Origin: a virus
Virus record (IMG/VR): IMGVR_UViG_3300042291_000228
Location: 38,329 to 102,328 of that record
Strand: one strand, 5' to 3'
DNA: 64,000 bases
In this document: in pieces, positions 1 to 64,000 of the stretch
How the letters are laid out: each line of letters opens with the position of its first letter
Position numbering within the stretch: the stretch's first letter is position 1
Notes under the pieces: generated by a model
Seen by the model: only the letters and a program-made list of their open reading frames with translations
Told to the model about the DNA's origin: nothing
The model's database searches: none
Translations under genes and position numbers: made by a program

Positions 1-56
1 GAAAAATTCCACTGCAATCAGCAATTTTATTTTACAAAAGACAACGTTCATACCAG

Positions 57-64
57 AATAAATA
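57..64 (+). promoter_or_regulatory. T4-type late promoter (AATAAATA)
   Basis: AATAAATA matches the T4 late consensus TATAAATA at seven of eight positions. It ends four bases before the first ATG of the next gene, so transcription from it would start at or next to that codon. No other clear element is visible in bases 1-56. Confidence 0.5.
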
Positions 65-68
65 CACT

Positions 69-731
69 ATGAATAATAATTTCAACGAGCTCAATATGCC
101 CAACGAACAAAAACAACCAGAAAAAACTCCCAACGAAAGTGGTGGATTCCACGTCGAAGGCCACATAAAAATATTTGATCCCAAAACTGGAGAAGTATTC
201 CAAGATAAACGCAATGCCATTCATTATGAAAATATGAGTGTTGCAATGGTTAGTAGCCTAAGCAACCAAGGGCAGGGCTGGATTTATCAAATGGTTTTTG
301 GCAACGGTGGAACCACAGTAGATCCAACTGGGCTGATTAGTTATCTAACCCCAAACACTGTGGGAGTTAATACTAGTCTGTATAATCAAACCTATGCTAA
401 GATAGTGGATAAAAATGCTACAGAAAATACAGATCCTATTAGAAATAAAATGGAAATTAGGCATATAAGTGGTTCTACTTACAGTGACATTATTATTAGT
501 TGTTTGTTAGATTACGGTGAACCAGACGGACAGGATGCATTTGACAACAGTCAAGATATGAGTGGCAATTTTGTTTTTGATGAACTAGGTCTACGGTCTT
601 ACAGCGACACGGGTACAGGCAAATTATTAACTCACGTGATCTTTCACCCTGTTCAAAAATCTCTAAACAGGCTATTACAAATTGATTATACGATTCGTGT
701 ACAGAGTTTAACTGGATTCACAGAGGTTTAA
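69..731 (+). CDS. Virion structural protein, function unknown
   Basis: A soluble 220-residue protein with an acidic, low-complexity N-terminus (about residues 1-35) followed by a beta-rich body. No enzyme motif or membrane segment is visible. It opens a plus-strand run of fibre genes, three bases upstream of the collar-domain fibre, so a tail or baseplate role is inferred from position. Start choice is uncertain: the ATG at 69 lies four bases after a late promoter motif and would give a leaderless mRNA. An in-frame ATG at 96, preceded by a weak GAG element, would give 211 residues. Confidence 0.7.
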   Translation: MNNNFNELNMPNEQKQPEKTPNESGGFHVEGHIKIFDPKTGEVFQDKRNAIHYENMSVAMVSSLSNQGQGWIYQMVFGNGGTTVDPTGLISYLTPNTVGVNTSLYNQTYAKIVDKNATENTDPIRNKMEIRHISGSTYSDIIISCLLDYGEPDGQDAFDNSQDMSGNFVFDELGLRSYSDTGTGKLLTHVIFHPVQKSLNRLLQIDYTIRVQSLTGFTEV

Positions 732-734
732 TAA

Positions 735-2816
735 ATGCCATATATTGTAAATTTTACCGATAATGAAAATAAGACCCCAATCACGGTCTATGATAACACC
801 TCAAACACAGATACCAGTTTGACATTTCCAGGCAGAAATGTTACTGGCTATGGTCAAACTATTGGTCAAAATTTCCTAGCTCTGTTAGAAAATTTTGCAG
901 GCCCGTCTGAACCAGTTAATCCTATTGAAGGTCAGTTATGGTTTGATACCAACACAAGAACACTACAAATCTTTGATGGTGTTGCTTGGAAAGCAGCCAG
1001 TGACATTCAAAAAAGTGTTGTAGCTCCCTCTGTTGAACAAAGCAAAGTTGGCGAACTTTGGGTAGATACTGTAAATCAGCAACTATATGTTTTTTCAGGC
1101 ACAGACTGGATTTTAGTCGGACCTAATTTTTCAACAGGACTGTTAAGTGGTCCCTTAGTCGAACAGATCATAGATACTAATAACGACACTAAAGTAGTTT
1201 TAACTTTTTATGTAGAAGATAAACCAGTTGTAATTATCAGCAAAGATAGTTTTACTCCAAAAAATTCTATTACAGGATTCCTTGCAATTAGATCAGGAGT
1301 GAACATATCGGCCACAACTGATCTTGGATTAGGAGGATTTGCTCCCAAGCTGTACGGAACAGCTACATCAGCAGATGGATTAAATGTCGGCGGTGTAGTA
1401 ATCGATAGTGGTAAATTCCTCAGATCGGATATTACCAATACTACTGAATTTGGATTAAACATAAGAAATAATTCAGGAATTAATATCGGAGTAGATAGTT
1501 CATTTAATCTTTCTAACTCAGCCACTGCTGCTAAAATTTATAATTCTTCAGCAGGCAGCAGTATTGATATTCAATTGAATTCTGACGGTATACCTAACAC
1601 AGTATTAAGAGTAATTGATAATAAAGTTGGAGTGAATAATCTCAGTCCACAAGAATCGCTGGACGTAATTGGTAATACTAAGATTAGTGGAAACCTAGTT
1701 GTTGATAGCACAGTGGCTACTAGCAATCTCAGTAACGGCTCAATTAGAACTGCTGGAGGACTAGCAGTAACTAAAAATGCATTAATCGGAACAACTTTAG
1801 AAGTAGTTGGAACCACAACCACACGTAATATTGATCCAGCATTGAATGATACTTTTGAATTTGGTAGTGTTACTAAACGTTGGAAAACAATTAGAGCACA
1901 GACTATTATTGCAGAAACCGTAGAAGGAGTTCTAGGAGGAGACATCAGCGGTAATGCTGTAACTGCTACTAGTTTACAAAATACCACAGCATTCTCTATT
2001 ACAGGAGATATAGCGTCAACAGCTCCAGTAACCTTTAACGGTAGCACGGGTGGCTACACAAAAACATTTAATACAACACTTTCTTCTTCTATTATCAGTA
2101 GCAAAGCAGAACCTAGTCCTAACAGATCCAAAACAGATGATTTTGTTTTGGTTTTTAGATCAAGTACCAGCGGATTGCTTAAACAATCTAGAGATACTTT
2201 TATAGCTGATTTAGGATTGCCAATTGGTGCTATTCTGCCTTATGCAGGTTCTAGTGCTCCTTATGGATTTTTGTTCTGCGACGGCGGCGAAGTAGAAAGA
2301 GGAAAATTTTCTGATTTGTATGATATTATTGGCACAACCTACAACGGTGTTGATCCGTTAGTCGGAGTCAATACTTTTAGAATTCCCGATCTAAGAGGTA
2401 GATTTGCCCTAGGAAGAGATAATATGGACAACGGTATCACAGTGCCTAACAGTACTGGTGGATATGTAGAAGGCGGTGGCGGAATAGCAGGAAGAGTATC
2501 TGGAACTGAACCTCAAAACGTCGGACAATCCAGCGGCACATCGACTCAAACACTGTTGGTTAGGAATCTTCCAGATCATGAACACGATATGGTGGGTAGT
2601 ACCGGTGGCCAATATGCTGCTGTAAAATTAGACTCTGCCTTGCCAACTGATTTCGGAGCATTTTTAGATGCAGGCCCGACGGCATCAGGTAAATTTAATT
2701 ATCTTCCAAATTCGGGGGGTATCAAAACCACTAGTCCGTTAAGTGACGCATTTTCATTAATGAATCCGTTTCTAACTATAAACTACATTATTAGGTCAGG
2801 ACCACCTGCATTCTAA
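735..2816 (+). CDS. Tail fibre protein with C-terminal phage tail collar domain
   Basis: A 693-residue fibre. Residues about 1-140 form a module shared with the next three genes (signature around NFLALLENFAGP and GQLWFDT, followed by two YDG/SGTDW-type repeats). The middle is Ser/Thr/Gly/Asn-rich beta-structured shaft. From about residue 500 a tail-collar domain is recognisable (LPIGAILPYAGSSAP, FLFCDGGE, FRIPDLRGRFALGRD), as in T4 gp12-like short tail fibres and many adhesins. A His-containing segment (LPDHEHDM) follows, resembling the metal-binding tip of gp12. It probably contacts the host surface. It is first of four paralogous fibre genes spaced 10-44 bases apart. Confidence 0.85.
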   Translation: MPYIVNFTDNENKTPITVYDNTSNTDTSLTFPGRNVTGYGQTIGQNFLALLENFAGPSEPVNPIEGQLWFDTNTRTLQIFDGVAWKAASDIQKSVVAPSVEQSKVGELWVDTVNQQLYVFSGTDWILVGPNFSTGLLSGPLVEQIIDTNNDTKVVLTFYVEDKPVVIISKDSFTPKNSITGFLAIRSGVNISATTDLGLGGFAPKLYGTATSADGLNVGGVVIDSGKFLRSDITNTTEFGLNIRNNSGINIGVDSSFNLSNSATAAKIYNSSAGSSIDIQLNSDGIPNTVLRVIDNKVGVNNLSPQESLDVIGNTKISGNLVVDSTVATSNLSNGSIRTAGGLAVTKNALIGTTLEVVGTTTTRNIDPALNDTFEFGSVTKRWKTIRAQTIIAETVEGVLGGDISGNAVTATSLQNTTAFSITGDIASTAPVTFNGSTGGYTKTFNTTLSSSIISSKAEPSPNRSKTDDFVLVFRSSTSGLLKQSRDTFIADLGLPIGAILPYAGSSAPYGFLFCDGGEVERGKFSDLYDIIGTTYNGVDPLVGVNTFRIPDLRGRFALGRDNMDNGITVPNSTGGYVEGGGGIAGRVSGTEPQNVGQSSGTSTQTLLVRNLPDHEHDMVGSTGGQYAAVKLDSALPTDFGAFLDAGPTASGKFNYLPNSGGIKTTSPLSDAFSLMNPFLTINYIIRSGPPAF

Positions 2817-2826
2817 AGGATAAAAA

Positions 2827-4653
2827 ATGGCGTATTCGATTAATAAAACAGACGGAACACTATTAGCTACTGTAGCTGACGGTCAGGTTGATGACTTAAC
2901 AACTGACATTACCTTGATAGGAAAAAATTACAGCGGCTTTGGTGAATCGTTAAATGAAAATTTTATAAAACTTTTAGAAAATTTTGCAAGCACCAGTAGA
3001 CCCGAAAACCCAATTAGAGGTCAGATATGGTTCGATGCCGGCGAAGCAAAACTAAAAGTTTACACAGGTACAGGATTTGTTCCAGTAAGCTCGGCTAGTA
3101 TTTCGAATTCTCAGCCTGCTCAACCAGGTGCTGGCGATCTATGGTTTAACAACATCAGTAAACAACTATATTTCTATGATGGTACTGGATTTATTTTACT
3201 TGGCCCTGCCTACTCTCAAGCACAGGGACTTAGTGGATTTAAAGTTGAAACTATTTTAGATTCTCTAAATGCATCCCGTGTTGTAACTTACTTATACAAC
3301 AATGGAATTTTGCTAGGAATATTTGCCAAAGACACATTTACACCTAAATTAAACATCGAAGGTTTTAGCGGAAGTATTGTTCCTGGATTTAATGCCGGAA
3401 TACTAGTAGGCATGAAATTTAATGTTACCGCAACCAACGCAGATCAACTCGACACTGTTATTGCATCTCTTTATGCCCGTCGCGACCAAGCAAATAATTT
3501 TGCAGAACCATTAATTATTACCAACAACAGCGGACTTAATGTGGGAGCTGGTACTGAAGGGGCATTCAATGTTGCCGCTGGCAATGTAAGATTATACAAC
3601 ACAGCTTCAAATAAGAATCTTAGTTTTGCTGTACAAAAGGGAGTTGTTAGTGAAACAGCAGTTAATATTATCGCTCCAACTAGAGAAGTAAAAATTTATG
3701 ACGGATTCACAGACAGTTTAACCACAGTGGGCGGTAGTCTTACAGTGGTAGGCGATCTTGTGGTTCAAGGAAACACAACTACTATCAATACCAGTGTGCT
3801 GACAATTGAAGACAAAAATATCGTGTTGGCCGCCACAGGTGACAGTTCAGCAGGAACTGATGTAAATGCAGACGGCGGGGGAATTATTCTTAGAGGAGAT
3901 AGTGACCATGAATTTTTGTGGAACGGCCCTCAAACTTCATGGGATAGCACTGAACACATCAATCTAGTTACAGGTAAAGCATTTAAGATTAATGGTAACG
4001 CTGTTATAAATGCAACACAATGTTTTTCTAGTAATTTTCCTAATTTAAACAATGTAGGAACTTTGCTACAGTTGTCAGTAGACAATATTTTTATAGACAA
4101 TCAAAGAATATCTACCACAAGTTCTAACGATCTAGAACTAGCACCAGATGGTAGTGGAAATATTGTATTAATTGGTTCTCCGTTGCTGACAGGATTGATT
4201 ACTACTAGTCAAAATTCACCTGTACAAACCACTGAAAATACTGGATCAATTGGCACTGCATTGGGTGCTACTGAATTATCTGAAGCTACAAACAAGAAAT
4301 ATGTTTTGAATGTGGTAAGAACTCGATCGCTAGTATTCAGTATAGATATATCAGATTTTCCAACAGATGGCGACATTGCTATAATTTTAACAAGTTTAGC
4401 TCCTGTAAACGAATACGAAAACGGCACATTAGCTAGGATTTTGTGTACAAGACTGTCAAATATAAGTTCTACTGCTACTACCAGTCTCGGAGCGCCATCT
4501 ACTGCTGAATTTGTTACTCCAACAGGTACTGCATTTGCTATAACAAATCAAACAATTGTAAGTCCTATTACTATTGGTGCACAACCTATCAGCGTTTTTA
4601 GAACTGTTAAAACTTTTATACTACAGGCAGGTGTCTGGACATTTAGCTCTTAA
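2827..4653 (+). CDS. Tail fibre-like structural protein (paralogue 2)
   Basis: A 608-residue protein carrying the same N-terminal module as its neighbours (NENFIKLLENFAST, GQIWFDAGE, then a YDGTGFILLGP repeat), about residues 1-135. The rest is a beta-rich shaft. The segment around VQGNTTTINTSVLTIEDKNI (about 317-336) is typical of phage fibre and neck-appendage proteins. It lacks both the collar domain of gene 735-2816 and the YADLAE-type C-terminus of the next two genes, so its tip is distinct. AAGGA five bases before ATG supports the start. Probably a separate fibre or a spacer subunit. Confidence 0.75.
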   Translation: MAYSINKTDGTLLATVADGQVDDLTTDITLIGKNYSGFGESLNENFIKLLENFASTSRPENPIRGQIWFDAGEAKLKVYTGTGFVPVSSASISNSQPAQPGAGDLWFNNISKQLYFYDGTGFILLGPAYSQAQGLSGFKVETILDSLNASRVVTYLYNNGILLGIFAKDTFTPKLNIEGFSGSIVPGFNAGILVGMKFNVTATNADQLDTVIASLYARRDQANNFAEPLIITNNSGLNVGAGTEGAFNVAAGNVRLYNTASNKNLSFAVQKGVVSETAVNIIAPTREVKIYDGFTDSLTTVGGSLTVVGDLVVQGNTTTINTSVLTIEDKNIVLAATGDSSAGTDVNADGGGIILRGDSDHEFLWNGPQTSWDSTEHINLVTGKAFKINGNAVINATQCFSSNFPNLNNVGTLLQLSVDNIFIDNQRISTTSSNDLELAPDGSGNIVLIGSPLLTGLITTSQNSPVQTTENTGSIGTALGATELSEATNKKYVLNVVRTRSLVFSIDISDFPTDGDIAIILTSLAPVNEYENGTLARILCTRLSNISSTATTSLGAPSTAEFVTPTGTAFAITNQTIVSPITIGAQPISVFRTVKTFILQAGVWTFSS

Positions 4654-4661
4654 GTTAAATA
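4654..4661 (+). promoter_or_regulatory. Possible late promoter variant (GTTAAATA)
   Basis: GTTAAATA retains the TAAATA core of the late motif and lies 16 bases upstream of the ATG, just before AAGGAG. The gap between fibre genes is long enough to hold a promoter. It departs from the consensus at two positions, so the call is weak. Confidence 0.33.
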
Positions 4662-4677
4662 CATAAGGAGCGAATCA

Positions 4678-6489
4678 ATGCCATACATCATAAACAAATA
4701 TAACGGGTCAGAACTTGTTGTTCTTCAAGACGGAACTTTAGATACTTCTACAAGTATTGGTTTACTTGGTAGAAATTATGTGGGCTACGGTGAAGTACAG
4801 AACGAAAATTTTCTATTTCTTTTAGAAAATTTTGCTGGAACAAATCCTCCTGCTCGTGCTGTAGAAGGGCAAACCTGGTACGACAGCGTCAACAACAAAT
4901 TAAATACCTATGATGGAACCAATTGGGTGCCTGTTGGGGCTGCTACTTCTTCAGAAAATGCACCATCCGGCCCAACTGAAGGTGCTCTTTGGTTTAAAAT
5001 ATCAACCAAACAATTGTATGTTTATTCCACTATATCAGGATGGATACTTGTAGGACCTGAGGGAGTATCTGGTTTTGGTGAAACAAGAATCAAAGCAGCA
5101 ATTTTAAGAGATATTAACAGTGTTAATCATGCAGTATTATTAGTATTAGTTAATGATGAAGTATTGTCTATCCACAGTTCAGATACTTTTACAATCAATA
5201 CTTTAGATGCTATTACGGGTTTTAATGAGTTACAAAAAGGTGTTACACTATCAACAAACACACTTATCTCTGGTAACCTTTTAGGCAATTCGACTACCGC
5301 TACTAGATTGCAGACTGGTAGATTTATCAATGGTGCATACTTTGACGGTAATAATGATATTACTATTACTGCTAATACGGCTGCTATCCTTACTAGGGGT
5401 ACATATTTAACAGGCAGTAATTTCAACGGTAGTGCCGCTGTTACTTGGGAAGTAGATGCATCGTCAACTAACACTATAGGTAAGGTAGTTGCTAGAGATA
5501 GCACAGGTAGTTTTGCCGGCGGAACAATAACAGCAGATCAATTTATTGGTCCATTAACAGGTAATGTTACTGCAATATCTGGCACCAGCACATTTTATAG
5601 TCTTGTAGCCAACAATATACAGGGTTTTACTTTTAGCGGACTTGCATCACAAGCCAGTACATTGGCGCCAGGAAGAGCCATTAATGGAGTACAGTTTAAC
5701 GGATCACAAGACATCACGGTCACAGCCTCTGCCAGTACTTTAAGTGGAGCAACGTTGGCTTCTGGAATAGTAAATTCTTCATTGACATCTGTGGGAACAT
5801 TGACAGGAGTTTCAGTTACGGATGCAGGAGCAACCATAGGAGATGCAGGAGAAATACATTTGTTTATAAATGGCAACTCTCCTACCCTGGCTATTACCAA
5901 CGGTCTAGGATTTGCCATCACTATCAATGATGCATTTCAAACTGGAGATGAAGCAAGTTTTGAATTTATCTCAAGTTCAGTAGCTCTAGCAAACGGTGGC
6001 ACATCAGATCCTACTTTTGTAGGAGATGCTAATAGTAAATGTAATATAGGACTACCAGGACGAACGTTTGGCAGTGTATACGCAGACGTTTTTAACGGCG
6101 TTGCTACCAGCGCACAATATGCTGACTTAGCCGAAAATTACACAGCAGATGCAGAATATGTTCCGGGTACAGTGTTAGAATTTGGCGGAGAATTTGAAGT
6201 TACACTTGCACAAGACGGTACTAACAGAGTAGCAGGAGTTGTCACCACAAATCCTGCTTATTTGATGAACAGTAACTGTCAAGGAACATATGTGGCAGCA
6301 GTGGCGTTACAAGGAAGAACACCTTGTAAAGTTAAAGGACCTATAAGAAAAGGTGATATGTTAATTAGCGGAGAAAACGGTTTCGCTAGAACTACTCAAA
6401 CCCCACAAATAGGTACTGTAATAGGCAAAGCACTTGGTGATTTTGATGGCACAGAAGGCGTAATCGAAGTCGCAGTGGGTAGATTATAA
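4678..6489 (+). CDS. Tail fibre-like structural protein (paralogue 3, YADLAE C-terminal domain)
   Basis: A 603-residue fibre paralogue. Its N-terminal module (NENFLFLLENFAGT, GQTWYDS) is followed by a long Thr/Ala/Gly/Asn-rich shaft. The last 130 or so residues form a compact domain starting at ATSAQYADLAENY, with GTVLEFGGEFEV, GVVTTNPAYLMN and a KGD turn. The next gene shares this domain and many marine phage fibres carry one like it; it may be a tip or trimerisation/chaperone domain. AAGGAG sits eight bases before the ATG. Whether the C-terminus is processed cannot be seen. Confidence 0.78.
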   Translation: MPYIINKYNGSELVVLQDGTLDTSTSIGLLGRNYVGYGEVQNENFLFLLENFAGTNPPARAVEGQTWYDSVNNKLNTYDGTNWVPVGAATSSENAPSGPTEGALWFKISTKQLYVYSTISGWILVGPEGVSGFGETRIKAAILRDINSVNHAVLLVLVNDEVLSIHSSDTFTINTLDAITGFNELQKGVTLSTNTLISGNLLGNSTTATRLQTGRFINGAYFDGNNDITITANTAAILTRGTYLTGSNFNGSAAVTWEVDASSTNTIGKVVARDSTGSFAGGTITADQFIGPLTGNVTAISGTSTFYSLVANNIQGFTFSGLASQASTLAPGRAINGVQFNGSQDITVTASASTLSGATLASGIVNSSLTSVGTLTGVSVTDAGATIGDAGEIHLFINGNSPTLAITNGLGFAITINDAFQTGDEASFEFISSSVALANGGTSDPTFVGDANSKCNIGLPGRTFGSVYADVFNGVATSAQYADLAENYTADAEYVPGTVLEFGGEFEVTLAQDGTNRVAGVVTTNPAYLMNSNCQGTYVAAVALQGRTPCKVKGPIRKGDMLISGENGFARTTQTPQIGTVIGKALGDFDGTEGVIEVAVGRL

Positions 6490-6501
6490 TAAATCTACTC
6501 A

Positions 6502-6509
6502 GATAAATA
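6502..6509 (+). promoter_or_regulatory. T4-type late promoter (GATAAATA)
   Basis: GATAAATA lies in the 44-base gap between two fibre genes, 24 bases before the ATG and upstream of a GGAG ribosome-binding site. Position and sequence fit a late promoter. Confidence 0.55.
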
Positions 6510-6533
6510 ATAGAATAAAATTGGAGTAGATTG

Positions 6534-8282
6534 ATGGCATATCAAGTAGACAGATTTAATGGCACGTTTTTAGTCTCAGTAGAAGACGGTACCATTGATA
6601 CCACTACTGATCTACGCTTCTTAGGTAAAAATTACGCAGGCTATGGCGAAGTACAGAACGAAAATTTCTTACACCTTTTAGAGAATTTTGCCAATACTTC
6701 TGCTCCACCAAGAGCTGTGTTAGGTCAAGTTTGGTACGACAGTGCAAATAAAAAGATTAAATTTTATGATGGATCTAGATTTAGAACATCTGGCGGATCT
6801 GAAGTTAGTGCAACGGCTCCCTCTGGGCTTGTTGCAGGAGATTTTTGGCTAGACACTACCACTGAACAACTGTATGTATCTAATGGTACATCCTTTGTGT
6901 TAGTAGGACCTCAAATAGCAGAAGATCCCGGTGCTACTGCTGTAGAAGTTGTGGTAGTAAAAGACGTTAGTAATGTAAATCACACAATTATTAAATTTAC
7001 TGTTAGCAGCGATACGCAATATATAATGAGTAAGACTGCATTTACATTAAACCCTTCAGTAAATCCTATTACTGGTTTTAGTGAAATCAAGAAAGGTCTT
7101 ACTTTAATTAATACTCCGTCAACAGGAGTAACCACAGATGATCATATTCATTGGGGTACAGCATCTAATGCAGCTAAACTAGGTGGATTTGCTGCCAGCG
7201 AATATCTTAGAAATACCAATGCACTATTTCCAAATGGTGCAAAATTTTATGACGTTGGCTACACCTTAGGTGACACTGATGATTTAAAAGTATTTGTCGA
7301 ATCCGGCGATAGTCCAATAATTTCTAATCAATTAGGATCTTCTGGGTCTCAAACAATTACGATGAGAATTGTTACATCCGGCGGCGATAGAGACTATGTG
7401 TTTGGTGCAGATGCTATCTATCCAGCAGCAAACAATGCAAGAAATCTAGGTGCTACATCTGCAAGATGGGCCACAGTATTTGCCACTACATTTAATGGAG
7501 CATTAACTGGTAATGTAACCGGCAATGTTACAGGAAATGTAACTGGAAATGTCACTGGTGCAGTCAACGGATCGTTAACTGGTAATATAATTTCGTCCAC
7601 AGGAGTCACTGTATTGAATTCTGGCTCCGGCCCAGGCACAGCGGTATATGTGGGATCAGTCAACGGAACTGCCAGTAACGCTTTGCAATTAAACAGTAAA
7701 ATTCAAGACGCTGCTGCCGTTGCTGATACTATTGCTCTGCGAGATGCTAGCGGTAATCTAGTGGCCAATCAATTCACTGGAACGGCTACCCAGGCAAACA
7801 CATTGTTGTGGAGCGGATCGTATAGAACAGCAGCTAGTACTTCGACAGCTAACACCGTTGTGATTAGAGATGCAAGTTCTAACATTTACTGTAATGTTTT
7901 AAATGGAACTGCTACCTCAGCACAGTATGCTGACCTTGCAGAAAAATATCTAGCAGATCAAGAATACGATACCGGAACGGTAGTAGTTGTAGGCGGAGAA
8001 AAAGAAGTCACTGCCAGCACCTGGGGTAAACGTGCCATTGGAGTAGTCAGTGCTAATCCTGCATTTATGATGAATCGAGATCTAGAAGGCGGCACTTACA
8101 TTGCCCTTAAAGGCCGAGTTCCAGTAAAAATAATAGGATCAGTTAAAAAGGGAGACAATCTAATAGCAGCTAATGACGGTTGTGCTTCTGTAGCAGTTCA
8201 CCATTCTAGTGAAGCGTTTGCAGTTGCATTAGAATCTAATAGCGATACAAGTGTAAAACTTGTTGAAGCTGTAATATTGTAA
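6534..8282 (+). CDS. Tail fibre-like structural protein (paralogue 4, YADLAE C-terminal domain)
   Basis: A 582-residue fibre sharing the N-terminal module (NENFLHLLENFANT, GQVWYDS) and the C-terminal YADLAEKY domain with gene 4678-6489. The shaft contains four GNVT repeats encoded by 12-base DNA repeats (7509-7556), suggesting slippage-prone length change. The open frame reaches a TTG at 6531, but the ATG at 6534 is preferred because GGAG lies seven bases before it. The middle (DHIHWGTASNAAKLGG) is typical of fibre shafts. Likely a host-recognition fibre. Confidence 0.8.
   Translation: MAYQVDRFNGTFLVSVEDGTIDTTTDLRFLGKNYAGYGEVQNENFLHLLENFANTSAPPRAVLGQVWYDSANKKIKFYDGSRFRTSGGSEVSATAPSGLVAGDFWLDTTTEQLYVSNGTSFVLVGPQIAEDPGATAVEVVVVKDVSNVNHTIIKFTVSSDTQYIMSKTAFTLNPSVNPITGFSEIKKGLTLINTPSTGVTTDDHIHWGTASNAAKLGGFAASEYLRNTNALFPNGAKFYDVGYTLGDTDDLKVFVESGDSPIISNQLGSSGSQTITMRIVTSGGDRDYVFGADAIYPAANNARNLGATSARWATVFATTFNGALTGNVTGNVTGNVTGNVTGAVNGSLTGNIISSTGVTVLNSGSGPGTAVYVGSVNGTASNALQLNSKIQDAAAVADTIALRDASGNLVANQFTGTATQANTLLWSGSYRTAASTSTANTVVIRDASSNIYCNVLNGTATSAQYADLAEKYLADQEYDTGTVVVVGGEKEVTASTWGKRAIGVVSANPAFMMNRDLEGGTYIALKGRVPVKIIGSVKKGDNLIAANDGCASVAVHHSSEAFAVALESNSDTSVKLVEAVIL
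7509..7556 (+). repeat. Four tandem 12-bp repeats encoding Gly-Asn-Val-Thr
   Basis: Four consecutive imperfect 12-base units (GGTAATGTAACC, GGCAATGTTACA, GGAAATGTAACT, GGAAATGTCACT) encode GNVT four times within a fibre shaft. Differences are nearly all at third codon positions, so the protein repeat is conserved more than the DNA. Partial units continue on both sides. Confidence 0.9.
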
Positions 8283-8291
8283 GGATTTAAA

Positions 8292-9203
8292 ATGGCTGCA
8301 GGTACAGGATTAATAATTGAAGCAGTAGACTATAATTCAATAAGAACAAAAATTATTAGTATTATGGGAACAGGAGCCGGCCAATCAGGCTACGGCCAAA
8401 CACTGCTGAGTTCACCTGTAGCCCTTGGCAATACAGTGACAAAAGCACAATGGGACAATTTGAGATTTGATATATTCAATGCTAGGCTTCATCAAGATGG
8501 ATTATCGCCAACAATTGTTACTGCCACTTCAGGTCAACCTGTGCGATACGGTGCAGGACATCCCAACAATCAATACAACACTCAAGCAGACACCGCAATT
8601 GCAAATAAATTTAACATAGGCACAGGCCAATTTGTTATTGAGTCAGCTACGTCAGCTACTCGAACTACAGCATGGAATTCCAGTCTTACAGCAACAGTAA
8701 CAGTAACATTCGGCACCGCTGATCAAGCTCGTTATTTCTTTAACAGCGGCAGCAAAATAAGATGCTCAAGTTCTAGAATAGGCGGCTCAGCAAGTCCACA
8801 GAATTCTTCGTGGTCAAACGTATTAGATTCTGCCGGTACAGTAGCATTTGGTGGAAATACCGCAGGATTAAATTTTTATAATTTAACAAATAGCTATCAA
8901 ACATTTTTTAACTTGACCTCTAGTGCTCCGTATTCAGCAAATCAATATAGAATTGAAGTAGTATCAAATATAGCCGATAATACAATAGGTGGTGCTACTA
9001 CTTTAACTTTTAGAGTTACATATTCTGATACATATACATACACTGGCACCGGTAGTCCAAGTATTCCGGATAATGTTGACGGCACTTTAACTCTCACAGT
9101 AGATGAACTAAGAGCATCTGGTACATTACAACCGTTAGGCACCGGCCCATTTGTTATAACAAGCCCTACTAGCTACTCCATATCTGGCATATCTGGCTCT
9201 TAA
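8292..9203 (+). CDS. Virion structural protein (tandem pair, copy 1)
   Basis: A 303-residue beta-rich protein, Thr/Ser/Asn-rich, with no membrane segment. It is clearly paralogous to the next gene along its whole length: both have GYGQ near residue 35, a W-D-x-LR-x-DI-x-NAR segment with HQDG, then NRFNIG/NKFNIG and a repeated NSYQ-FF/YSLSSSAPYSANxY block. AAGGA precedes the ATG. It follows the fibres closely and is probably a tail, baseplate or fibre-tip accessory protein; the exact role is unknown. Confidence 0.72.
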   Translation: MAAGTGLIIEAVDYNSIRTKIISIMGTGAGQSGYGQTLLSSPVALGNTVTKAQWDNLRFDIFNARLHQDGLSPTIVTATSGQPVRYGAGHPNNQYNTQADTAIANKFNIGTGQFVIESATSATRTTAWNSSLTATVTVTFGTADQARYFFNSGSKIRCSSSRIGGSASPQNSSWSNVLDSAGTVAFGGNTAGLNFYNLTNSYQTFFNLTSSAPYSANQYRIEVVSNIADNTIGGATTLTFRVTYSDTYTYTGTGSPSIPDNVDGTLTLTVDELRASGTLQPLGTGPFVITSPTSYSISGISGS

Positions 9204-9209
9204 CTCCCG

Positions 9210-9217
9210 TATAAATA
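9210..9217 (+). promoter_or_regulatory. T4 late promoter (perfect TATAAATA)
   Basis: A perfect TATAAATA lies 27 bases upstream of the next ATG, in the 41-base gap between the paralogous structural genes. AAGGA follows as ribosome-binding site. Confidence 0.75.
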
Positions 9218-9244
9218 GTCTTATGAAAAGGATTAAGGACTACC

Positions 9245-10159
9245 ATGGCGGTTAATGACATTATTACAATTGCAGACTATAGTACATTAAGGTCTTCTGC
9301 AATTTCGATCATCGGTAACGGCTCTGCTACTTTTGGTTACGGCCAATCAATACAAAGTGTTGAAAAAATAGCACACGAAAAAATTAGTCAGACTGATTGG
9401 GATTTACTTCGATACGACATCGTTAATGCTCGAACACATCAAGATGGAGTAGCGCCAACAATTACCGATATTAACGAAGGTCAGATTCTTTCTTTTACCA
9501 ATAATGCACAGTACAGCGGCCTTGCCTCAACTGCGGTATCAAATAGATTCAACATAGGCTCGGGTAGATTTTTAACAGAAAGTGCAGTGAGTTCTACTAG
9601 ATCTACATCATGGAATACTTTAGTGGTGTGTGAAGTCACAGCAACTTTTGCTAATGCCGATCTATGCCGTTGGTTTTTCAACAGTGGCGGTCAGATTAGA
9701 ATTCAATCTTCACGAACTGGCGGAACTAGTAATGCTCAAAATAATGATTGGTCTAGTTTAACTACTGCCGCTGGGATGCAGGCATTTGGCAGTCAAACTC
9801 CATCTGCCGGATTTAGTCCAATGAATGGTCAAAATTTTTATAGATTAACTAATTCTTATCAAAATTTCTATTCCTTGTCTTCATCTGCACCGTATTCTGC
9901 AAACAGTTATAATTTAGATGCCAAGTGCGATGTTGCAAATAATTCTAGTGGAACAGCTACTACTGTGTTTATTCGAGTTAGATTTGTTGACAATTATACT
10001 GATCCAGGGCCGGATGGTCCACCTTTCACCGGTGATGATGTTGACGGGACACTAACAGTCACCGTTACTGAAAAAAGAGCCACAGGACCTTTAGTTCCAT
10101 CCGGAACTTTTACCATCACTAGACCTACATATTCAATTACTGCAATCGGCGGAACATAA
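9245..10159 (+). CDS. Virion structural protein (tandem pair, copy 2)
   Basis: A 304-residue paralogue of gene 8292-9203 with its own late promoter. Shared landmarks include FGYGQS, LRYDIVNARTHQDGVAP, WFFNSGGQIR and LSSSAPYSAN. The region before GDDVDGTLTVTV contains a short PGPDGPP insert absent from copy 1. The tandem copies suggest duplication followed by specialisation. No enzymatic motif is visible. Late structural role inferred from promoter and neighbours. Confidence 0.72.
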   Translation: MAVNDIITIADYSTLRSSAISIIGNGSATFGYGQSIQSVEKIAHEKISQTDWDLLRYDIVNARTHQDGVAPTITDINEGQILSFTNNAQYSGLASTAVSNRFNIGSGRFLTESAVSSTRSTSWNTLVVCEVTATFANADLCRWFFNSGGQIRIQSSRTGGTSNAQNNDWSSLTTAAGMQAFGSQTPSAGFSPMNGQNFYRLTNSYQNFYSLSSSAPYSANSYNLDAKCDVANNSSGTATTVFIRVRFVDNYTDPGPDGPPFTGDDVDGTLTVTVTEKRATGPLVPSGTFTITRPTYSITAIGGT

Positions 10160-10181
10160 TTTTTCATCAATAACAGCAGCA

Positions 10182-10189
10182 TATAAATA
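10182..10189 (+). promoter_or_regulatory. T4 late promoter (perfect TATAAATA)
   Basis: A perfect TATAAATA sits 26 bases upstream of the preferred start at 10216. It is the last clear promoter before the glycosyltransferase/radical SAM cassette, where genes are nearly contiguous to 17240, so it may drive most of that cassette late in infection. Confidence 0.75.
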
Positions 10190-10215
10190 ATATGCTACTA
10201 TAACTGAGGATGATT

Positions 10216-10566
10216 ATGGACGACCGTTTACAAACCGCATTGGATTTTTCAAAGTACCGTCAAACACTTGCAATACAAAGAAAGCTTCTAAAAGAAAAAT
10301 TACAAACTAAATTAACATATGGTACCGCCGGCGGTATTTTTCATATTGACAGATCTTTAATTTCTTTTGTACAATTATGTATTGACCTGGGAAGAGTTTC
10401 TAATATACCGTTAATTGACAGCAATGAAAATCCTGTTCTGATTGACGATCTAGTTCAATTTCGAGATGAAATTTTTGATAGATATTTCTCGGCTAGTTTT
10501 CAATATATGAGCGAATATGATGCTATTAAAAAAAGCAGAACGGTTGAAAAATTAGTAGATTTATGA
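10216..10566 (+). CDS. Small conserved phage protein at head of accessory cassette
   Basis: A 116-residue, mainly helical, charged protein with no recognised domain. The ATG at 10216 is chosen because GAGG lies six bases before it; an in-frame ATG at 10210 is too close to that GAGG. Its 3' end overlaps the first glycosyltransferase by four bases (ATGA), so the two are translationally coupled. It follows a perfect late promoter. It could be a structural adaptor or a cassette component; the sequence does not decide. Confidence 0.65.
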   Translation: MDDRLQTALDFSKYRQTLAIQRKLLKEKLQTKLTYGTAGGIFHIDRSLISFVQLCIDLGRVSNIPLIDSNENPVLIDDLVQFRDEIFDRYFSASFQYMSEYDAIKKSRTVEKLVDL

Positions 10567-11420
10567 AAAGAGGAATATTAATATTTGCTCATAATAGCAG
10601 AGATATTGATTATGCTTTAATGTCTTTAGTATCTGCAAAGTTTGCAAAAGCAAATTTACAAGTTCCGGTGTCTTTAGTAGTTGATAAGTTCACTGTGGAA
10701 TGGATGCAGACATCCAATATCTATGACCTTTCTAAAGAAATTTTTGATAAAATTATAGAAATTGAAAAACCCGTTACTCAAAATATTCGTGTACTCAACG
10801 ATGGATATACTTCAAAAACAGTTCCTTTTGTAAATTCAAATAGGGCTTCAGTTTGGGATCTTACCCCATATGACAGAACGTTATTAATAGACAGTGATTT
10901 TTTAATAATGTCTGATAGACTTAACGAGTATTGGAACATTGATTCAGGTGTAATGTTATCTCCGTCTATGAAAGATGTTAGAGGAGATAGAAAAGGTATT
11001 TTAGATTCTTGGGTATCTGAAACTGGAATTCCCTTATACTGGGCTACCACAGTGATGTTTACTAAAAACAATGAATCTAAAATATTTTTTGATCTAGTAG
11101 ATGTTATTAGAACAAACTATAATTATTTTGCAGATTTATTTAGATTTAATCCTAAACAATACAGAAATGACATTTCTTTTAGCATAGCAAAGCATATGCT
11201 AAATGGTTTTGAAAATAGAGGAGAAGATCTTCCTCCAATATTAACATTACTAGATAAGGATCTAATTCATTCTATTGCTGAGAATCAACTACGGGTTTAT
11301 CTAAATGACAGTGCAAGTGAAGATCATGTAGTTATTGCATCGATCAAAGATTTAGATGTTCATGTAATGAATAAACAAAGCATAATCAGAAATGCAAAAG
11401 AATTCTTGGAGATACTATGA
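10563..11420 (+). CDS. GT-A-type glycosyltransferase-like protein (first pair, copy 1)
   Basis: A 285-residue soluble protein. An N-terminal beta-alpha region (GILIFAHNS, VSLVVDK) precedes a hydrophobic strand ending in the DxD-type motif LIDSDFL at about residues 110-116, as in nucleotide-sugar-binding GT-A enzymes that hold a metal there. Length fits a single catalytic domain. It overlaps genes on both sides by four bases and is followed by a related protein with the same layout. Sugar donor and acceptor cannot be read. Assignment to GT8-like enzymes is tentative. Confidence 0.6.
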   Translation: MKRGILIFAHNSRDIDYALMSLVSAKFAKANLQVPVSLVVDKFTVEWMQTSNIYDLSKEIFDKIIEIEKPVTQNIRVLNDGYTSKTVPFVNSNRASVWDLTPYDRTLLIDSDFLIMSDRLNEYWNIDSGVMLSPSMKDVRGDRKGILDSWVSETGIPLYWATTVMFTKNNESKIFFDLVDVIRTNYNYFADLFRFNPKQYRNDISFSIAKHMLNGFENRGEDLPPILTLLDKDLIHSIAENQLRVYLNDSASEDHVVIASIKDLDVHVMNKQSIIRNAKEFLEIL

Positions 11421-12256
11421 CTTTTGGATACCTCATTGTAATTTCTAAAAACGATTCAGTTAACTATTTGAAATTGGCCTATGCCCTAGCACTAAGCATT
11501 AAAAATACTCAACAAGAAGGATTTGATAACGTAGCATTAGTAACTGATAATATCGAAGACGTTAAAAAACTAAAAAGTTCTTGGGTATTTAATGAAATTA
11601 TTGAATGGAATCAAGAAACTTTTTGGGATGGTCGAAGTTGGATGGATAAGTTAAGCCCCTGGGATAATACCATATGCCTAGATGCAGACATGTTGTTTTT
11701 TAGAGACTACAGTCATTGGGCTGAATACTTTATTGATAACTCTGAATTATATATTCCCAATAAGTCATATACCTATCGCGGAGAGATTGTAAAAGATTTG
11801 TATTATAGAAAAACATTTGAACTTAATGATCTCCCTAATCTGTATTCATTTTATACTTTCTTTAAAAAAGATTCTGAAATAGCAGAAGAGTTTTTTTCCC
11901 TAGGTCGATACATTTTAAAAAATCCTAACGAATTTAAAAATCTATTTCTAGAAAAGTATATTCCAAAAGTTGTAGGCACAGACGAAGCATTTTCTCTAGC
12001 TGCAAAAATTTTAGACATTCAAGATGATATAAGCTATGATTTAGAATTTCCTAAAGTAGTACACTTAAAACCAATGATACAAAATTGGCCTTGGCCTGCT
12101 GATAAAGTTTCTGATCATGTCGGATTTTATTTTGATCTGCAAGGTAAATTAAAAATTGGAAATTATCAGCAACAAGATATTGTTCATTATAACGAAAAAA
12201 ATTATGTAACCGACGAAATCATCAGCATTTTAGAGGAAATACTATGGAAGAAATAA
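11417..12256 (+). CDS. GT-A-type glycosyltransferase-like protein (first pair, copy 2)
   Basis: A 279-residue protein with the same architecture as the preceding gene: N-terminal strand YLIVISKND, a LAYALALSIK helix, then ICLDADMLFF containing the DxD motif at about residues 92-94. A later GTDEAFSLAA segment resembles the C-terminal acceptor-side motif of GT8-like enzymes, and HLKP near residue 215 may supply a metal-binding His. Its ATG overlaps the previous stop (ATGA) and its end overlaps the next gene by 13 bases. Donor and acceptor are unknown. Confidence 0.62.
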   Translation: MTFGYLIVISKNDSVNYLKLAYALALSIKNTQQEGFDNVALVTDNIEDVKKLKSSWVFNEIIEWNQETFWDGRSWMDKLSPWDNTICLDADMLFFRDYSHWAEYFIDNSELYIPNKSYTYRGEIVKDLYYRKTFELNDLPNLYSFYTFFKKDSEIAEEFFSLGRYILKNPNEFKNLFLEKYIPKVVGTDEAFSLAAKILDIQDDISYDLEFPKVVHLKPMIQNWPWPADKVSDHVGFYFDLQGKLKIGNYQQQDIVHYNEKNYVTDEIISILEEILWKK

Positions 12257-12834
12257 TTGATTTTGACAGTTGGTTACAGCAATATACTGCGCCACAGGTA
12301 GAATACTGGGCAATTTTTGAACCTACTACCGGTGAAGTTACTGGAATTTATCCTGATATTGCTGCCAGTGACAAACAATATAAAATAAAAATTGATAGAG
12401 ATCTAGCAGAAGATATACATAATGGAATAGTTCAATTGAATTCTTGTTTTGTAGACATGGATTCTGAAACAGTTGAAATTGTCACTAGGCACAGTCTTGT
12501 TAAGATTGACGATGTATTGCATAGAGTAATTGATAAAAAATATGTGCCCGATCAAAAAAATGATATTATTATTCAATATAATGAATTAGAAAATAAAATA
12601 ATTGTTGTTTTACACAATTCGATTAAAACTAGAAAGATTCAATGGGACGGAAGTACTGAAATGCAGTTTTTTATCACGGCTTACAATGATCCACATAATC
12701 TTTACCAAACAATAGTTTTTCAATTAAAAGATTTAGAACAAGGTTCTAAAGAATTTATCTATACTGCTCCCCACAAAAGATTTAGTATTTTTACAAGAAG
12801 AATATTAAAAAATTATGTTTTTGAAAAAATATGA
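12244..12834 (+). CDS. Unknown protein embedded in the glycosyltransferase cassette
   Basis: A 196-residue, acidic, probably beta-rich protein. No catalytic motif, membrane segment or signal peptide is visible. The N-terminal half (WAIFEPTTGEVTGIYP) looks like a structural or binding domain, and the C-terminal part has alternating strands. It overlaps the previous gene by 13 bases and the next by four, so it is made together with the glycosyltransferases. It may be a virion component, a scaffold or the target of modification, but this is only inference. Confidence 0.6.
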   Translation: MEEIIDFDSWLQQYTAPQVEYWAIFEPTTGEVTGIYPDIAASDKQYKIKIDRDLAEDIHNGIVQLNSCFVDMDSETVEIVTRHSLVKIDDVLHRVIDKKYVPDQKNDIIIQYNELENKIIVVLHNSIKTRKIQWDGSTEMQFFITAYNDPHNLYQTIVFQLKDLEQGSKEFIYTAPHKRFSIFTRRILKNYVFEKI

Positions 12835-13706
12835 AAACCGTAGAACTAGACATTGTATTTTTAAGCTATGATGAACCTAATGCAGATCTGCATTATGCAG
12901 ACTTATGCAATAAAGTTCCTTGGGCCAAAAGAGTACACGGCATAAAAGGCAGTGATGCTGCTCACAAGGCCGCAGCAGAACTAAGCGAAACCGAATGGGT
13001 AATTACAGTTGATGCCGATAATATAGTAGATGTTAATTTTTTTAACTTAGACATTAAAGAAGATCCTAAAATTGAAGTATGTAGTTGGACTGCAAAAAAT
13101 CGTATCAACGGATTGTTGTATGGTAATGGCGGCCTAAAAATGTGGAAAAAAGATTTCATTTTAAATATGAAAAGTCACGAAGCTAGTGATAGTGATAGAG
13201 CGCAAGTAGATTTTTGTTGGGAATCAGGATATCACCAATTTAAAGATTGCTACAGTGAAACAGTTATCACAGGTAGTCCATTCCAAGCATGGAGAGCAGG
13301 ATTCCGCGAAGGTGTTAAAATGACACTGCATGACGGAGTTCGAGTGCCTCCTCAAGAAATTAAAGAACGAGTGTGGTGGCATAATTTACATAGACTGCGT
13401 ATGTGGTCAACTGTGGGCATGCACGAAGAAAACGGTGCATATGCAATTCTTGGCGCACGTATGGGAACATGGATGACCAACTGCACAAACTGGAATTATG
13501 TTGATGTGAGAGATTTTGAAATCTTAAAAAATATTTACGAACAAAATGTTAATCATGAATCAATAGAAGATGACATAAAAGACTTAGGAATAAAAATTAA
13601 ATATTCTTTAGGGTTTGATTATCCATACTTTGATACACAACACAGTAAGTATATGTTTGACATGTATACCGAATCTTTCCGGTTGTTCAACACATATCAT
13701 AGGTAA
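12831..13706 (+). CDS. Glycosyltransferase-like protein (second pair, copy 1)
   Basis: A 291-residue protein of a phage glycosyltransferase-like family. It begins with DIVFLSYDEPNADLHY, has HGIKGSDAAHKAAAE (a GT2-like nucleotide-binding helix) and the acidic motif VITVDADNIVD at about residues 57-67. A later WRAGFREGVKM block matches the next gene (WKSAFRECVKL). The two copies therefore form a second related pair, distinct from the preceding pair. ATGA overlap with the upstream gene. Glycan and donor unknown. Confidence 0.62.
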   Translation: MKTVELDIVFLSYDEPNADLHYADLCNKVPWAKRVHGIKGSDAAHKAAAELSETEWVITVDADNIVDVNFFNLDIKEDPKIEVCSWTAKNRINGLLYGNGGLKMWKKDFILNMKSHEASDSDRAQVDFCWESGYHQFKDCYSETVITGSPFQAWRAGFREGVKMTLHDGVRVPPQEIKERVWWHNLHRLRMWSTVGMHEENGAYAILGARMGTWMTNCTNWNYVDVRDFEILKNIYEQNVNHESIEDDIKDLGIKIKYSLGFDYPYFDTQHSKYMFDMYTESFRLFNTYHR

Positions 13707-13710
13707 TATA

Positions 13711-14406
13711 GTGTTTGAGATATTTTTTATCAGTTATCAAGAACCTAATGCAGACGAAAATTGGACAAAATTAAAATCTAGGTTTCCTATAGCTCAAAGA
13801 ATTCATGGAGTTAAAGGAATTCACCAAGCCCATATAGCAGCAGCAAAGCAGTCACTAACAAAAATGTTTTATGTTGTTGACGGAGACTCAGTGATTGCAG
13901 ATGATTTTAATTTTAACTATGAAGTAAACAAATTAGAAAAAGAACATGTGCATGTATGGCACAGCCAAAATCCTGTTAATGGATTAGTCTACGGATACGG
14001 TGGTGTAAAACTATTACCTAAGTTAGAAACAATTAATATGGATGTTACCTGTCCCGACATGACCACTAGTATATCTAAACATTTTAAAGAAATGCCAACG
14101 ATATCTAATTTCACTGCATTTAACACTGACCCGTTTAATACTTGGAAGTCTGCATTTCGAGAATGTGTTAAATTGTCTAGTAGAATAATCGATAGACAAC
14201 AAGATTATGAAACTTCTGAAAGATTAAAAATATGGTGTTCTGAGGGGAATGACAAACCATTTGGCAAATTTGCAATATCGGGAGCGTTAGCTGGTAGAAA
14301 ATTTGGTTTAGCTAATCGAAATATTTTAAAAGAACTTAAAAAAATCAACGATTTTGAATGGTTAAAGGAACAATATGAGCAACGAGCAAAAGATATTTGT
14401 TCTTAA
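13711..14406 (+). CDS. Glycosyltransferase-like protein (second pair, copy 2), GTG start
   Basis: A 231-residue paralogue of gene 12831-13706: FFISYQEPNADENW, RIHGVKGIHQAHIAAA, then VVDGDSVIADDF carrying a DxD-type motif. The open frame extends upstream to 13615, but alignment with the paralogue and AGGT seven bases before GTG at 13711 place the start there, five bases after the previous stop. NPVNGLVYGYGG parallels KNRINGLLYGNGG in the paralogue. It overlaps the next gene by 32 bases. Likely the same type of reaction with a different specificity. Confidence 0.62.
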   Translation: MFEIFFISYQEPNADENWTKLKSRFPIAQRIHGVKGIHQAHIAAAKQSLTKMFYVVDGDSVIADDFNFNYEVNKLEKEHVHVWHSQNPVNGLVYGYGGVKLLPKLETINMDVTCPDMTTSISKHFKEMPTISNFTAFNTDPFNTWKSAFRECVKLSSRIIDRQQDYETSERLKIWCSEGNDKPFGKFAISGALAGRKFGLANRNILKELKKINDFEWLKEQYEQRAKDICS

Positions 14407-15748
14407 CGATAAAAGAGATAAAATAAATTTAATTAGTCCTAGCTTCTGTACGGCTAAATGGTTACAAACTACCTTATACCTACAGAACGGATATAATCAC
14501 AGTTGCCATCATCCTAGTCCCCATAAAATTCCTATTGAAGAAGTAAAAAATAATCCAGCAGCATTACACAACAGCCAACATAAGAAAAAACAAAGAGAAA
14601 TGATGTTGGCAGGCGAACGTCCTGCTGAATGTGATTATTGTTGGAAGATTGAAGATTTAGATAAAAAATACTTTTCGGATAGACATTATAAGTCAGCTGA
14701 TTATTGGGCCTGGGACAGAATCGATGAAATTGCAACCAGTGATCCTACAACCAACATTTTTCCTAGTTATTTAGAAGTTAGCTTTTCTAATGCTTGTAAT
14801 CTTAAATGCAGCTATTGCAGTCCGGAGATTAGTAGCAAATGGTTGGAAGAAATTAATCAATACGGACCTTATCCTATCGCCGAAAGTAATAATGATGTTA
14901 GTCAGTATAAGAGTATTGGTAGATATCCGTATGCACACAATGCCGACAATCCCTATGTTGATGCATTTTGGAAATGGTTTCCCGAAGCATTACCTCATTT
15001 GCGAGTATTTCGAATTACTGGCGGCGAACCGTTGATGAGTAAAGATACATGGAAGGTACTAGAATATATTAGAAATAATCCACAGCCTAATTTGGAAATT
15101 GCAATAAACACAAACTTGTCAGTTGAAAATAAACTTATTGATCGATTTATTTCTGAAGTTAATTTAATAAAGCCTTTAGTTAAAAAGATAGACATATATA
15201 CCAGCCTCGAAAGCATTGAACATCGTGCAGAATATTCTAGATACGGATTAGATTACGCTCGTTGGTCGCATAACATTCGACGTTGTTTATCTGAAACACA
15301 ATCAACAGTAGCAATAATGACTACTATTAACATATTAAGCATATCTAGTTTTACAGAGTTTATTAATATGGTTATGCAGCTACGAAAAGATTACAATCCT
15401 AGTTGCGAATTTAATAGAGTGCCAATTAGCATAAACTACCTCCGCTGGCCAGCGCATCTTAGTTCTACATTAATGCCTTTGGAAATGAGGCAAAAATATG
15501 CTAAAGAAATTTTAGAAATTTCAAAAAGTTGGCTAAAATATAACAGTACAGAAAAATTTGCTAGACTTTATTTAGAAGAATGGGATCAAATAAAAAGATT
15601 TTGTGATTATTTTATTACAGCATCTAGCGATTTAGAAAAAAGAAAAGATTTTGTTAAATTTATTAACGAATATGATCGTAGGAGATCTACAAATTTCTTA
15701 ACTACCTTTCCTGAATACGCAGAATTTTTAAAAGAATGGAATGCCTAA
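14375..15748 (+). CDS. Twitch-type radical SAM protein, copy 1
   Basis: A 457-residue radical SAM protein. The SAM-cluster motif CNLKCSYC (Cys141, 145, 148) and the GGEP motif (ITGGEPLMS) are intact. An N-terminal cysteine set at about 25, 44, 86 and 89 (SFCTAKWL, SCHHP, PAECDYCWK) resembles the twitch/SPASM-like auxiliary iron-sulfur module found ahead of the radical SAM domain in twitch-containing proteins. Such enzymes often modify peptides, but no precursor peptide is obvious here. It overlaps the upstream and downstream genes by 32 and eight bases. Substrate unknown. Confidence 0.8.
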   Translation: MSNEQKIFVLNDKRDKINLISPSFCTAKWLQTTLYLQNGYNHSCHHPSPHKIPIEEVKNNPAALHNSQHKKKQREMMLAGERPAECDYCWKIEDLDKKYFSDRHYKSADYWAWDRIDEIATSDPTTNIFPSYLEVSFSNACNLKCSYCSPEISSKWLEEINQYGPYPIAESNNDVSQYKSIGRYPYAHNADNPYVDAFWKWFPEALPHLRVFRITGGEPLMSKDTWKVLEYIRNNPQPNLEIAINTNLSVENKLIDRFISEVNLIKPLVKKIDIYTSLESIEHRAEYSRYGLDYARWSHNIRRCLSETQSTVAIMTTINILSISSFTEFINMVMQLRKDYNPSCEFNRVPISINYLRWPAHLSSTLMPLEMRQKYAKEILEISKSWLKYNSTEKFARLYLEEWDQIKRFCDYFITASSDLEKRKDFVKFINEYDRRRSTNFLTTFPEYAEFLKEWNA

Positions 15749-17240
15749 GAAATCATACGAAACATTAGTTGATTATCGTAAGCGAGTAATTGACATCAAA
15801 AGCGAAAGTTTTTGTGCAGCCAAATGGTTAAATGCCACAATATGGTTAGGCAGTGGTTCAACAACCAGTTGTCATCATCCACCTGCACACAATATTCCTT
15901 TAGAAGAATTGAAAGATAATCATACTGCAATTCATAATACCAAGCATAAAAAACTTATGCGAAAAATGATGATCGAAGGCGACAAGCCAGCGGAGTGTGA
16001 GTATTGTTGGAAAATTGAAGATATTGGTAAGGATAATATTTCAGATAGGATATTTAAGACTGTTATCTATAAAGACCAAGAGATAGAATCAATATATAAC
16101 AACCCATGGGATCACAATACAGAACTTAAAACTCTTGAAATTAGTTTTGACAGAGTATGCAATTTAGCATGTTCATACTGTAATGCAAGTTTTAGTACCA
16201 CGTGGGCTAAAGATATAAAGAAAGTTGGAGCATATCAAAATTTAGTCAGCGATGGTGCAGCAGCCTTCCAACAGGATGGGTCGTGGGTAGAACCTTACAG
16301 TAACGATGCCGATAATCCGTACATACAGGCATTTTGGAAATGGTGGGATGCTGGACTTAGTCAAAGTCTAGATGAATTAAGAATCACTGGCGGCGAACCC
16401 CTAATGAGCGGACATACTTGGAAATTGATAGATTGGTTCAATAATCAAAACAGTAAAATGCGTTTTGCTATTAATAGCAATCTTATTGCCAAAGATGATA
16501 TTATAGATAAACTTATAGAAAAAACAAAAAACATCAATCAATTTCATCTATATACAAGTTGCGAAGCAGTTGGCGATCATGCAGAATATATTCGAGATGG
16601 ATTAGATTATAAAGTATGGAAGAAAAATGTTATCAGAGTTTTAGAGGAAGGAAACTATCAAGGAGTTCATGTCATGATGACAATCAACAGTCTTTGTCTT
16701 TTCAGTATCACTGACTTTTTTGATGAAATGTTAGAACTAAAAAAACAATATAATAACAATCCTACCATTAGTGTTAACCTATTGAGATTTCCTAGTTTTC
16801 AAAGCCCGCTTGCATTACCTGACCATATAAAAGATCATTGCAGAATTAATTTAGAACAGTGGTATAATCGACACAAGGATACTCAATTATTACACGAATT
16901 TGAAAAAGCCAGTATTGCTCGATTGATAGATTACCTTATAGTAGTTGATGCTCCGCACCGAAGAACTAGTAACAAGATTACGCTATGGAGAGATTTTAAA
17001 AGTTTTTATCAACAATATGATCAACGACGTAAAAAAACTATACAAGTTTTTCCTCAGATATTGTTAGATTGGTTAGATAAAATTCCCGAAACTAAATTAG
17101 ATAAGATACAGAGTCTAGTTAATGGTAATAGTACCAAACAGTACGACAATGATCAAGAATTAAAAAAATTGGCCGAAAGCGAAGGCTGGATACTAAATCC
17201 TGACAATAAAAATATCAATACTCCACTGGCTAAATATTAA
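15741..17240 (+). CDS. Twitch-type radical SAM protein, copy 2
   Basis: A 499-residue tandem paralogue of the preceding gene. N-terminal cysteines again fall at about 25, 44, 86 and 89, the radical SAM motif CNLACSYC at Cys140, 144 and 147, and RITGGEPLMS is present. The copy is longer mainly because of a C-terminal extension of about 40 residues. The matching cysteine register shows that both copies keep two predicted clusters and are probably active. The two could act sequentially, as a heterodimer, or on different substrates. Confidence 0.8.
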   Translation: MPKKSYETLVDYRKRVIDIKSESFCAAKWLNATIWLGSGSTTSCHHPPAHNIPLEELKDNHTAIHNTKHKKLMRKMMIEGDKPAECEYCWKIEDIGKDNISDRIFKTVIYKDQEIESIYNNPWDHNTELKTLEISFDRVCNLACSYCNASFSTTWAKDIKKVGAYQNLVSDGAAAFQQDGSWVEPYSNDADNPYIQAFWKWWDAGLSQSLDELRITGGEPLMSGHTWKLIDWFNNQNSKMRFAINSNLIAKDDIIDKLIEKTKNINQFHLYTSCEAVGDHAEYIRDGLDYKVWKKNVIRVLEEGNYQGVHVMMTINSLCLFSITDFFDEMLELKKQYNNNPTISVNLLRFPSFQSPLALPDHIKDHCRINLEQWYNRHKDTQLLHEFEKASIARLIDYLIVVDAPHRRTSNKITLWRDFKSFYQQYDQRRKKTIQVFPQILLDWLDKIPETKLDKIQSLVNGNSTKQYDNDQELKKLAESEGWILNPDNKNINTPLAKY

Positions 17241-17271
17241 CCATAATAACACATATTTCTAATAGACTATA

Positions 17272-18063
17272 ATGTCAAATAAATTTCAAAAATTACATAT
17301 AACTCTTGATAATATTTGTGAGCTAAATCATTTTGTCTATACTCATTCTACAAAAGAAAAAATGCTAGGAAGAGAGTATTCAACAGTGTATTTGCATTCT
17401 GCAGAACCAGGTGCTATAAACGATCTTTGGCAATATCACATAAACAAATATGGCTACCGAGGTAACAATTGGTCTTTTAATAAAGATGCCATTGCTTTTT
17501 TTGGATGTAGTGTTACGTTTGGAATCGGAGTAGAAAAAGACATAGCAACTGTGGTACAGGAGAATATAAAAACAGAATGTTATAATATTGGGCAGCCCGG
17601 CGCATCAGCTATAAACATACTCAAGACGTTTAGTAATTTTATTCAATATTGTCCTGTAAAAACAGCAATTATAACTCTTCCTACAGCCGACAGGATTCAT
17701 CGTCCAGAATTTAATAATTCTTTTTCAGCATGGGCTTATTTGAATTTAATTCCTAATTGGATAAATCCAAATAACAAAGAATTACACCACCACGCCTATA
17801 GCTTTTTTAGTACTGATACTTGTTTAGCATACCTATATGATTACATAAGAATGGCTGAATTAACAGCTAAAGTATTCGATGTTGAAATAATATGGTCTTC
17901 GTGGGATAAAGAAACTTTAGATTTTTTAAGGTCAATTGTTCATAATCAAAAAACTATACCGATAGGAAATTTTAGTGTTGATTGTGGTAGAGACAATCTA
18001 CATCCAGGACCTATTTTTGTAAAAAATTGGTCGGATATAATTATTAATAATTTACCCCAATAA
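17272..18063 (+). CDS. SGNH/GDSL-like hydrolase
   Basis: A 263-residue protein with SGNH hydrolase blocks: FFGCSVTFGIGV around the predicted nucleophile Ser80, NIGQPGAS (block II Gly), and C-terminal DNLHPGP with Asp241 and His244 as the other catalytic residues. The family includes O-acetyl and carbohydrate esterases acting on glycans. No signal peptide is visible. It closes the plus-strand cassette, 31 bases after the second radical SAM gene. It could trim acyl groups from the cassette product; that is inference. No clear SD precedes the ATG. Confidence 0.68.
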   Translation: MSNKFQKLHITLDNICELNHFVYTHSTKEKMLGREYSTVYLHSAEPGAINDLWQYHINKYGYRGNNWSFNKDAIAFFGCSVTFGIGVEKDIATVVQENIKTECYNIGQPGASAINILKTFSNFIQYCPVKTAIITLPTADRIHRPEFNNSFSAWAYLNLIPNWINPNNKELHHHAYSFFSTDTCLAYLYDYIRMAELTAKVFDVEIIWSSWDKETLDFLRSIVHNQKTIPIGNFSVDCGRDNLHPGPIFVKNWSDIIINNLPQ

Positions 18064-18068
18064 ACTGT

Positions 18069-18374
18069 TTAAAACAACTTTTTAGTTTTATCAGTTATGT
18101 CTTGTTTTAGACGCTGAATGTCAATAGAAAAATCTACTTTAGTAATATCTTCTCTATATTCTTGAAATGTGTCTAACAGTTTTTCAGCAACAATGTCGTT
18201 AGTTGCATTATCCAGCTGCTCTTGAATATCGATTTCCCATATTCTACCATTGTTAAATTCTAACCGGACGCTTTTTAAATATGCTACTGGCATAGTATTC
18301 ATATACATATCTTCAAAAACTTCCGGCCATTCCTTGATCAAATGAATGGGCGGCCTAAATAAATGTTTAGGCAC
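18069..18374 (-). CDS. Conserved small phage protein, GTG start
   Basis: A 101-residue soluble, mixed alpha/beta protein rich in acidic residues, with no recognised motif. The frame starts at GTG overlapping the end of the upstream gene by eight bases; the next ATG would give a much shorter protein. It is the last gene of the minus-strand unit and converges on the SGNH hydrolase gene five bases away, with no obvious terminator between them. Confidence 0.6.
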   Translation of the reverse strand: MPKHLFRPPIHLIKEWPEVFEDMYMNTMPVAYLKSVRLEFNNGRIWEIDIQEQLDNATNDIVAEKLLDTFQEYREDITKVDFSIDIQRLKQDITDKTKKLF

Positions 18375-18975
18375 TTTCGGCTTCTTTGGCCTTTGCCGCT
18401 TTCTTTGCTGGAGGATCTAAATCGTCTGCTTGCTTTCGTAGTCTTGCTGCTTCTTTGTACATAGCATCTGCCTGACTTCTAAAATTGCGAGCTATATCAC
18501 GATCAGTAAGCACTTCATTGGTTGAGGCAGCTGCGCTAACAGTTTCTTGAACTGATGTTGCAGTTTCTTTCTTAGCAGGAGCACCTTTGGTAAACGTATA
18601 CAAATCATCTATTGCACAATTTTTTTGTTCTGCAATAAATGAATTTAGCTCATGCAGTGAAATTTCTGAATTTGGAGTAGGTGTCATGATAATAGTATCA
18701 GTGGCTACTTTTATCAAACGATTATCTGCCTGTAATGCCTGTAACATAGGGCGTCCGTCAGGGAATGGTCGAGTGAAAAGGATTTCTCCAAATTCCCATG
18801 CATCCTGTGCAACATCTTGGTCCACAAGATCAATAATTGCATTATGATATTGGTCTGGCAACGGAGATGTTTGCACAACCAATGCCATATTTGACTCACC
18901 AGGTAACGTTCTAAAAACTACAAGAACTTTTGATCCTGTGTTTTTTATCTTACCTACGTGTTTAAGATTTTTCAT
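18367..18975 (-). CDS. Conserved phage protein with Ala/Lys-rich C-terminus
   Basis: A 202-residue protein. The N-terminal 120 residues are a folded domain (KHVGKIKNTGSKVLVVFRTLPG, written here only as its start). The last 60 residues are Ala/Lys/Glu-rich and probably helical (RSQADAMYKEAARLRKQADD). The ATG at 18975 is preferred over an upstream in-frame codon because AGGA lies five bases before it and the upstream gene ends two bases away. Similar proteins occur in T4-like marine phages; function unknown, possibly virion or assembly. Confidence 0.65.
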   Translation of the reverse strand: MKNLKHVGKIKNTGSKVLVVFRTLPGESNMALVVQTSPLPDQYHNAIIDLVDQDVAQDAWEFGEILFTRPFPDGRPMLQALQADNRLIKVATDTIIMTPTPNSEISLHELNSFIAEQKNCAIDDLYTFTKGAPAKKETATSVQETVSAAASTNEVLTDRDIARNFRSQADAMYKEAARLRKQADDLDPPAKKAAKAKEAESA

Positions 18976-18976
18976 A

Positions 18977-19198
18977 TTATTCCTTTTTAGCTGCAACAGA
19001 TTCTAGAAAAGTATTTAACTTATTAAAAGTCTTACCAACAGCTTCTAGCTCTGCTGCTTTGAATGCACCCCTACTAGATGCAACTTCCAAAATACTTCTA
19101 AGAGATGCAAGATCGCTTAGATTAAGATCTGGTGCTGCTGGTGCTGCTTGTGGCTCTGTAGCTGGCGCCGTTTGCGCTTGTGTAGTTTCTTGGTCCAT
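18977..19198 (-). CDS. Small conserved phage protein
   Basis: A 73-residue protein with an Ala/Pro/Gln-rich N-terminus and a helical C-terminus (SLRSILEVASSRGAFKAAEL, then VGKTFNKLNTFLE). The start at 19198 is supported by AAGGAG with a seven-base spacer and a TAATG overlap with the upstream stop. This pattern is common in T4-like marine phages next to the following gene; no function is known to me. Confidence 0.65.
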   Translation of the reverse strand: MDQETTQAQTAPATEPQAAPAAPDLNLSDLASLRSILEVASSRGAFKAAELEAVGKTFNKLNTFLESVAAKKE

Positions 19199-19470
19199 TA
19201 GTTTCTCCTTAGATATGGGCATGCTAACATAAAATATGTCAGTTCTTTATGATCTTCAAATCCCGCAAATATTGCGGATTTCAATTTGCTATCGTTTTCT
19301 ATACTTGAAAGTTTCACGACAGCATATCTACCTTTTAATTTGATTCGAATCCAGTTTTCAACTTCACCTGTAAAAAAATCTATTTCTTCGAGTTTAATTT
19401 TTCCAAAATGTGGAGGCATCACTCGAAGTGATCTTTTCTTTAAAATGTCTAAAGGATTATATTCGATCAT
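19198..19470 (-). CDS. Conserved phage protein under a late promoter
   Basis: A 90-residue soluble protein (LEEIDFFTGEVENWIRIKL, ELTYFMLACPYLRRN). The ATG at 19470 follows a perfect TATAAATA by eight bases with no SD, so the mRNA would be nearly leaderless. A downstream ATG (at MPPHF) is possible. It is in tandem with the next two small genes by TAATG coupling. Late expression suggests a virion or assembly role. Confidence 0.62.
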   Translation of the reverse strand: MIEYNPLDILKKRSLRVMPPHFGKIKLEEIDFFTGEVENWIRIKLKGRYAVVKLSSIENDSKLKSAIFAGFEDHKELTYFMLACPYLRRN

Positions 19471-19478
19471 TGTAAAAA

Positions 19479-19486
19479 TATTTATA
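19479..19486 (-). promoter_or_regulatory. T4 late promoter (perfect TATAAATA)
   Basis: The minus strand reads TATAAATA ending eight bases before the ATG at 19470. It lies in the gap between the gene ending at 19504 and the next start. Confidence 0.65.
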
Positions 19487-19503
19487 GATAACAAATAATT
19501 TGA

Positions 19504-19896
19504 TCAGGATTCTTGGCTAAGCCTTTGATGCATTGCTTTGGCATAACCCATTTTTCTTACATCTCCTGAAAACAAATACAGTTCAAAGGCAGATTTTTCT
19601 CTTAAAACAACAATATGTTTTTTAGTTAAATGGTATGGGGACTCGATAAATTGATCTAACCAAACTAGTATTTGTGGAGTTATACTAATTTCTTTTAATA
19701 TTTCAACTTTATATGTTTTGATTTGAGAATAAGTTTCTACAAATTCTAACCCTTGATCTGTAAGTCTTAAGCCGCCGCAGTCTTTACCTCTGACATTTTG
19801 CCACCAGGTACTACGAAATTTTTTTATGATATTCTCGTCAAAGGGTTGACCAGCGGCTTTGAGGAATACCGAAGTATAGGTATCCTTTAAATCCAT
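19504..19896 (-). CDS. Conserved phage protein of unknown function
   Basis: A 130-residue protein with a WWQNVRGKDCGGLRLT segment near residues 31-46 and a Tyr/Lys-rich C-terminal half. The pattern is familiar from T4-like marine phages but carries no recognised function. Its ATG directly follows the stop of the upstream gene. Confidence 0.65.
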   Translation of the reverse strand: MDLKDTYTSVFLKAAGQPFDENIIKKFRSTWWQNVRGKDCGGLRLTDQGLEFVETYSQIKTYKVEILKEISITPQILVWLDQFIESPYHLTKKHIVVLREKSAFELYLFSGDVRKMGYAKAMHQRLSQES

Positions 19897-20181
19897 TTAG
19901 TCTACTCGTTCTCCGGCATTTAATTTAAACACTGCAAAGTCTGTGGTCTTAAACAACTTGTTCAGTTTCTTGGCTAAATTTCTTGCGTGTCCGGGATTAC
20001 TAAAACTAACCTTTTTGTACTTTGGGCCAGGATAACTGGATACCATACTACCACTTTTCAAATTAAAAGGCTGATCTTTGTAAAACACAGCCCAAATGGC
20101 ATCACTGTTGAGAATTTGCTCAACTTTGTAGGTTTCCTTGTCAGTGTATTCAAGAATAACTTTGGGTTTAGGTCGACTCAT
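19897..20181 (-). CDS. Conserved small phage protein with hairpin leader
   Basis: A 94-residue basic, mixed alpha/beta protein (KKVSFSNPGHARNLAKKLNK). The start codon is preceded by a perfect 7-bp hairpin and no SD, and the hairpin is preceded directly by a CATAAATA late motif. The unusual leader suggests mRNA stabilisation or translation control. Function unknown. Confidence 0.62.
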   Translation of the reverse strand: MSRPKPKVILEYTDKETYKVEQILNSDAIWAVFYKDQPFNLKSGSMVSSYPGPKYKKVSFSNPGHARNLAKKLNKLFKTTDFAVFKLNAGERVD

Positions 20182-20185
20182 ATCT

Positions 20186-20210
20186 ATACGTGTTATTATA
20201 AAGCACGTAT
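20186..20210 (-). promoter_or_regulatory. Leader hairpin between late promoter and start codon
   Basis: On the minus strand ATACGTG pairs with CACGTAT around an 11-base AT-rich loop. It starts two bases after the CATAAATA motif and ends four bases before the ATG, so it would occupy the entire 5' leader. Confidence 0.5.
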
Positions 20211-20211
20211 A

Positions 20212-20219
20212 TATTTATG
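20212..20219 (-). promoter_or_regulatory. T4-type late promoter (CATAAATA)
   Basis: CATAAATA on the minus strand in the 39-base gap upstream of the gene starting at 20181; seven of eight match to the late consensus. Confidence 0.5.
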
Positions 20220-20220
20220 T

Positions 20221-20472
20221 CTAATTAAAGTTGCCACCATCAAATTTAACATTGATGTTGGTAGTAGATTCACGTATTTCCGCCAGCATTGTGTGTATTT
20301 CTAGAACGGTTTTTCCTAATCTAGAAGTCATCACAGCTAATTCTTGAGTAAGCTCTCTTGCTTCTTGAATTGTTATTCTTATATCTTTTTGCTGACCACG
20401 CTCTGCAACTGCTATGCGTTGAATAAGTTTTTCAACACCTGGTAACGTATTTGGAATATTATTTTGAGACAT
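20221..20472 (-). CDS. Small helical phage protein
   Basis: An 83-residue protein, mostly a long amphipathic helix (EARELTQELAVMTSRLGKT, then LEIHTMLAEIRE) likely to form a coiled coil. It overlaps the end of the upstream gene by 14 bases. No function is recognised. Confidence 0.6.
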   Translation of the reverse strand: MSQNNIPNTLPGVEKLIQRIAVAERGQQKDIRITIQEARELTQELAVMTSRLGKTVLEIHTMLAEIRESTTNINVKFDGGNFN

Positions 20473-20935
20473 TAGCCAACACCTGTTTCATCTCAATTTC
20501 GGATTGAAACGGCCCTTGATACTCGTATCTTTGTAATGTTATCAATTTAGGACAAAAACTTTTTACCCATCCTTTATCGAACCTTATCACATAAAAGCCT
20601 GCACAGTATAAACTCTTGCTATCGCCGCTCTTTGTAAACAACGGTAACTTTCTTTTTATATCATACATTGCATTATGCGGCTCGGCACTTGTGGCGTAAC
20701 CGTGAACTTCGTTAGGTAATGCATCGTTGGCTTCTTTAATAATTTTAGCCACAAAGAAATTTTTACCAAATTGTCTAGTAAGACTTTCTTTTGTATCATA
20801 GATTTGAACCCCTAATTCGTTACTCATAACAAATCTATTATCCTCATTCTTTCTTAGAGTGGCAAATTTTTCACCGTCTCGTTCAACAATCCAGAATTTG
20901 TTTTCTATAATTGGTTTAGCGTGTAAGTCTGTCAT
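20459..20935 (-). CDS. Conserved phage protein of unknown function
   Basis: A 158-residue protein with an aromatic N-terminal segment (NKFWIVERDGEKFATLRK) and a C-terminal YCAGFYVIRFDKGW segment. The start at 20935 is supported by GGGAG with a six-base spacer; an open frame 28 codons longer overlaps the RNase H gene and is rejected. Conserved in marine T4-like phages but of unknown role. Confidence 0.62.
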   Translation of the reverse strand: MTDLHAKPIIENKFWIVERDGEKFATLRKNEDNRFVMSNELGVQIYDTKESLTRQFGKNFFVAKIIKEANDALPNEVHGYATSAEPHNAMYDIKRKLPLFTKSGDSKSLYCAGFYVIRFDKGWVKSFCPKLITLQRYEYQGPFQSEIEMKQVLANVSK

Positions 20936-20978
20936 AGTGTTCTCCCAACAGTTATTAGTTTTTGATTCACAAGTATCT

Positions 20979-21986
20979 TCATACGGACAAAGTTTTAATT
21001 TCATTCGAATACCTTGCATTCAGTGGCTCGGCATAGGCCTGTGCTTGATCGGCAATCTTTTTAAGATCATATAGATTGCAAAATTTCATTAATCTAATAC
21101 CAACTTGACTAATATTCTTATTTGCACTTGTTGCTGTAGCAATAGTTTCTGTAATGATGTTTTTAATTTCTTCGGGCTGTGCAGAAAGATCAATTAAAAT
21201 ACGATTACGTTCGTAATCATCTAGCACACGATGTTCTTTACCTTCGTGGTCGGACCAGCGCTGAAGCATGAGATTGTTCCACGCATAGCCTTTTAAATCT
21301 CTGTCACCGTAAGCCTCACGGAGACCAACCTTATTTTTTGTGCCTTTTTCCCGTACTCCCGGATATGCAGAGAATACATTGTCTGAGGTATCGCCTCGCA
21401 TACACTTCTCAAAGAGTAACCACTGGGGGTCCGGAATGGCTTTTGGTTCTTGAGTCTTTTTATCAATAACTCTCTTACCTTTTGCATCAAAAATACCTTC
21501 ATGTGTAATAGTAGTTTCCATAACGCCGTTAAATTGGCGTACATTAGGTGCAATCAATTGTACAAAGTCTGTATCGGTTGAAATGATAACATGGTCATCG
21601 TTTGGATGTGTCTGTATCCATCCAGCAATTAAATCATCTGCTTCTAGGCGTGAATGTTGTAGTACTGTGCAGTTTGTCTTTTCTGTTACAAACTCTTTGA
21701 ATGTATCAAATGCTTCCCAAAACACTTTCTCTTCTTCTGCTTCACGTTCTGTATGTGCGGCACGACTAGCGGCTCTTTGTGCCTTGTAAGGCTTATAATG
21801 ATCTTTACGCCAGCTACGTCCCTCGAGGCAGAACACCACATGACTTCCACCAAAGTCTTGCCACGCTTTTTTAATACTGTTTAAAGTAATATGAAAGGCC
21901 ATACCTAGTTTGATATCAGCGTCACCGTTGATAACGTGCCTAGCACGAAAGAAAGTGTTTGCAGTATCAACTAAAATATATGTCAT
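20979..21986 (-). CDS. rnh: T4-type RNase H / 5'-3' flap exonuclease
   Basis: A 335-residue PIN/FEN-family nuclease related to T4 RNase H (305 residues), which removes RNA primers and flaps on the lagging strand. The acidic metal-binding residues are visible in the opening ILVDTANTFFRAR, in RLEADDLIAGW, in STDTDFVQL and in MRGDTSDNVF; the last is followed by a helix-hairpin-helix-like region (PGVREKGTKNKVGLREAYG). It sits in the replication and nucleotide-metabolism half of the minus strand and overlaps the upstream gene by four bases (ATGA). Confidence 0.9.
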   Translation of the reverse strand: MTYILVDTANTFFRARHVINGDADIKLGMAFHITLNSIKKAWQDFGGSHVVFCLEGRSWRKDHYKPYKAQRAASRAAHTEREAEEEKVFWEAFDTFKEFVTEKTNCTVLQHSRLEADDLIAGWIQTHPNDDHVIISTDTDFVQLIAPNVRQFNGVMETTITHEGIFDAKGKRVIDKKTQEPKAIPDPQWLLFEKCMRGDTSDNVFSAYPGVREKGTKNKVGLREAYGDRDLKGYAWNNLMLQRWSDHEGKEHRVLDDYERNRILIDLSAQPEEIKNIITETIATATSANKNISQVGIRLMKFCNLYDLKKIADQAQAYAEPLNARYSNEIKTLSV

Positions 21987-22450
21987 AGATTCTTTTTTCT
22001 AATTTGATTAATGTCAACAACGCCAGTGTTTACAGCGCCACCAAAATCACCGTCAACTACCACATTAGCACATAGTTCACGGAACCAACGATCTACAATT
22101 TCTTCGTCTTTGTCTCCGTCAAAACCATATCCCTCTTGCTTTAATTTTAACACAAAATGCTCGTTCCAGTCAAGCTCAAAAAAGCCATTACGTATGTTAT
22201 CTTTATTAATATGTGTATTGAGAACACCTACCCAGGGTTCTTTTAATTTGGTTGCACGATCTTTTGGTGCTAATTTTATTAATGCTTCTTGTTCTAGAGC
22301 AACGGTTGTCTTTTGTTCTACGATTGCAATCTCATCAGTTTTTTGATCAGCTAGTTTTGTAGCTTCTTCAATGGCTGTTTTAGTATCGATAAGTTGTTGC
22401 TCTAATTTATCGATACCCATTATTTTTTTAAAGAATTTTGTTAGCATCAT
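21983..22450 (-). CDS. Conserved phage protein with N-terminal coiled coil
   Basis: A 155-residue protein. Residues about 10-50 form a coiled coil (KLEQQLIDTKTAIEEATKLA); the C-terminal half (PWVGVLNTHINKDNIRNGFF) looks like a compact domain with acidic patches. The ATG at 22450 overlaps the queE stop codon. No enzymatic motif. It lies between queE and RNase H, with no evident functional link to either. Confidence 0.62.
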   Translation of the reverse strand: MMLTKFFKKIMGIDKLEQQLIDTKTAIEEATKLADQKTDEIAIVEQKTTVALEQEALIKLAPKDRATKLKEPWVGVLNTHINKDNIRNGFFELDWNEHFVLKLKQEGYGFDGDKDEEIVDRWFRELCANVVVDGDFGGAVNTGVVDINQIRKKNL

Positions 22451-23301
22451 GTACCCCACTCATTTTTAAATAGTGGCACTTGTAGTCTATCGCTATAACG
22501 CCAGCCACGTTTCATAGCTGCCAATGCTACATTCTTTGCGTTAAGTGTATAAACACTTTCTACACCACCTACTGGCATTAGATATATATGACCGGTAAAC
22601 CCAGCATGTCGAAATGCACCTGCCGCACACTCTGCATCTTTAATATCTTCTTCCGTTGCCACTACAAATTTCAAATATGCTGTACCAACTTGTTCGTACT
22701 CGCATACAATCTCTGGACAGATAGCTTCTTCCCACTTCTCACCACTTGCTGGCAGTTTAGCACTTACACTAAATGTAACTTCTCTGCCTACTACGCTATT
22801 CCATTTAGCCAAGTATGCTTTAAATTCTGGTGTAAGCTTCTGAGTACCGTTTGTTTCGAAGGTAATCTCTTTCAAGTCACGCATCTTAGTATTGTTTAAC
22901 AAGTCTGGGTAAGCACGTTGCCAGCCTAGCAACGGCTCTCCGCCTGTGATGACCAAGTGTTCATCGACCCAGTAATCCTGTGGAAGAATTTCCATAATGC
23001 GATCTGTGATAGCTTCGCTTGTAAGCATCGGCGACAAATCTTTAAAGTCTGGATGCCAACTAGCATAACTGTCACAGCCTGTGCTAACTAGGGGTAAGTC
23101 TTCATACTTCTGAAAAGACTCTATTATTGTATGTGTAGCCGCAATGTCAGTTGCTTCGTGACTAACTTCTCCACGCGGCATACCAAAGCCAGCACATTTG
23201 AAATTACAACCAAATGTGCGCAGAAACACACTCGGTACACCCATATATCTACCCTCTCCTTGTATAGAGTAGAAAAGTTCCGCTATCTTAATCTTTGACA
23301 T
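22447..23301 (-). CDS. queE: 7-carboxy-7-deazaguanine synthase-like radical SAM enzyme (QueE)
   Basis: A 284-residue QueE-like enzyme, expected to convert 6-carboxytetrahydropterin to 7-carboxy-7-deazaguanine. Family signatures are the start ELFYSIQGEGRYMG, FLRTFGCNFKC, and LVITGGEPLLGWQ. The cluster loop is unusual: Cys32 and Cys36 are present, but the expected third Cys is Phe39. A CDSYASW element resembling the usual CDTxYA appears at Cys76 after an insert of about 36 residues and is the likely third ligand. It supports the FolE, QueD-like and DpdA-like genes of this region. Confidence 0.82.
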   Translation of the reverse strand: MSKIKIAELFYSIQGEGRYMGVPSVFLRTFGCNFKCAGFGMPRGEVSHEATDIAATHTIIESFQKYEDLPLVSTGCDSYASWHPDFKDLSPMLTSEAITDRIMEILPQDYWVDEHLVITGGEPLLGWQRAYPDLLNNTKMRDLKEITFETNGTQKLTPEFKAYLAKWNSVVGREVTFSVSAKLPASGEKWEEAICPEIVCEYEQVGTAYLKFVVATEEDIKDAECAAGAFRHAGFTGHIYLMPVGGVESVYTLNAKNVALAAMKRGWRYSDRLQVPLFKNEWGT

Positions 23302-24490
23302 CTGTATCCTTTATTATTTCTAAGTTTAACATATTATTCGATAAATGTAAATTCTTTTGGAGAGTTTTACAATTATCCCCGTGCCATCTATTATAGTTGG
23401 CTGTATTTGATAAAACTTTACCACAGTGTTTACAAGTTTTTTTTGGTTTGTCTAACATTCTTTGTCTTCGCATTTCTAACATTTCAGGAGATAATGTTTT
23501 ACCTAATCTGCGTTCACTCATTGCTTTGCGTTCTTCTTCAGATTTTTTCTTTCCAAAATTAGGATTGTTTTCTCCTCTTGTCCACCACCTATCTACTTTC
23601 TTGTTACTTTCAGAAATCTTCCTTCTGTGTTCTTCGGATTTTGGGCGTTTTCCTACTTCTCTGGATGCTTCACGCTGTCTGTCTTTACCTTCCGGAGTAT
23701 ATACTTTGTTTTTAGCCGATGCTCTCATATGTTCAATCTGCTCCGGCGTGTAAATTTCTTTCCAACTTTTGCCTTTTCGAGCAGATGCCGCTTCTCTCAT
23801 TTTTTCTGTATGGGCAGGATCTCGTTTTACACCTTTTGTTCTACCACTAGTATTTTTGCGTTGTTTTATCCCTTCAGGTGAATTAAAAAATGCTTGACGT
23901 TTAGCTATCATCATTTCTTTGTATTCTGGATCAGCCCAACGTTTAATGATCGCGGCACGTTGTCTTTCTTTTCCTTCAGGAGTTACTTTAGACGGTTTAC
24001 CCCAATTAGGATTTTCTGGGCCGCGTTTAAACTCTTTTAACTTACTTTTCTCGCCAATCTTCTTTTTAGATTCTTCTGAGTGTTTTCGTCCTACCCAAGT
24101 GCCGCCTTCTTTGGCATACTTCTCTTTTAACATTTGAGAATAGTGTTTTCTAAATGTTTCATACATCCTACTGGAAATTGTATAGGTATGATTTACGCCG
24201 CGTTCCTTAGTAGTCATTTTGTTAATGAATGTATTAAACGCAAATGCCATTTTGCTACCGTATATACCTTCAAACTTCATTTTCCATAACAATGCGTGAG
24301 CAATGTAATGTTCGCGGGCAGTTAGTTGGACTACGTTTGATTTGATATTATCGCCGCCGAAACTACGAGGAATAATATGATGTGTTTCTTTATACCCTTG
24401 TATAGAACCTCGTAGTTGTGCTTTGTGTATGAGGGATTCATACCACTTACTATATTTGCTTTCTACAAATTTTACGGGCCAGTTTATCAT
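23288..24490 (-). CDS. HNH homing endonuclease with NUMOD3 repeats
   Basis: A 400-residue free-standing homing-type endonuclease. The HNH nuclease core is HHIIPRSFGGDNIKSN followed by LTAREHYIAH (about residues 38-70). The rest has several NUMOD3-like DNA-binding motifs (GRKHSEESKKKIGEKSK, GKRPKSEEHRRKISESNKK, KKSEEERKAMSERRLGKTLS) and a C-terminal zinc-finger-like CKHCGKVLSN with a later His/Cys pair. The ATG at 24490 is used instead of a TTG one codon upstream. Placed between queE and a MazG-like gene, it overlaps queE by 14 bases and looks like a selfish insertion. Confidence 0.85.
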   Translation of the reverse strand: MINWPVKFVESKYSKWYESLIHKAQLRGSIQGYKETHHIIPRSFGGDNIKSNVVQLTAREHYIAHALLWKMKFEGIYGSKMAFAFNTFINKMTTKERGVNHTYTISSRMYETFRKHYSQMLKEKYAKEGGTWVGRKHSEESKKKIGEKSKLKEFKRGPENPNWGKPSKVTPEGKERQRAAIIKRWADPEYKEMMIAKRQAFFNSPEGIKQRKNTSGRTKGVKRDPAHTEKMREAASARKGKSWKEIYTPEQIEHMRASAKNKVYTPEGKDRQREASREVGKRPKSEEHRRKISESNKKVDRWWTRGENNPNFGKKKSEEERKAMSERRLGKTLSPEMLEMRRQRMLDKPKKTCKHCGKVLSNTANYNRWHGDNCKTLQKNLHLSNNMLNLEIIKDTDVKD

Positions 24491-24556
24491 CAATGTTAAG
24501 CAGAATTAGAACAGCATACCTATATAGTGTTCTTCACTCTGTAATTTTAATCTTAC

Positions 24557-24859
24557 TCATAAGTTAATTTCACTTTCAAATATGTTTGACCATTTTTTTA
24601 ATTTAGCAATTTTGTTATCTGCTGATACAAGCACTTCTTTTTTGTCTACTAGATTGTACACAATACAAAGATCAATCATGGCCTGTAAATCTCCTAACTC
24701 TTCTGCTAGATGTTGTCTATTAGTAAGTGGCTTACCAGGTTTGACATTATCTAAACCGAATCGACTAATCTTGCTGATAGCAACAATTACTTCTGCACAT
24801 TCCTCTTGAGTAATGTCTAGAATTTCTTTTTCTTTATTATTCATATTACTATTATACAT
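24557..24859 (-). CDS. MazG-like nucleotide pyrophosphohydrolase (all-alpha NTP-PPase)
   Basis: A 100-residue all-helical protein with the acidic metal-binding pattern of this superfamily: ITQEECAEVIVAISK and LAEELGDLQAMIDL (EExxE and ExxD). Such enzymes hydrolyse NTPs or dNTPs, or lower alarmone levels. It overlaps the upstream small gene by eight bases. The start at 24859 is uncertain; an ATG five codons later is possible. A second MazG-like gene lies at 58961-59329. Confidence 0.78.
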   Translation of the reverse strand: MYNSNMNNKEKEILDITQEECAEVIVAISKISRFGLDNVKPGKPLTNRQHLAEELGDLQAMIDLCIVYNLVDKKEVLVSADNKIAKLKKWSNIFESEINL

Positions 24860-25016
24860 TCTTTTTTGATAAAGACCAAGAGCCGTCTTGATTATCTTTC
24901 CAAACTAACTCATCGCCTTCTTTCCAACCTGTTTCTTCGAGCATATCTTCAGGGAAGGGTAATATCAAGTCACCTGTTTCAGGATCGTCTTGTAGTTCAA
25001 TTGTCCAATTTTTCAA
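24852..25016 (-). CDS. Small AbrB/MazE-like protein, TTG start
   Basis: A 54-residue protein with the swapped-hairpin-like pattern seen in AbrB/SpoVT and MazE proteins (LILPFPEDMLEETGWKEGD, LVWKDNQDGSW). It could bind DNA as a small regulator. The frame has an upstream ATG at 25088, but that would overlap the deaminase gene by 92 bases. The TTG at 25016 has AGGAG with a six-base spacer and is preferred. No partner toxin is evident. Confidence 0.6.
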   Translation of the reverse strand: MKNWTIELQDDPETGDLILPFPEDMLEETGWKEGDELVWKDNQDGSWSLSKKNV

Positions 25017-25518
25017 TGTTAACTCCTGATTTTTTAAGGAACTCAATTCCTGAATCATCTCTATAGTTTTCACTATAGTAGACACCATTTATGCCAGTCT
25101 GATATATAAGTTTGGCGCATTCAATACAAGGGGCATGAGTAATGAAAATATCAGCACCATTGCCGCTGTCATTCGACTTTGCTAATTTTGCAATAGCATT
25201 TGATTCAGCATGAAGTACCTCTGGCTTGGTTTTTAAAGCATATCTCCTAGCATATCCTATATCGGGATCAAAGTCTTCCTCTTCAAAAGGCCAACGTTCG
25301 TAGATCTCATCGGGGTCTAGCCAGCCGCCTGCATCTCGGCTCATATAATCTCGGTATTCACAATCGTTATCCCAACCTGCCGGCATACCATTATAGCCAA
25401 TAGAGATAATACGATCATCTTTAACTACAATAGCACCTACGTGAAGTCTACGTGCTGAACTGAGTTCCGCGAATATCTTTGCGGTCTTCATATACGTTTG
25501 TTTGAACTTTTCCTTCAT
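24997..25518 (-). CDS. cd: Deoxycytidylate (dCMP) deaminase
   Basis: A 173-residue zinc deaminase converting dCMP to dUMP for dTTP synthesis, like T4 Cd. Zinc motif: HAE (VLHAESNAIAK) with the catalytic Glu, and PCIEC (THAPCIECAKLIYQ) supplying two Cys. An N-terminal SARRLHVGAIVVKDDRIISIG strand-loop matches the family. It overlaps the upstream membrane-protein gene by 71 bases, which leaves the exact start uncertain (an ATG nine codons downstream is possible). Confidence 0.9.
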   Translation of the reverse strand: MKEKFKQTYMKTAKIFAELSSARRLHVGAIVVKDDRIISIGYNGMPAGWDNDCEYRDYMSRDAGGWLDPDEIYERWPFEEEDFDPDIGYARRYALKTKPEVLHAESNAIAKLAKSNDSGNGADIFITHAPCIECAKLIYQTGINGVYYSENYRDDSGIEFLKKSGVNIEKLDN

Positions 25519-25699
25519 TTTCTTTTTTCCATTGTTGGTGTTTGAGTTCTCGACATTGTTTTTTTACTTCTAGAGGAATATCAGGATGCCATTCAGCCAT
25601 ACCGCAATCGTATACTCTATACTCGGGCATTGGTGTTAGACTGAGCACTAATACCCACATTAAAAATCCTATTGCAAATCCCACTAGATATTTTATCAT
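25448..25699 (-). CDS. Small single-pass membrane protein
   Basis: An 83-residue protein with one N-terminal hydrophobic segment (YLVGFAIGFLMWVLVLSL, residues 4-21) and a charged tail containing two Cys. It is coupled by ATGA to the upstream gene. Its role is not evident; small membrane proteins of this kind are common in early regions of T4-like phages. Confidence 0.6.
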   Translation of the reverse strand: MIKYLVGFAIGFLMWVLVLSLTPMPEYRVYDCGMAEWHPDIPLEVKKQCRELKHQQWKKENEGKVQTNVYEDRKDIRGTQFST

Positions 25700-25890
25700 A
25701 GTCTATCACTGAGTAGTATTGCACACATGAGTTTATCTTCTGCTGATTTAAAAAAGAATTTCATATAGTCTACAGAAACTTCTGTGGTGTATCTATGCCC
25801 CGGCAATCCAAAATGTTCTATTATCAAGGCACAACTTTCATTCCACCATTTGTTTTCCTGTGAGTTCCAGGTCAAATTAACGACGTTCAT
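25696..25890 (-). CDS. Small hypothetical phage protein
   Basis: A 64-residue Trp-rich protein (WNSQENKWWNESCALIIEHF). No motif recognised. It overlaps the previous gene by 14 bases and the next by four, which fits a real member of the early small-gene string. Confidence 0.52.
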   Translation of the reverse strand: MNVVNLTWNSQENKWWNESCALIIEHFGLPGHRYTTEVSVDYMKFFFKSAEDKLMCAILLSDRL

Positions 25891-26068
25891 CGATTAATAC
25901 TTTTCTAAATCTATGAATAAAACTTTCTTTTAAGCACGAGTATTCGAGATAGTCTTTAAGACGCATATAGTGTACCCAAATTTGATCCCCCAAATTAACT
26001 ACATCAATTACTCGAAAATATTCTCGAGCACCCGCTTCCCATATTTCGCCAGTACTAATTTCTTGCAT
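25877..26068 (-). CDS. Small hypothetical phage protein
   Basis: A 63-residue protein (EISTGEIWEAGAREYFRV, then VHYMRLKDYLEYSCLKES), probably a small beta-barrel-like fold. The ATG at 26068 has AGGG seven bases upstream; a longer frame to 26098 is possible. It overlaps the cupin gene by 14 bases. Confidence 0.55.
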   Translation of the reverse strand: MQEISTGEIWEAGAREYFRVIDVVNLGDQIWVHYMRLKDYLEYSCLKESFIHRFRKVLIDERR

Positions 26069-26522
26069 TTTTAGCCCTTTCAGATAGATATGTTTCATTA
26101 TGAATCCACCTGTTATTTACTAAAAATCCCCATTCACGTTTCTGAGGACCGGGCATAAACAATGTCCATGCAGTTACGCTAGGATCAAGCTCAATACGAT
26201 GATAGCTGTTAGCCCTACATATACGAAAATGGCCGGGTCCTCGCCATTTACATATCTCATTAAATTTACAACCCTGTTTGTCAAATTGAGGAGTCCATTC
26301 ATAATATCCACCTTTAAGAATTAGTGTTGCATAGGGCCAAGGATGATCGTGTACGTCATCCGGATCTGATTTAAGAAATTTATGAATAAAAACATTAAAC
26401 GGAAACCAATCTCTATCTTTTAGAAAAACGTAATACCTTTCAAGATATGGTTGATCGTTTACACGATCCATTATAATTCTTTTACGTTCTAATCTTTCTA
26501 AAAAATCAAGAAACCATTTCAT
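26055..26522 (-). CDS. Cupin-fold phage protein
   Basis: A 155-residue protein with a cupin-like metal site: DVHDHPWPYATLILKGGYYE (about 55-74) and HFRICRANSYHRIEL, giving several candidate metal-binding His residues. Cupin proteins include dioxygenases and sugar-modifying enzymes; similar proteins in marine T4-like phages have no assigned activity. Start at 26522 is chosen because AGGA lies eight bases upstream; the ATG two codons earlier is too close to it. It is near two 2OG oxygenases and the deazaguanine genes. Confidence 0.6.
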   Translation of the reverse strand: MKWFLDFLERLERKRIIMDRVNDQPYLERYYVFLKDRDWFPFNVFIHKFLKSDPDDVHDHPWPYATLILKGGYYEWTPQFDKQGCKFNEICKWRGPGHFRICRANSYHRIELDPSVTAWTLFMPGPQKREWGFLVNNRWIHNETYLSERAKNARN

Positions 26523-26734
26523 TTGCATGTTCCTAAGAAATCATCTAATCTTTTTGCAGCCTCGTCGAAGTCTACAGCCCAAACTTTTGCTTCAATTTGG
26601 TTATCAATAATACTCATATCAAAAGGAACAACGCCATTAAACCTAAAGTTATCTGGGACCTCAGTAGTAACAGTAAACTCGTGCAGGTTCTTTGCCCTAA
26701 AAATAAGATTATTTGCCATATCTACTGAGTTCAT
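26519..26734 (-). CDS. Small hypothetical phage protein
   Basis: A 71-residue acidic alpha/beta protein (VWAVDFDEAAKRLDDFL). AAGGA six bases before the ATG supports the start, and it overlaps the cupin gene by four bases. No known function. Confidence 0.58.
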   Translation of the reverse strand: MNSVDMANNLIFRAKNLHEFTVTTEVPDNFRFNGVVPFDMSIIDNQIEAKVWAVDFDEAAKRLDDFLGTCK

Positions 26735-26750
26735 AGTAATCCTTTAGTTA

Positions 26751-26972
26751 TTACACAAAATCGTATGTTCGTTCAAAAATAGGACCGTCGCAGATATAAA
26801 GTTCACCGTCGATGCCCTTCATAAGATAGTCGCCGGGATTACCTTGTTTGTAATTACCTTCTAGAGTATTGACTCGAAATTCCTCATCAATCTTTTTAGC
26901 ATGTACTACAATGGGTCGCTTTACACAAGCACCCATGTCTTCTACTTGTTCAAATGTATCAAATGTTTTCAT
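26751..26972 (-). CDS. Conserved small phage protein (PGDYL motif)
   Basis: A 73-residue protein with the segment GNPGDYLMKGIDGELYICD, a pattern widespread in tailed phages with no assigned role. It begins inside the stop codon of the 38-residue gene upstream (ATGA). Confidence 0.65.
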   Translation of the reverse strand: MKTFDTFEQVEDMGACVKRPIVVHAKKIDEEFRVNTLEGNYKQGNPGDYLMKGIDGELYICDGPIFERTYDFV

Positions 26973-27085
26973 ACTAGTTCCTTAATAAAGTATTTTGATG
27001 CAGGATATTTTGCCTGCAACCACTCTAATAGGCCCTCTTCAACTGGCAAGCGAACGCTATCAAATTTGTTGGTAATATATTTCAT
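26969..27085 (-). CDS. Very short phage protein (38 residues)
   Basis: A 38-codon frame in the gap between two larger genes. It is supported by AGGAG with a seven-base spacer and by a four-base ATGA overlap with the next gene. The product starts MKYITNKFDSVRLPVEE and is charged, soluble and probably helical at its C-terminus (LLEWLQAKYPASKYF). No homologue is recognised, but the spacing argues that it is translated. Confidence 0.6.
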   Translation of the reverse strand: MKYITNKFDSVRLPVEEGLLEWLQAKYPASKYFIKELV

Positions 27086-27095
27086 TCTTTAACTC

Positions 27096-27644
27096 CTAGT
27101 GTATTTCTATATTGCCGGCCAATACAATTCGCTCGTCTTGGGACATGCACTCGGGCACCCCGTGATCTATCCACCCTGGGAATATGATCAGCATACCTTC
27201 TGTAGGAGTAATATTGTGATCAATTGATTTAAACTGCAAAGGGGTAGGTGGCTCATCCATCTTTAAATAATAACAAAAACTAAATGCCGAAGCAAAGTGA
27301 TTATGCGGGTTAGCATAATCACCGGTGTGATAGATAGCACCCCATAACGAACTAATTGAATACGAATAGGGTGGCTGGCGACTGTAATCAATAGGTTTAA
27401 GTAACTGAGTGATACTGTCCACTACGCCAACCCGCAGAAGATCAAAGAATTGGTTGTAGGGCGCCGCTTGATGATCAATAGGCAAGAGCCATTCGGTCAT
27501 GTCTGCTTTAATATTAGTTTTCCTGCCCTGCTTATCGCCCTGGATTCGTATTAGATCAATCAGAGCAGCGTTAACTGTGTCAGCGTTTTCTAATGTGTAC
27601 GTGTTGATTAGACGTGTGGTGTCAAACATCAGCTTATCGTTCAT
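27096..27644 (-). CDS. 2OG-Fe(II) oxygenase, copy 1
   Basis: A 182-residue protein of the phage 2-oxoglutarate/Fe(II) oxygenase type. Likely iron ligands lie in YANPHNHFASAFSFCYYL (with His near residues 114-116) and in IIFPGWIDHGVPE (distal His), followed by an Arg (DERIVLAGN) that would bind 2-oxoglutarate. Substrate unknown; nucleic acid, protein or small molecule are all possible. The start at 27644 is chosen because GGAG lies six bases upstream; an ATG four codons earlier is possible. It is next to folE and another oxygenase. Confidence 0.75.
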   Translation of the reverse strand: MNDKLMFDTTRLINTYTLENADTVNAALIDLIRIQGDKQGRKTNIKADMTEWLLPIDHQAAPYNQFFDLLRVGVVDSITQLLKPIDYSRQPPYSYSISSLWGAIYHTGDYANPHNHFASAFSFCYYLKMDEPPTPLQFKSIDHNITPTEGMLIIFPGWIDHGVPECMSQDERIVLAGNIEIH

Positions 27645-27657
27645 TCTTCGCTCCATT

Positions 27658-28401
27658 TTATCGCTTGTTAGATTCTTGAAGACTCAGTGTATCAAAAAAC
27701 TCTTTCTTAGTGCCAGCATCGTTGGTGAACGCACCTTTAAGTACTGTAGTAGTTGTTGAACTATCGTGGGCCATTATTCCCCTGTTCTCACAGCACCCGT
27801 GAGTCATTCTTAAATAAACACCTACGTTTTCTGAATCTGTTGCTTTTGAAATTTCACGAGCAATGTCGTTGCACAATTCTTCCTGTAGCGTACCACGACG
27901 AGAACACCACTGAGCAATACGAGTGTACTTGCTAAGGCCAATGAGCTTTTGAGCGGCAATAATCCCGATATAAGCAACGCCACTGACAGGTTGGTGATGA
28001 TGACTGCACATACTGCGAAGCTCACTACGTACCACAAGCATTCCTTCGTATCGGTCCTGCGAATCGTTCGGGAATGCTGTAGCGTCTGGTGCTGGTTCAT
28101 ATCTTCCTTCCATTATTTCGTTAAAATACATTTTAGCAAGGCGTCGTGCTGTACCCTTGCTGTTAGGATCGTTTTCGCGATCAATAAGTAATCGATCAAG
28201 TACTAGTTCAAATGCTTCTGCGGCTTCGTCGATGAGTTGCTCTTTGTTATGATCGTTAACATATTCACTAATGTTATCGCCTGCCCAGAAGCGTTTGTTG
28301 TCGCGTCTCATCTTTGCGCGAAGGTAGTTTCCTAGATACTTTTCTTCCTGGTATCCGCCATCGCCTGCCATTGCGTCCAGGCCTGTTTCTTTATTTGTCA
28401 A
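27658..28401 (-). CDS. folE: GTP cyclohydrolase I (FolE), TTG start
   Basis: A 247-residue FolE, which opens GTP to dihydroneopterin triphosphate, the first step to 7-deazaguanine. Clear signatures are SMCSHHHQPVSGVAYIG, GLSKYTRIAQWCSRRGTLQE and TTTVLKGAF; predicted zinc ligands are Cys132, His135 and a Cys in HGCCENRG. The TTG at 28401 has GGAG eight bases upstream and is preferred to the ATG ten codons later. A near-consensus sigma70 promoter precedes it. Together with QueD-like and QueE genes it points to deazaguanine synthesis and not folate. Confidence 0.92.
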   Translation of the reverse strand: MTNKETGLDAMAGDGGYQEEKYLGNYLRAKMRRDNKRFWAGDNISEYVNDHNKEQLIDEAAEAFELVLDRLLIDRENDPNSKGTARRLAKMYFNEIMEGRYEPAPDATAFPNDSQDRYEGMLVVRSELRSMCSHHHQPVSGVAYIGIIAAQKLIGLSKYTRIAQWCSRRGTLQEELCNDIAREISKATDSENVGVYLRMTHGCCENRGIMAHDSSTTTTVLKGAFTNDAGTKKEFFDTLSLQESNKR

Positions 28402-28441
28402 TTTATATTCTCCGAGTTAATGACGTGGATGTCTTTGTACT

Positions 28442-28470
28442 ATAATATAGGTTTATTTAGGTTTTGTCAA
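28442..28470 (-). promoter_or_regulatory. Sigma70-type promoter upstream of folE
   Basis: Minus strand TTGACA (28465-28470), exactly 17 bases, then TATTAT (28442-28447). It lies in the 87-base gap before folE and should be read by unmodified host polymerase early in infection. Confidence 0.72.
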
Positions 28471-28488
28471 GTAGTTTAAGAAAATATT

Positions 28489-29109
28489 TCATTTTATTGA
28501 CAATGATGCTTCTCGAAAGCCAAGATTTCCTTTAACGAACACGTTAAATGCAATAGAAATTCTATCATCCTTGGAATTGTTTATTTCCACTGAATGCATT
28601 AGATTTGAAGGAAATATAATTATTTGATTTTCGATTGGAGCAATAGACCATGTATCACAATTAAAAATATTCCATTCTGCAAATCCTAATTGTAATGTAG
28701 GAGAAGAAATATTTAAATATTTTTGATATTTATGAAATGTAATCCGCCCGGTATCTTCTGCTGCCTTTATATATAACACTCCTGAAAACAACGAATTGCT
28801 ATGAGTATGTTCTTTTGCAAACCCCTCCGGCAAAAATTTAACAGCCCACGAAGTTGTTATATAAAATTCTACTTCGGGTTTAAATTTTAAAAGATTATAA
28901 GCATAATCATCAAATGCGTTGAGAATTTTATTTCTAATTTCTAAACACCTAGGGTCATCTAATAATGTAACACTTTCAGTAATAAACCCGTTGTTATCAG
29001 ACATCGGGTAAAACTCTAAATCTAAAATGTAGTTAACACTTTTAGATGATAGTGGGGCTATATCAGATGTGTAAAGAGGAACACCAAATAAAGAGGAAGC
29101 TGAAGGCAT
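28489..29109 (-). CDS. 2OG-Fe(II) oxygenase, copy 2
   Basis: A 206-residue protein of the 2OG-FeII oxygenase type common in T4-like marine phages. Predicted ligands: His101 and His103 in KEHTHSNSLFSGVLYI, His172 in IIIFPSNLMHSVEI, and the 2-oxoglutarate-binding Arg183 in DDRISIAFNVFV. It is diverged from copy 1, so not a recent duplication. Substrate unknown. Confidence 0.8.
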   Translation of the reverse strand: MPSASSLFGVPLYTSDIAPLSSKSVNYILDLEFYPMSDNNGFITESVTLLDDPRCLEIRNKILNAFDDYAYNLLKFKPEVEFYITTSWAVKFLPEGFAKEHTHSNSLFSGVLYIKAAEDTGRITFHKYQKYLNISSPTLQLGFAEWNIFNCDTWSIAPIENQIIIFPSNLMHSVEINNSKDDRISIAFNVFVKGNLGFREASLSIK

Positions 29110-29125
29110 AGGTTATACTCTATAG

Positions 29126-30226
29126 TTATGTTAACATCTTTAATAGTTTATTACAACTAAAGAATTGTTTTGTTAATGTATCTACTTGTTTATTTAGGCT
29201 AGGTAAGAATTTTTCATAATTATTCATATACTGAATAATCTTAGCACACACTTCTGGCCTATGTGCCTCGTATGCACCATAGCTTTCAGTCCATTCGCTA
29301 GGATACTTAAATGCATCAAAAGCCATTTCACTGTAACTTAGTCTATCTGGCACCATAGGAATAGCATTGACAATAGCACCTTCATACCAACTGATGCCTA
29401 GAGTTTCTTGTAAGTTAGCACTGAACACTAGTTTAGCTTCACCTAACAAATTATGATATTCATTTTTAGTTAGTTGCTGATCTTGACAAACAACAAATTC
29501 ATATTGCGGCAAGTGTTCTTTTAAGTCACGGAAGATTTCTACCTGCTTCTCAGGAGCAACACGATGAGGAAACAAGATAAGATCACGCTTGGGCATGTTT
29601 TTGTACATTGCCAGGGTGTCCTGCATATATTCCATGGGCCATCCTGTGCGAACAAACTTAGGATACTCTCCGCTTAGGATTTCTTCAAGTTCCTCCTCGT
29701 ACCAAGGATTTTCTACACTATGTCCATTATTTAATAGTTCCCTATGAAACATTTCTATATGAAAGTCAGTGGCAAAGTAATTGTGATCAAAGGCAGAAAA
29801 GAATGATTTTTCTGCATTACGCACCCACGGCTTATTGCCAACGAGACGTCCGAGAAAGTCTTGAGGATCATAACTACCAGCATGCCATAGGCCGTGTGTG
29901 ATTACTGGAATGCCCAGTAGCTCACTCATATACTTTAAGTTTATAATGCCTGGATGCCAAGCGTCAGTAAAAATAAAGTGGTCGCCGGGACAAACGGATC
30001 CGCTGCAAAATAACCGACCCATCTGTTCAACCTGACTAGCCTTGTAGATATTAGTGCCGCCAAAATTAAGAAAGGCGCCAGGAGTAGTGGCACTAGGAAT
30101 GTCCGTAGGACCAGAGATAACTTGAACATTGTGTCCTGCTTTTTGTAAGAGAGTAGGTACATGAGTCTTCCATTGACCTGTGTACCTTGTCTCAACTGAC
30201 TCTAAATCAACGAGAAAAATTGTCAT
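29126..30226 (-). CDS. GT-B-type glycosyltransferase
   Basis: A 366-residue GT-B-like glycosyltransferase of a type seen in marine T4-like phages. It has an N-terminal Rossmann half (TIFLVDLESVETRYTGQW, LNFGGTNIY, GLWHAGSYDPQDFLGRL) and a C-terminal donor half (LILFPHRVAPEKQ, then ANLQETLGISWYEGAIV, the usual ExxG/E-containing sugar-nucleotide site). The start at 30226 is used; a 43-codon upstream extension is low-complexity and overlaps the preceding gene. Acceptor could be DNA, as with T4 glucosyltransferases, or a host glycan. It is embedded in the deazaguanine region. Confidence 0.75.
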   Translation of the reverse strand: MTIFLVDLESVETRYTGQWKTHVPTLLQKAGHNVQVISGPTDIPSATTPGAFLNFGGTNIYKASQVEQMGRLFCSGSVCPGDHFIFTDAWHPGIINLKYMSELLGIPVITHGLWHAGSYDPQDFLGRLVGNKPWVRNAEKSFFSAFDHNYFATDFHIEMFHRELLNNGHSVENPWYEEELEEILSGEYPKFVRTGWPMEYMQDTLAMYKNMPKRDLILFPHRVAPEKQVEIFRDLKEHLPQYEFVVCQDQQLTKNEYHNLLGEAKLVFSANLQETLGISWYEGAIVNAIPMVPDRLSYSEMAFDAFKYPSEWTESYGAYEAHRPEVCAKIIQYMNNYEKFLPSLNKQVDTLTKQFFSCNKLLKMLT

Positions 30227-30461
30227 TGCGCTGACGATAGTTGTTGTTGCCACTGCGATTGTATTCACCTCGTGGCTTACGTGGTCGTGTGCTGTAGTAG
30301 TAGTTGTTCCATACTTGGCTATCTCTATTGTAGAGATTAGCCTCATTAAAGTCACACAGTTCGAATCGACAAAAATCGTGAAACTTTTCTAGATCATCAA
30401 AGATTTTAACAATCTCAGGTTTAGCTTCCCAATAGTTAACATCGCGATAGTTCTTAGCCAT
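30207..30461 (-). CDS. Small conserved protein with Arg/Asn/Tyr-rich tail
   Basis: An 84-residue protein: an acidic N-terminal domain (NYWEAKPEIVKIFDDLEKFH) then a basic tail rich in Arg, Asn and Tyr (TRPRKPRGEYNRSGNNNYRQ) resembling a nucleic-acid-binding, RGG-like region. It overlaps the glycosyltransferase gene by 20 bases. Possibly a nucleic-acid-binding partner of its neighbours; this is inference. Confidence 0.6.
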   Translation of the reverse strand: MAKNYRDVNYWEAKPEIVKIFDDLEKFHDFCRFELCDFNEANLYNRDSQVWNNYYYSTRPRKPRGEYNRSGNNNYRQRNDNFSR

Positions 30462-30472
30462 TATAGCTTTCC

Positions 30473-30862
30473 TTAATATTTAATAAATGAACCATTTTCT
30501 CCGTCTTCGGAGACCTCAATCCAAACCTCACGGTTGGGATACTTTGCAGAGATAGCGTCAAACAAATCGCCTGACATCATCTCACAACTCTTAAAGTCTA
30601 AACTTAGTGTAGCATCTTTATAAAGATTTAGCAACCATCGTTTGAACTGAATAAACTCAATATCACGATCATCGTGGGTAACACCAATCCACACTTTAAA
30701 GTGAAAGATGTGACGATGTGGATAGCCTAGAAAACTCACATCATACTCGTCACCTGTTGCTAGGTTAGGATCTGTAAGTGCGGCTGGATATTTGTGCATA
30801 CCTTCTTTCTGGAAGGTAACCCAAATCATTTTATTAGGACGAATGTCTTGTCGAATAATCAT
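30473..30862 (-). CDS. queD: QueD-like 6-carboxytetrahydropterin synthase homologue
   Basis: A 129-residue protein with the T-fold pattern of QueD/PTPS. Three His suited to bind zinc are His23 (GMHKYPA) and His49/His51 (YPHRHIFHF, equivalent to LHGHSF). DIEFIQFKRWL corresponds to the IDFAELK element, and VWIEVSEDGENGSFI to the C-terminal strand with the pterin-binding Glu. The usual catalytic Cys in the loop before HxH is not obvious, so activity is less certain than fold. It would supply the step between FolE and QueE. Confidence 0.65.
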   Translation of the reverse strand: MIIRQDIRPNKMIWVTFQKEGMHKYPAALTDPNLATGDEYDVSFLGYPHRHIFHFKVWIGVTHDDRDIEFIQFKRWLLNLYKDATLSLDFKSCEMMSGDLFDAISAKYPNREVWIEVSEDGENGSFIKY

Positions 30863-31062
30863 TCTGTTAAAGCCTTTGAAACAGAGTTAATATCATTTTG
30901 ATCCATAAAGAATTCATAGATAGATTCGCTATCAATCTTACCTTCTTTGTCTTTAGTTGCCTGAATAAAATTCACAGCAAACAATCCTTTGGGACTTTGA
31001 CATTCCCATTTTTTAACACGCAGTTGAAAACCTGCTGTGTCTTTAAGGATAACTTCTTTCAT
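30859..31062 (-). CDS. Small conserved phage protein
   Basis: A 67-residue soluble protein (FQLRVKKWECQSPKGLFAV). Coupled by ATGA overlaps on both sides within the deazaguanine-region operon. No function recognised. Confidence 0.6.
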   Translation of the reverse strand: MKEVILKDTAGFQLRVKKWECQSPKGLFAVNFIQATKDKEGKIDSESIYEFFMDQNDINSVSKALTE

Positions 31063-31463
31063 CTTAAACTCTCCATAGTGATAATTTTTGCTAGTTCTTC
31101 ACCGAGATCTTTGTCGTCTGTGACCACGTGTAAGCTGTGTCTATGATCATCCTTTTGACGATCATATTTGGTAGTTTCAATAATAGTTCCACCGGCTGCA
31201 CCGTATATGTTTAATCGAAATCCCTGTGACTGAATATTTGGGCCGTCACTATCGACGCTGATAGCATTACCATACTCGAGTTCGTCAGTGTCGTCCATTA
31301 ACCATTTACGAAGTTTTTGTTTAAATGTTAATTTCATAGGTTTTTCTTCTGTATACGGGTTTGATCTAATTCTTTGTTTAAGAACTGCTGAGGATTTATT
31401 CAACGCACGTTGTAATCGATGGATAGACTTTGCAGTTGAGGCATATTGCCCAATATTACTCAT
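31059..31463 (-). CDS. Conserved phage protein of unknown function
   Basis: A 134-residue protein. The first 42 residues are basic and helical; the rest begins MKLTFKQKLRKWLMDD and contains a Gly-rich beta region (IYGAAGGTIIETTKYD) and DDHRHSLHVV. The ATG at 31463 overlaps the upstream stop (ATGA); an internal ATG at 31337 could be the real start, giving 92 residues. No enzymatic motif is clear. Confidence 0.58.
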   Translation of the reverse strand: MSNIGQYASTAKSIHRLQRALNKSSAVLKQRIRSNPYTEEKPMKLTFKQKLRKWLMDDTDELEYGNAISVDSDGPNIQSQGFRLNIYGAAGGTIIETTKYDRQKDDHRHSLHVVTDDKDLGEELAKIITMESLR

Positions 31464-31993
31464 TTTATAATCTCATCTTTGCCATATTGATCCCAACTAG
31501 TAAACTTATCTCTACCAAGTAGGTCGTGGAGGTTATGACACCACACTCCGGGATTAGTTGCTTTAAAATCTTTATCGTCTATCTTTATTGTAGCATTATA
31601 TCCCAGCTGTTGTAAATAGGGCAGTTTAACCGAAATCTGCGGAATAAACTGACGCTTCTCTACAAGACCGCTTTCCAATAAGCCTTCAACTTGTGCTAGA
31701 TCTAGATCCAGCGTACACCAAAAATCTTCGTCGGCATCTAGACAAACATAGATCATATCTTCCCATAGACGCCATTGTTCTGCATTGTTGATTTCTAATT
31801 TAGGAAAACTTTGATTAGCACCAAAGTAGATATGAGTACATTTATGGTCACGAGCAAGTTCCATAATTACATAGGCATCGTGTACACCTGTTACAAACAG
31901 AGTTTTCATTCCATATGCAGGGGTCTTTTCGATCTCAATGCCTGTAAAAAATGTAATGCTATCTGCAACACCCGATTCGTAATTTCTTTTCAT
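31460..31993 (-). CDS. Conserved marine-phage protein in deazaguanine region
   Basis: A 177-residue protein (ESGVADSITFFTGIEIEKTP, THIYFGANQSFPK, QISVKLPY, TNPGVWCHNLHDL). The pattern is one I associate with T4-like cyanophages next to QueD-like genes, but no activity is assigned. Several His/Cys/Asp residues near the C-terminus could bind metal. It is coupled to its neighbours by ATGA overlaps and so is co-expressed with the QueD-like and DpdA-like genes. A role in base modification is possible but unproven. Confidence 0.65.
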   Translation of the reverse strand: MKRNYESGVADSITFFTGIEIEKTPAYGMKTLFVTGVHDAYVIMELARDHKCTHIYFGANQSFPKLEINNAEQWRLWEDMIYVCLDADEDFWCTLDLDLAQVEGLLESGLVEKRQFIPQISVKLPYLQQLGYNATIKIDDKDFKATNPGVWCHNLHDLLGRDKFTSWDQYGKDEIIK

Positions 31994-32397
31994 ACTGTTT
32001 GTTTTCTTTGTTGACGCTCTGCTTCGTGATGATCACACAGAGTTTTAATCCACCCACCATCTCTTCTTTTACCCGGCGAGCCACATTCTTCACAACTAGC
32101 ATCTGCCCACGCTTCTGCCATACGAACCATTCCATTAATATATTCGTCGCCGCCATCATAGTAGAAACGTAGTCCGCCAAACTTCTCTTTAATCTGTGCC
32201 ACTGTTACCTGTGGCACTACTTCTAACTGTTTGTTTTTCCAATCAATGTGATGCTGAATATTAGAGCACAGTTTTTCTAGAATAGGCCACCAACCTTCAC
32301 CGCAGGCAAATCCGCCATACTTGCCGCTAAACATCTTTGGAAAACGTTCTTCCATCTGTTTAGCAAATGCATTGTATTTTTCAAATTCGTCACTCAT
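31990..32397 (-). CDS. Conserved phage protein with zinc-ribbon-like motif
   Basis: A 135-residue protein. KFGGLRFYYDGG lies mid-sequence and a C-terminal CEECGSPGKRRDGGW with TLCDHH supplies a CxxC...CxxH zinc-binding set. Similar proteins are widespread in tailed phages with unknown role. TAATG coupling to the upstream gene. Confidence 0.65.
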   Translation of the reverse strand: MSDEFEKYNAFAKQMEERFPKMFSGKYGGFACGEGWWPILEKLCSNIQHHIDWKNKQLEVVPQVTVAQIKEKFGGLRFYYDGGDEYINGMVRMAEAWADASCEECGSPGKRRDGGWIKTLCDHHEAERQQRKQTV

Positions 32398-32585
32398 TAC
32401 CAGTTACTCACGTCAGTATTGTCAACTTTAACTTCCTTGCCCAATAGTTCAAATTGAACTGTTGTGGTAGGCCCAATGCCGCTAGAGTGTTCCTCAACAA
32501 TTTCAAATTGAGGAATCTCCGGAAAACGATTAGCAATATCTGCCAATGTTTTAATCTGTGTCTGTGTTAGTATATATTTTTTCAT
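32397..32585 (-). CDS. Small conserved phage protein
   Basis: A 62-residue protein with an N-terminal helix (LTQTQIKTLADIANRFPE) and a beta C-terminus. ATGA and TAATG overlaps tie it to both neighbours. Function unknown. Confidence 0.58.
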   Translation of the reverse strand: MKKYILTQTQIKTLADIANRFPEIPQFEIVEEHSSGIGPTTTVQFELLGKEVKVDNTDVSNW

Positions 32586-32791
32586 CGTTCGTCATCAAAA
32601 TCGACAGTTTCGTGATCGTGTTCCCATTGCTTACGTCTTAGTATAGCAAGTTCATCTCTTAAAAGCAACCTCTGTTTCTTCAATTCTTGCATTTTCATAT
32701 CTTCAAACAGTCCATTCTTTTCTAGTGTATCGATTTTTTGGTCCAATACTCTATGAGATTCCTCTAAATGTTTAATTCTGTTTTCGTACAT
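32582..32791 (-). CDS. Small coiled-coil protein (DUF465/YdcH-like)
   Basis: A 69-residue helical hairpin: RIKHLEESHRVLDQKIDTLE then LKKQRLLLRDELAILRRK, the LKK-x-RL-x-L-x-DE pattern of DUF465 proteins. AAGGAG precedes the ATG. Role in phage unknown. Confidence 0.65.
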   Translation of the reverse strand: MYENRIKHLEESHRVLDQKIDTLEKNGLFEDMKMQELKKQRLLLRDELAILRRKQWEHDHETVDFDDER

Positions 32792-32800
32792 AGTTACTCC

Positions 32801-34336
32801 TTATTCCGCTACAAGTTTATCCAATTCACCATCTTCACGATCGTCGTTCCAGGAATCTTTATCTTCACTACCTTCTTCATAGAACAGGTCGTTTGAAATA
32901 TTTGTAACACCACCACGTAGGCGTGAGCCTTCCAAATTCTGCATAAAGCCTCTGGTTTCTGCATCAGCAATCATAGCAAATGCAGATTCTTTGTCTGGAC
33001 AATTAAACAGTTCTTCAACAAAGCGATCAAAATACAAGATATTACGAGGAACCCAATCGCTATACTCATCGCTCATATCACGATCTTTGTTCTTCTTCCA
33101 CATTCTCCAATCTGGACGAATCTTAGCTTGTTCAATATCTGCCAAATTGTTAGCACGTTGTACAGCTACAATGTGTTGATAGACATTATGTCCCATCATT
33201 AGTGCATAACCAAAACTGTCCCAAGATGTTTTGCCTTCTTTGCCGATCTTGTTTAACATTCCCGGCTTGTAATGACAAACGTCTGCTACATTAAGTCTAC
33301 GGCCGATCTCGCTTTCGAACGGAAACGGAATGTCTGGACGTGATGCAAGTGCTTTATTATCCGGAGCCTTGTCCATAATAACACTCCAACGCTTGGCTGT
33401 GTGCTGACTATTGGTATAAACCAGTCCGTGTGCAGTTGCAATGAATGGCGAAGCACAGTCAAAGCTGATTGTAAAGTTAGGATTAACGTGTTTACGGATC
33501 TGACGTTGAATACTAGTTAGGTAGCATGACCAATCTAACTGTGCAGTACCCAAGAAGTGCATCCAATCCTTGCCTTCTAACATACCGTCAAAGCGCATAG
33601 TGATCAATCGACGCAGAGTAATATGCATCTTGCACATATTAGCACCACCCATCGCCCAACCCTCAGCGGCTTTATCGCCCCAAACTTTCTTATCACTGAA
33701 TTCTTTAACGCCTTCGTACCACGCTTCCGCAGTATCCCAGTTACTACCCTGTAGAACATTCAAGAACTTGGTAGCACCTAAACGATTTTCTAAGAAGTAC
33801 TTGTTATTGTGGCGAGTCTTTTCTAGACAGTCTTCAAACGATTTTAATCCAGTCTTCGGACTGTGAATATGATCACAAGCCCAAGTAGGAACGTCAAGCA
33901 TCATTGACCAATCAGCAGTTAGTTCAAGCCAGTTAAGGATATCGTCTCGAGTTTTATTAGCTGCTTTACCTTCGAAGTCTAACCAATCAAACTTAAGAAT
34001 GCCTTTACCAATCTGGTAACCACCAGAGTCTCCTAAGATCATTGTCTTACTACGATCACGTTGTTGAATCATTGAATCGTGATCCATTGTTTTAGTAAGA
34101 TCTAACTGTGCATGACCTGCTGAATACAAACCATACTTGTAATAAAAGTAGCCTTGTTCGGGATTTAAAAAATTCATACCTTCAATACCACGATCGAATC
34201 CTGCTGGAATACGATCTTTAGGTACAAACTCTTCCTTACGTTGTTTTGCAATGTAAGTGCTGTAAAAACTACTAATCGCAGGCAAATAGACTGCGTAGTC
34301 TTTCTGTAGGGGTGTTAAATCAACTGGTTGTTTCAT
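32801..34336 (-). CDS. dpdA: DpdA-like DNA 7-deazaguanine transglycosylase
   Basis: A 511-residue TGT-superfamily protein, expected to exchange guanine in DNA for a 7-deazaguanine base. TGT-like landmarks in order: LGDSGGYQIG with Asp103, NVLQG (about 193-197), GWAMGGANM (base-binding loop), LGTAQ, and SFDCASP with Asp293 matching the catalytic FDC element of tRNA TGT. The C-terminal zinc site of tRNA TGT is not visible, as in phage DpdA. It is coupled to the small gene upstream and belongs with the FolE, QueD-like and QueE genes. Modified DNA would resist host restriction. Confidence 0.82.
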   Translation of the reverse strand: MKQPVDLTPLQKDYAVYLPAISSFYSTYIAKQRKEEFVPKDRIPAGFDRGIEGMNFLNPEQGYFYYKYGLYSAGHAQLDLTKTMDHDSMIQQRDRSKTMILGDSGGYQIGKGILKFDWLDFEGKAANKTRDDILNWLELTADWSMMLDVPTWACDHIHSPKTGLKSFEDCLEKTRHNNKYFLENRLGATKFLNVLQGSNWDTAEAWYEGVKEFSDKKVWGDKAAEGWAMGGANMCKMHITLRRLITMRFDGMLEGKDWMHFLGTAQLDWSCYLTSIQRQIRKHVNPNFTISFDCASPFIATAHGLVYTNSQHTAKRWSVIMDKAPDNKALASRPDIPFPFESEIGRRLNVADVCHYKPGMLNKIGKEGKTSWDSFGYALMMGHNVYQHIVAVQRANNLADIEQAKIRPDWRMWKKNKDRDMSDEYSDWVPRNILYFDRFVEELFNCPDKESAFAMIADAETRGFMQNLEGSRLRGGVTNISNDLFYEEGSEDKDSWNDDREDGELDKLVAE

Positions 34337-34685
34337 GTTCTCTCGATAAAATTGCTGTAAGTTCTAATCTTGTTTTTGCCTGTTCTAACTGTTCTAATGC
34401 TATACGAACAGCTTCGTTAGTTGTTGCTAACTTGTACCACGCATTTTCTTCATCTCGCTTCTTACGTGCCCATTGAACTATGTCTAGTACATCTTGATCT
34501 AGGCCTACAGTTGCATAACTGGTAGATAGCATTTGCCAATTGCTACCGTTAAACACTTCTATGTCTGTGTTGTGTATGCGTAGCATACCAGTCATTGGAT
34601 TGCTAGAGTTTGGGCCAACATACGGTAAGGAAGTATTACCTGCACTAACTGTTACACCCGATATGCCTTGTAGACCTTTGATCAT
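34320..34685 (-). CDS. Conserved phage protein of unknown function
   Basis: A 121-residue protein: a Gly/Ser/Asn-rich beta N-terminus (VEVFNGSNW-like repeat resembling the fibre N-terminal modules, here IEVFNGSNWQML) and a helical C-terminus (KRDEENAWYKLATTNEAVRI). It lies two bases after gp45 and overlaps the DpdA-like gene by 17 bases. The mixture of a structural-type motif with a replication location is odd; role unknown. Confidence 0.6.
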   Translation of the reverse strand: MIKGLQGISGVTVSAGNTSLPYVGPNSSNPMTGMLRIHNTDIEVFNGSNWQMLSTSYATVGLDQDVLDIVQWARKKRDEENAWYKLATTNEAVRIALEQLEQAKTRLELTAILSREHETTS

Positions 34686-34687
34686 AT

Positions 34688-35425
34688 TTAGGCAGCTTGA
34701 GCTGGAATAATATATTTGTAAGTAGCAAGTCCACTATCTAGTGTAATCTGAATAGCACCTTCATTTGACAACGACATCTTGGTGTTGTTGACATCTGCAA
34801 TTTTAAGAATACTCAAGATCGGCAACACCGGCCAAGTCCAACCGCGATCAAGTTTACCAGTTACACCCATTGCAAAAATAAATTCGCCACCGTGTGTACT
34901 AGCATCACCGAATATGAATTTTAATTTATCACCATCAGTCTTTGCCAAGAATGTTGGATGTTCGTTGTTAGCACCTGCCTGAAAGTTAAAACGTTGCACA
35001 GCACTAACTGTTGGCTCAATCTCTACGTCCCACTTAACGCCACGGAACTTGACAGTTTTCATCTTTTCGTTGATGATTTCTGTATTCATGAAACGATAGT
35101 CGTTCTTGAAGTCACCGTCTTTGTTTTCAAAGTGTAAGCCTGTCGGAATCGTTTCGCCATTGCGATCTGCAGTAGTAATACTAATCTTGGCATTTTCTTT
35201 GTACTCAGCACCGTCTAACAAATATTTCAATTTGTTTAGTTGCGGCATACCAAACACACCTATCATATCTGGATATGGTGCATTGGTTTCAGCCTCCATA
35301 ATCACTGAACGGTCTTCAGCCATTGAATTGATCAAAGTTTTATTTTGATCACCGGTGACTTTAACTGTGGTCAAGAAGCCTAGGTTCTGTGTGTGTGACA
35401 CGATGTCTTGTAGTATATCTTTCAT
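34688..35425 (-). CDS. 45: Sliding clamp, DNA polymerase processivity factor (gp45)
   Basis: A 245-residue protein matching the T4-type gp45 trimeric clamp (T4 gp45 is 228 residues). The family pattern is two PCNA-like halves, with segments GVFGMPQLNKLKYLLDG, VQRFNFQAG, and a C-terminal strand YKYIIPAQ. It tethers gp43 to DNA and in T4 also activates late transcription with gp33/gp55. It lies directly downstream of gp43 with its own promoter and AGGAG ribosome-binding site. Confidence 0.85.
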   Translation of the reverse strand: MKDILQDIVSHTQNLGFLTTVKVTGDQNKTLINSMAEDRSVIMEAETNAPYPDMIGVFGMPQLNKLKYLLDGAEYKENAKISITTADRNGETIPTGLHFENKDGDFKNDYRFMNTEIINEKMKTVKFRGVKWDVEIEPTVSAVQRFNFQAGANNEHPTFLAKTDGDKLKFIFGDASTHGGEFIFAMGVTGKLDRGWTWPVLPILSILKIADVNNTKMSLSNEGAIQITLDSGLATYKYIIPAQAA

Positions 35426-35448
35426 TTAGAATTCTCCTGTATATTAAG

Positions 35449-35477
35449 ATTATATTTAGATCTAGAGTAAAAAGCAA
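35449..35477 (-). promoter_or_regulatory. Sigma70-type promoter for gp45, -35 in hairpin loop
   Basis: Minus strand TTGCTT (35472-35477), 17 bases, then TATAAT (35449-35454), 24 bases before the gp45 ATG. The -35 hexamer lies in the loop of the hairpin at 35465-35490. Confidence 0.6.
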
Positions 35478-35490
35478 CCGCAATTTACTC
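35465..35490 (-). other. Hairpin at the end of gp43
   Basis: GAGTAAA pairs with TTTACTC around a 12-base loop; the stem overlaps the gp43 stop codon. It lacks a clear downstream U-tract, so it may be a weak terminator or an RNA processing/stability element. Confidence 0.42.
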
Positions 35491-38154
35491 AAAGTCAAAA
35501 AGTTTTGCGAATGTGTTGTCACTGCGAGTTGAACTGATGTCCCATTCCAAGACTCCAATCAAATTTTCTAATTTTTCATCGATGACTGCATTTTCCATTT
35601 CAGCATCGTTAAAAGGCAAGTCTTTGAACCATTGAGGCAATCTCAGTTCATCCACCGGGTAGGCAACTGATGTATAGCCCATAGGATTATCTTTGACCTT
35701 ACAGACAATAACTTTTGCACCGTCTGTAATAGCTACTGAGTATTTGTCATCCATCATACGCTTCAAAGTGTTCCAGTTAAGACTTGCACGAACGTGTCCG
35801 GGCATATTAGCCTTGCCAGCTTTCTTTTCTTTGTCTCGATATTCACTAATGTTGTTAGCACGTTTTGGGCTACCCTTCTCCCAACCTGGTCTAGTTTTAA
35901 ACTCAGTACGGAAGTTAGTGATGTATTCTAATACTTCTTCTTTTCCTGCACCGTTGAGAACTCTGGTAAGCACTTCGCTGAGAAAATCTTGAATTACCAC
36001 GGGAGTATCGGATCTTTTTAAATCAAGTCCCATTGCTTTGATTTTGCCAGGAGTACCCCCAATGTCTGCTCGCTTGCCTTCTTTGTCATAGTAAAGGACT
36101 GCATATCGCTTCTTGGTGATGAATAGTCCTTTGGAAGCAACAATCTCGCGACCTGCTTTGATGACCTCTCCTCGAGACTTTGGGCAGTGAAATGCATCTT
36201 GCATAAACTTTGGGAAGGTTCCATTAACAGTTTCTCCTATTGTATCGTAAAGTTCAACAACTGATTCCTTGCTCCAAGGAATAGCCCCTTTCTCAATGTC
36301 CTTCTTTAACGTAGCATACGCTGAGAAGTAACAAGAGTCTGTGTCACCGTAGATGATCGCTTTGCCAATATGATCATTATCTCCGGTTATAATTTCGTTT
36401 ACTTTACCTGCCATGTGACGAGCAATAGCACGACCTGTAAGTGTAGTCGATTGTCCAATACGATTGTCAAAGAATCTACAACCAGGATTAAGAATAGCAC
36501 CATACAGGCTGTTCAAATTAATCTTCTTAACCAACTGTCGCTTGTCCCAGTATTCTTCTTCAATTTTATTACCGGCTGCAATACAATCCTTTAGTTTGGC
36601 CTGCATTTCTTTACGTTCAGCATACCAACGTTTTAACAAGCCGGGAATGATACCTTCTTTCTCATAGGTAAAGATTGTGCCGTTAGCACTAAGCATCCAA
36701 GGCTGATTGCTTTCAAAGATTAGATCGTAGGCTTGAGCAGCACTTAGCGTATCAACACCGCCGTCTTCCCAGTCGATAGTAATTTCACGCCCGACATTTC
36801 TTTCTAGTACGGCTGCGTATTCTAGTGATCCAAACACACCTTCCCATGCTGATGCAAATGATTTACCTTTGGCAATTTCAGCAGCAATATAATCTTTAGT
36901 GCCGTCTTGACGCAACTGACCAACAATAGTTTCCGGACCCATGTTCAACGCTCTAATAGCTGACGGATACAGCGAGTTAATATCTAACGAACCAATCCAT
37001 TCGTGAATGCCTTTCTTGGGATAGGCCACATAAGCACCAGCGGCTTGATTACTAAAGCCTTCTTCACGACTTATTCTATTAGGAACAATCATTCCACGCT
37101 TGTGAGCTTCGTTGATAATGGCCTGCTCAGTTACAGCTACAGCACCCATTGTGGTCTGTAGTAGCACAGTACATTCGTGTGCCAGTGTGTTAGCAAGAGC
37201 CAGAAACTTTAATTTCTTATCTAACTTTTCTAACAACATACAGTCTTGTCTATTGTATTCAATAAATCTACGGAAGTCATTGTTATACAGTTGATCCAAC
37301 GTGCCTTCGTAGACAGTTTTGTTCTCACCGATCTCTGCTTCACCGATAGCATCTAGTCTATAGGTATGACGTTCTTCATATGTGTACTTGCGATACAGTT
37401 CAAGACTGTCTAGGTGTACACGACCAATAAGATCGTATGTGACAGCGGCCTTACCGTATTTTTCGTACTCACGCTTCTTGGGAAACTGATTCCACAAACA
37501 AAAACGTCTTGTATCTTCTTTACTTAGAACTTTGGCCACACGATTAACTGTGTAAGGAATATCAAAGCCTTCTGAGTTCCAACCACTTAGTACATCTGCA
37601 TCTTGTATTAGATCCAAGAACATGTCTAACATATCTGCTTCGTTATCAAACAAATACGTGTTAGGAAATTCTTCAACTTGCTTTTTAGCCTCTTCCATAC
37701 TTAGGGTCTTGGGAGGAATGGCCAAACAGACCATAGTCTGCATCCATTGTAGGTAGACAGCAATAGCAGTAATGGGCATAAATGCGTCCTCTGGACTAGC
37801 ATAGCCACGTTCTGGATCAAAGTCTACCTCAATGTCGAACCATGCTACATTTAGCTTAGGTGCATCAACATTAAGATAATTGTCTTCTAGACAACGATAT
37901 ATAGGATTGATATCACTTTCAAACAATTTTTTGTTTGAATGAATTGCAAGTTCTTTGCGATGTTCTTTGACGTTTTTTGAACTTACTCGTGAAAGAGGTT
38001 GTCCAAAAATACTTGTGAATTTACCCTTGGCATCCGGGTAATAAAATATATGACGGGCAGGGTATTCCTTATAATGTCGTTCGCCTTTATCATTGCGTTC
38101 AACAACATTAATCATATCCTGCTCTCTATTATAGAAAGCGTCTACGTAACTCAA
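35485..38154 (-). CDS. 43: Family-B DNA polymerase (gp43), TTG start
   Basis: An 889-residue replicative polymerase similar in length to T4 gp43 (898). Proofreading exonuclease: WFDIEV (Asp107, Glu109), GWNSEGFDIPY (about 191-201), YNRQDCMLLEKLD (about 300-312). Polymerase: motif A SLDINSLYPSAI (389-400), motif B KKINLNSLYGA, motif C YGDTDS (602-607). All catalytic residues are present. The start is TTG at 38154 with AGGAG at six bases. It lies in one unit with DsbA upstream and gp45 downstream. Confidence 0.96.
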   Translation of the reverse strand: MSYVDAFYNREQDMINVVERNDKGERHYKEYPARHIFYYPDAKGKFTSIFGQPLSRVSSKNVKEHRKELAIHSNKKLFESDINPIYRCLEDNYLNVDAPKLNVAWFDIEVDFDPERGYASPEDAFMPITAIAVYLQWMQTMVCLAIPPKTLSMEEAKKQVEEFPNTYLFDNEADMLDMFLDLIQDADVLSGWNSEGFDIPYTVNRVAKVLSKEDTRRFCLWNQFPKKREYEKYGKAAVTYDLIGRVHLDSLELYRKYTYEERHTYRLDAIGEAEIGENKTVYEGTLDQLYNNDFRRFIEYNRQDCMLLEKLDKKLKFLALANTLAHECTVLLQTTMGAVAVTEQAIINEAHKRGMIVPNRISREEGFSNQAAGAYVAYPKKGIHEWIGSLDINSLYPSAIRALNMGPETIVGQLRQDGTKDYIAAEIAKGKSFASAWEGVFGSLEYAAVLERNVGREITIDWEDGGVDTLSAAQAYDLIFESNQPWMLSANGTIFTYEKEGIIPGLLKRWYAERKEMQAKLKDCIAAGNKIEEEYWDKRQLVKKINLNSLYGAILNPGCRFFDNRIGQSTTLTGRAIARHMAGKVNEIITGDNDHIGKAIIYGDTDSCYFSAYATLKKDIEKGAIPWSKESVVELYDTIGETVNGTFPKFMQDAFHCPKSRGEVIKAGREIVASKGLFITKKRYAVLYYDKEGKRADIGGTPGKIKAMGLDLKRSDTPVVIQDFLSEVLTRVLNGAGKEEVLEYITNFRTEFKTRPGWEKGSPKRANNISEYRDKEKKAGKANMPGHVRASLNWNTLKRMMDDKYSVAITDGAKVIVCKVKDNPMGYTSVAYPVDELRLPQWFKDLPFNDAEMENAVIDEKLENLIGVLEWDISSTRSDNTFAKLFDFE

Positions 38155-38231
38155 ATTTTTCTCCTATGTCTTTTGTGGCAGACAAATACCGAATGTGCGG
38201 TTTATGGCCCAGCTTACCATCTACTGTTTAT

Positions 38232-38525
38232 TTAATTAATTATCATTCTAACGAGACCAACGGTATCGATTGCGGTTAGCAAACAATAGTTAGCCAGCAT
38301 ACCAAAAGATTTCCTAGTCCAAGCAGCCCAACCGTACATAGCACAACCAAGAATCCAAATGGGATAAAGAGTAAGAAGCGGCGGAGTGGGGACTGTGACT
38401 GCCATAGTAATACTGCAACCAATACTAATAGCCCAAGCAAACAGCTCAACAACAAAACGAATTGGGTTAGACTTAAAGTCATCTTTAATCCATTGTATAG
38501 TTGGGCTGAATATTGTGTCAATCAT
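38232..38525 (-). CDS. Small multi-pass membrane protein
   Basis: A 97-residue protein with about three hydrophobic segments (FVVELFAWAISIGCSITMAV, LYPIWILGCAMYGWAAW, and a C-terminal one). Coupled by ATGA to the DsbA gene upstream. Its place between dsbA and DNA polymerase is familiar from T4-like marine phages. Function unknown. Confidence 0.65.
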   Translation of the reverse strand: MIDTIFSPTIQWIKDDFKSNPIRFVVELFAWAISIGCSITMAVTVPTPPLLTLYPIWILGCAMYGWAAWTRKSFGMLANYCLLTAIDTVGLVRMIIN

Positions 38526-38785
38526 TCTGGCAGTCGTTTAGTAACACCGAGTATCATCTCAATATCGTTCCATTCTTGCTCGTGATCTTTCCAGTTGTCT
38601 TTGTGTGCAATTCGAATTGCTTTGTTAATAACTGATGGTTTGATTTGTAATTCTTCTGCAACAGCTTTGACAGTTTCTTTGAGACCTTCTTGCAGATCTT
38701 CTAGTTCACGAAGCACATTAGAACCTTCACTGATCAAACGTTCTAGTTTGGCTTTCTCTTCGGGACCGTACATTCTTGTAGACAT
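38522..38785 (-). CDS. dsbA: DsbA-like dsDNA-binding late transcription factor
   Basis: An 87-residue helical protein of the T4 DsbA type (T4 DsbA is 89 residues), which binds double-stranded DNA near late promoters. Family-like segments are KLERLISEGSNVLRELEDLQ, ETVKAVAEELQIKPS and NKAIRIAHKDNW. A near-consensus sigma70 promoter and a GGAG ribosome-binding site lie just upstream, so it should be made early and then help late transcription. Confidence 0.82.
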   Translation of the reverse strand: MSTRMYGPEEKAKLERLISEGSNVLRELEDLQEGLKETVKAVAEELQIKPSVINKAIRIAHKDNWKDHEQEWNDIEMILGVTKRLPE

Positions 38786-38804
38786 AATTCTCTCCTATAG
38801 AACT

Positions 38805-38833
38805 ATTATATAGTCAAAGAAAAAGCCGGTCAA
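38805..38833 (-). promoter_or_regulatory. Sigma70-type promoter for dsbA-gp43, overlapping a terminator
   Basis: Minus strand TTGACC (38828-38833), 17 bases, TATAAT (38805-38810). The -35 overlaps the loop and stem of the terminator hairpin at 38821-38849 that ends the upstream late gene. Confidence 0.7.
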
Positions 38834-38849
38834 CTAATTGCCGGCTTTT
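38821..38849 (-). terminator. Intrinsic terminator after the Lys-rich protein gene
   Basis: AAAAGCCGG pairs with CCGGCTTTT (9 bp) around an 11-base loop. On the minus strand it is followed by TCTTT after the T-run. It lies 19 bases after the stop codon at 38868. It could also work on the plus strand, but no plus-strand gene needs it. Confidence 0.75.
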
Positions 38850-38867
38850 AGATACTTATTGGAAGTA

Positions 38868-39806
38868 TTATCTACGTTGCTCGCTGAGCACATCGTACAT
38901 TTCAAATGCACCGCCCATACGCTCATAGACCATGCCAGCATAAACATCAGCCTTCATGCCTTCGCCAATCTTGGTTTTAGCAACACGTTGTGCCCAAGCC
39001 CACAATTGATTGTCTACGGGATCGATCTGTTGCTGGCCACCACTTTCAACAACCAGTGCCATCATTTCTTTAAATGATAGATTAGATTCAACTGATTCTT
39101 TAACTGTTTTCTTTTTTCCAAAGAATTTTTCTTGAGCAGCACTCATTCCCTTCTTGCCGTCTTTCTTGTCACCACCTTTGTCGCCAGCGGCTTTTTTCAT
39201 TGGCTCTTTCTTGTCACCGTCTTTGTCAAGATCTAAAAAGTCTGGCTTGGCACCTTCGTCCATGATCTTGGCCATTTTCTTTTTCTTATCTTCTTTTTTC
39301 TTCTTAGCGTCGGCAGCACTTTCTTCTTTCTTGGCTTCTACCATCTTCATGAACTTGCTTTTGAATTGTGGCTCAATGCTTTCTACTTTCTTGCCATCTT
39401 TAACACGAGTCACGGAACCCTTGCCGTGTGCTTTTTCATAGTCCTTGCTGTCTTTGGCATCGGCTTTGTCAGCTGCTTTGTCTTTTTCTTTGTCCGCAGC
39501 TGATTGTGATTTGGCCTTGCTAGCAGGTTCTGAATGTGGTTCATCACTGAAGCGATTGGGATTTTGTGTGTGTTTGGTTACGCCTTTCTTTGAACGATCA
39601 ATAGTTCCGCCAGTAGACGATTTTTCTTCTTTAACTTCTTCGTCTTTCTTTTTCTTGGCTTCTGCAACATAAGTTGTTTGTCCAGCTAGAACACGAAGTT
39701 GTGCATCTTCGTTGAGTTGCACAGCTTTGTCTAACACAGGGGCTGCAGGAGTTGTCGGAGGTGCTTCCATTCCGTCAAGTTTGCTTAGTATTGCTTTAAA
39801 GTCCAT
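38868..39806 (-). CDS. Lys/Asp/Glu-rich low-complexity virion-type protein
   Basis: A 312-residue protein. Residues about 50-230 are a long charged Lys/Glu/Asp/Ala stretch, probably disordered; the last 75 residues are ordered (NLSFKEMMALVVESGGQQ, LWAWAQRVAKTKIGEGMK). It contains DFLDLDKDGDKKEPMKKAA, a segment seen in other T4-like marine phages with a DxDxDG loop that could bind calcium. The motif KIGEG fits a prohead-protease site. Possibly a scaffold core or internal head protein. It overlaps no neighbour and ends at a strong terminator. Confidence 0.7.
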   Translation of the reverse strand: MDFKAILSKLDGMEAPPTTPAAPVLDKAVQLNEDAQLRVLAGQTTYVAEAKKKKDEEVKEEKSSTGGTIDRSKKGVTKHTQNPNRFSDEPHSEPASKAKSQSAADKEKDKAADKADAKDSKDYEKAHGKGSVTRVKDGKKVESIEPQFKSKFMKMVEAKKEESAADAKKKKEDKKKKMAKIMDEGAKPDFLDLDKDGDKKEPMKKAAGDKGGDKKDGKKGMSAAQEKFFGKKKTVKESVESNLSFKEMMALVVESGGQQQIDPVDNQLWAWAQRVAKTKIGEGMKADVYAGMVYERMGGAFEMYDVLSEQRR

Positions 39807-39807
39807 T

Positions 39808-40119
39808 TTAGTTTCCTTGATTTTTTCTGTTCAGCCACTGATCTTTGAGGCTTTGTTTAACTTCGTTTTGTAGAGATTCTTCAAAATCTCTAGGTCCCGA
39901 TTCGATTTGACTAGCTGCCATTTTTTCATATTCCATATAATGATATACAGAACTGATATAATCAGCAGCTTTGGTAATTTTTGATTGAACCCAGCCATCT
40001 AATTCATCGTTTTCTCCGATCAGTTTAAACAATTTGGCAGAATACTGATTGAGCTTATAAAGCTCAGCTCTGGCCATTTTGGCTTCGTGATCGTCGACTG
40101 GTTGTTTTTCTAGGTCCAT
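39808..40119 (-). CDS. Conserved small helical phage protein
   Basis: A 103-residue helical protein (AKMARAELYKLNQYSAKLFK, DGWVQSKITKAADYISSVYH), a pattern widespread in T4-like phages with no firm role, probably structural. The ATG at 40119 lies five bases after a GATAAATA motif, so it may be leaderless; a start at the internal ATG 14 codons later is also possible. Confidence 0.68.
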   Translation of the reverse strand: MDLEKQPVDDHEAKMARAELYKLNQYSAKLFKLIGENDELDGWVQSKITKAADYISSVYHYMEYEKMAASQIESGPRDFEESLQNEVKQSLKDQWLNRKNQGN

Positions 40120-40124
40120 AAGTA

Positions 40125-40132
40125 TATTTATC
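40125..40132 (-). promoter_or_regulatory. T4-type late promoter (GATAAATA), 5 bases from ATG
   Basis: Minus strand GATAAATA ends five bases before the ATG at 40119, overlapping the 3' end of the upstream gene. Confidence 0.55.
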
Positions 40133-40310
40133 TTCTTATAATAGATTCGTCGGAAGTCTTAGACTTCTTTTTAGTGGTTTTATTCTGTTTAAAACTGCCG
40201 CCAAATAGTGTACCTACATTAGAGCCAGTACCCCCTTTGATCAAAGTAGCCCCCATACCGGCACTTGTAGCACCTGCTGTAGCTGTTTCTAAAAGTTCTT
40301 TGATTTTCAT
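40128..40310 (-). CDS. Small Gly-rich protein with capsid-targeting-like N-terminus
   Basis: A 60-residue protein beginning MKIKELLETATAG, similar to the T4 capsid-targeting peptide (MKTYQEFIAE) with a possible protease site after LLE. The remainder is Gly/Thr/Ala-rich then Lys/Ser-rich. Use of ATG 40310 and not the frame start at 40334 is supported by this peptide and by the late motif ending five bases upstream. Predicted minor internal head protein or peptide. Confidence 0.6.
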   Translation of the reverse strand: MKIKELLETATAGATSAGMGATLIKGGTGSNVGTLFGGSFKQNKTTKKKSKTSDESIIRR

Positions 40311-40314
40311 ACAC

Positions 40315-40650
40315 TTATTTATTTTTTTTAGCACGGCCTGCTTTCATATTAGCTAGCCAGTGTGCTAGTTGTCCTTTGCGCCCGCCCTGTTTAGCAGTTT
40401 TACGTAAACTGCTTACACTAGCTTTAGTGTTAATGCCGTGACGTTTACTGTCGCCTTTGTCCTGCGGATTACGTCCATCAGCAAAGTTTTCGTGCTCAAT
40501 GCTTTCTCCGCCGCCGCCATCTCCAGACCCACTGTCTCCACTGTAGCCAGCATAGTATCCGTAGCCGCCGTAAGGGCCTGGTCCGTAAGCAGCCCAGCGA
40601 GGTTTACGCTTACGTTTCTTTCTTTCAACTATAAATTCTACAGCTCTCAT
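40315..40650 (-). CDS. Predicted internal head protein with capsid-targeting-like N-terminus
   Basis: A 111-residue basic protein beginning [19 protein letters not shown]: a T4-like capsid-targeting peptide with a predicted cleavage after EFIVE, then an Arg/Lys patch. Next comes a Gly/Tyr-rich low-complexity part, and finally a conserved block ([17 protein letters not shown], then [17 protein letters not shown]) known from other T4-like marine phages. A basic DNA-associated, packaged protein is inferred. ATGA overlap with the iron-sulfur carrier gene upstream. Confidence 0.68.
40316..40323 (-). promoter_or_regulatory. T4-type late promoter (AATAAATA), 5 bases from ATG
   Basis: Minus strand AATAAATA in an A-rich run, ending five bases before the ATG at 40310. 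It overlaps the last codons of the upstream gene. Confidence 0.55.
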
Positions 40651-41006
40651 TCGTGAAATTGATAATCGTCTTGGTAATTATCTGACACACTAAAACTACT
40701 ACCGCAACCGCAGGTTGTTTCGGCATTGGGATTTTTTATTACAAACTGACTGCCTGATAGGTCTTCTTTATAATCTATACTAGCACCTTGTAAATATTGC
40801 ATACTCATAGCATCGACTAATACTATGAAGTTGCCTACAGGAATTTCAAAATCGTCTTCATTATGTTCTTCGTCAAGAGTAAATCCGTAGCTCATCCCAC
40901 TACACCCGCCACCTTGAACAAACGTACGAAGTTTGAGATTTGGGTTGTTTTCTTCGCTAAGAAGATCTGTAATTTTAAATTGAGCACTTTCTGTAATTGT
41001 AATCAT
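40647..41006 (-). CDS. A-type iron-sulfur cluster carrier (HesB/IscA/ErpA-like)
   Basis: A 119-residue A-type carrier that holds and passes iron-sulfur clusters. The three conserved cysteines are present: Cys35 ([11 protein letters not shown]) and Cys99/Cys101 (TTCGCGSSF). Length is normal for the family; no targeting signal. AGGAG precedes the ATG. It sits among predicted capsid genes; the phage encodes at least three radical SAM enzymes that would need clusters. Similar genes occur in marine T4-like phages. Confidence 0.92.
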
Positions 41007-41203
41007 AATGATTTTTCTCCTGTTAGGTACGGTAAACTAAACCATAATTGAAACCATTCTGGCGTGCCTGGTTTAATATTATGTTTTTTCATCAGCTCAC
41101 CTTTTTCATTGCCTGTAATACTTATATTGCTGCCGTCGTAGAGTTGATAGCCTTTGAATTCATTAATGCCTGCTAATCTTTTAATCTGTTCCAGCTCGTC
41201 CAT
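41003..41203 (-). CDS. Small conserved phage protein
   Basis: A 66-residue protein beginning [20 protein letters not shown] and ending with a conserved-looking [19 protein letters not shown] segment. The ATG at 41203 is two bases after the upstream stop and is preferred to an overlapping longer frame to 41341. Its N-terminal EQIKRLAG may act as a short targeting or processing peptide; function unknown. Confidence 0.62.
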
Positions 41204-41204
41204 A

Positions 41205-42518
41205 TTACATTCCACCGCCCACAAGGTCTCCTGGTCTAACTGGTTTGTTTTTCTTAGCCCCATCATTTCGCCACTGACCTTCTGGTCCTTCCTTGTGTCC
41301 AACCTTAGCGCCAGCAAATGGCATTTTAGTTCCTTCACCAACTTTAGTATCCATTTGTTTTAATAATTGTTGTGCTTTTTCAACACTGACCATGGGTCTC
41401 GGATGTTTGCCGTCTACTACAGACTGTAGATACTCTTTACTAAATCCTTTTGGTGCTTCTGCTTTTGCAGGAGCGTTGTCAGTTGCTTGTTGTGTGGCAA
41501 TAGGTTTACCTGTTAGGCGATTGATATTAGAATCTTGATCTCCAGTAACTCTAGCCTGTGCTCCACCTGCCCCTAATGCCATTGCCCCGGCAAGACCTAG
41601 ACCTGCAAGTTTAGAACCAAATCCTTCCTCTACGCCTTCGTTATTTTGTGTATCAGCCTGTGCTTGTTTAAAAACTTCTTGAGCTGAAAGGCCTGTTTGA
41701 TAACCACTTTCCATTCCGTATGCGTAACCGTAATCGTAGCCTTTTGCTACCCACGGATCGTATTCAGGATCGTCGCCGCCGATCATTATAGTAGTATCTT
41801 TATCAAATCTGCCGTCTTCTAATTCTTTCATCCACTCTGGTAACTGTCCTAATTTAAATGGTCCTTTAAATCCTAGTTTTTTTAATGCTGTTACAAGATT
41901 AGGCCTAATTGAATCTTCTACCACATCACCTTCCGCCACACCTTGGCTTTTTTGTGCTTTTTCTGTTGCAGAAATAGTGCGCCATAGATTATTCATTGGC
42001 CCTTCCATACTACGAGCTTCGCGTTCGCGATCTGTTAAATTCTGTTCACGATCAGCATACTGCCAATTGCTTCCACCTAGTGACTTATACTCTGCCTTCA
42101 TGCGTTCATACTCTGCCTTCAATTCTGGCAGCTTGGCAATGTTATCTGCCATCTGTTTGTCAGCAGTGGTCTTACGTGCAACTTCGTCGCGAGCCTTCAA
42201 TCGATTTAAACCTCGTTCTCTTTTATTGAAAGTGGCAAGGTTTTGCTTTTGTTTCTCAGGGTCGTTGTTAAACATTGCACCCATTTGACTCTGCGCTTTT
42301 TGCATTGCAGCTTTCTTACGATAGTCGCCTAGACTAACTTCATGTAGTGCAGATTCCATAGTGGCAATTTCTTTTTTGTGTTTAACGTCGCCTTGCTTCT
42401 CGGCCTTCTTCTTGTCTTTGTGTTGTCCAGCTTTGCCAGCCAGCGAAGCATTTTTAGCCACAAAGTTTCTAGGCTTTGATTCTTTTTTAAGTTCTATGAT
42501 AAATTCTTTTGCTTTCAT
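41205..42518 (-). CDS. Large predicted internal head protein with capsid-targeting peptide
   Basis: A 437-residue charged, mostly helical protein beginning MKAKEFIIELKKES, the closest match here to the T4 capsid-targeting peptide (MKTYQEFIAE). It also contains repeated candidate prohead-protease sites (SQGVAEGDV, NEGVEEGFG, TKVGEGTK) that would cut it into several pieces. After one lies an Ala/Gly-rich hydrophobic segment (LAGLGLAGAMALGAGGA), which could insert in membranes. The start at 42518 has AAGGA upstream. Probably packaged and ejected with the DNA. Confidence 0.65.
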   Translation of the reverse strand: MKAKEFIIELKKESKPRNFVAKNASLAGKAGQHKDKKKAEKQGDVKHKKEIATMESALHEVSLGDYRKKAAMQKAQSQMGAMFNNDPEKQKQNLATFNKRERGLNRLKARDEVARKTTADKQMADNIAKLPELKAEYERMKAEYKSLGGSNWQYADREQNLTDREREARSMEGPMNNLWRTISATEKAQKSQGVAEGDVVEDSIRPNLVTALKKLGFKGPFKLGQLPEWMKELEDGRFDKDTTIMIGGDDPEYDPWVAKGYDYGYAYGMESGYQTGLSAQEVFKQAQADTQNNEGVEEGFGSKLAGLGLAGAMALGAGGAQARVTGDQDSNINRLTGKPIATQQATDNAPAKAEAPKGFSKEYLQSVVDGKHPRPMVSVEKAQQLLKQMDTKVGEGTKMPFAGAKVGHKEGPEGQWRNDGAKKNKPVRPGDLVGGGM

Positions 42519-42528
42519 ACTTGATCCT

Positions 42529-43446
42529 TTAGTCCAGCCCATACCCATCACGGATAGCCATTAACACTTCGCTTACACTGGCTGCTGTTGTTGGCAATGT
42601 GTCTTGTTCACCGATATCTGGGCGATCGCCTTCCCATGTGCCTAGTGCATAGGTAAACATACCGTCGCCCTCATTGTCAATCATAACCATGTAATATTGA
42701 CTTTCGTCTTCCGCCCCTTTGGTACTGAACATAAAAGCATCGTCACCTTTACGCTGTGCCTTCCATCCCATTGCTCTCATTGCACTAGCAATCTTGTTAG
42801 CAACTTCTGGCCACGGTAATACATTGCCTAACGATGCTTCCGACACACCTTGTTCAAGCCACGGCTCAAGTCCTTGACGAACAGCAGAAAATACTTCATC
42901 AGCATCGCCTTGTAGTCCTGCTGGCAACCCTGTTTTAAACAATTCGAAGTCATTCACAATAGCAGCAGCTCGCATCTTGCTTGCGCTCATGCCTTCTGCA
43001 CCTTCTGCATCGGGATCTCTAGCACCACTGGATACAATCTTGATTGATTTGAGATTGTAATCAACACCGTTTTGTTTATTGAACAATTCTGTAAATGCCG
43101 GCACACGATCTGAGCCGCAGACAAAAACAACATTTTCAAAGCCCTGTTTTTCTAAATTCTGAAGAATTCCAATTGCAGTACCCACTGATGTATCTCCAAT
43201 GTCAATATTGGGAAATGCCTGCTGTATAAATCCCAGTTTGATATCAAAGGGCAATGGGTTTTCCAATCTTGTTTTATTCTTGCCAGTTGGTTTATGAGTT
43301 TGAGATACAAATAGAAAATGAGCATCGGCCTTTTGTTTCAAGATAGCATCAACTACTTTTTGATGCCCAATCGTGGGAGGGTTCATCCTTCCAAATGCAA
43401 CGGCCGCTGTCTTCCCCGATTGCTCAAAAAGTTCTAGAAGTCTCAT
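42529..43446 (-). CDS. Nucleotidyltransferase with capsid-targeting-like N-terminus
   Basis: A 305-residue protein. After MRLLELFEQSG, which resembles a capsid-targeting peptide, comes a HIGH-superfamily nucleotidyltransferase domain: AFGRMNPPTIGHQKV (the T/HxGH motif, about 17-31) and MSASKMRAAA (equivalent to the ISxTxxR motif). Relatives include NMN and other adenylyl-/cytidylyltransferases; substrate unknown. From about residue 200, after EQGVSEASLG (a possible protease site), a second domain follows. ATGA overlap with the upstream gene. It may be carried in the virion, like T4 Alt. Confidence 0.72.
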   Translation of the reverse strand: MRLLELFEQSGKTAAVAFGRMNPPTIGHQKVVDAILKQKADAHFLFVSQTHKPTGKNKTRLENPLPFDIKLGFIQQAFPNIDIGDTSVGTAIGILQNLEKQGFENVVFVCGSDRVPAFTELFNKQNGVDYNLKSIKIVSSGARDPDAEGAEGMSASKMRAAAIVNDFELFKTGLPAGLQGDADEVFSAVRQGLEPWLEQGVSEASLGNVLPWPEVANKIASAMRAMGWKAQRKGDDAFMFSTKGAEDESQYYMVMIDNEGDGMFTYALGTWEGDRPDIGEQDTLPTTAASVSEVLMAIRDGYGLD

Positions 43447-43781
43447 TGTTCGTAGTCGCCTTTTTCCATATGCTTTTCTTGTTCGGTGGCTATCATCTTG
43501 GCCAACTCTATTAGTTTTTCTTTAGGGAATTTGTCTTCGGCGCTTTCAATTTCAAACTTTTCACAGTATGCTTCTTTACAAGATTCTAAAGGACGCATAT
43601 AAATTTTATACGCATCTGGATGGCCTCGATGTTCTTTATGACGATTTATAGCAGGGAAAAAGTAATTTTTTAACACAGCATCGTCATTATCGATAAAGAA
43701 TTTTAAGTCGTTGGTCCAGTCTACGTCTTCTTGTTCTGAAGTAGGTGCTCCTATTGCACTAAACATTTCTCTTAATAACAT
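43443..43781 (-). CDS. Conserved phage protein in the late head-gene cluster
   Basis: A 112-residue acidic protein beginning MLLREMFSAIGAPTS; the first ten residues resemble a short targeting helix. The rest (WTNDLKFFIDNDDAVLKNYF, CKEAYCEKFEIE) has no recognised motif. ATG at 43781 shares one base with the previous stop (TAATG) and has AGGAG inside the upstream gene; a seven-codon longer frame is rejected. Head or scaffold role inferred from neighbours. Confidence 0.65.
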   Translation of the reverse strand: MLLREMFSAIGAPTSEQEDVDWTNDLKFFIDNDDAVLKNYFFPAINRHKEHRGHPDAYKIYMRPLESCKEAYCEKFEIESAEDKFPKEKLIELAKMIATEQEKHMEKGDYEQ

Positions 43782-44521
43782 TACCAGCTCCTGCAAGACC
43801 AATATCTAGCCTTGTGTCTAGGTCCCGGATTGGCACAATTATGTCTAGCACGGAAACTTTTTCTACGTGCTGGATTTGATTTCTTAATACGCATTTTTTT
43901 ATCGCCGAAGTTTACTTTGACAACATTGCCCTGCGGATTTTTAACATATACTTTAGATTTCTTTACATCACCGGCCATCTTCTTGCCCAGCTGAACTTCT
44001 CGACCTTGATACTTGGCTTCGTCTACATCAGCATCTTCTTTGTATGCTTTGCTGTATTTGTCTTTAAGTGCGCCAAGTTCTTTTTGGCTAGCACCATCGC
44101 GAGCTGCGGCTGCGGCTTTGGTCATGTATTCTTTACCGTGTTTCTTAACTCCGGTATAGTATTGAAGACCACTTTCTTCTACATCGTCTTCTTTGATCTT
44201 TTCGCAGTCGTTGACACGCTTGCCTGCGTTCTTGCCAGTACCGGGTTGTGTGCCAGTCTTTCTATAACCTTTCCAGCAGCTCTTAGGCCCAGCAACACCT
44301 TCTACAAGTTCACCTTCAAAAAATCGTACGCCTTCGTTGGTCAGCATTTCTAGGGCAGTGTCATCTAGTTCAACAACAATACCGTCTTCTAAAACTTCTA
44401 CTACGTGGGTAGAAATTTCAAAATCAGGACTAAAACTGATACCGAACTCATCTCCAATTTCTGGTGTATTAGATTCTTCTAAATTTTCTAGTATAGATAA
44501 TTTGTCTAAAAGGTCTCTCAT
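43781..44521 (-). CDS. Conserved late structural protein with ARHNC...YWSC C-terminus
   Basis: A 246-residue protein. The N-terminus (LSILENLEESN) offers candidate protease sites. The middle has CWKGYRKTGTQPGTGKNAG and a helical YMTKAAAAARDGASQKELG. The C-terminus, with RRKSFRARHNC and ARYWSCRSW, is a strongly conserved block I associate with large myoviruses; its Cys/His pattern could bind zinc. A late promoter lies 22 bases upstream with GAGG as ribosome-binding site. Virion or assembly role; details unknown. Confidence 0.72.
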   Translation of the reverse strand: MRDLLDKLSILENLEESNTPEIGDEFGISFSPDFEISTHVVEVLEDGIVVELDDTALEMLTNEGVRFFEGELVEGVAGPKSCWKGYRKTGTQPGTGKNAGKRVNDCEKIKEDDVEESGLQYYTGVKKHGKEYMTKAAAAARDGASQKELGALKDKYSKAYKEDADVDEAKYQGREVQLGKKMAGDVKKSKVYVKNPQGNVVKVNFGDKKMRIKKSNPARRKSFRARHNCANPGPRHKARYWSCRSW

Positions 44522-44543
44522 AGTATTCCTCGAGGTAATACTA

Positions 44544-44551
44544 TATTTATC
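44544..44551 (-). promoter_or_regulatory. T4-type late promoter (GATAAATA)
   Basis: Minus strand GATAAATA 22 bases before the ATG at 44521, in the gap after the gene ending at 44564, with a normal GAGG ribosome-binding site between. Confidence 0.65.
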
Positions 44552-44563
44552 GCTTTGGAAATT

Positions 44564-44941
44564 TTAGTAATTATAACGAACTTGCGTTATCGTGCCTTCG
44601 ATCAGTCTATAACCTAGACGAATCCAAACAAAATTACCGGTGAAGTTGCGTATTTCATTGGTTGCAAGTGGGGTACTGTCTAGTGATTCTAGATTTTCTG
44701 CTGAATTGTCGTAGAGAACGTCTACCCAATCACTGTCTCCGGGATAAAGTTCTAGAGAACCCTGTAGTTTAACTGATCCTTTGAAGTTGTTAAATTCAAA
44801 CATCACTGTATGCAGTCCACCATTCTTTCGATGATAGCCTGCTCCTTTGAATTTATCAGTGAATACATAGGAAATTCCCGAAGTACCATCCCAGGTTTCG
44901 GTGCTAGTTGACGATAATAAAATAATGCTTTCAGTGGCCAT
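44564..44941 (-). CDS. Virion structural protein (beta-sandwich type)
   Basis: A 125-residue beta-rich protein (SVKLQGSLELYPGDSDWVDV, then NFTGNFVWIRLGY) of a kind common in marine T4-like phages and usually called structural. It could be a decoration or tail-associated beta-sandwich. The late motif GATAAATA ends four bases before the ATG, so the mRNA would be leaderless; no SD is present. Confidence 0.72.
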   Translation of the reverse strand: MATESIILLSSTSTETWDGTSGISYVFTDKFKGAGYHRKNGGLHTVMFEFNNFKGSVKLQGSLELYPGDSDWVDVLYDNSAENLESLDSTPLATNEIRNFTGNFVWIRLGYRLIEGTITQVRYNY

Positions 44942-45619
44942 CTAGTATTTATCGACTACTATGTATTCATAGACCTTGCCCAACACCTGTGAATCACGCA
45001 TTTTCAACATCAACAAGGTGTTTGCATCTTCAACATACATATATCTTCGGTCCCAATACCAGTCTGTATTTTGAAACCAATATTTTACAGACTCTGAGAT
45101 TAAAATTCTATTCTGTTGGGTACCTAACCAAGCAAGATAGTTGTTTTTTGAATCTCTATTACCTTTCAATTTATGCGGTAATAGATAAATTTTGTATCTG
45201 TACTTGTTATGAGGTAATTTTTTTGTTAGAATAAAATCAGTATTTTCCAGCAGTTCTAAATTATTTCCTGTGGGTGCGTATCTATTTACGATAATAGATT
45301 CAAACTTTGATGATATTGTATCAAATATATCTGCATCGTTTGCATACAAATCAATAGTATTAGATTCAATGCGTTTGGCAAAGTCTTGCTGATTTAAACT
45401 TGATAAAAATGTAGTAAGCTCTAAAAAAGATATTTTATTTTTTAGAGCTTTGTGATGCGAAGAAAACACACTTTTAGTGTATGTTGCCGGACTTGTAAGA
45501 AAATTAATGGTTTCATTGTACCCGAGTAGTCTATACAAAGACACACCCGGGCAAAACAGTGTAATTTTATACAACCACTTGTTGTAAAATTTTCTTTTGG
45601 TAAGTTTAGGTTTCAGCAT
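44942..45619 (-). CDS. Unknown basic phage protein
   Basis: A 225-residue basic protein, Lys/Tyr/Asn-rich, beginning MLKPKLTKRKFYNKWLYKIT with a mixed alpha/beta body. No catalytic motif recognised. The ATG at 45619 lies within the end of clpA (14-base overlap), and its last codons (Asp-Lys-Tyr-stop) contain the late promoter of the next gene. A nucleic-acid-related role would fit its charge, but nothing proves it. Confidence 0.6.
   Translation of the reverse strand: MLKPKLTKRKFYNKWLYKITLFCPGVSLYRLLGYNETINFLTSPATYTKSVFSSHHKALKNKISFLELTTFLSSLNQQDFAKRIESNTIDLYANDADIFDTISSKFESIIVNRYAPTGNNLELLENTDFILTKKLPHNKYRYKIYLLPHKLKGNRDSKNNYLAWLGTQQNRILISESVKYWFQNTDWYWDRRYMYVEDANTLLMLKMRDSQVLGKVYEYIVVDKY
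44946..44953 (-). promoter_or_regulatory. T4-type late promoter (GATAAATA) inside the upstream coding end
   Basis: Minus strand GATAAATA is made by the Asp-Lys-Tyr codons at the end of the upstream gene and ends four bases before the ATG at 44941. Confidence 0.55.
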
Positions 45620-47927
45620 TTGATGTGTCAGCCGGTGCAATTAAAGCATTTTTCATTGCTCTCTTTTCAGCTTTAGTCAACGGTTTTGGAATTTCCTCAA
45701 CTACAAAATTCAAATCATCATCGACTACGTTGATCTTGACCAATCCACCCTCTTTCAAATCACCAAACAACACTCTACGACTCAATGGTGATTTGATCTT
45801 GTTGTCAATTAATCTTGCTAGAGGTCTAGCACCCATCTTTTTATCATAGCCCTTAACTGCCAACCACTTGGTTGTTTCTGCATTTATACTAATTTCAATA
45901 CCCTTGTCTTTTAACTGATTGTTTAGTTCTCCGACAAACTTCTTTACAATCTGTACAACAACTTCTTGACTGAGCTTGGTAAATTTAATCACAGCATCTA
46001 ATCGATTACGGAACTCAGGAGCAAAGAATTTTTTAATTGCCTTGTCATCTTCTCCGTCTTTTGATAAATCTCCAAATCCGATAGTATTGTTTTCATTGTC
46101 TCTAGCCCCAAGATTACTGGTCATAACAAGTATACAGTTACGTCCATCTGCTTGTTTGCCATTTGATCCTGTAACAAATCCATTGTCCATAAACTGCAAT
46201 AGAATATTGCTGACATCTGGATGTGCTTTTTCAATCTCGTCTAGCAATAGCACACAATTTGGTGTTTCCTGTAACTTGGTTATGAGTTGTCCGGCATTAT
46301 CTTCATAACCGACATATCCTGGAGGAGCACCGATTAATCTAGCCACTGAATGCTTTTCTTGATATTCACTCATATCAAATCTTACCAAGGGCATTGACAT
46401 TTTTTCACTGAGCTGTCTAGCAGTTTCAGTTTTGCCGCAGCCAGTTGGTCCAAGAAACAAGAAACTACCAATAGGTTTATTAGGAGTCTTCATTCCTGCC
46501 TGCGCCACAAATATCTTATCCAATAGATTATCTACAGCTTCGTCTTGACCAAACACAGCAGATTTCATACCGTTTTCTAGATCTGCAAGATTTTTGCTTT
46601 CTTTCTGTGCCACATTCTCCAACGGCATATTAATCATTTTGCTTAGTTCATAGGTAACCTGTTCTACATCAACAATTTGATCCATGCCTTCTTCGATAAC
46701 AGTGTCTTTGATTTTATATCTTGCGGCAGCACAGTCTAAAATGTCAATGGCCTTGTCCGGCAACTTTTTATCATTCATGTATTTCATTGACAGTTTTACA
46801 GCTTGATCAATAGCAGCATCTGTAATTTTTACATTGTGATGTTGCTCATAGTACTTACGAATACCTTTGATAATTTTAACGCTCAGTTCTGGAGTAGGCT
46901 CGTCAACTGTGACACGTTGGAATCGACGCATCAATGCACGATCCTTTTCAAAGTGCTTGCGATATTCTTCCCATGTAGTTGATGCAATTAATTTAATAAC
47001 ACCTTTTGTCAACATAGGCTTAAGCATATTGGCCATATCGTTGCTAGACTGATTAGATGCACCGGCACCTTGCATCATGTGAGCTTCATCGATAAACAAG
47101 ATAATCTTGCCTTTCTTTTCCAATGCAGTTAATACTGCCTTGATACGTTCTTCAAAGTCACCACGATACTTTGAACCAGCAAGTAATGCCGAGATATCAA
47201 GAGTGTAAACACTGTGGTCTTGAATAAACTTGGGAACTTTCTTTTCAAAGATCTTGCGGGCTAGTCCTTCGGCAATAGCAGTCTTGCCAACACCAGGATC
47301 GCCTACCATTAGCACATTACATTTACTGCGGCGAGCCAGTATCAATTGTATTTTTTCTAATTCTTCATCTCTTCCAATAACTGGATCTATCTTGCGTTGT
47401 TTGGCATGCAAACTTAAATTTGTACAGAATTGATTTAATATTTTTTCTACTTGATTTACATTCACTACTTGATGCTCGCTTTCTTCTTCTTCTTGAATTA
47501 TGTTTTCGTGAATATATTTCACAAACTTTTCTTTGTGTATTCCGCCTTTATTAAAGAAATAAAAGGCAAAACTATTTTTTTCACTTAGTATACTTGCAAT
47601 AACATCAAATATTTCTATCTTTTGTCGGCCACTGAACAAGACCTGACTGAAACAACGATTGAGAACTCTTTCTACAGAATGAGTTTTTTTTGGTTTTTCA
47701 ACGGCTGTATTTTTAATATCTTCAAGATTATTTTTGAGATAATGCTCTAGATTGGTTTTAATAAAATTAGCATCGGCACCGTATTGCTCTATGAGTTTGA
47801 ATGTTGGTTCATCACTCATCATACCAAATGCTAGATGTTCAATAGTGATATATTCGTGTGTTAGCTGTTTGGCAACTCCTACAGAAAATTCAAAGATATT
47901 TTGTAGACTTTGACTGGGTTCGATCAT
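45606..47927 (-). CDS. clpA: ClpA-type AAA+ unfoldase with ClpP-docking loop
   Basis: A 773-residue, full-length double-AAA+ ClpA homologue (E. coli ClpA is 758). A Clp N-domain-like region is at about 1-145; D1 has Walker A GDPGVGKT (209-216) and Walker B FIDEAH; D2 has Walker A GPTGCGKT (493-500) and Walker B LLLDEIEK. The tripeptide IGF at 616-618 in NTIGFGDL falls at the position of the E. coli ClpP-docking IGL loop, so it should dock on host ClpP. No phage ClpP is seen. It has a sigma70-type promoter and AAGGA. Confidence 0.93.
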   Translation of the reverse strand: MIEPSQSLQNIFEFSVGVAKQLTHEYITIEHLAFGMMSDEPTFKLIEQYGADANFIKTNLEHYLKNNLEDIKNTAVEKPKKTHSVERVLNRCFSQVLFSGRQKIEIFDVIASILSEKNSFAFYFFNKGGIHKEKFVKYIHENIIQEEEESEHQVVNVNQVEKILNQFCTNLSLHAKQRKIDPVIGRDEELEKIQLILARRSKCNVLMVGDPGVGKTAIAEGLARKIFEKKVPKFIQDHSVYTLDISALLAGSKYRGDFEERIKAVLTALEKKGKIILFIDEAHMMQGAGASNQSSNDMANMLKPMLTKGVIKLIASTTWEEYRKHFEKDRALMRRFQRVTVDEPTPELSVKIIKGIRKYYEQHHNVKITDAAIDQAVKLSMKYMNDKKLPDKAIDILDCAAARYKIKDTVIEEGMDQIVDVEQVTYELSKMINMPLENVAQKESKNLADLENGMKSAVFGQDEAVDNLLDKIFVAQAGMKTPNKPIGSFLFLGPTGCGKTETARQLSEKMSMPLVRFDMSEYQEKHSVARLIGAPPGYVGYEDNAGQLITKLQETPNCVLLLDEIEKAHPDVSNILLQFMDNGFVTGSNGKQADGRNCILVMTSNLGARDNENNTIGFGDLSKDGEDDKAIKKFFAPEFRNRLDAVIKFTKLSQEVVVQIVKKFVGELNNQLKDKGIEISINAETTKWLAVKGYDKKMGARPLARLIDNKIKSPLSRRVLFGDLKEGGLVKINVVDDDLNFVVEEIPKPLTKAEKRAMKNALIAPADTSNAET

Positions 47928-47955
47928 TAGTATTATTTCCTTAATTCAACAACTT

Positions 47956-47984
47956 ATTTTAACAAATTATAAATCTATTGTCAA
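47956..47984 (-). promoter_or_regulatory. Sigma70-type promoter for clpA
   Basis: Minus strand TTGACA (47979-47984), 17 bases, TAAAAT (47956-47961). The -35 overlaps the dnaJ-like stop codon. Confidence 0.6.
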
Positions 47985-48811
47985 ATAAATTTTAACTTTG
48001 TTTGTTCAACAGCATCTTTTTGTTCAGAGTTTAAATTCTTTGGAATTTCTATCTGTACTTTAATCAACAAATTGCCCCTGACCTTGGTTCGCATATTAGG
48101 TAAACCTTCTCCACGACAGCTTAATACAGTGTCAGGTTGTGTGCCTGCTGGAATACCTATTGTCAATGTTTTTTTGTCAATGGTTTCTATAGTTATTTCA
48201 GTCCCCAGTATAGCATCCCAGGGAGAAATAAATTTCTTTATCATCAACATGTCGCCCTGTCTTTGAAACACAGAATGTTCTCTGACCATTATATTAACAA
48301 TCAAATCTCCCGGAGGCACATCTTTTAAGGTGTGTTCTCCCATACCTCTATAACGTATTTGTTGTCCATTTTCTATACCCGGCGGTACTTCAATGTTCAC
48401 TAGTCGTTTACTACCACTAGGAATTCCAATTTCTGCATCTATCACTTTTCCTTTAAGAATGTCTTCGAGCGTAACTTCAATGTTTACATTTAATGTTTTG
48501 TTTTTTCTTACTGGGCGCCCACCAAACCCAAAATTACTAAAGACATCTTCAAAGTTTCCTGTGTTGAAATGAAATTCAAACGGACTTCCTTGCCTATAAC
48601 TAGTATGTTGAGCATTGGGATCTACTCCCATATCGAACATCTGTTTCTTTTGAGGGTCACTGAGTGTTTCGTATGCCTCAGTTACTTCTTTAAATTTCTT
48701 CTCATCGCCACCGCGATCAGGATGGTGTTTCATGGCCATCTTTCTGTAGGCAGCTTTGATATCTGCTTCCGAAGCAGATTTTGATATACCAAGTGTATTA
48801 TAATAATCCAT
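47981..48811 (-). CDS. DnaJ-family co-chaperone (CbpA-type, no zinc finger)
   Basis: A 276-residue type II J-protein: J domain at 1-67 with the HPD motif (KHHPDRGGDEKKF), a Gly/Phe-rich linker (FGFGG), then two C-terminal substrate-binding domains (LEDILKGKVIDAEI, GDLIVNIMVREHSVF, GRCN-type sites absent). The four-CxxCxGxG zinc region of DnaJ is missing, as in CbpA. It would recruit host DnaK. It lies directly upstream of clpA in the same direction. Confidence 0.9.
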   Translation of the reverse strand: MDYYNTLGISKSASEADIKAAYRKMAMKHHPDRGGDEKKFKEVTEAYETLSDPQKKQMFDMGVDPNAQHTSYRQGSPFEFHFNTGNFEDVFSNFGFGGRPVRKNKTLNVNIEVTLEDILKGKVIDAEIGIPSGSKRLVNIEVPPGIENGQQIRYRGMGEHTLKDVPPGDLIVNIMVREHSVFQRQGDMLMIKKFISPWDAILGTEITIETIDKKTLTIGIPAGTQPDTVLSCRGEGLPNMRTKVRGNLLIKVQIEIPKNLNSEQKDAVEQTKLKFI

Positions 48812-48824
48812 GTTCTTAAATAAA

Positions 48825-48848
48825 AATAGGGCCGCAAGCGACCCTATT
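48825..48848 (-). terminator. Intrinsic terminator after the gene ending at 48869
   Basis: AATAGGG pairs with CCCTATT, extended by three inner pairs around a four-base loop, followed on the minus strand by a T-rich run. It separates the lysis-region unit from the dnaJ-like gene. Confidence 0.65.
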
Positions 48849-48868
48849 ATTTAAGCGAAATCTTTTAG

Positions 48869-49099
48869 TTACACAATTTTTATCAATGCAGAAACACCAT
48901 ACACCAACATGGTTTTAAATTGTATATCGTCTGCTTCGGATTCTAATATATCGGTTCGAATTAAATCTTGAAGCAGTTCGTTATATTCCGATTGGCTAAT
49001 TTGTCCAGATTGAAATGCTTCAGTAATCTGCAGAGCATATTGAGCTCTTTGAGCCATCGGCCCCTGCCCTTGTGCTAGTTGGTGTAATTCTTGACTCAT
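48869..49099 (-). CDS. Small helical phage protein
   Basis: A 76-residue helical protein (AQRAQYALQITEAFQSGQIS, then QDLIRTDILESEADDIQFK). It has GGGAG before its ATG, shares one base with the upstream stop and ends before a terminator. No function recognised. Confidence 0.6.
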   Translation of the reverse strand: MSQELHQLAQGQGPMAQRAQYALQITEAFQSGQISQSEYNELLQDLIRTDILESEADDIQFKTMLVYGVSALIKIV

Positions 49100-49497
49100 T
49101 AGAATCTCCCTATAACAGTTTTAGCCACTGCAGAGCTTTGTGTAATTAAAATCTTCTTTTTTATATCGCAATAGATTTCTGTACCTTGTTTTTCCAGGCT
49201 ACGTTTATAAAAGTCGTCTACTGTAGATTCCATAGGTTTAACAAGTGTTAGCACATCTTTGGTTCCCTTGCTATCACTATATAAAATAAACCATTGTATG
49301 TTATCTTTAATAACTTTAACCTGTGGTGCATGAGGTTCTTTGCAGTTTAATTTTTCAACACTTTGTCTAATATCAATCACGCTTCTACTTTGATTGTCAT
49401 CCCAAAAACTAGGTATTTGATCTTTAATATTTTGAAAAGAAAAGGTTGCACACCCTTGTAGAAGTGCAACCAGGCCTATTAAAGCTAGACGTTTCAT
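49099..49497 (-). CDS. Lipoprotein of the lysis region
   Basis: A 132-residue protein with a bacterial lipoprotein signal: short basic start, hydrophobic stretch, lipobox LQGC with Cys16. The mature part is mixed alpha/beta with one further Cys near residue 52 and another near 110. It should be anchored in the outer or inner membrane. It may help lysis, or be a moron that alters the host envelope. Four-base ATGA overlap with the secreted protein upstream. Confidence 0.72.
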   Translation of the reverse strand: MKRLALIGLVALLQGCATFSFQNIKDQIPSFWDDNQSRSVIDIRQSVEKLNCKEPHAPQVKVIKDNIQWFILYSDSKGTKDVLTLVKPMESTVDDFYKRSLEKQGTEIYCDIKKKILITQSSAVAKTVIGRF

Positions 49498-49718
49498 TTT
49501 TTCTTACCGTCAGGTACTTCTGTAGCTTCGTGTTTTTTGTGCTTCTTAACTTCTTTGCACTCTTGCTTGGGCTTTTTGGTCTTTGGATCAATAACAGGTT
49601 TGCCGTCTTTGCCCTGTAAGTCAACACAGATTTTTTTAGTTTCTGGAGCCTTTTCTTGAGCAACAGCCGGAGCCATTGCAAATGCTGAAACTAATAATAA
49701 TGCTAATAAATTTTTCAT
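49494..49718 (-). CDS. Small secreted Lys-rich protein
   Basis: A 74-residue protein with a cleavable signal peptide (LLALLLVSAFAMAPAVAQ, about residues 4-21, Ala-x-Ala site) and a short Lys/Asp/Glu-rich mature part with two Cys that could form a disulfide. The start at 49718 has AAGGA with a six-base spacer; a longer frame to 49784 is rejected. Periplasmic role unknown. Confidence 0.65.
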   Translation of the reverse strand: MKNLLALLLVSAFAMAPAVAQEKAPETKKICVDLQGKDGKPVIDPKTKKPKQECKEVKKHKKHEATEVPDGKKK

Positions 49719-49728
49719 GATCATTCCT

Positions 49729-50262
49729 TTAAATTTGTGGTTGCTCTGGTTGCATAGGTGCAGGCTTGCCACCAAATCCTGCAACTACTGCTGGTGCTGA
49801 AACTGGAGTTGTCCCCCAGCTTGGTGCTGCAGCCGCTGGCGCTCCAAACCCTGCACTGCTACCAAAGCTGCTTGGTGCTGGTGAATTATAACCACCGGAG
49901 TTGCCGAAGCCTCCTGATTGCGGTTGGCCAAATGCTGGAGTCCCGCCCGCAAATCCTGTTGTTGGTGTTTGTAGTCCGCCATTGTTTGCTCCTCCTAGTT
50001 TTTCCTGTGTGCGACCGAATGCCGCAATACCTAGTACTGCACCCATTGCAATGTGGAATAGGCCAGCACCTTGAAGTGTTAACGGATTCCATTGTGTGAG
50101 ACCTGTGCCCACAGTAGTCTGTAACAGACTCCATAGGATAGGAAATACAACCATGTCCATAGTACAGACTAGCATATACATCCAGCCCATCATTGGACGC
50201 CATTTTGAATTCATCCAATCTTCTTTTTTCTGTTCGCTTGCGCTCTTTACTGCTTCTGACAT
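49729..50262 (-). CDS. Holin-like membrane protein with Pro/Gly-rich tail
   Basis: A 177-residue protein: KWRPMMGWMYMLVCTMDMVV starts the first membrane segment, with others to about residue 82 (FHIAMGAVLGIAAFG), resembling three-segment phage and gene-transfer-agent holins. The last 85 residues are a low-complexity Gly/Pro/Ser/Ala/Gln tail, presumably cytoplasmic. With spanins and endolysin nearby, holin is the likely role. AGGAGCG precedes the ATG. Confidence 0.68.
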   Translation of the reverse strand: MSEAVKSASEQKKEDWMNSKWRPMMGWMYMLVCTMDMVVFPILWSLLQTTVGTGLTQWNPLTLQGAGLFHIAMGAVLGIAAFGRTQEKLGGANNGGLQTPTTGFAGGTPAFGQPQSGGFGNSGGYNSPAPSSFGSSAGFGAPAAAAPSWGTTPVSAPAVVAGFGGKPAPMQPEQPQI

Positions 50263-50284
50263 GGTTATCGCTCCTATTTAATTT

Positions 50285-51151
50285 TTATAGACCACTTGCG
50301 CCCATTGTAGCCCACTCACGTGCGCCATTAGGTAATGTCTGCTCACAGGCTAACTGTGCTACCATTGTTGTAACAATACCTGCTACAACAGCCGCACAAC
50401 TTTGTGGAACAATCATTGCACCAGCCGCAACATCGAATGACTTAGCCAATGTAAAGGCAATAGCATCGGTTAAGATTTTCTTGTTGGCTTCGCCGATTGC
50501 TTTACGCACATCGGGAGCCATCCAAATTAATTCAACAAATGCTTGTGCTGTTAAATCACAAGCCGCGCCTAATGCCACAGCACCTACAGTTTCTTTAGCA
50601 GCAAGATATACAATAGCAGTAGCACTTAGTGGGGCCGTTGCCGCTGTAGTTGTTGCTACGCTACTTGGTTCTGGACGATATAATAATACGGCAAATACTG
50701 TGCCTAATGCAACACTAACACCAATCTGGCAGTAGTTGGCATTGACCCACTCGGCCATTAGTTCACCACCACGTGCAACACCATATACACCTGCACGAGC
50801 ACCTTGCTCCATGGCTCTGATAGCTAACTTGCTACCTGCATCAATATCACCAAGAGCGGCATCGGCTACTTTAGCAGACCACATACCGTGACGAGTGAAA
50901 CCAACTTTGGCTTGTCCAGCAGCACTAACTCCGATACCGTGTACTGAGTTAATCGAGTTTCTTGCAAATTGTTCAGCTTGACCAGTAAGATTACCAGCAC
51001 CATCAGTGATCTGTTGACCTGCAACACTGATTGCTTTAGGTGTTTCTTTGATCACAGTATTGATTACATTAGTAGCAGGTTTAACTACTGCTTGTTCAAT
51101 TACCTTTATTGGATTAGGTATTTTAACTTTCTTAAACGGATTCCATCCCAT
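50285..51151 (-). CDS. Hydrophobic membrane-associated protein of unknown function
   Basis: A 288-residue Ala/Val-rich protein. The N-terminal 100 residues are amphipathic (KKVKIPNPIKVIEQAVVKPA), then come several hydrophobic segments (GVSVALGTVFAVLLY, AIVYLAAKETVGAVALGAA, AAVVAGIVTTMVAQLA). Two or three membrane passes are likely. No known family. Located between holin-like and coiled-coil proteins of the lysis region, it may be a membrane or virion component. Confidence 0.6.
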   Translation of the reverse strand: MGWNPFKKVKIPNPIKVIEQAVVKPATNVINTVIKETPKAISVAGQQITDGAGNLTGQAEQFARNSINSVHGIGVSAAGQAKVGFTRHGMWSAKVADAALGDIDAGSKLAIRAMEQGARAGVYGVARGGELMAEWVNANYCQIGVSVALGTVFAVLLYRPEPSSVATTTAATAPLSATAIVYLAAKETVGAVALGAACDLTAQAFVELIWMAPDVRKAIGEANKKILTDAIAFTLAKSFDVAAGAMIVPQSCAAVVAGIVTTMVAQLACEQTLPNGAREWATMGASGL

Positions 51152-51171
51152 AATAAATCTCCTTTAAATGA

Positions 51172-51441
51172 TTACTTGGTTTTTTGCTTTATTTCGGCAA
51201 CTTCATTACGAAGATACTCAAAATCTTTTCTCAGTAATTCAACATCTGTTGTATTACGTCCTGGTTGTTTAATGTAACTAGCAAATCTTTCATCTGCTAA
51301 TTTGACAGTGTGTTCTAAATCAGCAATTTTATTTTGTGTTGCAGACACATACCAGCTGGCTACTAGTAATGCACTTACCACTGTTATCAAAGTCTTTAAG
51401 GGAACAGTGACTTCGGTCTTTTCATCTATCTGCACTGCCAC
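51172..51441 (-). CDS. Membrane-anchored coiled-coil protein 1, GTG start
   Basis: An 89-residue protein with one membrane segment (LITVVSALLVASWYVSA, about 18-34) and a C-terminal coiled coil (LLRKDFEYLRNEVAEIKQK). GTG start directly after the previous stop with GGGAAG upstream. Likely an antiholin or lysis-structure component; unproven. Confidence 0.62.
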   Translation of the reverse strand: MAVQIDEKTEVTVPLKTLITVVSALLVASWYVSATQNKIADLEHTVKLADERFASYIKQPGRNTTDVELLRKDFEYLRNEVAEIKQKTK

Positions 51442-51813
51442 TTACTTCTTCCCACCGTTGTATAATTGTCTGTCTTTGAACTTTTCTAACTCTGCCACAC
51501 GAAACAGCAAGGTTTCAATGATGGCACGGTTTGCGGCCGCACGGGTCACAGCTTCTGTGTTGGCCTGCATCAAGTCTTGGCGCAGTTTTTCACGAGCCAG
51601 TTCAGCACCCATATTTGGTGCTTGTTTGTTGTCCGATGTTACAACCAACTGCATTTTACTTTCGAGAATTGTCAGTTGATGATTGGCATTACTCAGCGCA
51701 TTCATCAAGTACACCACACAGGCAAACATGATGGGTAACACAGCAAATGTTACCTTTTCGATCAGTGCGCCCTTGGCTTCGCCAGCACTCATCTTTTCTT
51801 TGATTTGTTCCAA
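51442..51813 (-). CDS. Membrane-anchored coiled-coil protein 2
   Basis: A 123-residue protein with one hydrophobic segment (VTFAVLPIMFACVVYLMNAL, 21-40) followed by a long coiled coil, much like the next gene. The start is not settled: the called TTG lies 12 bases after AGGAG, and a CTG two codons earlier has better spacing. The tandem similarity suggests a pair working together in the envelope. Confidence 0.6.
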   Translation of the reverse strand: MEQIKEKMSAGEAKGALIEKVTFAVLPIMFACVVYLMNALSNANHQLTILESKMQLVVTSDNKQAPNMGAELAREKLRQDLMQANTEAVTRAAANRAIIETLLFRVAELEKFKDRQLYNGGKK

Positions 51814-51820
51814 TTCCAGT

Positions 51821-52546
51821 TTATTCTCCTCTTAACTTTTCTAATTTGGCAATGTAGTTGGCCATCATGTGATCAAACACGCCAATATACTTTTGACCTT
51901 TTGCCCTGGCTTTCAGTCTACTGCGGGCCATGTCTTTTACTCGTTGCCAAGGAGTTAGATCTCTAAACTCACCATTGAAGTTCATGTACTTGTGTGTGCC
52001 GTGATGATCGAAACCCATGAGTCTAAAAGGAACCTTGGTCACATCATCGCAGTTGTTCTGTACTCTATAATGTTCAACAGTCACACTCTTAACAAATGCC
52101 TTATCACCTACTCTAGGCGAGCCAAATGTTACCAACGCAACCACACGATCCTGCATACGACTAGCAGCAATGGTTGCCATAGCAGCACCTAGGCTGTGTC
52201 CAGTTACATATACATTACCTGGATTGGCTTCTAGTGCAGCAGTGATACTGGGCCATAGTTTGTTGATTTCGCCTTTGAAGCCAACATGTACCTTGCCGCC
52301 ACAGGCTTCGATGTTCTTACCAGACTTTAGGTCTGCCAACACATCTGACTTTTCAGTTACCTCAGTGCCTCTAAATGACAACACGGTAATAGTACCGTTG
52401 GTCAATAGATATGCCTGTGCCCCGTTGATGTCAAAGAATTGAATAATATTGTATCCCAAGGCTTTGAACTTGGCAGTGGCGGTTTTAGGATTGTCATAGG
52501 TAGTTTGCGCTATGTTGGCAAACTCTAATAGTAGTTGTGTTTTCAT
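51821..52546 (-). CDS. Class 3 (fungal-type) lipase
   Basis: A 241-residue alpha/beta hydrolase of the lipase class 3 family. The nucleophile elbow is TGHSLGAAMA (Ser118). NNCDDVTKVPF supplies the catalytic Asp (167 or 168), and GFDHHGTHKYMNF the His (181 or 182), the same order as fungal lipases. LSFRGTE near 57-63 provides the oxyanion hole. No signal peptide, so it would reach membranes through the holin or act at the inner face. It probably degrades phospholipid or acyl glycan during lysis. Unusual in a lysis cassette. Confidence 0.85.
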   Translation of the reverse strand: MKTQLLLEFANIAQTTYDNPKTATAKFKALGYNIIQFFDINGAQAYLLTNGTITVLSFRGTEVTEKSDVLADLKSGKNIEACGGKVHVGFKGEINKLWPSITAALEANPGNVYVTGHSLGAAMATIAASRMQDRVVALVTFGSPRVGDKAFVKSVTVEHYRVQNNCDDVTKVPFRLMGFDHHGTHKYMNFNGEFRDLTPWQRVKDMARSRLKARAKGQKYIGVFDHMMANYIAKLEKLRGE

Positions 52547-52549
52547 TTT

Positions 52550-53113
52550 TTAAAACCAAAGGTATAAGCCGTTTAGACTCAATAGTATTCCAAAGCCAGC
52601 AACGACAAAGCTGCCCCAGAACATAGCAACACTAACTGCTAAAATACTTGCTGATAGCACAACAATTGCTAGTTGGTAGGCGGTACTTGCATACCCAATC
52701 CACGGACTAGATTTTTTAGCCTCTTCACGAACGGCTTCCATTGCTCTTGCTTTTTCAGCAATTTCTTTCTTGTCAGAATCCATACGCTCTTTCTCGGCTT
52801 GGAATTCTGCACGTAGTTTTGGATCAGCAGTTGTTTTCGCGGCAATTTCGTATGTAACCCCGCGCCCTGCCTTGGCTTGGTATTGTGCCCAAGTGTTGTT
52901 AGCACCTAGTGTATTGTTAAGAACTGTACTAGACAACTTGCCACCATACCAAGCATTGACTGCTAGCAATAGTGCAAATACAGAAATAACCATACCTGCT
53001 TTGTCTTTTAATTTTGCTTCACGCTCTGATCTTGATCCCACTGGAGGCTTAGGTGCGTCCGGATCTTTTTGTTCTTTGGTTATTAATTTTAATACTGAAT
53101 CAACTACTGACAT
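52550..53113 (-). CDS. DUF4337-type membrane protein
   Basis: A 187-residue protein with an N-terminal membrane segment (AGMVISVFALLLAVNAWYG), the conserved LGANNTWAQYQAK block of DUF4337 proteins, a charged coiled coil and two C-terminal membrane segments. The family is bacterial with unknown role, so this may be a host-derived moron. A possible TTAAATA-type late motif and AGGAG lie upstream. Confidence 0.75.
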   Translation of the reverse strand: MSVVDSVLKLITKEQKDPDAPKPPVGSRSEREAKLKDKAGMVISVFALLLAVNAWYGGKLSSTVLNNTLGANNTWAQYQAKAGRGVTYEIAAKTTADPKLRAEFQAEKERMDSDKKEIAEKARAMEAVREEAKKSSPWIGYASTAYQLAIVVLSASILAVSVAMFWGSFVVAGFGILLSLNGLYLWF

Positions 53114-53145
53114 TTTTCGCTCCTACTTAATATACTATTATTTAA

Positions 53146-53373
53146 TTAAAATCCAAATAAGTTCTTTTTGGGTTCTGTTAAAAACTTCTCTGCAATTGCA
53201 GCACCTTTTGCCCTTACGTGAGCGTCCGGGCTGTTTAACATATCGTTAATCAATGCAGCTTTAGCCATTTGCTCCATTGTTTTATCTCTAGACAAAGATT
53301 TTTCAACCTCAGGACTGGACATAACAGCACACCCTGATAGCATTAGGGCTACAATAATAACTGTAATTTTCAT
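53146..53373 (-). CDS. Small lipoprotein of the lysis region
   Basis: A 75-residue protein with lipobox LSGC (Cys15) after a hydrophobic signal (MKITVIIVALMLSGC), and a short helical mature part. ATGA overlap with the o-spanin-like gene upstream. It may be a second envelope lipoprotein for spanin function or a moron. Confidence 0.7.
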   Translation of the reverse strand: MKITVIIVALMLSGCAVMSSPEVEKSLSRDKTMEQMAKAALINDMLNSPDAHVRAKGAAIAEKFLTEPKKNLFGF

Positions 53374-53636
53374 TTCACACTCTCGTAAATGCGTTTTTGT
53401 TCAAGATACCAGTCATTCCAACCGTCTACCTTGGCTGCACATTCGTAGTACATACCGTAGTTTTGAACAACTACTTTTAGCATTTCTGTAATTGCAACCT
53501 TGTCGCCTTCTATCTTTTTAAGACTTTCGCATCGTTCAACTAATGACTTAGGAACTTCGGGAAACTTTTGTTTTATTGGAACTGGGGTAGAACAAGCAGA
53601 AAGAATTAGAGCAAGACTTAAAATAATGTATTTCAT
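53370..53636 (-). CDS. Outer-membrane spanin-like lipoprotein (Rz1/o-spanin)
   Basis: An 88-residue lipoprotein (lipobox LSACS, Cys15) with a Pro-rich start after the Cys (STPVPIKQKFPEVP) and a helical C-terminus, as in separate o-spanins. It follows the i-spanin by an ATGA overlap. With the i-spanin it would fuse inner and outer membranes at lysis. Confidence 0.78.
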   Translation of the reverse strand: MKYIILSLALILSACSTPVPIKQKFPEVPKSLVERCESLKKIEGDKVAITEMLKVVVQNYGMYYECAAKVDGWNDWYLEQKRIYESVK

Positions 53637-54121
53637 TTCTTACCCTCGGCAGCCTTATTCATTTCAGCAGCTTGGTTATGTATATCGATAATCTCTTTAG
53701 GCACAGGACATTGTTCGATGTACTTGATAATTTCTTCTTTCTTTACAACTTCACGGTCGAGATACTGTGTGATGTACTCGGTCTTGCCTTTAATCACTTT
53801 AGTTTTTTCAACTATTTTTTGTTCAATGACTGTATTGATTTCCTGTGACTTCTGTTCAGCAACCGCAACTCGTGCTTCAGCTTCAGCAACCTTTGCTCGC
53901 CAAGCCATTTCGGTATCGTAGCCCCCACGCAGCCATACACCCAACACCAGTAATACAATACCAACTGGCTGTAGAATCTTTACATAGTTTCCGTAGAATG
54001 GAATCCACTTGCCTAACCAACCAGCAAGTACTCCAGTAACTCCAGCAGCAATAATGAGCCAATATAAACCGCTTAGTACAGCATCAGGTACTAGACCAAT
54101 CATCCATGCTATCTGGCTCAT
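53633..54121 (-). CDS. Inner-membrane spanin-like protein (Rz/i-spanin)
   Basis: A 162-residue protein with two hydrophobic N-terminal segments (GLYWLIIAAGVTGVLAGWL and ILQPVGIVLLVLGVWL), a long periplasmic coiled coil (about residues 70-135: EIN-TVIEQKIVEKTK), and a short C-terminal DIHNQAAEMNKAAE. Layout fits i-spanins, though most have one membrane segment. TAATG coupling to the endolysin, ATGA to the o-spanin. Confidence 0.75.
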   Translation of the reverse strand: MSQIAWMIGLVPDAVLSGLYWLIIAAGVTGVLAGWLGKWIPFYGNYVKILQPVGIVLLVLGVWLRGGYDTEMAWRAKVAEAEARVAVAEQKSQEINTVIEQKIVEKTKVIKGKTEYITQYLDREVVKKEEIIKYIEQCPVPKEIIDIHNQAAEMNKAAEGKK

Positions 54122-54750
54122 TAGTGTACCCCGAATATATGCAGGGCGTGATTATAATGTTTAACGCGATCTTCTAGACCAATTGTACCACCGTTGATGC
54201 GTTTGGTCAATGTTAAGATATCACCTGCATCTGCCCACTGGTTTAGTTTGTTTTGTTCCCAGAAGAAACAGGCTGACTGAACTGCTCCTTCGAATGTCTG
54301 TAGATATTCGCTGGCTTCTTCAACTGGGATGTCCAATGATCCTGCAAAGAATGTATAGTTGTTCTTACCGGTTAACTGAATAAGACCACGACCGCAATAA
54401 CGGAATCCGTCACCGCTGGCTTCGTCTCCATTGCCCATACGGTTAGCATAAACTCGGTTAGCAATCATTTCGCCTTTGCCTGCATATTGAGCAGCAATAG
54501 CATCATCAGGAAAATACTTGGGAAACACTCTGCGTAGACTAGCTGCCTTGTAGTTTAAGTTTTCTTTTAGGAAAACAAAGCCGCCGCTTTCGTGAGCGCA
54601 CTGTGCTAGGAAAGCAGCCACACGTTGAGGAGTTGTGATTTCGTACTCGGGAAGTATTTCGTTAATTGCTTCAAACCATTGATCCACATAGGGATTCTTT
54701 GGAATCATTTCTTTCAGTTGTTCTTTTGTAAAGTTAAATGTAAAGCTCAT
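54121..54750 (-). CDS. GH19-family endolysin
   Basis: A 209-residue chitinase-class I-type (GH19) muralytic enzyme that would cut peptidoglycan glycan strands. The catalytic Glu54 lies in CAHESGGF; other family elements are YFPDDAIAAQYAGKG, FRYCGRGLIQLTGKNNY and FFWEQNKLNQWAD. No signal peptide or membrane anchor, so export depends on the holin. AGGA precedes the ATG. Start of the endolysin-spanin group. Confidence 0.92.
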   Translation of the reverse strand: MSFTFNFTKEQLKEMIPKNPYVDQWFEAINEILPEYEITTPQRVAAFLAQCAHESGGFVFLKENLNYKAASLRRVFPKYFPDDAIAAQYAGKGEMIANRVYANRMGNGDEASGDGFRYCGRGLIQLTGKNNYTFFAGSLDIPVEEASEYLQTFEGAVQSACFFWEQNKLNQWADAGDILTLTKRINGGTIGLEDRVKHYNHALHIFGVH

Positions 54751-55496
54751 TGTTCAATCCTTTGTAATAGCATTGCTTGACCGTTGTTGTCAAACATAAA
54801 TTTGTCGCCTACCTTGTTGATATTGTAGTCGCCTAGTACTTTAGTTAGCCAAAATACTTCACTAGTAGAAGCATCATCCATTATGATAGCGTCTACTACT
54901 CCTTCTAGGATAGAATCAGTAGCAGCTTCTTTTACCATACGCAGTTTGATCTGTTTGTTAAAAGGTTTGTGTATTGTGATAACATCACCGTCTAATGTTA
55001 GATCGTCCATTAGAGTTTTGCTGAAGAAACGTTTAATTCCTTCTGTTTGTAATTTATTTAGATTGCGATCGTATTCATTCGGAGTAGGAGGAACAATGCG
55101 ATCCAATGATTCTTGAGTCATATCAAATTCATCAGACATCTTGTGATATTTAAATTTCCAGTTATCTATTCCTGTAAGTTTCTTAACTCCATAGGTAATT
55201 TCTTCAATTTGCTTAGAAATTTGGGGAGTACGATTCAGTTCAACAAATACAAAATATTCACCCTTGGCGTTTTCTCCAGAGCTAACATCTGAATCTAGCA
55301 CAAACTCAAATCCTTTTTCTATAAATTCCATGACATCCTTAGCAGGATTTCGATCTTTGACTTTGAAAGTGATTACGCAAACATCTCGATCTTCACCCAT
55401 TTTAGATCTGTGACTGTCAATCTCGAATAGTGGATAGATCATTTCTTGTAGATCTAACGATCTCAATCCTTCGTTAAGCTGCTGGTTGTTCTGCAT
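54747..55496 (-). CDS. Conserved T4-like marine phage protein
   Basis: A 249-residue acidic protein (EIDSHRSKMGEDRDVCVITF, then KDVMEFIEKGFEFVLDSDVS) of a type conserved in T4-like marine phages, probably virion or assembly related. The ATG at 55496 overlaps the upstream gene by 23 bases; the frame extends further to 55529. Four-base overlap with the endolysin. No catalytic motif. Confidence 0.65.
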   Translation of the reverse strand: MQNNQQLNEGLRSLDLQEMIYPLFEIDSHRSKMGEDRDVCVITFKVKDRNPAKDVMEFIEKGFEFVLDSDVSSGENAKGEYFVFVELNRTPQISKQIEEITYGVKKLTGIDNWKFKYHKMSDEFDMTQESLDRIVPPTPNEYDRNLNKLQTEGIKRFFSKTLMDDLTLDGDVITIHKPFNKQIKLRMVKEAATDSILEGVVDAIIMDDASTSEVFWLTKVLGDYNINKVGDKFMFDNNGQAMLLQRIEQ

Positions 55497-56007
55497 TTGC
55501 CATATCCTGTACTTGTGCTTCTGCTGCATCGGCCTGAATGTTAACAGCGCCTTGTTGATTTAGAATATCTTCAACTTTGTTTTTATCTAAATTACGATAT
55601 CCACGGTTGATATCGTTCATTAATTTTTTAGGCATAGTGATTTTGACCATCCATATATCTTCTTGATCAATTTTACCTTTCTTTGTCCCGGGTCTAATAT
55701 CATCTGGCTTTTTAATTTTTCTAACTTTGGCCAGTTTAGTTTCTGCAAACTGTACTTTACAGCCGTAGTCTAATAGCCGTTTGCCACCTTGTGGTTCGGG
55801 CATTTGTTCTTTGGGCCACATGAATGTACACTGTACCCAGTATCTACTTTCAATAGGACCTTGGACCAGTTCGCCGTCTATCCAATTATCGTAGACGTAG
55901 GTGTCTAATTCATCGATAACTCTTTCAAAATCTTTTAAAAGATTAAGACTATTGTTAGATCCGTATACGTTTTCTATATTAGCTATAATGTCTTTGATGT
56001 CGGCCAT
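55474..56007 (-). CDS. Conserved T4-like marine phage protein under a late promoter
   Basis: A 177-residue protein (YVYDNWIDGELVQGPIESRY, CTFMWPKEQMPEP, then Gln/Ala-rich C-terminus). The ATG at 56007 has GGGAG at five bases; the late motif lies 15 bases upstream. It heads the late unit that runs into the lysis genes. Virion or assembly function inferred from conservation and late promoter. Confidence 0.68.
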   Translation of the reverse strand: MADIKDIIANIENVYGSNNSLNLLKDFERVIDELDTYVYDNWIDGELVQGPIESRYWVQCTFMWPKEQMPEPQGGKRLLDYGCKVQFAETKLAKVRKIKKPDDIRPGTKKGKIDQEDIWMVKITMPKKLMNDINRGYRNLDKNKVEDILNQQGAVNIQADAAEAQVQDMANAEQPAA

Positions 56008-56021
56008 AGTATCTCCCATTG

Positions 56022-56029
56022 TATTTATT
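56022..56029 (-). promoter_or_regulatory. T4-type late promoter (AATAAATA)
   Basis: Minus strand AATAAATA ends 14 bases before the start at 56007, in the divergent gap with phoH, so the late lysis-region unit begins here. Confidence 0.6.
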
Positions 56030-56094
56030 CCAGTAGTTTCTTTAACACAACTTATAACTTTTCGAACTTGTTGTTAAATACTGTTGTGTTCGGC

Positions 56095-56122
56095 CACGGA
56101 CGCCAACGGTTTGAGGTCCGTG
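56095..56122 (+). promoter_or_regulatory. Hairpin in the phoH leader
   Basis: CACGGAC pairs with GTCCGTG around a 14-base loop, about 30-58 bases before the phoH ATG and upstream of its AGGAGGG. No U-tract follows, so it looks like an RNA stability or regulatory element, not a terminator. The rest of the divergent gap shows no clear sigma70 promoter. Confidence 0.4.
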
Positions 56123-56152
56123 CCTAACATTTAACAGGAGGGCTAACCTTAT

Positions 56153-56896
56153 ATGAAGAGAAGAAAAGCAGCACCGCTGAAAACAGCTAATGCTCATCAT
56201 TACCAAGCGTCTAACGTCATTAACTTAGTAGATAATACATCTTACAAAAAACGTCCTAGAGTTCAAATATATCCCAAAAATCTCAGTCAAGAAGACTACC
56301 TGTTGAAGCTAAACGATCCAAATAAAATGATTGTGTTTGCTACAGGTCCTGCAGGCACGGGTAAAACCATGCTGGCTGTGCAATGGGCTATTGATCAACT
56401 CAAATACGGAGATGCTACCAAGATAATAATTACAAGACCAGCTGTGTCAGTAGATGAAGACCACGGTTTTTTACCCGGGGACCTAAATGAAAAAATGGCT
56501 CCTTGGACAAGACCAATTATGGATGTGGTAGCTGAAAATTACAATTCCAAAGAAATTGAACATATGGTAGCGGAAGGAATCATTGAGACCAGTCCTCTAG
56601 CATATATGAGAGGTCGGACTTTTAAAAATTCAGTAATTATAGCAGACGAAATGCAGAACGCTACGCCTAGTCAAATGAAAATGCTGCTTACTAGGCTGGG
56701 TATCGGATCTAAGATGGTAGTCACTGGAGATTTGCAACAAGCAGACCGTCCGTCAAACAACGGGCTTCTCGAGTTCCTAGGGTTGTATAACAACTTTGCA
56801 AATCACAGGTATGTAGATCTTTGCAAATTTACTGCAGGAGACATTGAACGCCACGAGGCAGTAAAGGAGATATTAACAATATATGGTGATGATTAA
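56153..56896 (+). CDS. phoH: PhoH-like ATPase
   Basis: A 247-residue single-domain PhoH-like P-loop ATPase. Walker A is GPAGTGKT (about residues 64-71), Walker B IIADEMQNA, with ITRPAVS and VVTGDLQQ also conserved. PhoH is a frequent marine phage gene of uncertain role, with RNA-related or phosphate-stress functions suggested. It is the only plus-strand gene between 18 and 64 kb, which suggests separate regulation or independent gain. AGGAGGG lies 11 bases before ATG. Confidence 0.92.
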   Translation: MKRRKAAPLKTANAHHYQASNVINLVDNTSYKKRPRVQIYPKNLSQEDYLLKLNDPNKMIVFATGPAGTGKTMLAVQWAIDQLKYGDATKIIITRPAVSVDEDHGFLPGDLNEKMAPWTRPIMDVVAENYNSKEIEHMVAEGIIETSPLAYMRGRTFKNSVIIADEMQNATPSQMKMLLTRLGIGSKMVVTGDLQQADRPSNNGLLEFLGLYNNFANHRYVDLCKFTAGDIERHEAVKEILTIYGDD

Positions 56897-57135
56897 TCTT
56901 TAGGGAGATGGGGGATCAGTTGATCCCCCAATACTCTTTTATACATTTCTAACATATCATCAAATGTAGCTTCTCTGTTGAGACTGTTTACAACACATTT
57001 CTTTTCTTTGAAGTCTAGAATAACCTTGGCACTTTGAATGTGCTTGGTTCTAATATTATTTTTAAACTCTGTTAGTTCGTCCCACTTGCCATTGGGCTTT
57101 TTAACATAAGTCACAATCATATATCTATTATTCAT
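56893..57135 (-). CDS. Small conserved phage protein, convergent with phoH
   Basis: An 80-residue protein (YMIVTYVKKPNGKWDEL, ATFDDMLEMYKRVLGDQL). Its stop overlaps the phoH stop by four bases, and its last codons carry the hairpin proposed as the phoH terminator. TAA/ATG overlap with the DUF2452 gene upstream. Function unknown. Confidence 0.65.
   Translation of the reverse strand: MNNRYMIVTYVKKPNGKWDELTEFKNNIRTKHIQSAKVILDFKEKKCVVNSLNREATFDDMLEMYKRVLGDQLIPHLPKD
56910..56929 (+). terminator. Terminator for phoH inside the convergent coding sequence
   Basis: GGGGGATC pairs with GATCCCCC around AGTT (8-bp stem), followed on the plus strand by AATACTCTTTTA. It lies 14 bases after the phoH stop and within the final codons of the minus-strand gene. 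Confidence 0.55.
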
Positions 57136-57604
57136 TTATTTCCATCCATGTGTGATCGCCCATATACTTTACTTGGGCCTTGTATTCATAATCTTCTGGA
57201 GCACTAGACGACCACCCATTAGGTCCGTGCTGTGTCAGTAAGGTATGTTCTTTCCTTTTGTCCCAGACCAGCCAATAGACATTTCCCATAACAGGTTGAA
57301 ATTGATAAACCGCAGCGTGAACTGCATCTGTAATTTCCAATCTACGTTTGATAGCCTGAGCCTGTTTTTCCAACACACTAACCAACTCCATGATGCGATC
57401 ATATTCTTGCTGGGCATATATCCTAGCATGATTGATCATTAGATCCTTTTGCTTAGTAACAGGTACTAGATCAAATTTAACTCCGCCGGCTTCGGTAGGA
57501 TACTCTGATACATTTCTATTAAAAAAAGGTATCAGAGAACCAGTTGATGTAGAATCGTAACTGGTTCTTCCCTTGGCTGAGTTTGGCGTATTGTCTTCAG
57601 GCAT
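57128..57604 (-). CDS. DUF2452-family protein
   Basis: A 158-residue protein. PFFNRNVSEYPTEAGGVKFD, LVPVTKQKDLMINHARIY and YDRIMELVSVLEKQAQAIKR match the DUF2452 family, found in proteobacteria and large phages with no known role. It may bind a nucleotide or partner via its helical core. The ATG at 57604 overlaps the end of gp44 by eight bases; a TTG start four codons earlier is possible. Confidence 0.8.
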   Translation of the reverse strand: MPEDNTPNSAKGRTSYDSTSTGSLIPFFNRNVSEYPTEAGGVKFDLVPVTKQKDLMINHARIYAQQEYDRIMELVSVLEKQAQAIKRRLEITDAVHAAVYQFQPVMGNVYWLVWDKRKEHTLLTQHGPNGWSSSAPEDYEYKAQVKYMGDHTWMEINE

Positions 57605-58517
57605 TAATTCTAGCAAGTTTAATTAATACCGCGGCTAGATTTATCTCTGGATCAACAACCATAGAATGATCAACTAGTCCTTGTTTCAGTGTGAGTATGG
57701 CTTGATATTGTTCTTGGTCACCCCCGAAAATCTCAATATTGTCATATAGCCATCTATAAACTTCTTCAATTTCATCTGCTCGAAGTTTTGAACATAACAG
57801 TTTACGAGCATCGTGTATCTTCCCAGCTCGAAATAATGCCACCATTTCAAACTTCCACTCCAAGGTTCCTGCATCCTCTTTGGTAGGCGGATGCAGTTTT
57901 TGATCTGTTACGTGTTGTTGTAGTAGGTTGAGACATTTTCTAAGATCAGGATAAGCAGTACTAACATATAGATCCAGTGTTTCGAGATCAAACTCAACTG
58001 ATTCTTCTACTAGAACAGTGGCTGCTCTTGCTGTGTATTCTGTGATATCAAGTTTTGTAAAATGAAATTGCTGGCATCGACTATGCAATGCAGGCATTAT
58101 TTTATTTGGACTATTACAGGTTAGAATAAATCGAGCAAACGAACTGTACTCTTCAATGATACCTTTTAGAGAATCTTGTGCATTGGGACTCAGTCGATCT
58201 GCCTCGTCAAGTAACACTACCTTAAAAGGTCCCCAAGCAATAGTAGAAATAAAAGGAACAATTTTATCTCTAATAAAATCAATTCCAGTTTCTCTACTGG
58301 CGTTTACTTCTAAGACATCCGCATCTTCGATACCAATTTCATTGACCAACATCTTGGCCATAGTTGTTTTTCCAATACCAGGAGGTCCGCTTAACAGCAG
58401 ATGCGGAACGCTTTTGTCTTTAATCCAGGTCATTACCTGTCTACGCTGCGCTTCATCACGCCATACATAACCGTCAATGGTCTTAGGACGATATTTTTCT
58501 ACCCATAGTTCTTTCAT
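57597..58517 (-). CDS. 44: Clamp-loader large subunit (gp44, RFC-like)
   Basis: A 306-residue AAA+ clamp-loader ATPase (T4 gp44 is 319). RFC boxes: EKYRPKTIDGY at the start, Walker A SGPPGIGKTT (about 43-52), Walker B VVLLDEADRL, sensor/SRC motif LHSRCQQF. It loads the gp45 clamp. The small partner gp62 is not in this window. It overlaps genes on both sides. Confidence 0.94.
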   Translation of the reverse strand: MKELWVEKYRPKTIDGYVWRDEAQRRQVMTWIKDKSVPHLLLSGPPGIGKTTMAKMLVNEIGIEDADVLEVNASRETGIDFIRDKIVPFISTIAWGPFKVVLLDEADRLSPNAQDSLKGIIEEYSSFARFILTCNSPNKIMPALHSRCQQFHFTKLDITEYTARAATVLVEESVEFDLETLDLYVSTAYPDLRKCLNLLQQHVTDQKLHPPTKEDAGTLEWKFEMVALFRAGKIHDARKLLCSKLRADEIEEVYRWLYDNIEIFGGDQEQYQAILTLKQGLVDHSMVVDPEINLAAVLIKLARINA

Positions 58518-58735
58518 ACAATTCTTCCTGTTCCTAACCAGATCAATTGATCTAATTCTTGTTGGTAATCTTTATTCATTCTACGCTTTTCGTAGATGGC
58601 TTGCAGAAGTTCTGCACCATCACCAAACCCCCCAACGCCAGCGCCACGGCTTTCCAATTCTTCAATTAGATCGTCTGTTTCAAAATCGCTCAAGTCAACA
58701 TCTACTTCAACTTCTTTATACATGGTTTTATACAT
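58514..58735 (-). CDS. Small acidic phage protein
   Basis: A 73-residue protein with an acidic N-terminus (VEVDVDLSDFETDDLIEELE) and a Gly-rich loop. GAGGAG eight bases before the ATG supports the start at 58735, which shares a base with the stop upstream. ATGA coupling to gp44. Function unknown. Confidence 0.62.
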   Translation of the reverse strand: MYKTMYKEVEVDVDLSDFETDDLIEELESRGAGVGGFGDGAELLQAIYEKRRMNKDYQQELDQLIWLGTGRIV

Positions 58736-58902
58736 TATACTAACTCCTCAACAACGCCTAATATTTCTGCCATTATAAAACAAACTCCTGCCATTAGCAA
58801 GTTACCTGTAATCAAACAGCCACCTGCCACAATACGAATGGCACTCTTTGCAAGGCTAACATAAAAATGCCCCTTGCTTGTGTCTTTAGGTTGTATTTCC
58901 AT
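58735..58902 (-). CDS. Small membrane protein (55 residues)
   Basis: A 55-codon frame in the gap before the small acidic gene. AAGGA lies seven bases before the ATG, and its stop overlaps the next ATG (TAATG). Product begins MEIQPKDTSKGHFYVSLAK and has a hydrophobic region (GGCLITGNLLMAGVCFIMAE) that could span the membrane once or twice. No family recognised. Confidence 0.65.
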   Translation of the reverse strand: MEIQPKDTSKGHFYVSLAKSAIRIVAGGCLITGNLLMAGVCFIMAEILGVVEELV

Positions 58903-58920
58903 CGCATATCCTTTTATGTT

Positions 58921-58949
58921 ATTATAGAGGAAAAGAAAGGGTCTGTCTA
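58921..58949 (-). promoter_or_regulatory. Sigma70-type promoter, -35 equal to a terminator loop
   Basis: Minus strand TAGACA (58944-58949), 17 bases, TATAAT (58921-58926), 18 bases before the ATG at 58902. The -35 hexamer is exactly the six-base loop of the terminator at 58936-58957. Drives the unit containing gp44. Confidence 0.66.
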
Positions 58950-58957
58950 GACCCTTT
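58936..58957 (-). terminator. Intrinsic terminator after the MazG-like gene
   Basis: AAAGGGTC pairs with GACCCTTT (8 bp, six-base loop), followed on the minus strand by CTTTTCC. It begins three bases after the stop of the MazG-like gene at 58961. Confidence 0.72.
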
Positions 58958-58960
58958 GAG

Positions 58961-59329
58961 TTATTTGCTCACAAACGGAGCCAACTCCGGAGGCACCCAC
59001 CCTATAGGTTTCAATACCTTACCGTCTTCACGTTTACGAACCTTACCAGTCTCTGAATCGATCTTGGCAAAGTTGGTTTTCATGACTTCTTTCCAAGCAC
59101 CTTCAGCATCTGCACCCATACTGTGGATAGCACCAATAGTAACAACTAAAATGTCAATCAGTGCATCTAGTTGTTCTACCCTATCTTCTGCCAGTGTGGC
59201 TTCTAGTAATTCTTGGTGCTCTTCGTTAACGAGTTTAATATACATTGCGTATTGCTGCTCATCAAACTTGTCGACGCTTTGATCACATGCTCGCATAAAC
59301 TTCTCTTGGTCTCTAAAAGGATTAGTCAT
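58961..59329 (-). CDS. MazG-like / PRA-PH-type nucleotide pyrophosphohydrolase
   Basis: A 122-residue helical NTP-PPase. The metal-binding acids lie in LVNEEHQELLEA and EQLDALIDILVVTIGA (ExxE/ExxD pattern); a C-terminal KREDGKVLKPIGWVPPEL is typical of phage homologues. It may clean non-canonical nucleotides or alter dNTP and alarmone pools. Diverged from the first MazG-like gene. GGAG precedes the ATG; a terminator follows. Confidence 0.82.
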   Translation of the reverse strand: MTNPFRDQEKFMRACDQSVDKFDEQQYAMYIKLVNEEHQELLEATLAEDRVEQLDALIDILVVTIGAIHSMGADAEGAWKEVMKTNFAKIDSETGKVRKREDGKVLKPIGWVPPELAPFVSK

Positions 59330-60116
59330 TTTTTCTCCTATGTTTTTTGTTAATTGTTTCTACTCTATCTAACAGTTCAAAGTCTACGTTCTTATCAATG
59401 GCTTCCATGATTATTGCAGCAACGTCTTTAGGAAAGCATCCACCTCCCCAACCGTATTGTCCGTCAGGTCCGGGAACATTCATATGTGTATTACCAATTC
59501 GATTATCTGCTTTTGATAGATACTTTAAATCGTCCCAAGCAACTCCTTCTGCGTCTGCTAACATTTTAAAATCATTCATAAATGTTACCTTAGTTGCTAG
59601 ATAGGTGTTCATCATATATTTGTACAGCGAAGCAGTTTTTATATCTACTATGGTAAACTGGTCATGTACTAACGGAACACCTTGATGAATTGCTGTCCTA
59701 GCTTTAACACACCAATCGTAGCTGCCACCGAGTACAAAGTAGTTTGAGTTAGCATAGTCTGCAACATTATTGGCCGCAGTTAAAAACTCCGGACAGTAGA
59801 CTAAGTTGGGATATTGTTCCTGTAGACGAGCATAGACACTGGGTGGAGCAGTGACCTTGCTGATAACAGGAATTTGTTTATTGATGTTTACAAACAACAA
59901 CTCTTTTAGAGTGTCTTCTAGAATAGCTGTATCACAATGGCCGTCTTCGGTTGACGGACTTGGAACGCAGATAAAAATAGCATCACAGTCTACAAATTGA
60001 TCTAGAGATGCAGAATCTGCTAATTTGGGATCTCTAATAACAAGTTCGGCTTTGTGTTGGTAAGACCATCCAATAGCTTGACCCACAAAGCCAAACCCTA
60101 TAATACCTATACGCAT
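59322..60116 (-). CDS. Short UDP-glucose/nucleotide-sugar dehydrogenase-like protein
   Basis: A 264-residue protein with the NAD-binding start GIIGFGFVGQAIG, a CDAIFICVPSPS segment, YCPEFLTAANNVADY, and the active-site motif GGGCFPKDVAAI with the catalytic Cys. It matches the NAD-binding and central domains of UDP-glucose 6-dehydrogenases but stops about 120 residues short of the usual 380-440, lacking the C-terminal UDP-binding domain. It may supply a uronic-acid-type donor, or act as a dimer with altered specificity. AGGA precedes the ATG. Confidence 0.78.
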   Translation of the reverse strand: MRIGIIGFGFVGQAIGWSYQHKAELVIRDPKLADSASLDQFVDCDAIFICVPSPSTEDGHCDTAILEDTLKELLFVNINKQIPVISKVTAPPSVYARLQEQYPNLVYCPEFLTAANNVADYANSNYFVLGGSYDWCVKARTAIHQGVPLVHDQFTIVDIKTASLYKYMMNTYLATKVTFMNDFKMLADAEGVAWDDLKYLSKADNRIGNTHMNVPGPDGQYGWGGGCFPKDVAAIIMEAIDKNVDFELLDRVETINKKHRRKND

Positions 60117-60124
60117 AACAATTC

Positions 60125-60364
60125 CTATTGTTTAAGTATTTTAATTATACGCTTTTGTTCCTGTTCTTTCAACCAGTTGTCTTCCATTGAGCCGAAGTTT
60201 GGCGAAATTTTTATAGCTTCGTTTACCAACTGTTGAATGATTAGCAAATCCTGTTTGCAACCCCAGGCAGTAAATCCGTCGTTGTGAGGACTGCTACATT
60301 CTCTAGACAGAGTATGAATTTGAGATGTAATGTTACCTACATCCCAAGATTTTTTAAAACCCAT
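60125..60364 (-). CDS. Small conserved phage protein
   Basis: A 79-residue protein (KSWDVGNITSQIHTLSREC, FTAWGCKQDLLIIQQLVNE) with a charged C-terminal helix. TAATG coupling to the co-chaperonin-like gene. Function unknown. Confidence 0.62.
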   Translation of the reverse strand: MGFKKSWDVGNITSQIHTLSRECSSPHNDGFTAWGCKQDLLIIQQLVNEAIKISPNFGSMEDNWLKEQEQKRIIKILKQ

Positions 60365-60786
60365 TATACAATTTTAGATAAGTTACCGGGCATAAAGTCA
60401 TCAGGAGAAATAGTCATACTACTGCCGTTGCTGAATTCTTTACCAATATAAAAATCATTAGGTCTTTCATCGGCCACTGCCATGATAGATTTGATTTCTA
60501 CCTTCTGAAAGTCCTTGACACCTTCTCCGTCGTCGATGTTGATTTTTCTAGTCCAACGACCGTGTTCGATCAACACCCACTGCCCAACTTTGACATCTAT
60601 ATCTACTTCACTACCAACTTTATAAACTTTTGCCCAACGGGGTTTTACTCCGTGAGCTTTGCCGTTGTCACTTTGAATGAAAATACCGCCGGATGTGGTC
60701 ATGTCACCCATGTCCATATCAACAACTAATATGTCTTTGGACAGAGCTCGGACTTTGATTTTTTTAGGTGCGAATGCAAATGACAT
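60364..60786 (-). CDS. GroES/gp31-like co-chaperonin
   Basis: A 140-residue beta-barrel protein with GroES-like features: IKVRALSKDILVVDM, a flexible loop region around TTSGGIFIQSDNG, then AKVYKVGSEV and VKVGQWVLIEHGRW. T4 gp31 (111 residues) works with host GroEL to fold the capsid protein; this copy is longer at the C-terminus. The assignment rests on the overall pattern and is not certain. Confidence 0.68.
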   Translation of the reverse strand: MSFAFAPKKIKVRALSKDILVVDMDMGDMTTSGGIFIQSDNGKAHGVKPRWAKVYKVGSEVDIDVKVGQWVLIEHGRWTRKINIDDGEGVKDFQKVEIKSIMAVADERPNDFYIGKEFSNGSSMTISPDDFMPGNLSKIV

Positions 60787-60795
60787 AGATTTCTT

Positions 60796-61023
60796 TTATT
60801 TTTTATTGCCAGTGACACCAACTGTGTCTACTGAGCGTGGATTGTTTTGATAGTAGTCTGCTAGAATTTGTTCTCTAGTTTTAATAATCTTGCCACCCGC
60901 TCCTAGTTCGTCACCTCGAGCGTTTACTCTCATATTACCTACTGCTGGTGTATTTTCGTTGCGTAGACTTAGTTTTTCAAAATCAACTTCACGTCCTCTC
61001 ATTGTGCGATATGCTTTAGCCAT
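60796..61023 (-). CDS. Conserved T4-like phage small protein
   Basis: A 75-residue protein (AYRTMRGREVDFEKLSLRNE, PAVGNMRVNARGDELG, GGKIIKTREQILADYY). The VNARGD pattern is widespread in T4-like phages; role unknown, possibly virion assembly. GGAG precedes the ATG. Confidence 0.7.
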   Translation of the reverse strand: MAKAYRTMRGREVDFEKLSLRNENTPAVGNMRVNARGDELGAGGKIIKTREQILADYYQNNPRSVDTVGVTGNKK

Positions 61024-61493
61024 TATTTTTCTCCTTTAAAGAATTCATCTATTGGTAGATTGTATTTAACACTGTCTATCTTGTGTACACCTATGATGTG
61101 AAGCACATAACTGGCTACACTTGATCCTCGCCCAACACCCCAAATCACATTGTTAGTTCTAAGAGTGTCCACAATATATTTCATGGTCTTGAGCATCGAA
61201 ATCATATTGTGTTTTTTATACAGTTCTATTTCCTGTATGATTCTTGGGTGATTTGATTCGGGACTATTTTCCAAGAGAAATGTTTCTATGTTCATTTCTT
61301 GATATGCTCTAGGAATAAACCAATTGTTGGAATTTATTGAGTCTTTGGGAATTGGATAGTCTAGATGTTCAGCAACTACAGTCTCGACATATTTTGACAG
61401 ATCTGCAGAACTTTGACAAAGGTCAAGTACTGTTGGCCCGTGTCGGAGTACACCTTTTACAAGTTCTTCTTGAGTATTATCTTCAGTCCACAT
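61023..61493 (-). CDS. DnaE-derived fragment (DNA polymerase III alpha-like)
   Basis: A 156-residue protein whose C-terminal half matches the palm region of bacterial PolIII alpha (DnaE): IWGVGRGSSVASYVLHII then IDSVKYNLPIDEFF, corresponding to the GPGRGS...DPLEFDLLFERFL stretch. It ends before the catalytic DxDF motif, and the PHP domain, fingers and later domains are absent. It cannot be a complete polymerase; the phage has its own family-B enzyme. It may bind nucleotides or interfere with the host replisome. Overlaps its neighbours by 11 and one bases. Confidence 0.75.
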   Translation of the reverse strand: MWTEDNTQEELVKGVLRHGPTVLDLCQSSADLSKYVETVVAEHLDYPIPKDSINSNNWFIPRAYQEMNIETFLLENSPESNHPRIIQEIELYKKHNMISMLKTMKYIVDTLRTNNVIWGVGRGSSVASYVLHIIGVHKIDSVKYNLPIDEFFKGEK

Positions 61494-61716
61494 TTATAAG
61501 TTGATTCAAATCTGTATCGTAAGTACCTTGAGTCTTAGCTAACATTCTCTTTGATAGCTCCTCTTTATATATTGTAACAAACGTAGACAGTTGTGTCAAC
61601 ATCTCATTTTTGCCCATTCTAGCGGCCAAAAAATATTTTCTAGTCAGTTCTTGAAGTTTTAATTCAACTTCACTGTCTTTGAGTAGACTGAGATCTTCCT
61701 CTAGGGGATGAAACAT
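61483..61716 (-). CDS. Small helical phage protein
   Basis: A 77-residue helical protein (LKDSEVELKLQELTRKYFLA, LSTFVTIYKEELSKRMLAKT). ATG at 61716 shares its first base with the upstream stop (TAATG); a longer frame to 61770 is rejected. Function unknown. Confidence 0.62.
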   Translation of the reverse strand: MFHPLEEDLSLLKDSEVELKLQELTRKYFLAARMGKNEMLTQLSTFVTIYKEELSKRMLAKTQGTYDTDLNQLINVD

Positions 61717-62297
61717 TAGGTGAACACTCCCACATAGTTTAGAAATATTGTTGCTGATTTGTATCTCCAAACTTCCAAAATAACCGGATTAGTAGCTGAC
61801 GTTAAAGTAAGCGTACCTAAAGCAATTAGCGATGCATTTTTCTTATAGACCAATCCACCAATACTTTTGAAAGTAATATTACGCGGAGTAGTACCGTCGC
61901 TGTACAATTCCAAAGTAATTTTACCAACACCGGCCGGAGTTTCATTTTCTGGAAATTCGAGAAAATTTATTTCTACATTAGTACCAAATTTATAAATTTG
62001 ATATGCCCCATTGGTATAAGTCACATCCAATGTTGACGCATTATAATTTCCACCATCAAATAGAGCATCTCGGTTGCCTTGTAATACAGCATTAGATATG
62101 ATATTTTGATTGAAATTGTTGCTTTGATTTAATCTAGCAGCACCAGTAGCAGAATCTTGGAAAATTTCCAATTCCTCTTTGGCATAGCGTAGGCTAGTTT
62201 TGATTGTGTCAAAGTTGTCTCTGAACACCTGTGTGTCGTTGTCTTGCCCTGCTACAGGAAAGTTTTCGTTTATACTGACGTAATTGATATTGCTCAC
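61716..62297 (-). CDS. Virion structural protein, GTG start
   Basis: A 193-residue beta-rich protein (NYVSINENFPVAGQDNDTQV, FRDNFDTIKTSL) of a type frequent beside baseplate or tail-fibre genes of marine T4-like phages. A Gly/Asn/Thr-rich C-terminal half is likely a beta-sandwich. GTG start overlaps the stop of the upstream gene, with GGAG ten bases before. Structural role inferred. Confidence 0.72.
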   Translation of the reverse strand: MSNINYVSINENFPVAGQDNDTQVFRDNFDTIKTSLRYAKEELEIFQDSATGAARLNQSNNFNQNIISNAVLQGNRDALFDGGNYNASTLDVTYTNGAYQIYKFGTNVEINFLEFPENETPAGVGKITLELYSDGTTPRNITFKSIGGLVYKKNASLIALGTLTLTSATNPVILEVWRYKSATIFLNYVGVFT

Positions 62298-64000
62298 GGT
62301 AATTTTTCTCCACGTTGCGGAAATGCTAGATATTTATTCTCAATGACACCGTCCAGCACATCAATCAGATACCTATCTGCGGTGAAATTTATTGATTTAA
62401 AATCAAAGTTGGTCTGCTTTATTCTGGAAATTATCTTGGCCCCTGATCCAGGTTTACTGTAACAAAGAACTAGAGCTTTAACATATCCAGCTTCCACAAA
62501 CGCTTGATTTTGTATACTTCTCATCCATAGTGGAAGGAATGTGCGGTCTCTTTCTCCTAGAGTTTTTATACGACTTCGCATATTTTTAAAACTGTTGGGA
62601 AACACTCTTTGATGATCGCTGTCGCTGATCAAAGGTATATTGCTGTCGATCTTTATGGTGTCATAACTTACAAGCACCTTGCTGTTGATATTGTTAGGAA
62701 GCTCTACTGTTTGACTGATACTTTTACCATCTTTTTCAAATTCGTCTACAACTTCCACATAAACTGCTTCATACAAAGTTTCTTGAGTGACGGGATCTTT
62801 GGCTTCCGCATACTGTAGATTGCCAAAACGTATCTGCTTGCGATAGTGATTTCGACTCATGGCCTGTACATAATTCACAGCTTCAACACTTTCAATGCCA
62901 GCAAACACCAGTATTTTTAATTCTGTCTGTATGCCAAAATTGGTATCACCGGGTCTATATAAATCATCGGATCTAAATATATTGTTATCCGTGATAAAAT
63001 TAAACCAATTCAGTCTTTTATCCTTGGTCTGAAATGCTTTAAGATACAGGTTGGCGAAAGTTTTTGTGTTGTCTGCTACCACCAGCATCGTGAATGCTTT
63101 TAACGATTCTGCAAAATTTGCAGAATCTTTGGCTATGATCTCAAATTTAAATGTTTTGTCAAAGCTGGTGTTGTTATCAAATGCTGGAGTATAGTTTCTA
63201 GACAGTGTAGAACTATCTTCACTGGGATTCAAACTGTCAATTCTTTCGTAGAATCTAGTGAGGCCAGGCCCGTTGTCATCACCAAATTGTTTTACCTTGC
63301 CGATTATGATACCCGTGGACTGAAAGTCTAATCCTGGCGGCAGTGTGCCTGTGGCAATTTCATAGATCACTCTGCCACCGTATCTCAAACTTCTAGCTTC
63401 TACAAACTTCTGACTGGGTTGATTGGGAACTATGGTTCCTAGATCACTGTCGGATATCCACTCTATACTGCTTTCAATTTCACCAATGATGTCTATACTG
63501 AATATTTTTTCAACAGTTGAAACACCCTTGGTCCAATATATGCTGTCCAATGCATCTGGAAATTGATTTCTACTGGCTTGCACAGCTATGTAGATAAAAT
63601 CTCCATACCTCACGGCCTGACCTATGGTATAGTTAAAAGTAGAACTCCAACTGCCCAGCAACACTGTGTAGACCAACGAGGACAGAGTGGCAGGATAATT
63701 AATAGCCTGTACGGTAAATTGATACGTTTTGGTTACAGCACTTTGATAAGGCACTCGACCAGCTATTTCACCAGTGATAGAATCAATCACCATGCCCGGA
63801 GGCAGTTGGCTCACAGTTTCCGGTATGATCACAGTCCAGTCATCAGGATCATTGGTTCTAATATTCGATACTGGAAAGTACACAGTTTCTGAACTAAGTT
63901 CCCATCGGCCAGTGGTAATTATTTCCCCGGTATCTTTGTATCTGTAGGTGCCACCGTTGGTAGGCAAAAATATATATGTAATAGTGCCGGCAAGTGAAGG
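62294..64000 (-). CDS. Large tail/baseplate protein with Ig-like and carbohydrate-binding repeats (5'-truncated by window)
   Basis: The frame is open to the right edge, so only the C-terminal 568 residues are seen. Near the visible start, LPPGMVIDSITGEIAGRVP and later LPPGLDFQSTGIIIGKV match putative Ig (He_PIG-type) repeats. Between them, YTIGQAVRYGDFIYIAVQAS with YWTKG resembles a small carbohydrate-binding (CBM5/12-like) module. The rest is beta-rich. These modules suggest glycan contact at the host surface. It overlaps the next structural gene by four bases. Confidence 0.75.
   Translation of the reverse strand, partial: PSLAGTITYIFLPTNGGTYRYKDTGEIITTGRWELSSETVYFPVSNIRTNDPDDWTVIIPETVSQLPPGMVIDSITGEIAGRVPYQSAVTKTYQFTVQAINYPATLSSLVYTVLLGSWSSTFNYTIGQAVRYGDFIYIAVQASRNQFPDALDSIYWTKGVSTVEKIFSIDIIGEIESSIEWISDSDLGTIVPNQPSQKFVEARSLRYGGRVIYEIATGTLPPGLDFQSTGIIIGKVKQFGDDNGPGLTRFYERIDSLNPSEDSSTLSRNYTPAFDNNTSFDKTFKFEIIAKDSANFAESLKAFTMLVVADNTKTFANLYLKAFQTKDKRLNWFNFITDNNIFRSDDLYRPGDTNFGIQTELKILVFAGIESVEAVNYVQAMSRNHYRKQIRFGNLQYAEAKDPVTQETLYEAVYVEVVDEFEKDGKSISQTVELPNNINSKVLVSYDTIKIDSNIPLISDSDHQRVFPNSFKNMRSRIKTLGERDRTFLPLWMRSIQNQAFVEAGYVKALVLCYSKPGSGAKIISRIKQTNFDFKSINFTADRYLIDVLDGVIENKYLAFPQRGEKLP

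Follow-up and report, generated by a model that had tools for sequence, protein, structure and literature searches.

The window analysed here is a 64,000-nucleotide stretch that corresponds to positions 38329-102328 in a virus record 102 kb long. It encodes a T4-type DNA polymerase and clamp loader, along with fibre-like proteins and a protein with a tail collar domain, and no tRNA genes were found in it. Nine open reading frames (ORFs) on the plus strand, named A to I, form a cassette at positions 10216-18063 on the 3' side of the tail-fibre genes (Table 1). Neighbouring genes overlap by 4 (A/B, B/C, and D/E), 13 (C/D), 32 (F/G), or 8 bases (G/H), and a gap of 31 bases separates H from I. The ORF caller had placed the start of F at TTG 13615, with a 92-base overlap with E, whereas the relatives begin at GTG 13711, a start that leaves E and F 4 bases apart. 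With this one amendment, the run of nine nearly contiguous genes directly behind the fibres is as first described. The GC content of the cassette (0.32-0.34) is lower than that of its flanks, and none of the nine proteins has a predicted membrane segment. No gene for a flippase, a lipid-carrier enzyme, or a membrane protein was found in the cassette, nor was an exporter or a precursor peptide found in the phage operon. The two fibre-like proteins upstream contain 25-26% Ser plus Thr, and in other phages, too, relatives of these proteins stand ahead of the cassette; no modification signature was detectable in the fibre itself.

Table 1. Features of the cassette and its upstream flank, in window coordinates.
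Feature	Position	Strand	Evidence or remark
Two mutually related fibre-like proteins (303 and 304 aa)	8292..10159	+	Directly 5' of the cassette; candidate substrates
T4-type late promoter motif TATAAATA	10182..10189	+	At the operon head, 5' of A
A, conserved small protein	10216..10566	+	First gene of the operon; conserved among relatives
B, GT8/glycogenin-like glycosyltransferase candidate, paralogue of C	10563..11420	+	Homology to C; invariant D110/D112
C, GT8/glycogenin-like glycosyltransferase candidate	11417..12256	+	Profile match to glycogenin, E = 2.7e-7
D, conserved protein	12244..12834	+	Another family, X4, takes its place in other phages
E, GT-A-fold glycosyltransferase candidate	12831..13706	+	AlphaFold model, Foldseek; invariant D61xD63
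F, GT-A-like paralogue of E	13711..14406	+	GTG start amended by comparison with relatives
G, predicted N-twitch radical SAM enzyme (NF033640)	14375..15748	+	Near-constant operon member
H, predicted second N-twitch radical SAM enzyme (NF033640), accessory paralogue of G	15741..17240	+	NCBIfam score, alignment
I, SGNH-fold hydrolase, accessory	17272..18063	+	Catalytic residues, GDSL profiles

The four glycosyltransferase-like proteins fall into two homologous pairs, B with C (hhalign 99.9%) and E with F (hhalign 100%). Alignments of B, E, and F with their relatives show invariant DxD residues, and in that of C the same is true of D91 within LDAD. C is tied to the GT8 family by its glycogenin profile match and B through C, its own match to glycogenin being weak (E = 0.014). 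Since both are divergent and no Pfam family model exceeds its cut-off for either, they are named GT8-like only. The AlphaFold model of E (pLDDT 91.9) finds GT-A enzymes as its best Foldseek matches (top E = 8e-5), in which the core alone aligns and the TM-scores are low. E reaches only 15.0 bits with the Pfam GT2 model Glyco_tranf_2_4 against a cut-off of 27.5, and F has no GT2 match; the GT-A fold, to be read with those low TM-scores, and the DxD motif together place E and F among the glycosyltransferase candidates. The F proteins at L079:16703-18685, L005:1912-3927, and L028:8029-10029 are extended at the N-terminus by one to four repeats of ~110 aa each, degenerate GT-A-like units with the motifs THVFKN...YDG...KKEIDIVAS, which the F of the window does not have.

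A had zero matches in the phage collection, and its candidacy as a PqqD/RRE adaptor was rejected (hhalign probability <1%). D was likewise rejected as PqqD (hhalign probability <1%) and, also by hhalign, as an S74 protein. Profile searches of the PDB with A, D, E, and G returned nothing credible.

G and H score 345 and 303 bits, respectively, with the N_Twi_rSAM model NF033640, the cut-off of which is 170. In alignments of relatives, the CxxxCxxC cysteine triads and the four N-terminal auxiliary-cluster cysteines (C25, C44, C86, and C89) are invariant in both proteins; the GGEP motif is invariant in G, and its Pro is nearly invariant in H. On these grounds both are predicted N-twitch radical SAM enzymes, a family for which the literature searched contained no functional study. 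SuiB and anSME modify proteins or peptides, and BlsE and DesII are sugar-nucleoside and sugar enzymes. The H model matches SuiB, anSME, BlsE, and MoaA about equally well in Foldseek, with DesII also among the closest folds; hence, the fold cannot separate peptide from sugar substrates. In I, the catalytic Ser80, Asp241, and His244 are invariant in 19 relatives, and GDSL esterase profiles match (E = 0.0014); no Pfam model exceeds its cut-off, DUF6473 lying just below it (25.9 bits against 27).

The motif TATAAATA occurs three times in the whole window against 6.5 copies expected by chance; therefore, its presence in this window proves nothing alone. When 75 distinct regions upstream of A were compared among the relatives, 15 contained a perfect copy, where about 1.0 is expected; none of the 433 regions in front of B, C, E, G, or H did. 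Because the motif is over-represented at A and does not occur ahead of these five genes, the cassette reads as one late operon, and since the motif stands only at the head, the enzymes would be expressed together with the structural genes. It is solely the comparison across relatives that marks TATAAATA as a genuine, if predicted, head-of-operon promoter. The original prediction had named a perfect late promoter, two related glycosyltransferase-like pairs with DxD motifs, a tandem radical SAM pair with N-terminal auxiliary cysteines, and an SGNH hydrolase, and each of these stands.

We scanned IMG/VR for relatives of G, which gave 320 confirmed stretches, of which the best 80 were used, and for relatives of E, which gave at least 598 confirmed matches. 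Among the matches listed, the gene order fibre-A-B-C-D-E-F-radical SAM is nearly invariant in viral contigs. In order to avoid bias, the presence of the radical SAM gene was assessed only in loci retrieved via E or the fibre, and not via the radical SAM gene itself, that contain E and F and at least 1.5 kb after F. An N-twitch radical SAM gene lies within three genes of F in 51 of 51 testable loci retrieved by E (among the matches listed) and 17 of 17 retrieved by the fibre, or 68 of 68 when pooled (again among the matches listed). After dereplication on E, this holds in 46/46 loci among the matches listed, with A to F and the radical SAM gene staying together. Likewise, A, B, and C plus D or its substitute X4 directly precede E in 57/59 (among the matches listed) and 19/19 loci, counting only loci with enough upstream genes. 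The dN/dS ratio of about 0.08-0.22 indicates that the cassette is under purifying selection.

In close relatives, whose fibres are mostly 82-87% identical, F is followed by one G-type or one R-type radical SAM gene alone, or by G and then X8 genes. Since H and I are absent there, they are dispensable accessories, and since either type can fill the slot after F, the radical SAM types are interchangeable. The minimal conserved unit in these comparisons is A to F plus one radical SAM gene; no nucleotide-sugar synthesis gene was found in that unit. The 3' part of the cassette (H, I, R, and X8) varies strongly between phages, and the accessory genes in relatives are sugar enzymes, namely an epimerase, a nucleotide-sugar dehydrogenase, and a carbamoyltransferase. 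The single radical SAM gene after F is swapped between the distant G-type and R-type subgroups (L315, L316, L317, L320, and L321 versus L304, L307, and L310). X8 (e.g., L059:18390-19589) is a frequent accessory family of about 400 aa with a sub-threshold sulfatase-like match only. The expected conservation of gene order is thus found, and the conserved order, together with a radical SAM gene behind the glycosyltransferase genes in every testable locus among the matches listed, makes the proposed joint glycosyltransferase-radical SAM pathway well supported as a prediction from sequence. The pathway was also called self-contained, for which there is no support: the minimal unit has neither nucleotide-sugar synthesis nor a membrane protein, and H and I are dispensable.

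Relatives of G in the genome collection belong mostly to Bdellovibrionota, many on long chromosomal contigs. A match is present in 32 of the 57 genomes in the order of one Bdellovibrionota genome and in 14 of the 61 in the family of another, and a single Bdellovibrionota genome can contain over a dozen homologous stretches. These relatives are ~35-47% identical to G and H, and both subgroups are present; compared with the phage genes, they are mostly chromosomal and dispersed, without A to D, and lie beside PqqD, S74, flagellin, or polysaccharide genes. Phage and bacterial sequences are repeatedly intermixed in the tree, in the G as well as the H subgroup, which argues for gene exchange. The bacterial neighbours of G relatives comprise other radical SAM genes, glycosyltransferases, methyltransferases, epimerases, PqqD, and flagellin; the flanking families include GT2, GT1, epimerase, and aminotransferase. 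In locus L136, an F-G-SGNH trio lies inside a polysaccharide locus, and L139 contains the set E-F-methyltransferase-like-G.

PqqD is an adaptor for peptide-modifying radical SAM enzymes. S74 is a chaperone domain found in phage spikes and in Bdellovibrio adhesive fibres (PMC10769870). Among 96 distinct Bdellovibrionota relatives of G and H, 12 lie at most two genes from PqqD, 7 near S74, and 3 near flagellin; G has flagellin genes at its side in three Bdellovibrionaceae loci. In a near/far control, enrichment was found for PqqD (p = 0.01) and other radical SAM genes (p = 0.0004) and was marginal for SGNH (p = 0.04); for S74 and flagellin around the bacterial G genes it was not significant, and these neighbours are therefore used only as a suggestion. 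Taken that way, the PqqD, S74, and flagellin neighbours hint at a recurring link to surface-filament proteins. In Bacteriovoracales, a small set of G, PqqD, and S74, accompanied by aminotransferase and SGNH genes, is found repeatedly. The small S74 proteins of the radical SAM-PqqD-S74 sets in L119, L121, L132, L256, L258, and L264 share the N-terminal stretch YxFGGIxEFNLxEIE, possibly a leader for modification by PqqD and the radical SAM enzyme. Adjoining the set in L121, the minus-strand gene at 7515-9809 encodes a protein with a pilin-type methylation motif at its N-terminus and fibre-like repeats after it.

Among the cultured phages in the collection, A, C, E, and H matched nothing, and G had a weak match in the Vibrio phages K566 and K567. 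These phages carry, in one island (VPK566_0302-0314) with PagP, four N-twitch-type radical SAM genes, two of which exceed the family cut-off, along with two GT8 genes and one GT4-like gene. The order in K566 (L344, 152952-177761) is radical SAM-GT8-radical SAM-radical SAM-GT4, with radical SAM-GT8 on the other strand and PagP nearby. The describers read the island as an anti-defence island replacement with glycosyltransferase and lipid A genes (PMC12028318). It resembles the cassette in that N-twitch-type radical SAM genes are interleaved with glycosyltransferase genes, but its radical SAM genes belong to the R-type subgroup and PagP is present; no relatives of the window fibre or of A to F were detected near it. 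By analogy, this pairing of GT8 and N-twitch radical SAM genes strengthens the functional link and would offer a tractable model.

The serotype-conversion (gtr) cassette utilizes a membrane flippase and membrane-bound transferases, unlike A to I, and a RiPP biosynthetic cluster contains a precursor peptide and PqqD/RRE, which are both missing from the phage operon, A and D not being PqqD-like. To our knowledge, virion glycosylation in mycobacteriophages has no radical SAM partner. There, phage glycosyltransferases modify capsid and tail tube proteins, rather than fibres, as far as the citing article relates it (Freeman et al. 2023, cited in PMC12619734). In pelagimyophages, the host recognition cluster (HRC), bounded by VrlC and gp14, is a hypervariable island in which fibre genes are accompanied by radical SAM cassettes and glycosyltransferases (Zaragoza-Solas et al. 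2020, PMC7029224). Like the window, it combines, in a T4-like phage, tail fibres with radical SAM cassettes and several glycosyltransferases, GT8 being the most represented; however, a fixed operon of glycosyltransferase pairs and radical SAM is not described there, whereas A to F plus a constant radical SAM gene are nearly invariant here. Many radical SAM genes, 12 in all, are likewise reported from an environmental T4-like virus but are discussed there in terms of iron-sulfur metabolism, with no link to fibres or glycosyltransferases (PMC5332604). The claim that the cassette is not a standard phage module therefore holds in part: fibre islands with glycosyltransferase and radical SAM genes and a radical SAM-rich T4-like virus have been described, but the invariant operon, the obligatory yet exchangeable radical SAM gene, the head promoter, and the sharing of enzymes with predatory bacteria are new as far as our searches reach.

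Most likely, the operon of these uncultured aquatic T4-like viruses puts an unusual sugar-based modification on their own fibres or on the host surface. We favour, tentatively and with an even chance not quite granted, a late operon whose products assemble a glycan on a virion protein and tailor it chemically, the likeliest such protein being an adjacent fibre protein. Host nucleotide sugars would be put onto newly made fibre in the cytoplasm by B and C together with E and F, while A and D would serve as adaptors or help in fibre assembly as partners. One or more N-twitch radical SAM enzymes would then take a hydrogen from the sugar or peptide to give an oxidised, epimerised, or cross-linked product, and the SGNH hydrolase might trim or move an acyl group. 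For this scheme, we infer the acceptor, the sugar, the reaction, and the benefit, which could lie in protecting the virion or in changing how it binds its receptor. The late expression, the strict placement behind the fibres, the soluble enzymes, and the PqqD, S74, and flagellin neighbours speak for a protein as the acceptor, the simplest candidate being the fibre; against this, the fibre linkage may reflect a host-recognition island alone.

A somewhat less probable but serious alternative is that the operon alters host lipopolysaccharide or capsule late in infection, blocking adsorption of rival phages or progeny to infected cells and debris (superinfection exclusion). The accessory sugar genes, the polysaccharide neighbours, and PagP point to such an envelope glycan: bacterial F-G-SGNH sits in a polysaccharide locus, the families flanking bacterial G genes include GT2, GT1, epimerase, and aminotransferase, and the K566/K567 island joins N-twitch radical SAM and GT8 with the lipid A enzyme PagP (PMC12028318). 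The same role was proposed for the glycosyltransferases of the HRC, where GT8, the family that C resembles, was tied to lipopolysaccharide (PMC7029224). Yet the cassette has no membrane protein, flippase, or lipid-carrier enzyme, carries a late-promoter motif, and is found strictly behind the fibre genes and not elsewhere in the genome. That the cassette makes a small molecule or a modified peptide, RiPP-like or a glycosylated metabolite, whether secreted or kept inside the cell, is improbable; the placement of the modelled radical SAM enzyme in the SuiB/anSME fold group and the PqqD-radical SAM-S74 sets in Bacteriovoracales would suit it, but the phage operon has no precursor peptide, PqqD-like adaptor, or exporter and is strictly linked to fibres. 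Least credible of all is a chance gathering of unrelated cargo in a hypervariable island with no joint pathway, which the variable 3' part and low GC might suggest but which the constant co-occurrence, single head promoter motif, and low dN/dS largely refute for A to F plus radical SAM; accessory genes may still fit it.

Returning to fibre modification, a broader proposal, which we advance with more doubt, is that phages have a post-translational pathway dedicated to tail-fibre proteins, which glycosyltransferases would modify jointly with N-twitch radical SAM enzymes, the latter having spread by gene exchange between these phages and predatory Bdellovibrionota and acting there on the predators' surface filaments (S74 fibres and flagellin). 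The constant core with its interchangeable radical SAM gene offers a defined enzyme set and a short list of acceptors, the two fibre proteins or the host envelope, and the swap between G-type and R-type in close relatives is a natural experiment on the function of the radical SAM gene. If the fibres are modified, the host range of these aquatic phages would not be explained by fibre sequence alone.

Several other genes of the window, all on the minus strand, were recorded outside the cassette. A 2OG-Fe(II) oxygenase (phrog_81, 28492-29109) is a second possible modifying enzyme. A short UDP-glucose/GDP-mannose dehydrogenase of 264 aa (59325-60116) contains the N-terminal and central domains only. 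A NUMOD3-containing ORF (23288-24493), probably a homing endonuclease, adjoins a QueE-like gene, and a class 3 lipase domain protein is encoded at 51824-52546.

Follow-up and report, generated by a model that had tools for sequence, protein, structure and literature searches.

A tagged nucleotidyltransferase polyprotein of a T4-like phage as a probable head cargo protein built from exchangeable modules

The 305-aa protein encoded at positions 42529-43446 of the DNA analyzed here is probably a head cargo protein like the internal proteins of T4, packaged in the head and delivered to the cell as an enzyme. This DNA, called the window below, is a 64-kb stretch corresponding to positions 38,329-102,328 of an IMG/VR virus record that totals 102,328 bases. 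The phage is T4-like, and its record encodes a T4-type portal (E 9e-108) as well as a phage-family DNA polymerase and clamp loader. A first-pass annotation of the sequence had proposed that the nucleotidyltransferase may be injected with the DNA and could act at once on NAD, coenzymes or host defence molecules, as T4 Alt acts on RNA polymerase. A good inferential case can be made for delivery with the DNA, since the targeting-like start of the protein, the protease and cut sites of relatives, a late-promoter-like motif and the presence of homologs in published virions all point to it. From sequence, we strongly infer packaging in this phage; virion detection was achieved by others, in homologs. 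The delivery route of Alt fits but its chemistry does not, and no result singled out host RNA polymerase or any defence molecule as the target.

All four features named in that annotation were found in the protein: MRLLELFEQ (residues 1-9), GRMNPPTIGH (19-28), SASKMR (154-159) and GVSEA (200-204). They are placed on the window with the neighboring features in Table 1.

Table 1. Positions of the tagged polyprotein, its parts and neighboring features in the window (↓, predicted cut)
Feature	Position	Strand	Basis or remark
CDS of tagged nucleotidyltransferase polyprotein, 305 aa	42529..43446	-	ATG start
Capsid-targeting-like peptide MRLLELFE, residues 1-8; predicted cut after E8 (LFE↓Q)	43423..43446	-	conservation, IPIII-like pattern
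HIGH-superfamily nucleotidyltransferase core, residues 9-197	42856..43422	-	model, fold, dN/dS <0.1
GRMNPPTIGH, HIGH motif, residues 19-28	43363..43392	-	G19, R20, N22, P23, T25, G27, H28 invariant
SASKMR, second active-site motif, residues 154-159	42970..42987	-	S154, K157 invariant
GVSEA, predicted prohead-protease site between modules, residues 200-204	42835..42849	-	phi-x-E contexts, linker
Exchangeable C-terminal module, residues 204-305	42532..42837	-	swapped among proteins
First gene of probable operon	43781..44521	-	C-terminal module within Melnitz-3 nucleotidyltransferase polyprotein, E 5.7e-14
Companion cargo polyprotein, MKAKEFIIE at internal ATG; predicted sites GVAE↓G, GVEE↓G, KVGE↓G	41205..42518	-	
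Signal-peptide-like segment directly after GVEE↓ of the 41205-42518 protein	41553..41624	-	
Companion protein, start MRAVEFIVE	40315..40650	-	
Companion protein MKIKELLE↓TATAGATSAGM	40128..40310	-	copy of capsid junction YLSE↓SATAGATSAGN
Lysine-rich protein	38868..39806	-	module common with S-SCSM1 ORF92 (annotated virion protein), E 1.8e-9
ATAAATA, late-promoter-like	44544..44550	-	23 nt ahead of start at 44521

The reading frame is a real gene, since it matched two PHROG cytidyltransferase families (E 6e-50, over residues 6-194, and E 3e-34), relatives of the enzyme were found by tblastn in 524 of 50,697 phage records and also at 43 loci in IMG/VR, and dN/dS of the core was low (0.030-0.080 in 15 of 16 comparisons, with saturation in the remaining one). 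The tblastn relatives came mostly from T4-like cyanophages, with others from phages of Methylophilales, Stenotrophomonas, Klebsiella, Cronobacter, Escherichia and Vibrio. The Pfam model CTP_transf_like scored the 305-aa protein slightly below its cut-off (17.4 vs 21 bits).

Members of the HIGH superfamily are defined by an (H/T)xGH motif and an SSTxxR-like motif. Both have their counterparts here, TIGH and SASKMR, and both were kept across an alignment of 65 rows. Of these rows, 58 came from the 80 best among 595 relatives, after exclusion of two that contained a stop codon and of others considered redundant. In this alignment 18 columns were invariant, including residues of both motifs, and A155, S156 and R159 were kept at 90% or more. 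Judged by these invariant columns, the active site on which the idea of an injected enzyme depended looks intact. A structural model of residues 1-197 had a mean pLDDT of 88.9 with a low-confidence start, and comparisons with Foldseek and VIA-align assign the modeled core to the Rossmann-like fold of the family. The full-length model of 305 aa (pLDDT 66.4) was used only to locate low-confidence stretches.

The N-terminal peptide resembles the start of T4 internal proteins. T4 IPII and IPIII both start with MKTYQEFIAE, a tag whose first ten residues are reported to be enough for targeting, with residues 4 and 7 important for targeting and residues 8 and 10 for cutting (PMC9026906). MRLLELFE is two residues shorter, and an IPIII-like regular expression fits IPII, IPIII, P0001 and three neighbors; the starts of Alt and of S-CREM2 gp154 fall outside it. 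Residues 6-8 read (L/I)FE in 43 of 43 IMG/VR loci when inspected by eye, and F7 and E8 were invariant in 25 of 25 rows of a second alignment. These two observations make chance an inadequate explanation of the tag and bear out the earlier suggestion of a targeting-like peptide. The first 27 nucleotides of the gene vary at 3 to 11 places across the 16 comparisons while the tag residues are kept, and residues 1-8 had pLDDT values below 50 in the full-length model.

Similar starts are clustered around the enzyme gene. Across the record, an IPIII-like start was present in 6 of 110 greedy gene calls, compared with 1 of 486 internal methionines. When each gene was taken from its longest start, four fitted the pattern, whereas 2000 shuffles averaged 0.068 and never exceeded 2. 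This test is only descriptive because the pattern was written after some of the tags had been seen. Four of the six starts lie within 3.4 kb (42529-43446, 41205-42518, 40315-40650 and 40128-40310), and the esterase/lipase-like protein at 51821-52546 is a poor fit among the six. In the neighborhood loci such starts precede many unrelated bodies, giving 71 non-redundant proteins, of which three, evidently not cargo, were discarded ahead of the boundary and apolar-stretch tests described below.

Past about residue 197 the relatives diverge and carry varied modules, which mostly follow a (V/I/M/L)xE site. The full-length model placed a low-confidence linker at residues 200-209. The second domain that had been noticed after GVSEA is indeed a separate module, as other modules replace it in many relatives. 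It was preceded by phi-x-E in 8 of 9 distinct contexts (GVSE, GVAE, EVKE, GMTE, GVTE), and was also found behind a quite different nucleotidyltransferase (loci L038-L044) and in a protein of locus L165 where no nucleotidyltransferase motif was seen. Compared over in-register codons with its counterpart in L003, it gave a dS of 0.69 and a dN of 0.030.

An all-against-all BLAST of the 68 remaining tagged proteins defined 83 module boundaries. (VILM)xE was present within 8 residues of 45 of the 83, against 18.1 expected and a maximum of 30 in 2000 random placements, whereas controls with aspartate or lysine in place of glutamate showed no rise (17 vs 14.7 and 22 vs 23.3, respectively). Two other patterns were also more frequent, E.(VILM) (40 vs 21.0) and (AGST).E (39 vs 22.8), so that part of the boundary signal comes from E-rich linkers. 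Given the glutamate, a hydrophobic residue at position -2 was a weak signal: 50 of 179 cases close to a boundary had one, compared with 167 of the 843 at other places (p 0.02). A table of eleven module families, chosen by eye and with a duplicate regular expression left out, had phi-x-E in 53 of 67 contexts and E in 63 of 67; family PFAGAKVGHKEG, with 0/7 at the fixed offset, was left out of this table, and the count is 53/74 when it is included.

On the enzyme side, a site lies 7-10 residues ahead of the FGR motif in 77 of 92 distinct enzyme contexts, among them 19 of the 23 where the enzyme is internal. Control windows for these 23 gave 1, 0, 4, 4, 16 and 1, the value of 16 being for 40-43 residues; the 23 amount to few independent cases because most share one architecture. 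No site was found within 3-16 residues in 14 of the 92 contexts, 11 of which were short untagged starts. The 68 tagged proteins also contained 15 internal apolar stretches of 14 residues, and 12 of these were located no more than 20 residues past a phi-x-E (random mean 3.8, maximum 10), a count that overstates independence because the stretches belong to few families. Many have a basic residue ahead and AxA behind, as in signal peptides. Signal-peptide-like segments were seen right behind predicted sites in the window (41553-41624, minus strand) and in loci L017, L020, L026, L033 and L034, the last two having been spotted by eye.

The protease expected to cut such sites was sought in the head genes. 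The gp21-type protease (PF03420) is absent from the phage's own record, and since that record ends beside the portal, the protease and capsid genes would lie beyond it. A portal was found in 6 of 11 records (this one included), PF03420 in 5 of the 11, all five with a portal, and gp23 in 5 of the 6 records searched. Three head regions encode, besides the portal, a small protein, an acidic protein, the protease, a scaffold-like protein and the capsid protein. The small protein starts with MKLLEFFYF, MILRELFYF or MLLLEFLYF, and the scaffold-like protein is rich in phi-x-E sites. The capsid proteins carry the junction KYL(S/A)E↓SATAGATSAGN, and their first ten mature residues recur in the cargo, both at tag ends and at internal junctions, with phi-x-E preceding this copy in 9 of 9 distinct contexts. 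In T4 gp23, LTE is found at residue 65, a position that matches the propeptide length given in PMC9026906. Of the evidence on cut sites and modules, the capsid junction gives the strongest link.

ATAAATA is the core of T4-type late promoters; in the window it is half as frequent as expected (13 vs 26.2), and 10 of the 13 copies are located 3-60 nt upstream of a possible start, compared with 5.9% expected. Late expression of the cargo run, with one such motif ahead of its probable first gene (Table 1), fits a protein destined for the virion. As a separate observation, the Melnitz-3 nucleotidyltransferase (L069 4995-6947), a 650-residue protein annotated as hypothetical, includes the module that is encoded on its own at 43781-44521 of the window.

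Homologs of the enzyme have been found in purified phage particles. S-SCSM1 ORF91, named NMNAT, was identified by mass spectrometry in purified virions (PMC9602691) and is 39% identical to the 305-aa protein (E 1e-38). Virion mass spectrometry also yielded 2 peptides of S-SZBM1_140 (PMC9146016; 37% identity, E 1e-24) and 3 peptides of S-CREM2 gp154 (PMC10665884; 31% identity, E 3e-23), and an S-CBWM1 protein is cited in two of these three papers. The three homologs have tag-like starts (MKSFLQFLKEA in S-SCSM1, MRFRQFIIEA in S-SZBM1 and MKNFSSFLTEA in S-CREM2) that resemble the T4 tag. The neighbors of ORF91 in S-SCSM1 (ORF89, 90, 92 and 93) are likewise annotated as virion proteins. In one of them, the small ORF93 (L067 5508-5717), the C-terminal sequence RTFKEFLEYIE looks tag-like, and the S-SM2 counterpart has a similar end.

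These results were weighed against other explanations. The protein might be an ordinary late cytoplasmic enzyme that supplies NAD or CoA, its traces in virions being carry-over and its N-terminus simply the start of the fold, as the few peptides in S-SZBM1 and S-CREM2 virions and the 11 of 92 enzyme contexts that begin untagged at the first strand would allow; we consider this quite improbable because the tag is modeled with low confidence, as if disordered, is kept despite synonymous change and is common to unrelated neighbors, and because a homolog appears in three published virion sets. Alternatively, the protein might be packaged through its tag and enter the cell whole as a two-domain protein, the C-terminal junctions being uncut acidic linkers that favor recombination. 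Such linkers would account for the general enrichment of E at boundaries and for the weak hydrophobic signal at -2, but not for the site and about ten following residues that capsid and some cargo junctions share, nor for the flat aspartate and lysine controls; the 7-10 residue distance also stays constant between contexts with the enzyme in first place and those with it internal, although the 23 internal cases are mostly of one architecture. We regard uncut linkers as unlikely, and the reading in which the protein is packaged, cut and delivered as an enzyme is retained.

The chemistry of the enzyme is less certain than its delivery. Tentatively, we take NMN or NaMN as the likeliest acceptor of the adenylyl group, a choice that we would put slightly short of even; it was made because most members matched the NadD/NadR models, if weakly. 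The NCBIfam models naming specific functions were NadD for 35 of the 65 members, NadR for 22 and CoaD for 7, all weak matches, and the 305-aa protein itself stayed below the curated NadD/NadR/NadM family cut-offs (18-19 bits vs 112 and 164). A sequence search of the PDB returned three weak matches, the best (E 0.11) to a nicotinamide-nucleotide adenylyltransferase. By fold, PPAT is equally close to the modeled core: the best VIA-align matches were PPAT 3pxu (Z 14.1, rmsd 3.1, 153 aligned) and NadD 5db4 (Z 13.7, rmsd 2.9, 156 aligned), which tie, and the structures were mostly PPAT and NadD/NadM among the matches listed. A PPAT-like reaction or another small-molecule substrate is an alternative. 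On the earlier suggestion of action on NAD or coenzymes, the profiles weakly favor NMN/NaMN, while the fold leaves PPAT and NadD level. A glycerol-3-phosphate cytidylyltransferase for cell-wall polymers, which the annotation tradition of "cytidyltransferase" would suggest and which the S-SZBM1 authors mention for homologs while calling the function unclear (PMC9146016), is highly improbable given that the family and structural matches just described name NadD, NadR, NadM, CoaD and PPAT.

Two further candidates were set aside. No match to the NAMPT family was found in the 11 records, several of which are fragments, leaving no complete NAD route of the phage in view, and complete NAD salvage was rejected on this account. 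Host RNA polymerase or a defence molecule as target was likewise dropped, PADLOC having assigned 0 defence families to 7 window proteins.

The preferred reading of packaging and delivery can be written as a sequence of steps. The tagged polyprotein would be made late, and its first 8-9 residues would carry it into the prohead core, as in T4. A gp21-type prohead protease would then remove the tag by cutting after LFE8, and a second cut after GVSE203 would free the nucleotidyltransferase from its C-terminal module. Both pieces would remain among the DNA of the mature head and, by analogy with T4 internal proteins, would pass into the newly infected cell. There the enzyme may act before any phage gene is expressed. 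If the substrate is NMN or NaMN, adenylyl transfer could keep up NAD early in infection. A broader reading takes the whole as a modular injection cassette, with swappable effector modules between protease sites and signal segments unmasked by cutting; taken jointly, these propositions are speculative and rather doubtful. Recombination would move modules from one polyprotein to another, and their release would happen only within the prohead. Some modules start with a signal-like segment directly behind the predicted cut, so cutting would unmask a secretion signal, and an injected module could reach the membrane or periplasm by a path that the uncut precursor could not take in the producing cell.

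The authors of the S-SCSM1 and S-CREM2 papers (PMC9602691, PMC10665884) have already put forward that such enzymes are carried and delivered, so the delivery idea itself is not new. What is added here is the T4-type tag together with swappable modules between predicted protease sites; our searches of the open-access literature turned up neither a tag on these enzymes nor cargo modules exchanged between such sites. Like T4 IPI-IPIII and Alt, the proteins have a short capsid-targeting peptide that ends in phi-x-E, unrelated bodies behind a common tag, a gp21-type protease (here in relatives) and presumed injection with the DNA. Unlike the T4 internal proteins, the window cargo couples a nucleotidyltransferase to exchangeable modules through additional phi-x-E sites, and its tag has 8-9 residues instead of 10. 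S-SCSM1 ORF91, S-SZBM1_140 and S-CREM2 gp154 belong to the same enzyme family (31-39% identity), come from T4-like phages and have a tag-like start, but in the window protein the tag directly precedes the enzyme and the C-terminal module is different, whereas in S-SCSM1 and S-SM2 the tag is followed by a long linker.

Polyvalent phage proteins are similarly multi-domain, predicted to be carried in virions and early-acting (PMC5512222), although the window protein has a short tag in front and predicted T4-type protease sites between its modules; the NTases named in the relevant passages of that paper are of the Pol-beta and not the HIGH type. With NadD/NadM/NadR and PPAT (CoaD) the enzyme has in common the fold and both active-site motifs, but identity in structural alignment is 11-17%, its profile scores lie far below the curated family cut-offs, and it has no fused Nudix or kinase domain. 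If the proposal is right, NMNAT-like enzymes would reach cyanophage virions by the T4 internal-protein route, and the rule of a short tag and phi-x-E sites would offer a way to recognize injected effectors among many unannotated phage genes. The questions of what is injected by phages, and of the need for an adenylyltransferase in the first minutes, would then become directly testable.

Other genes were noted around the cargo run. An A-type Fe-S carrier (PF01521, E 3.3e-19) is encoded inside it at 40647-41006, on the minus strand. Just upstream of the cargo genes are a Clp-type AAA+ ATPase (45606-47927) and a DnaJ-like protein (47981-48811), also on the minus strand. At the left edge of the window, a single ORF of 4918 codons (G000:C1:23633-38389) ends just inside and is followed by tail-fibre-like genes.
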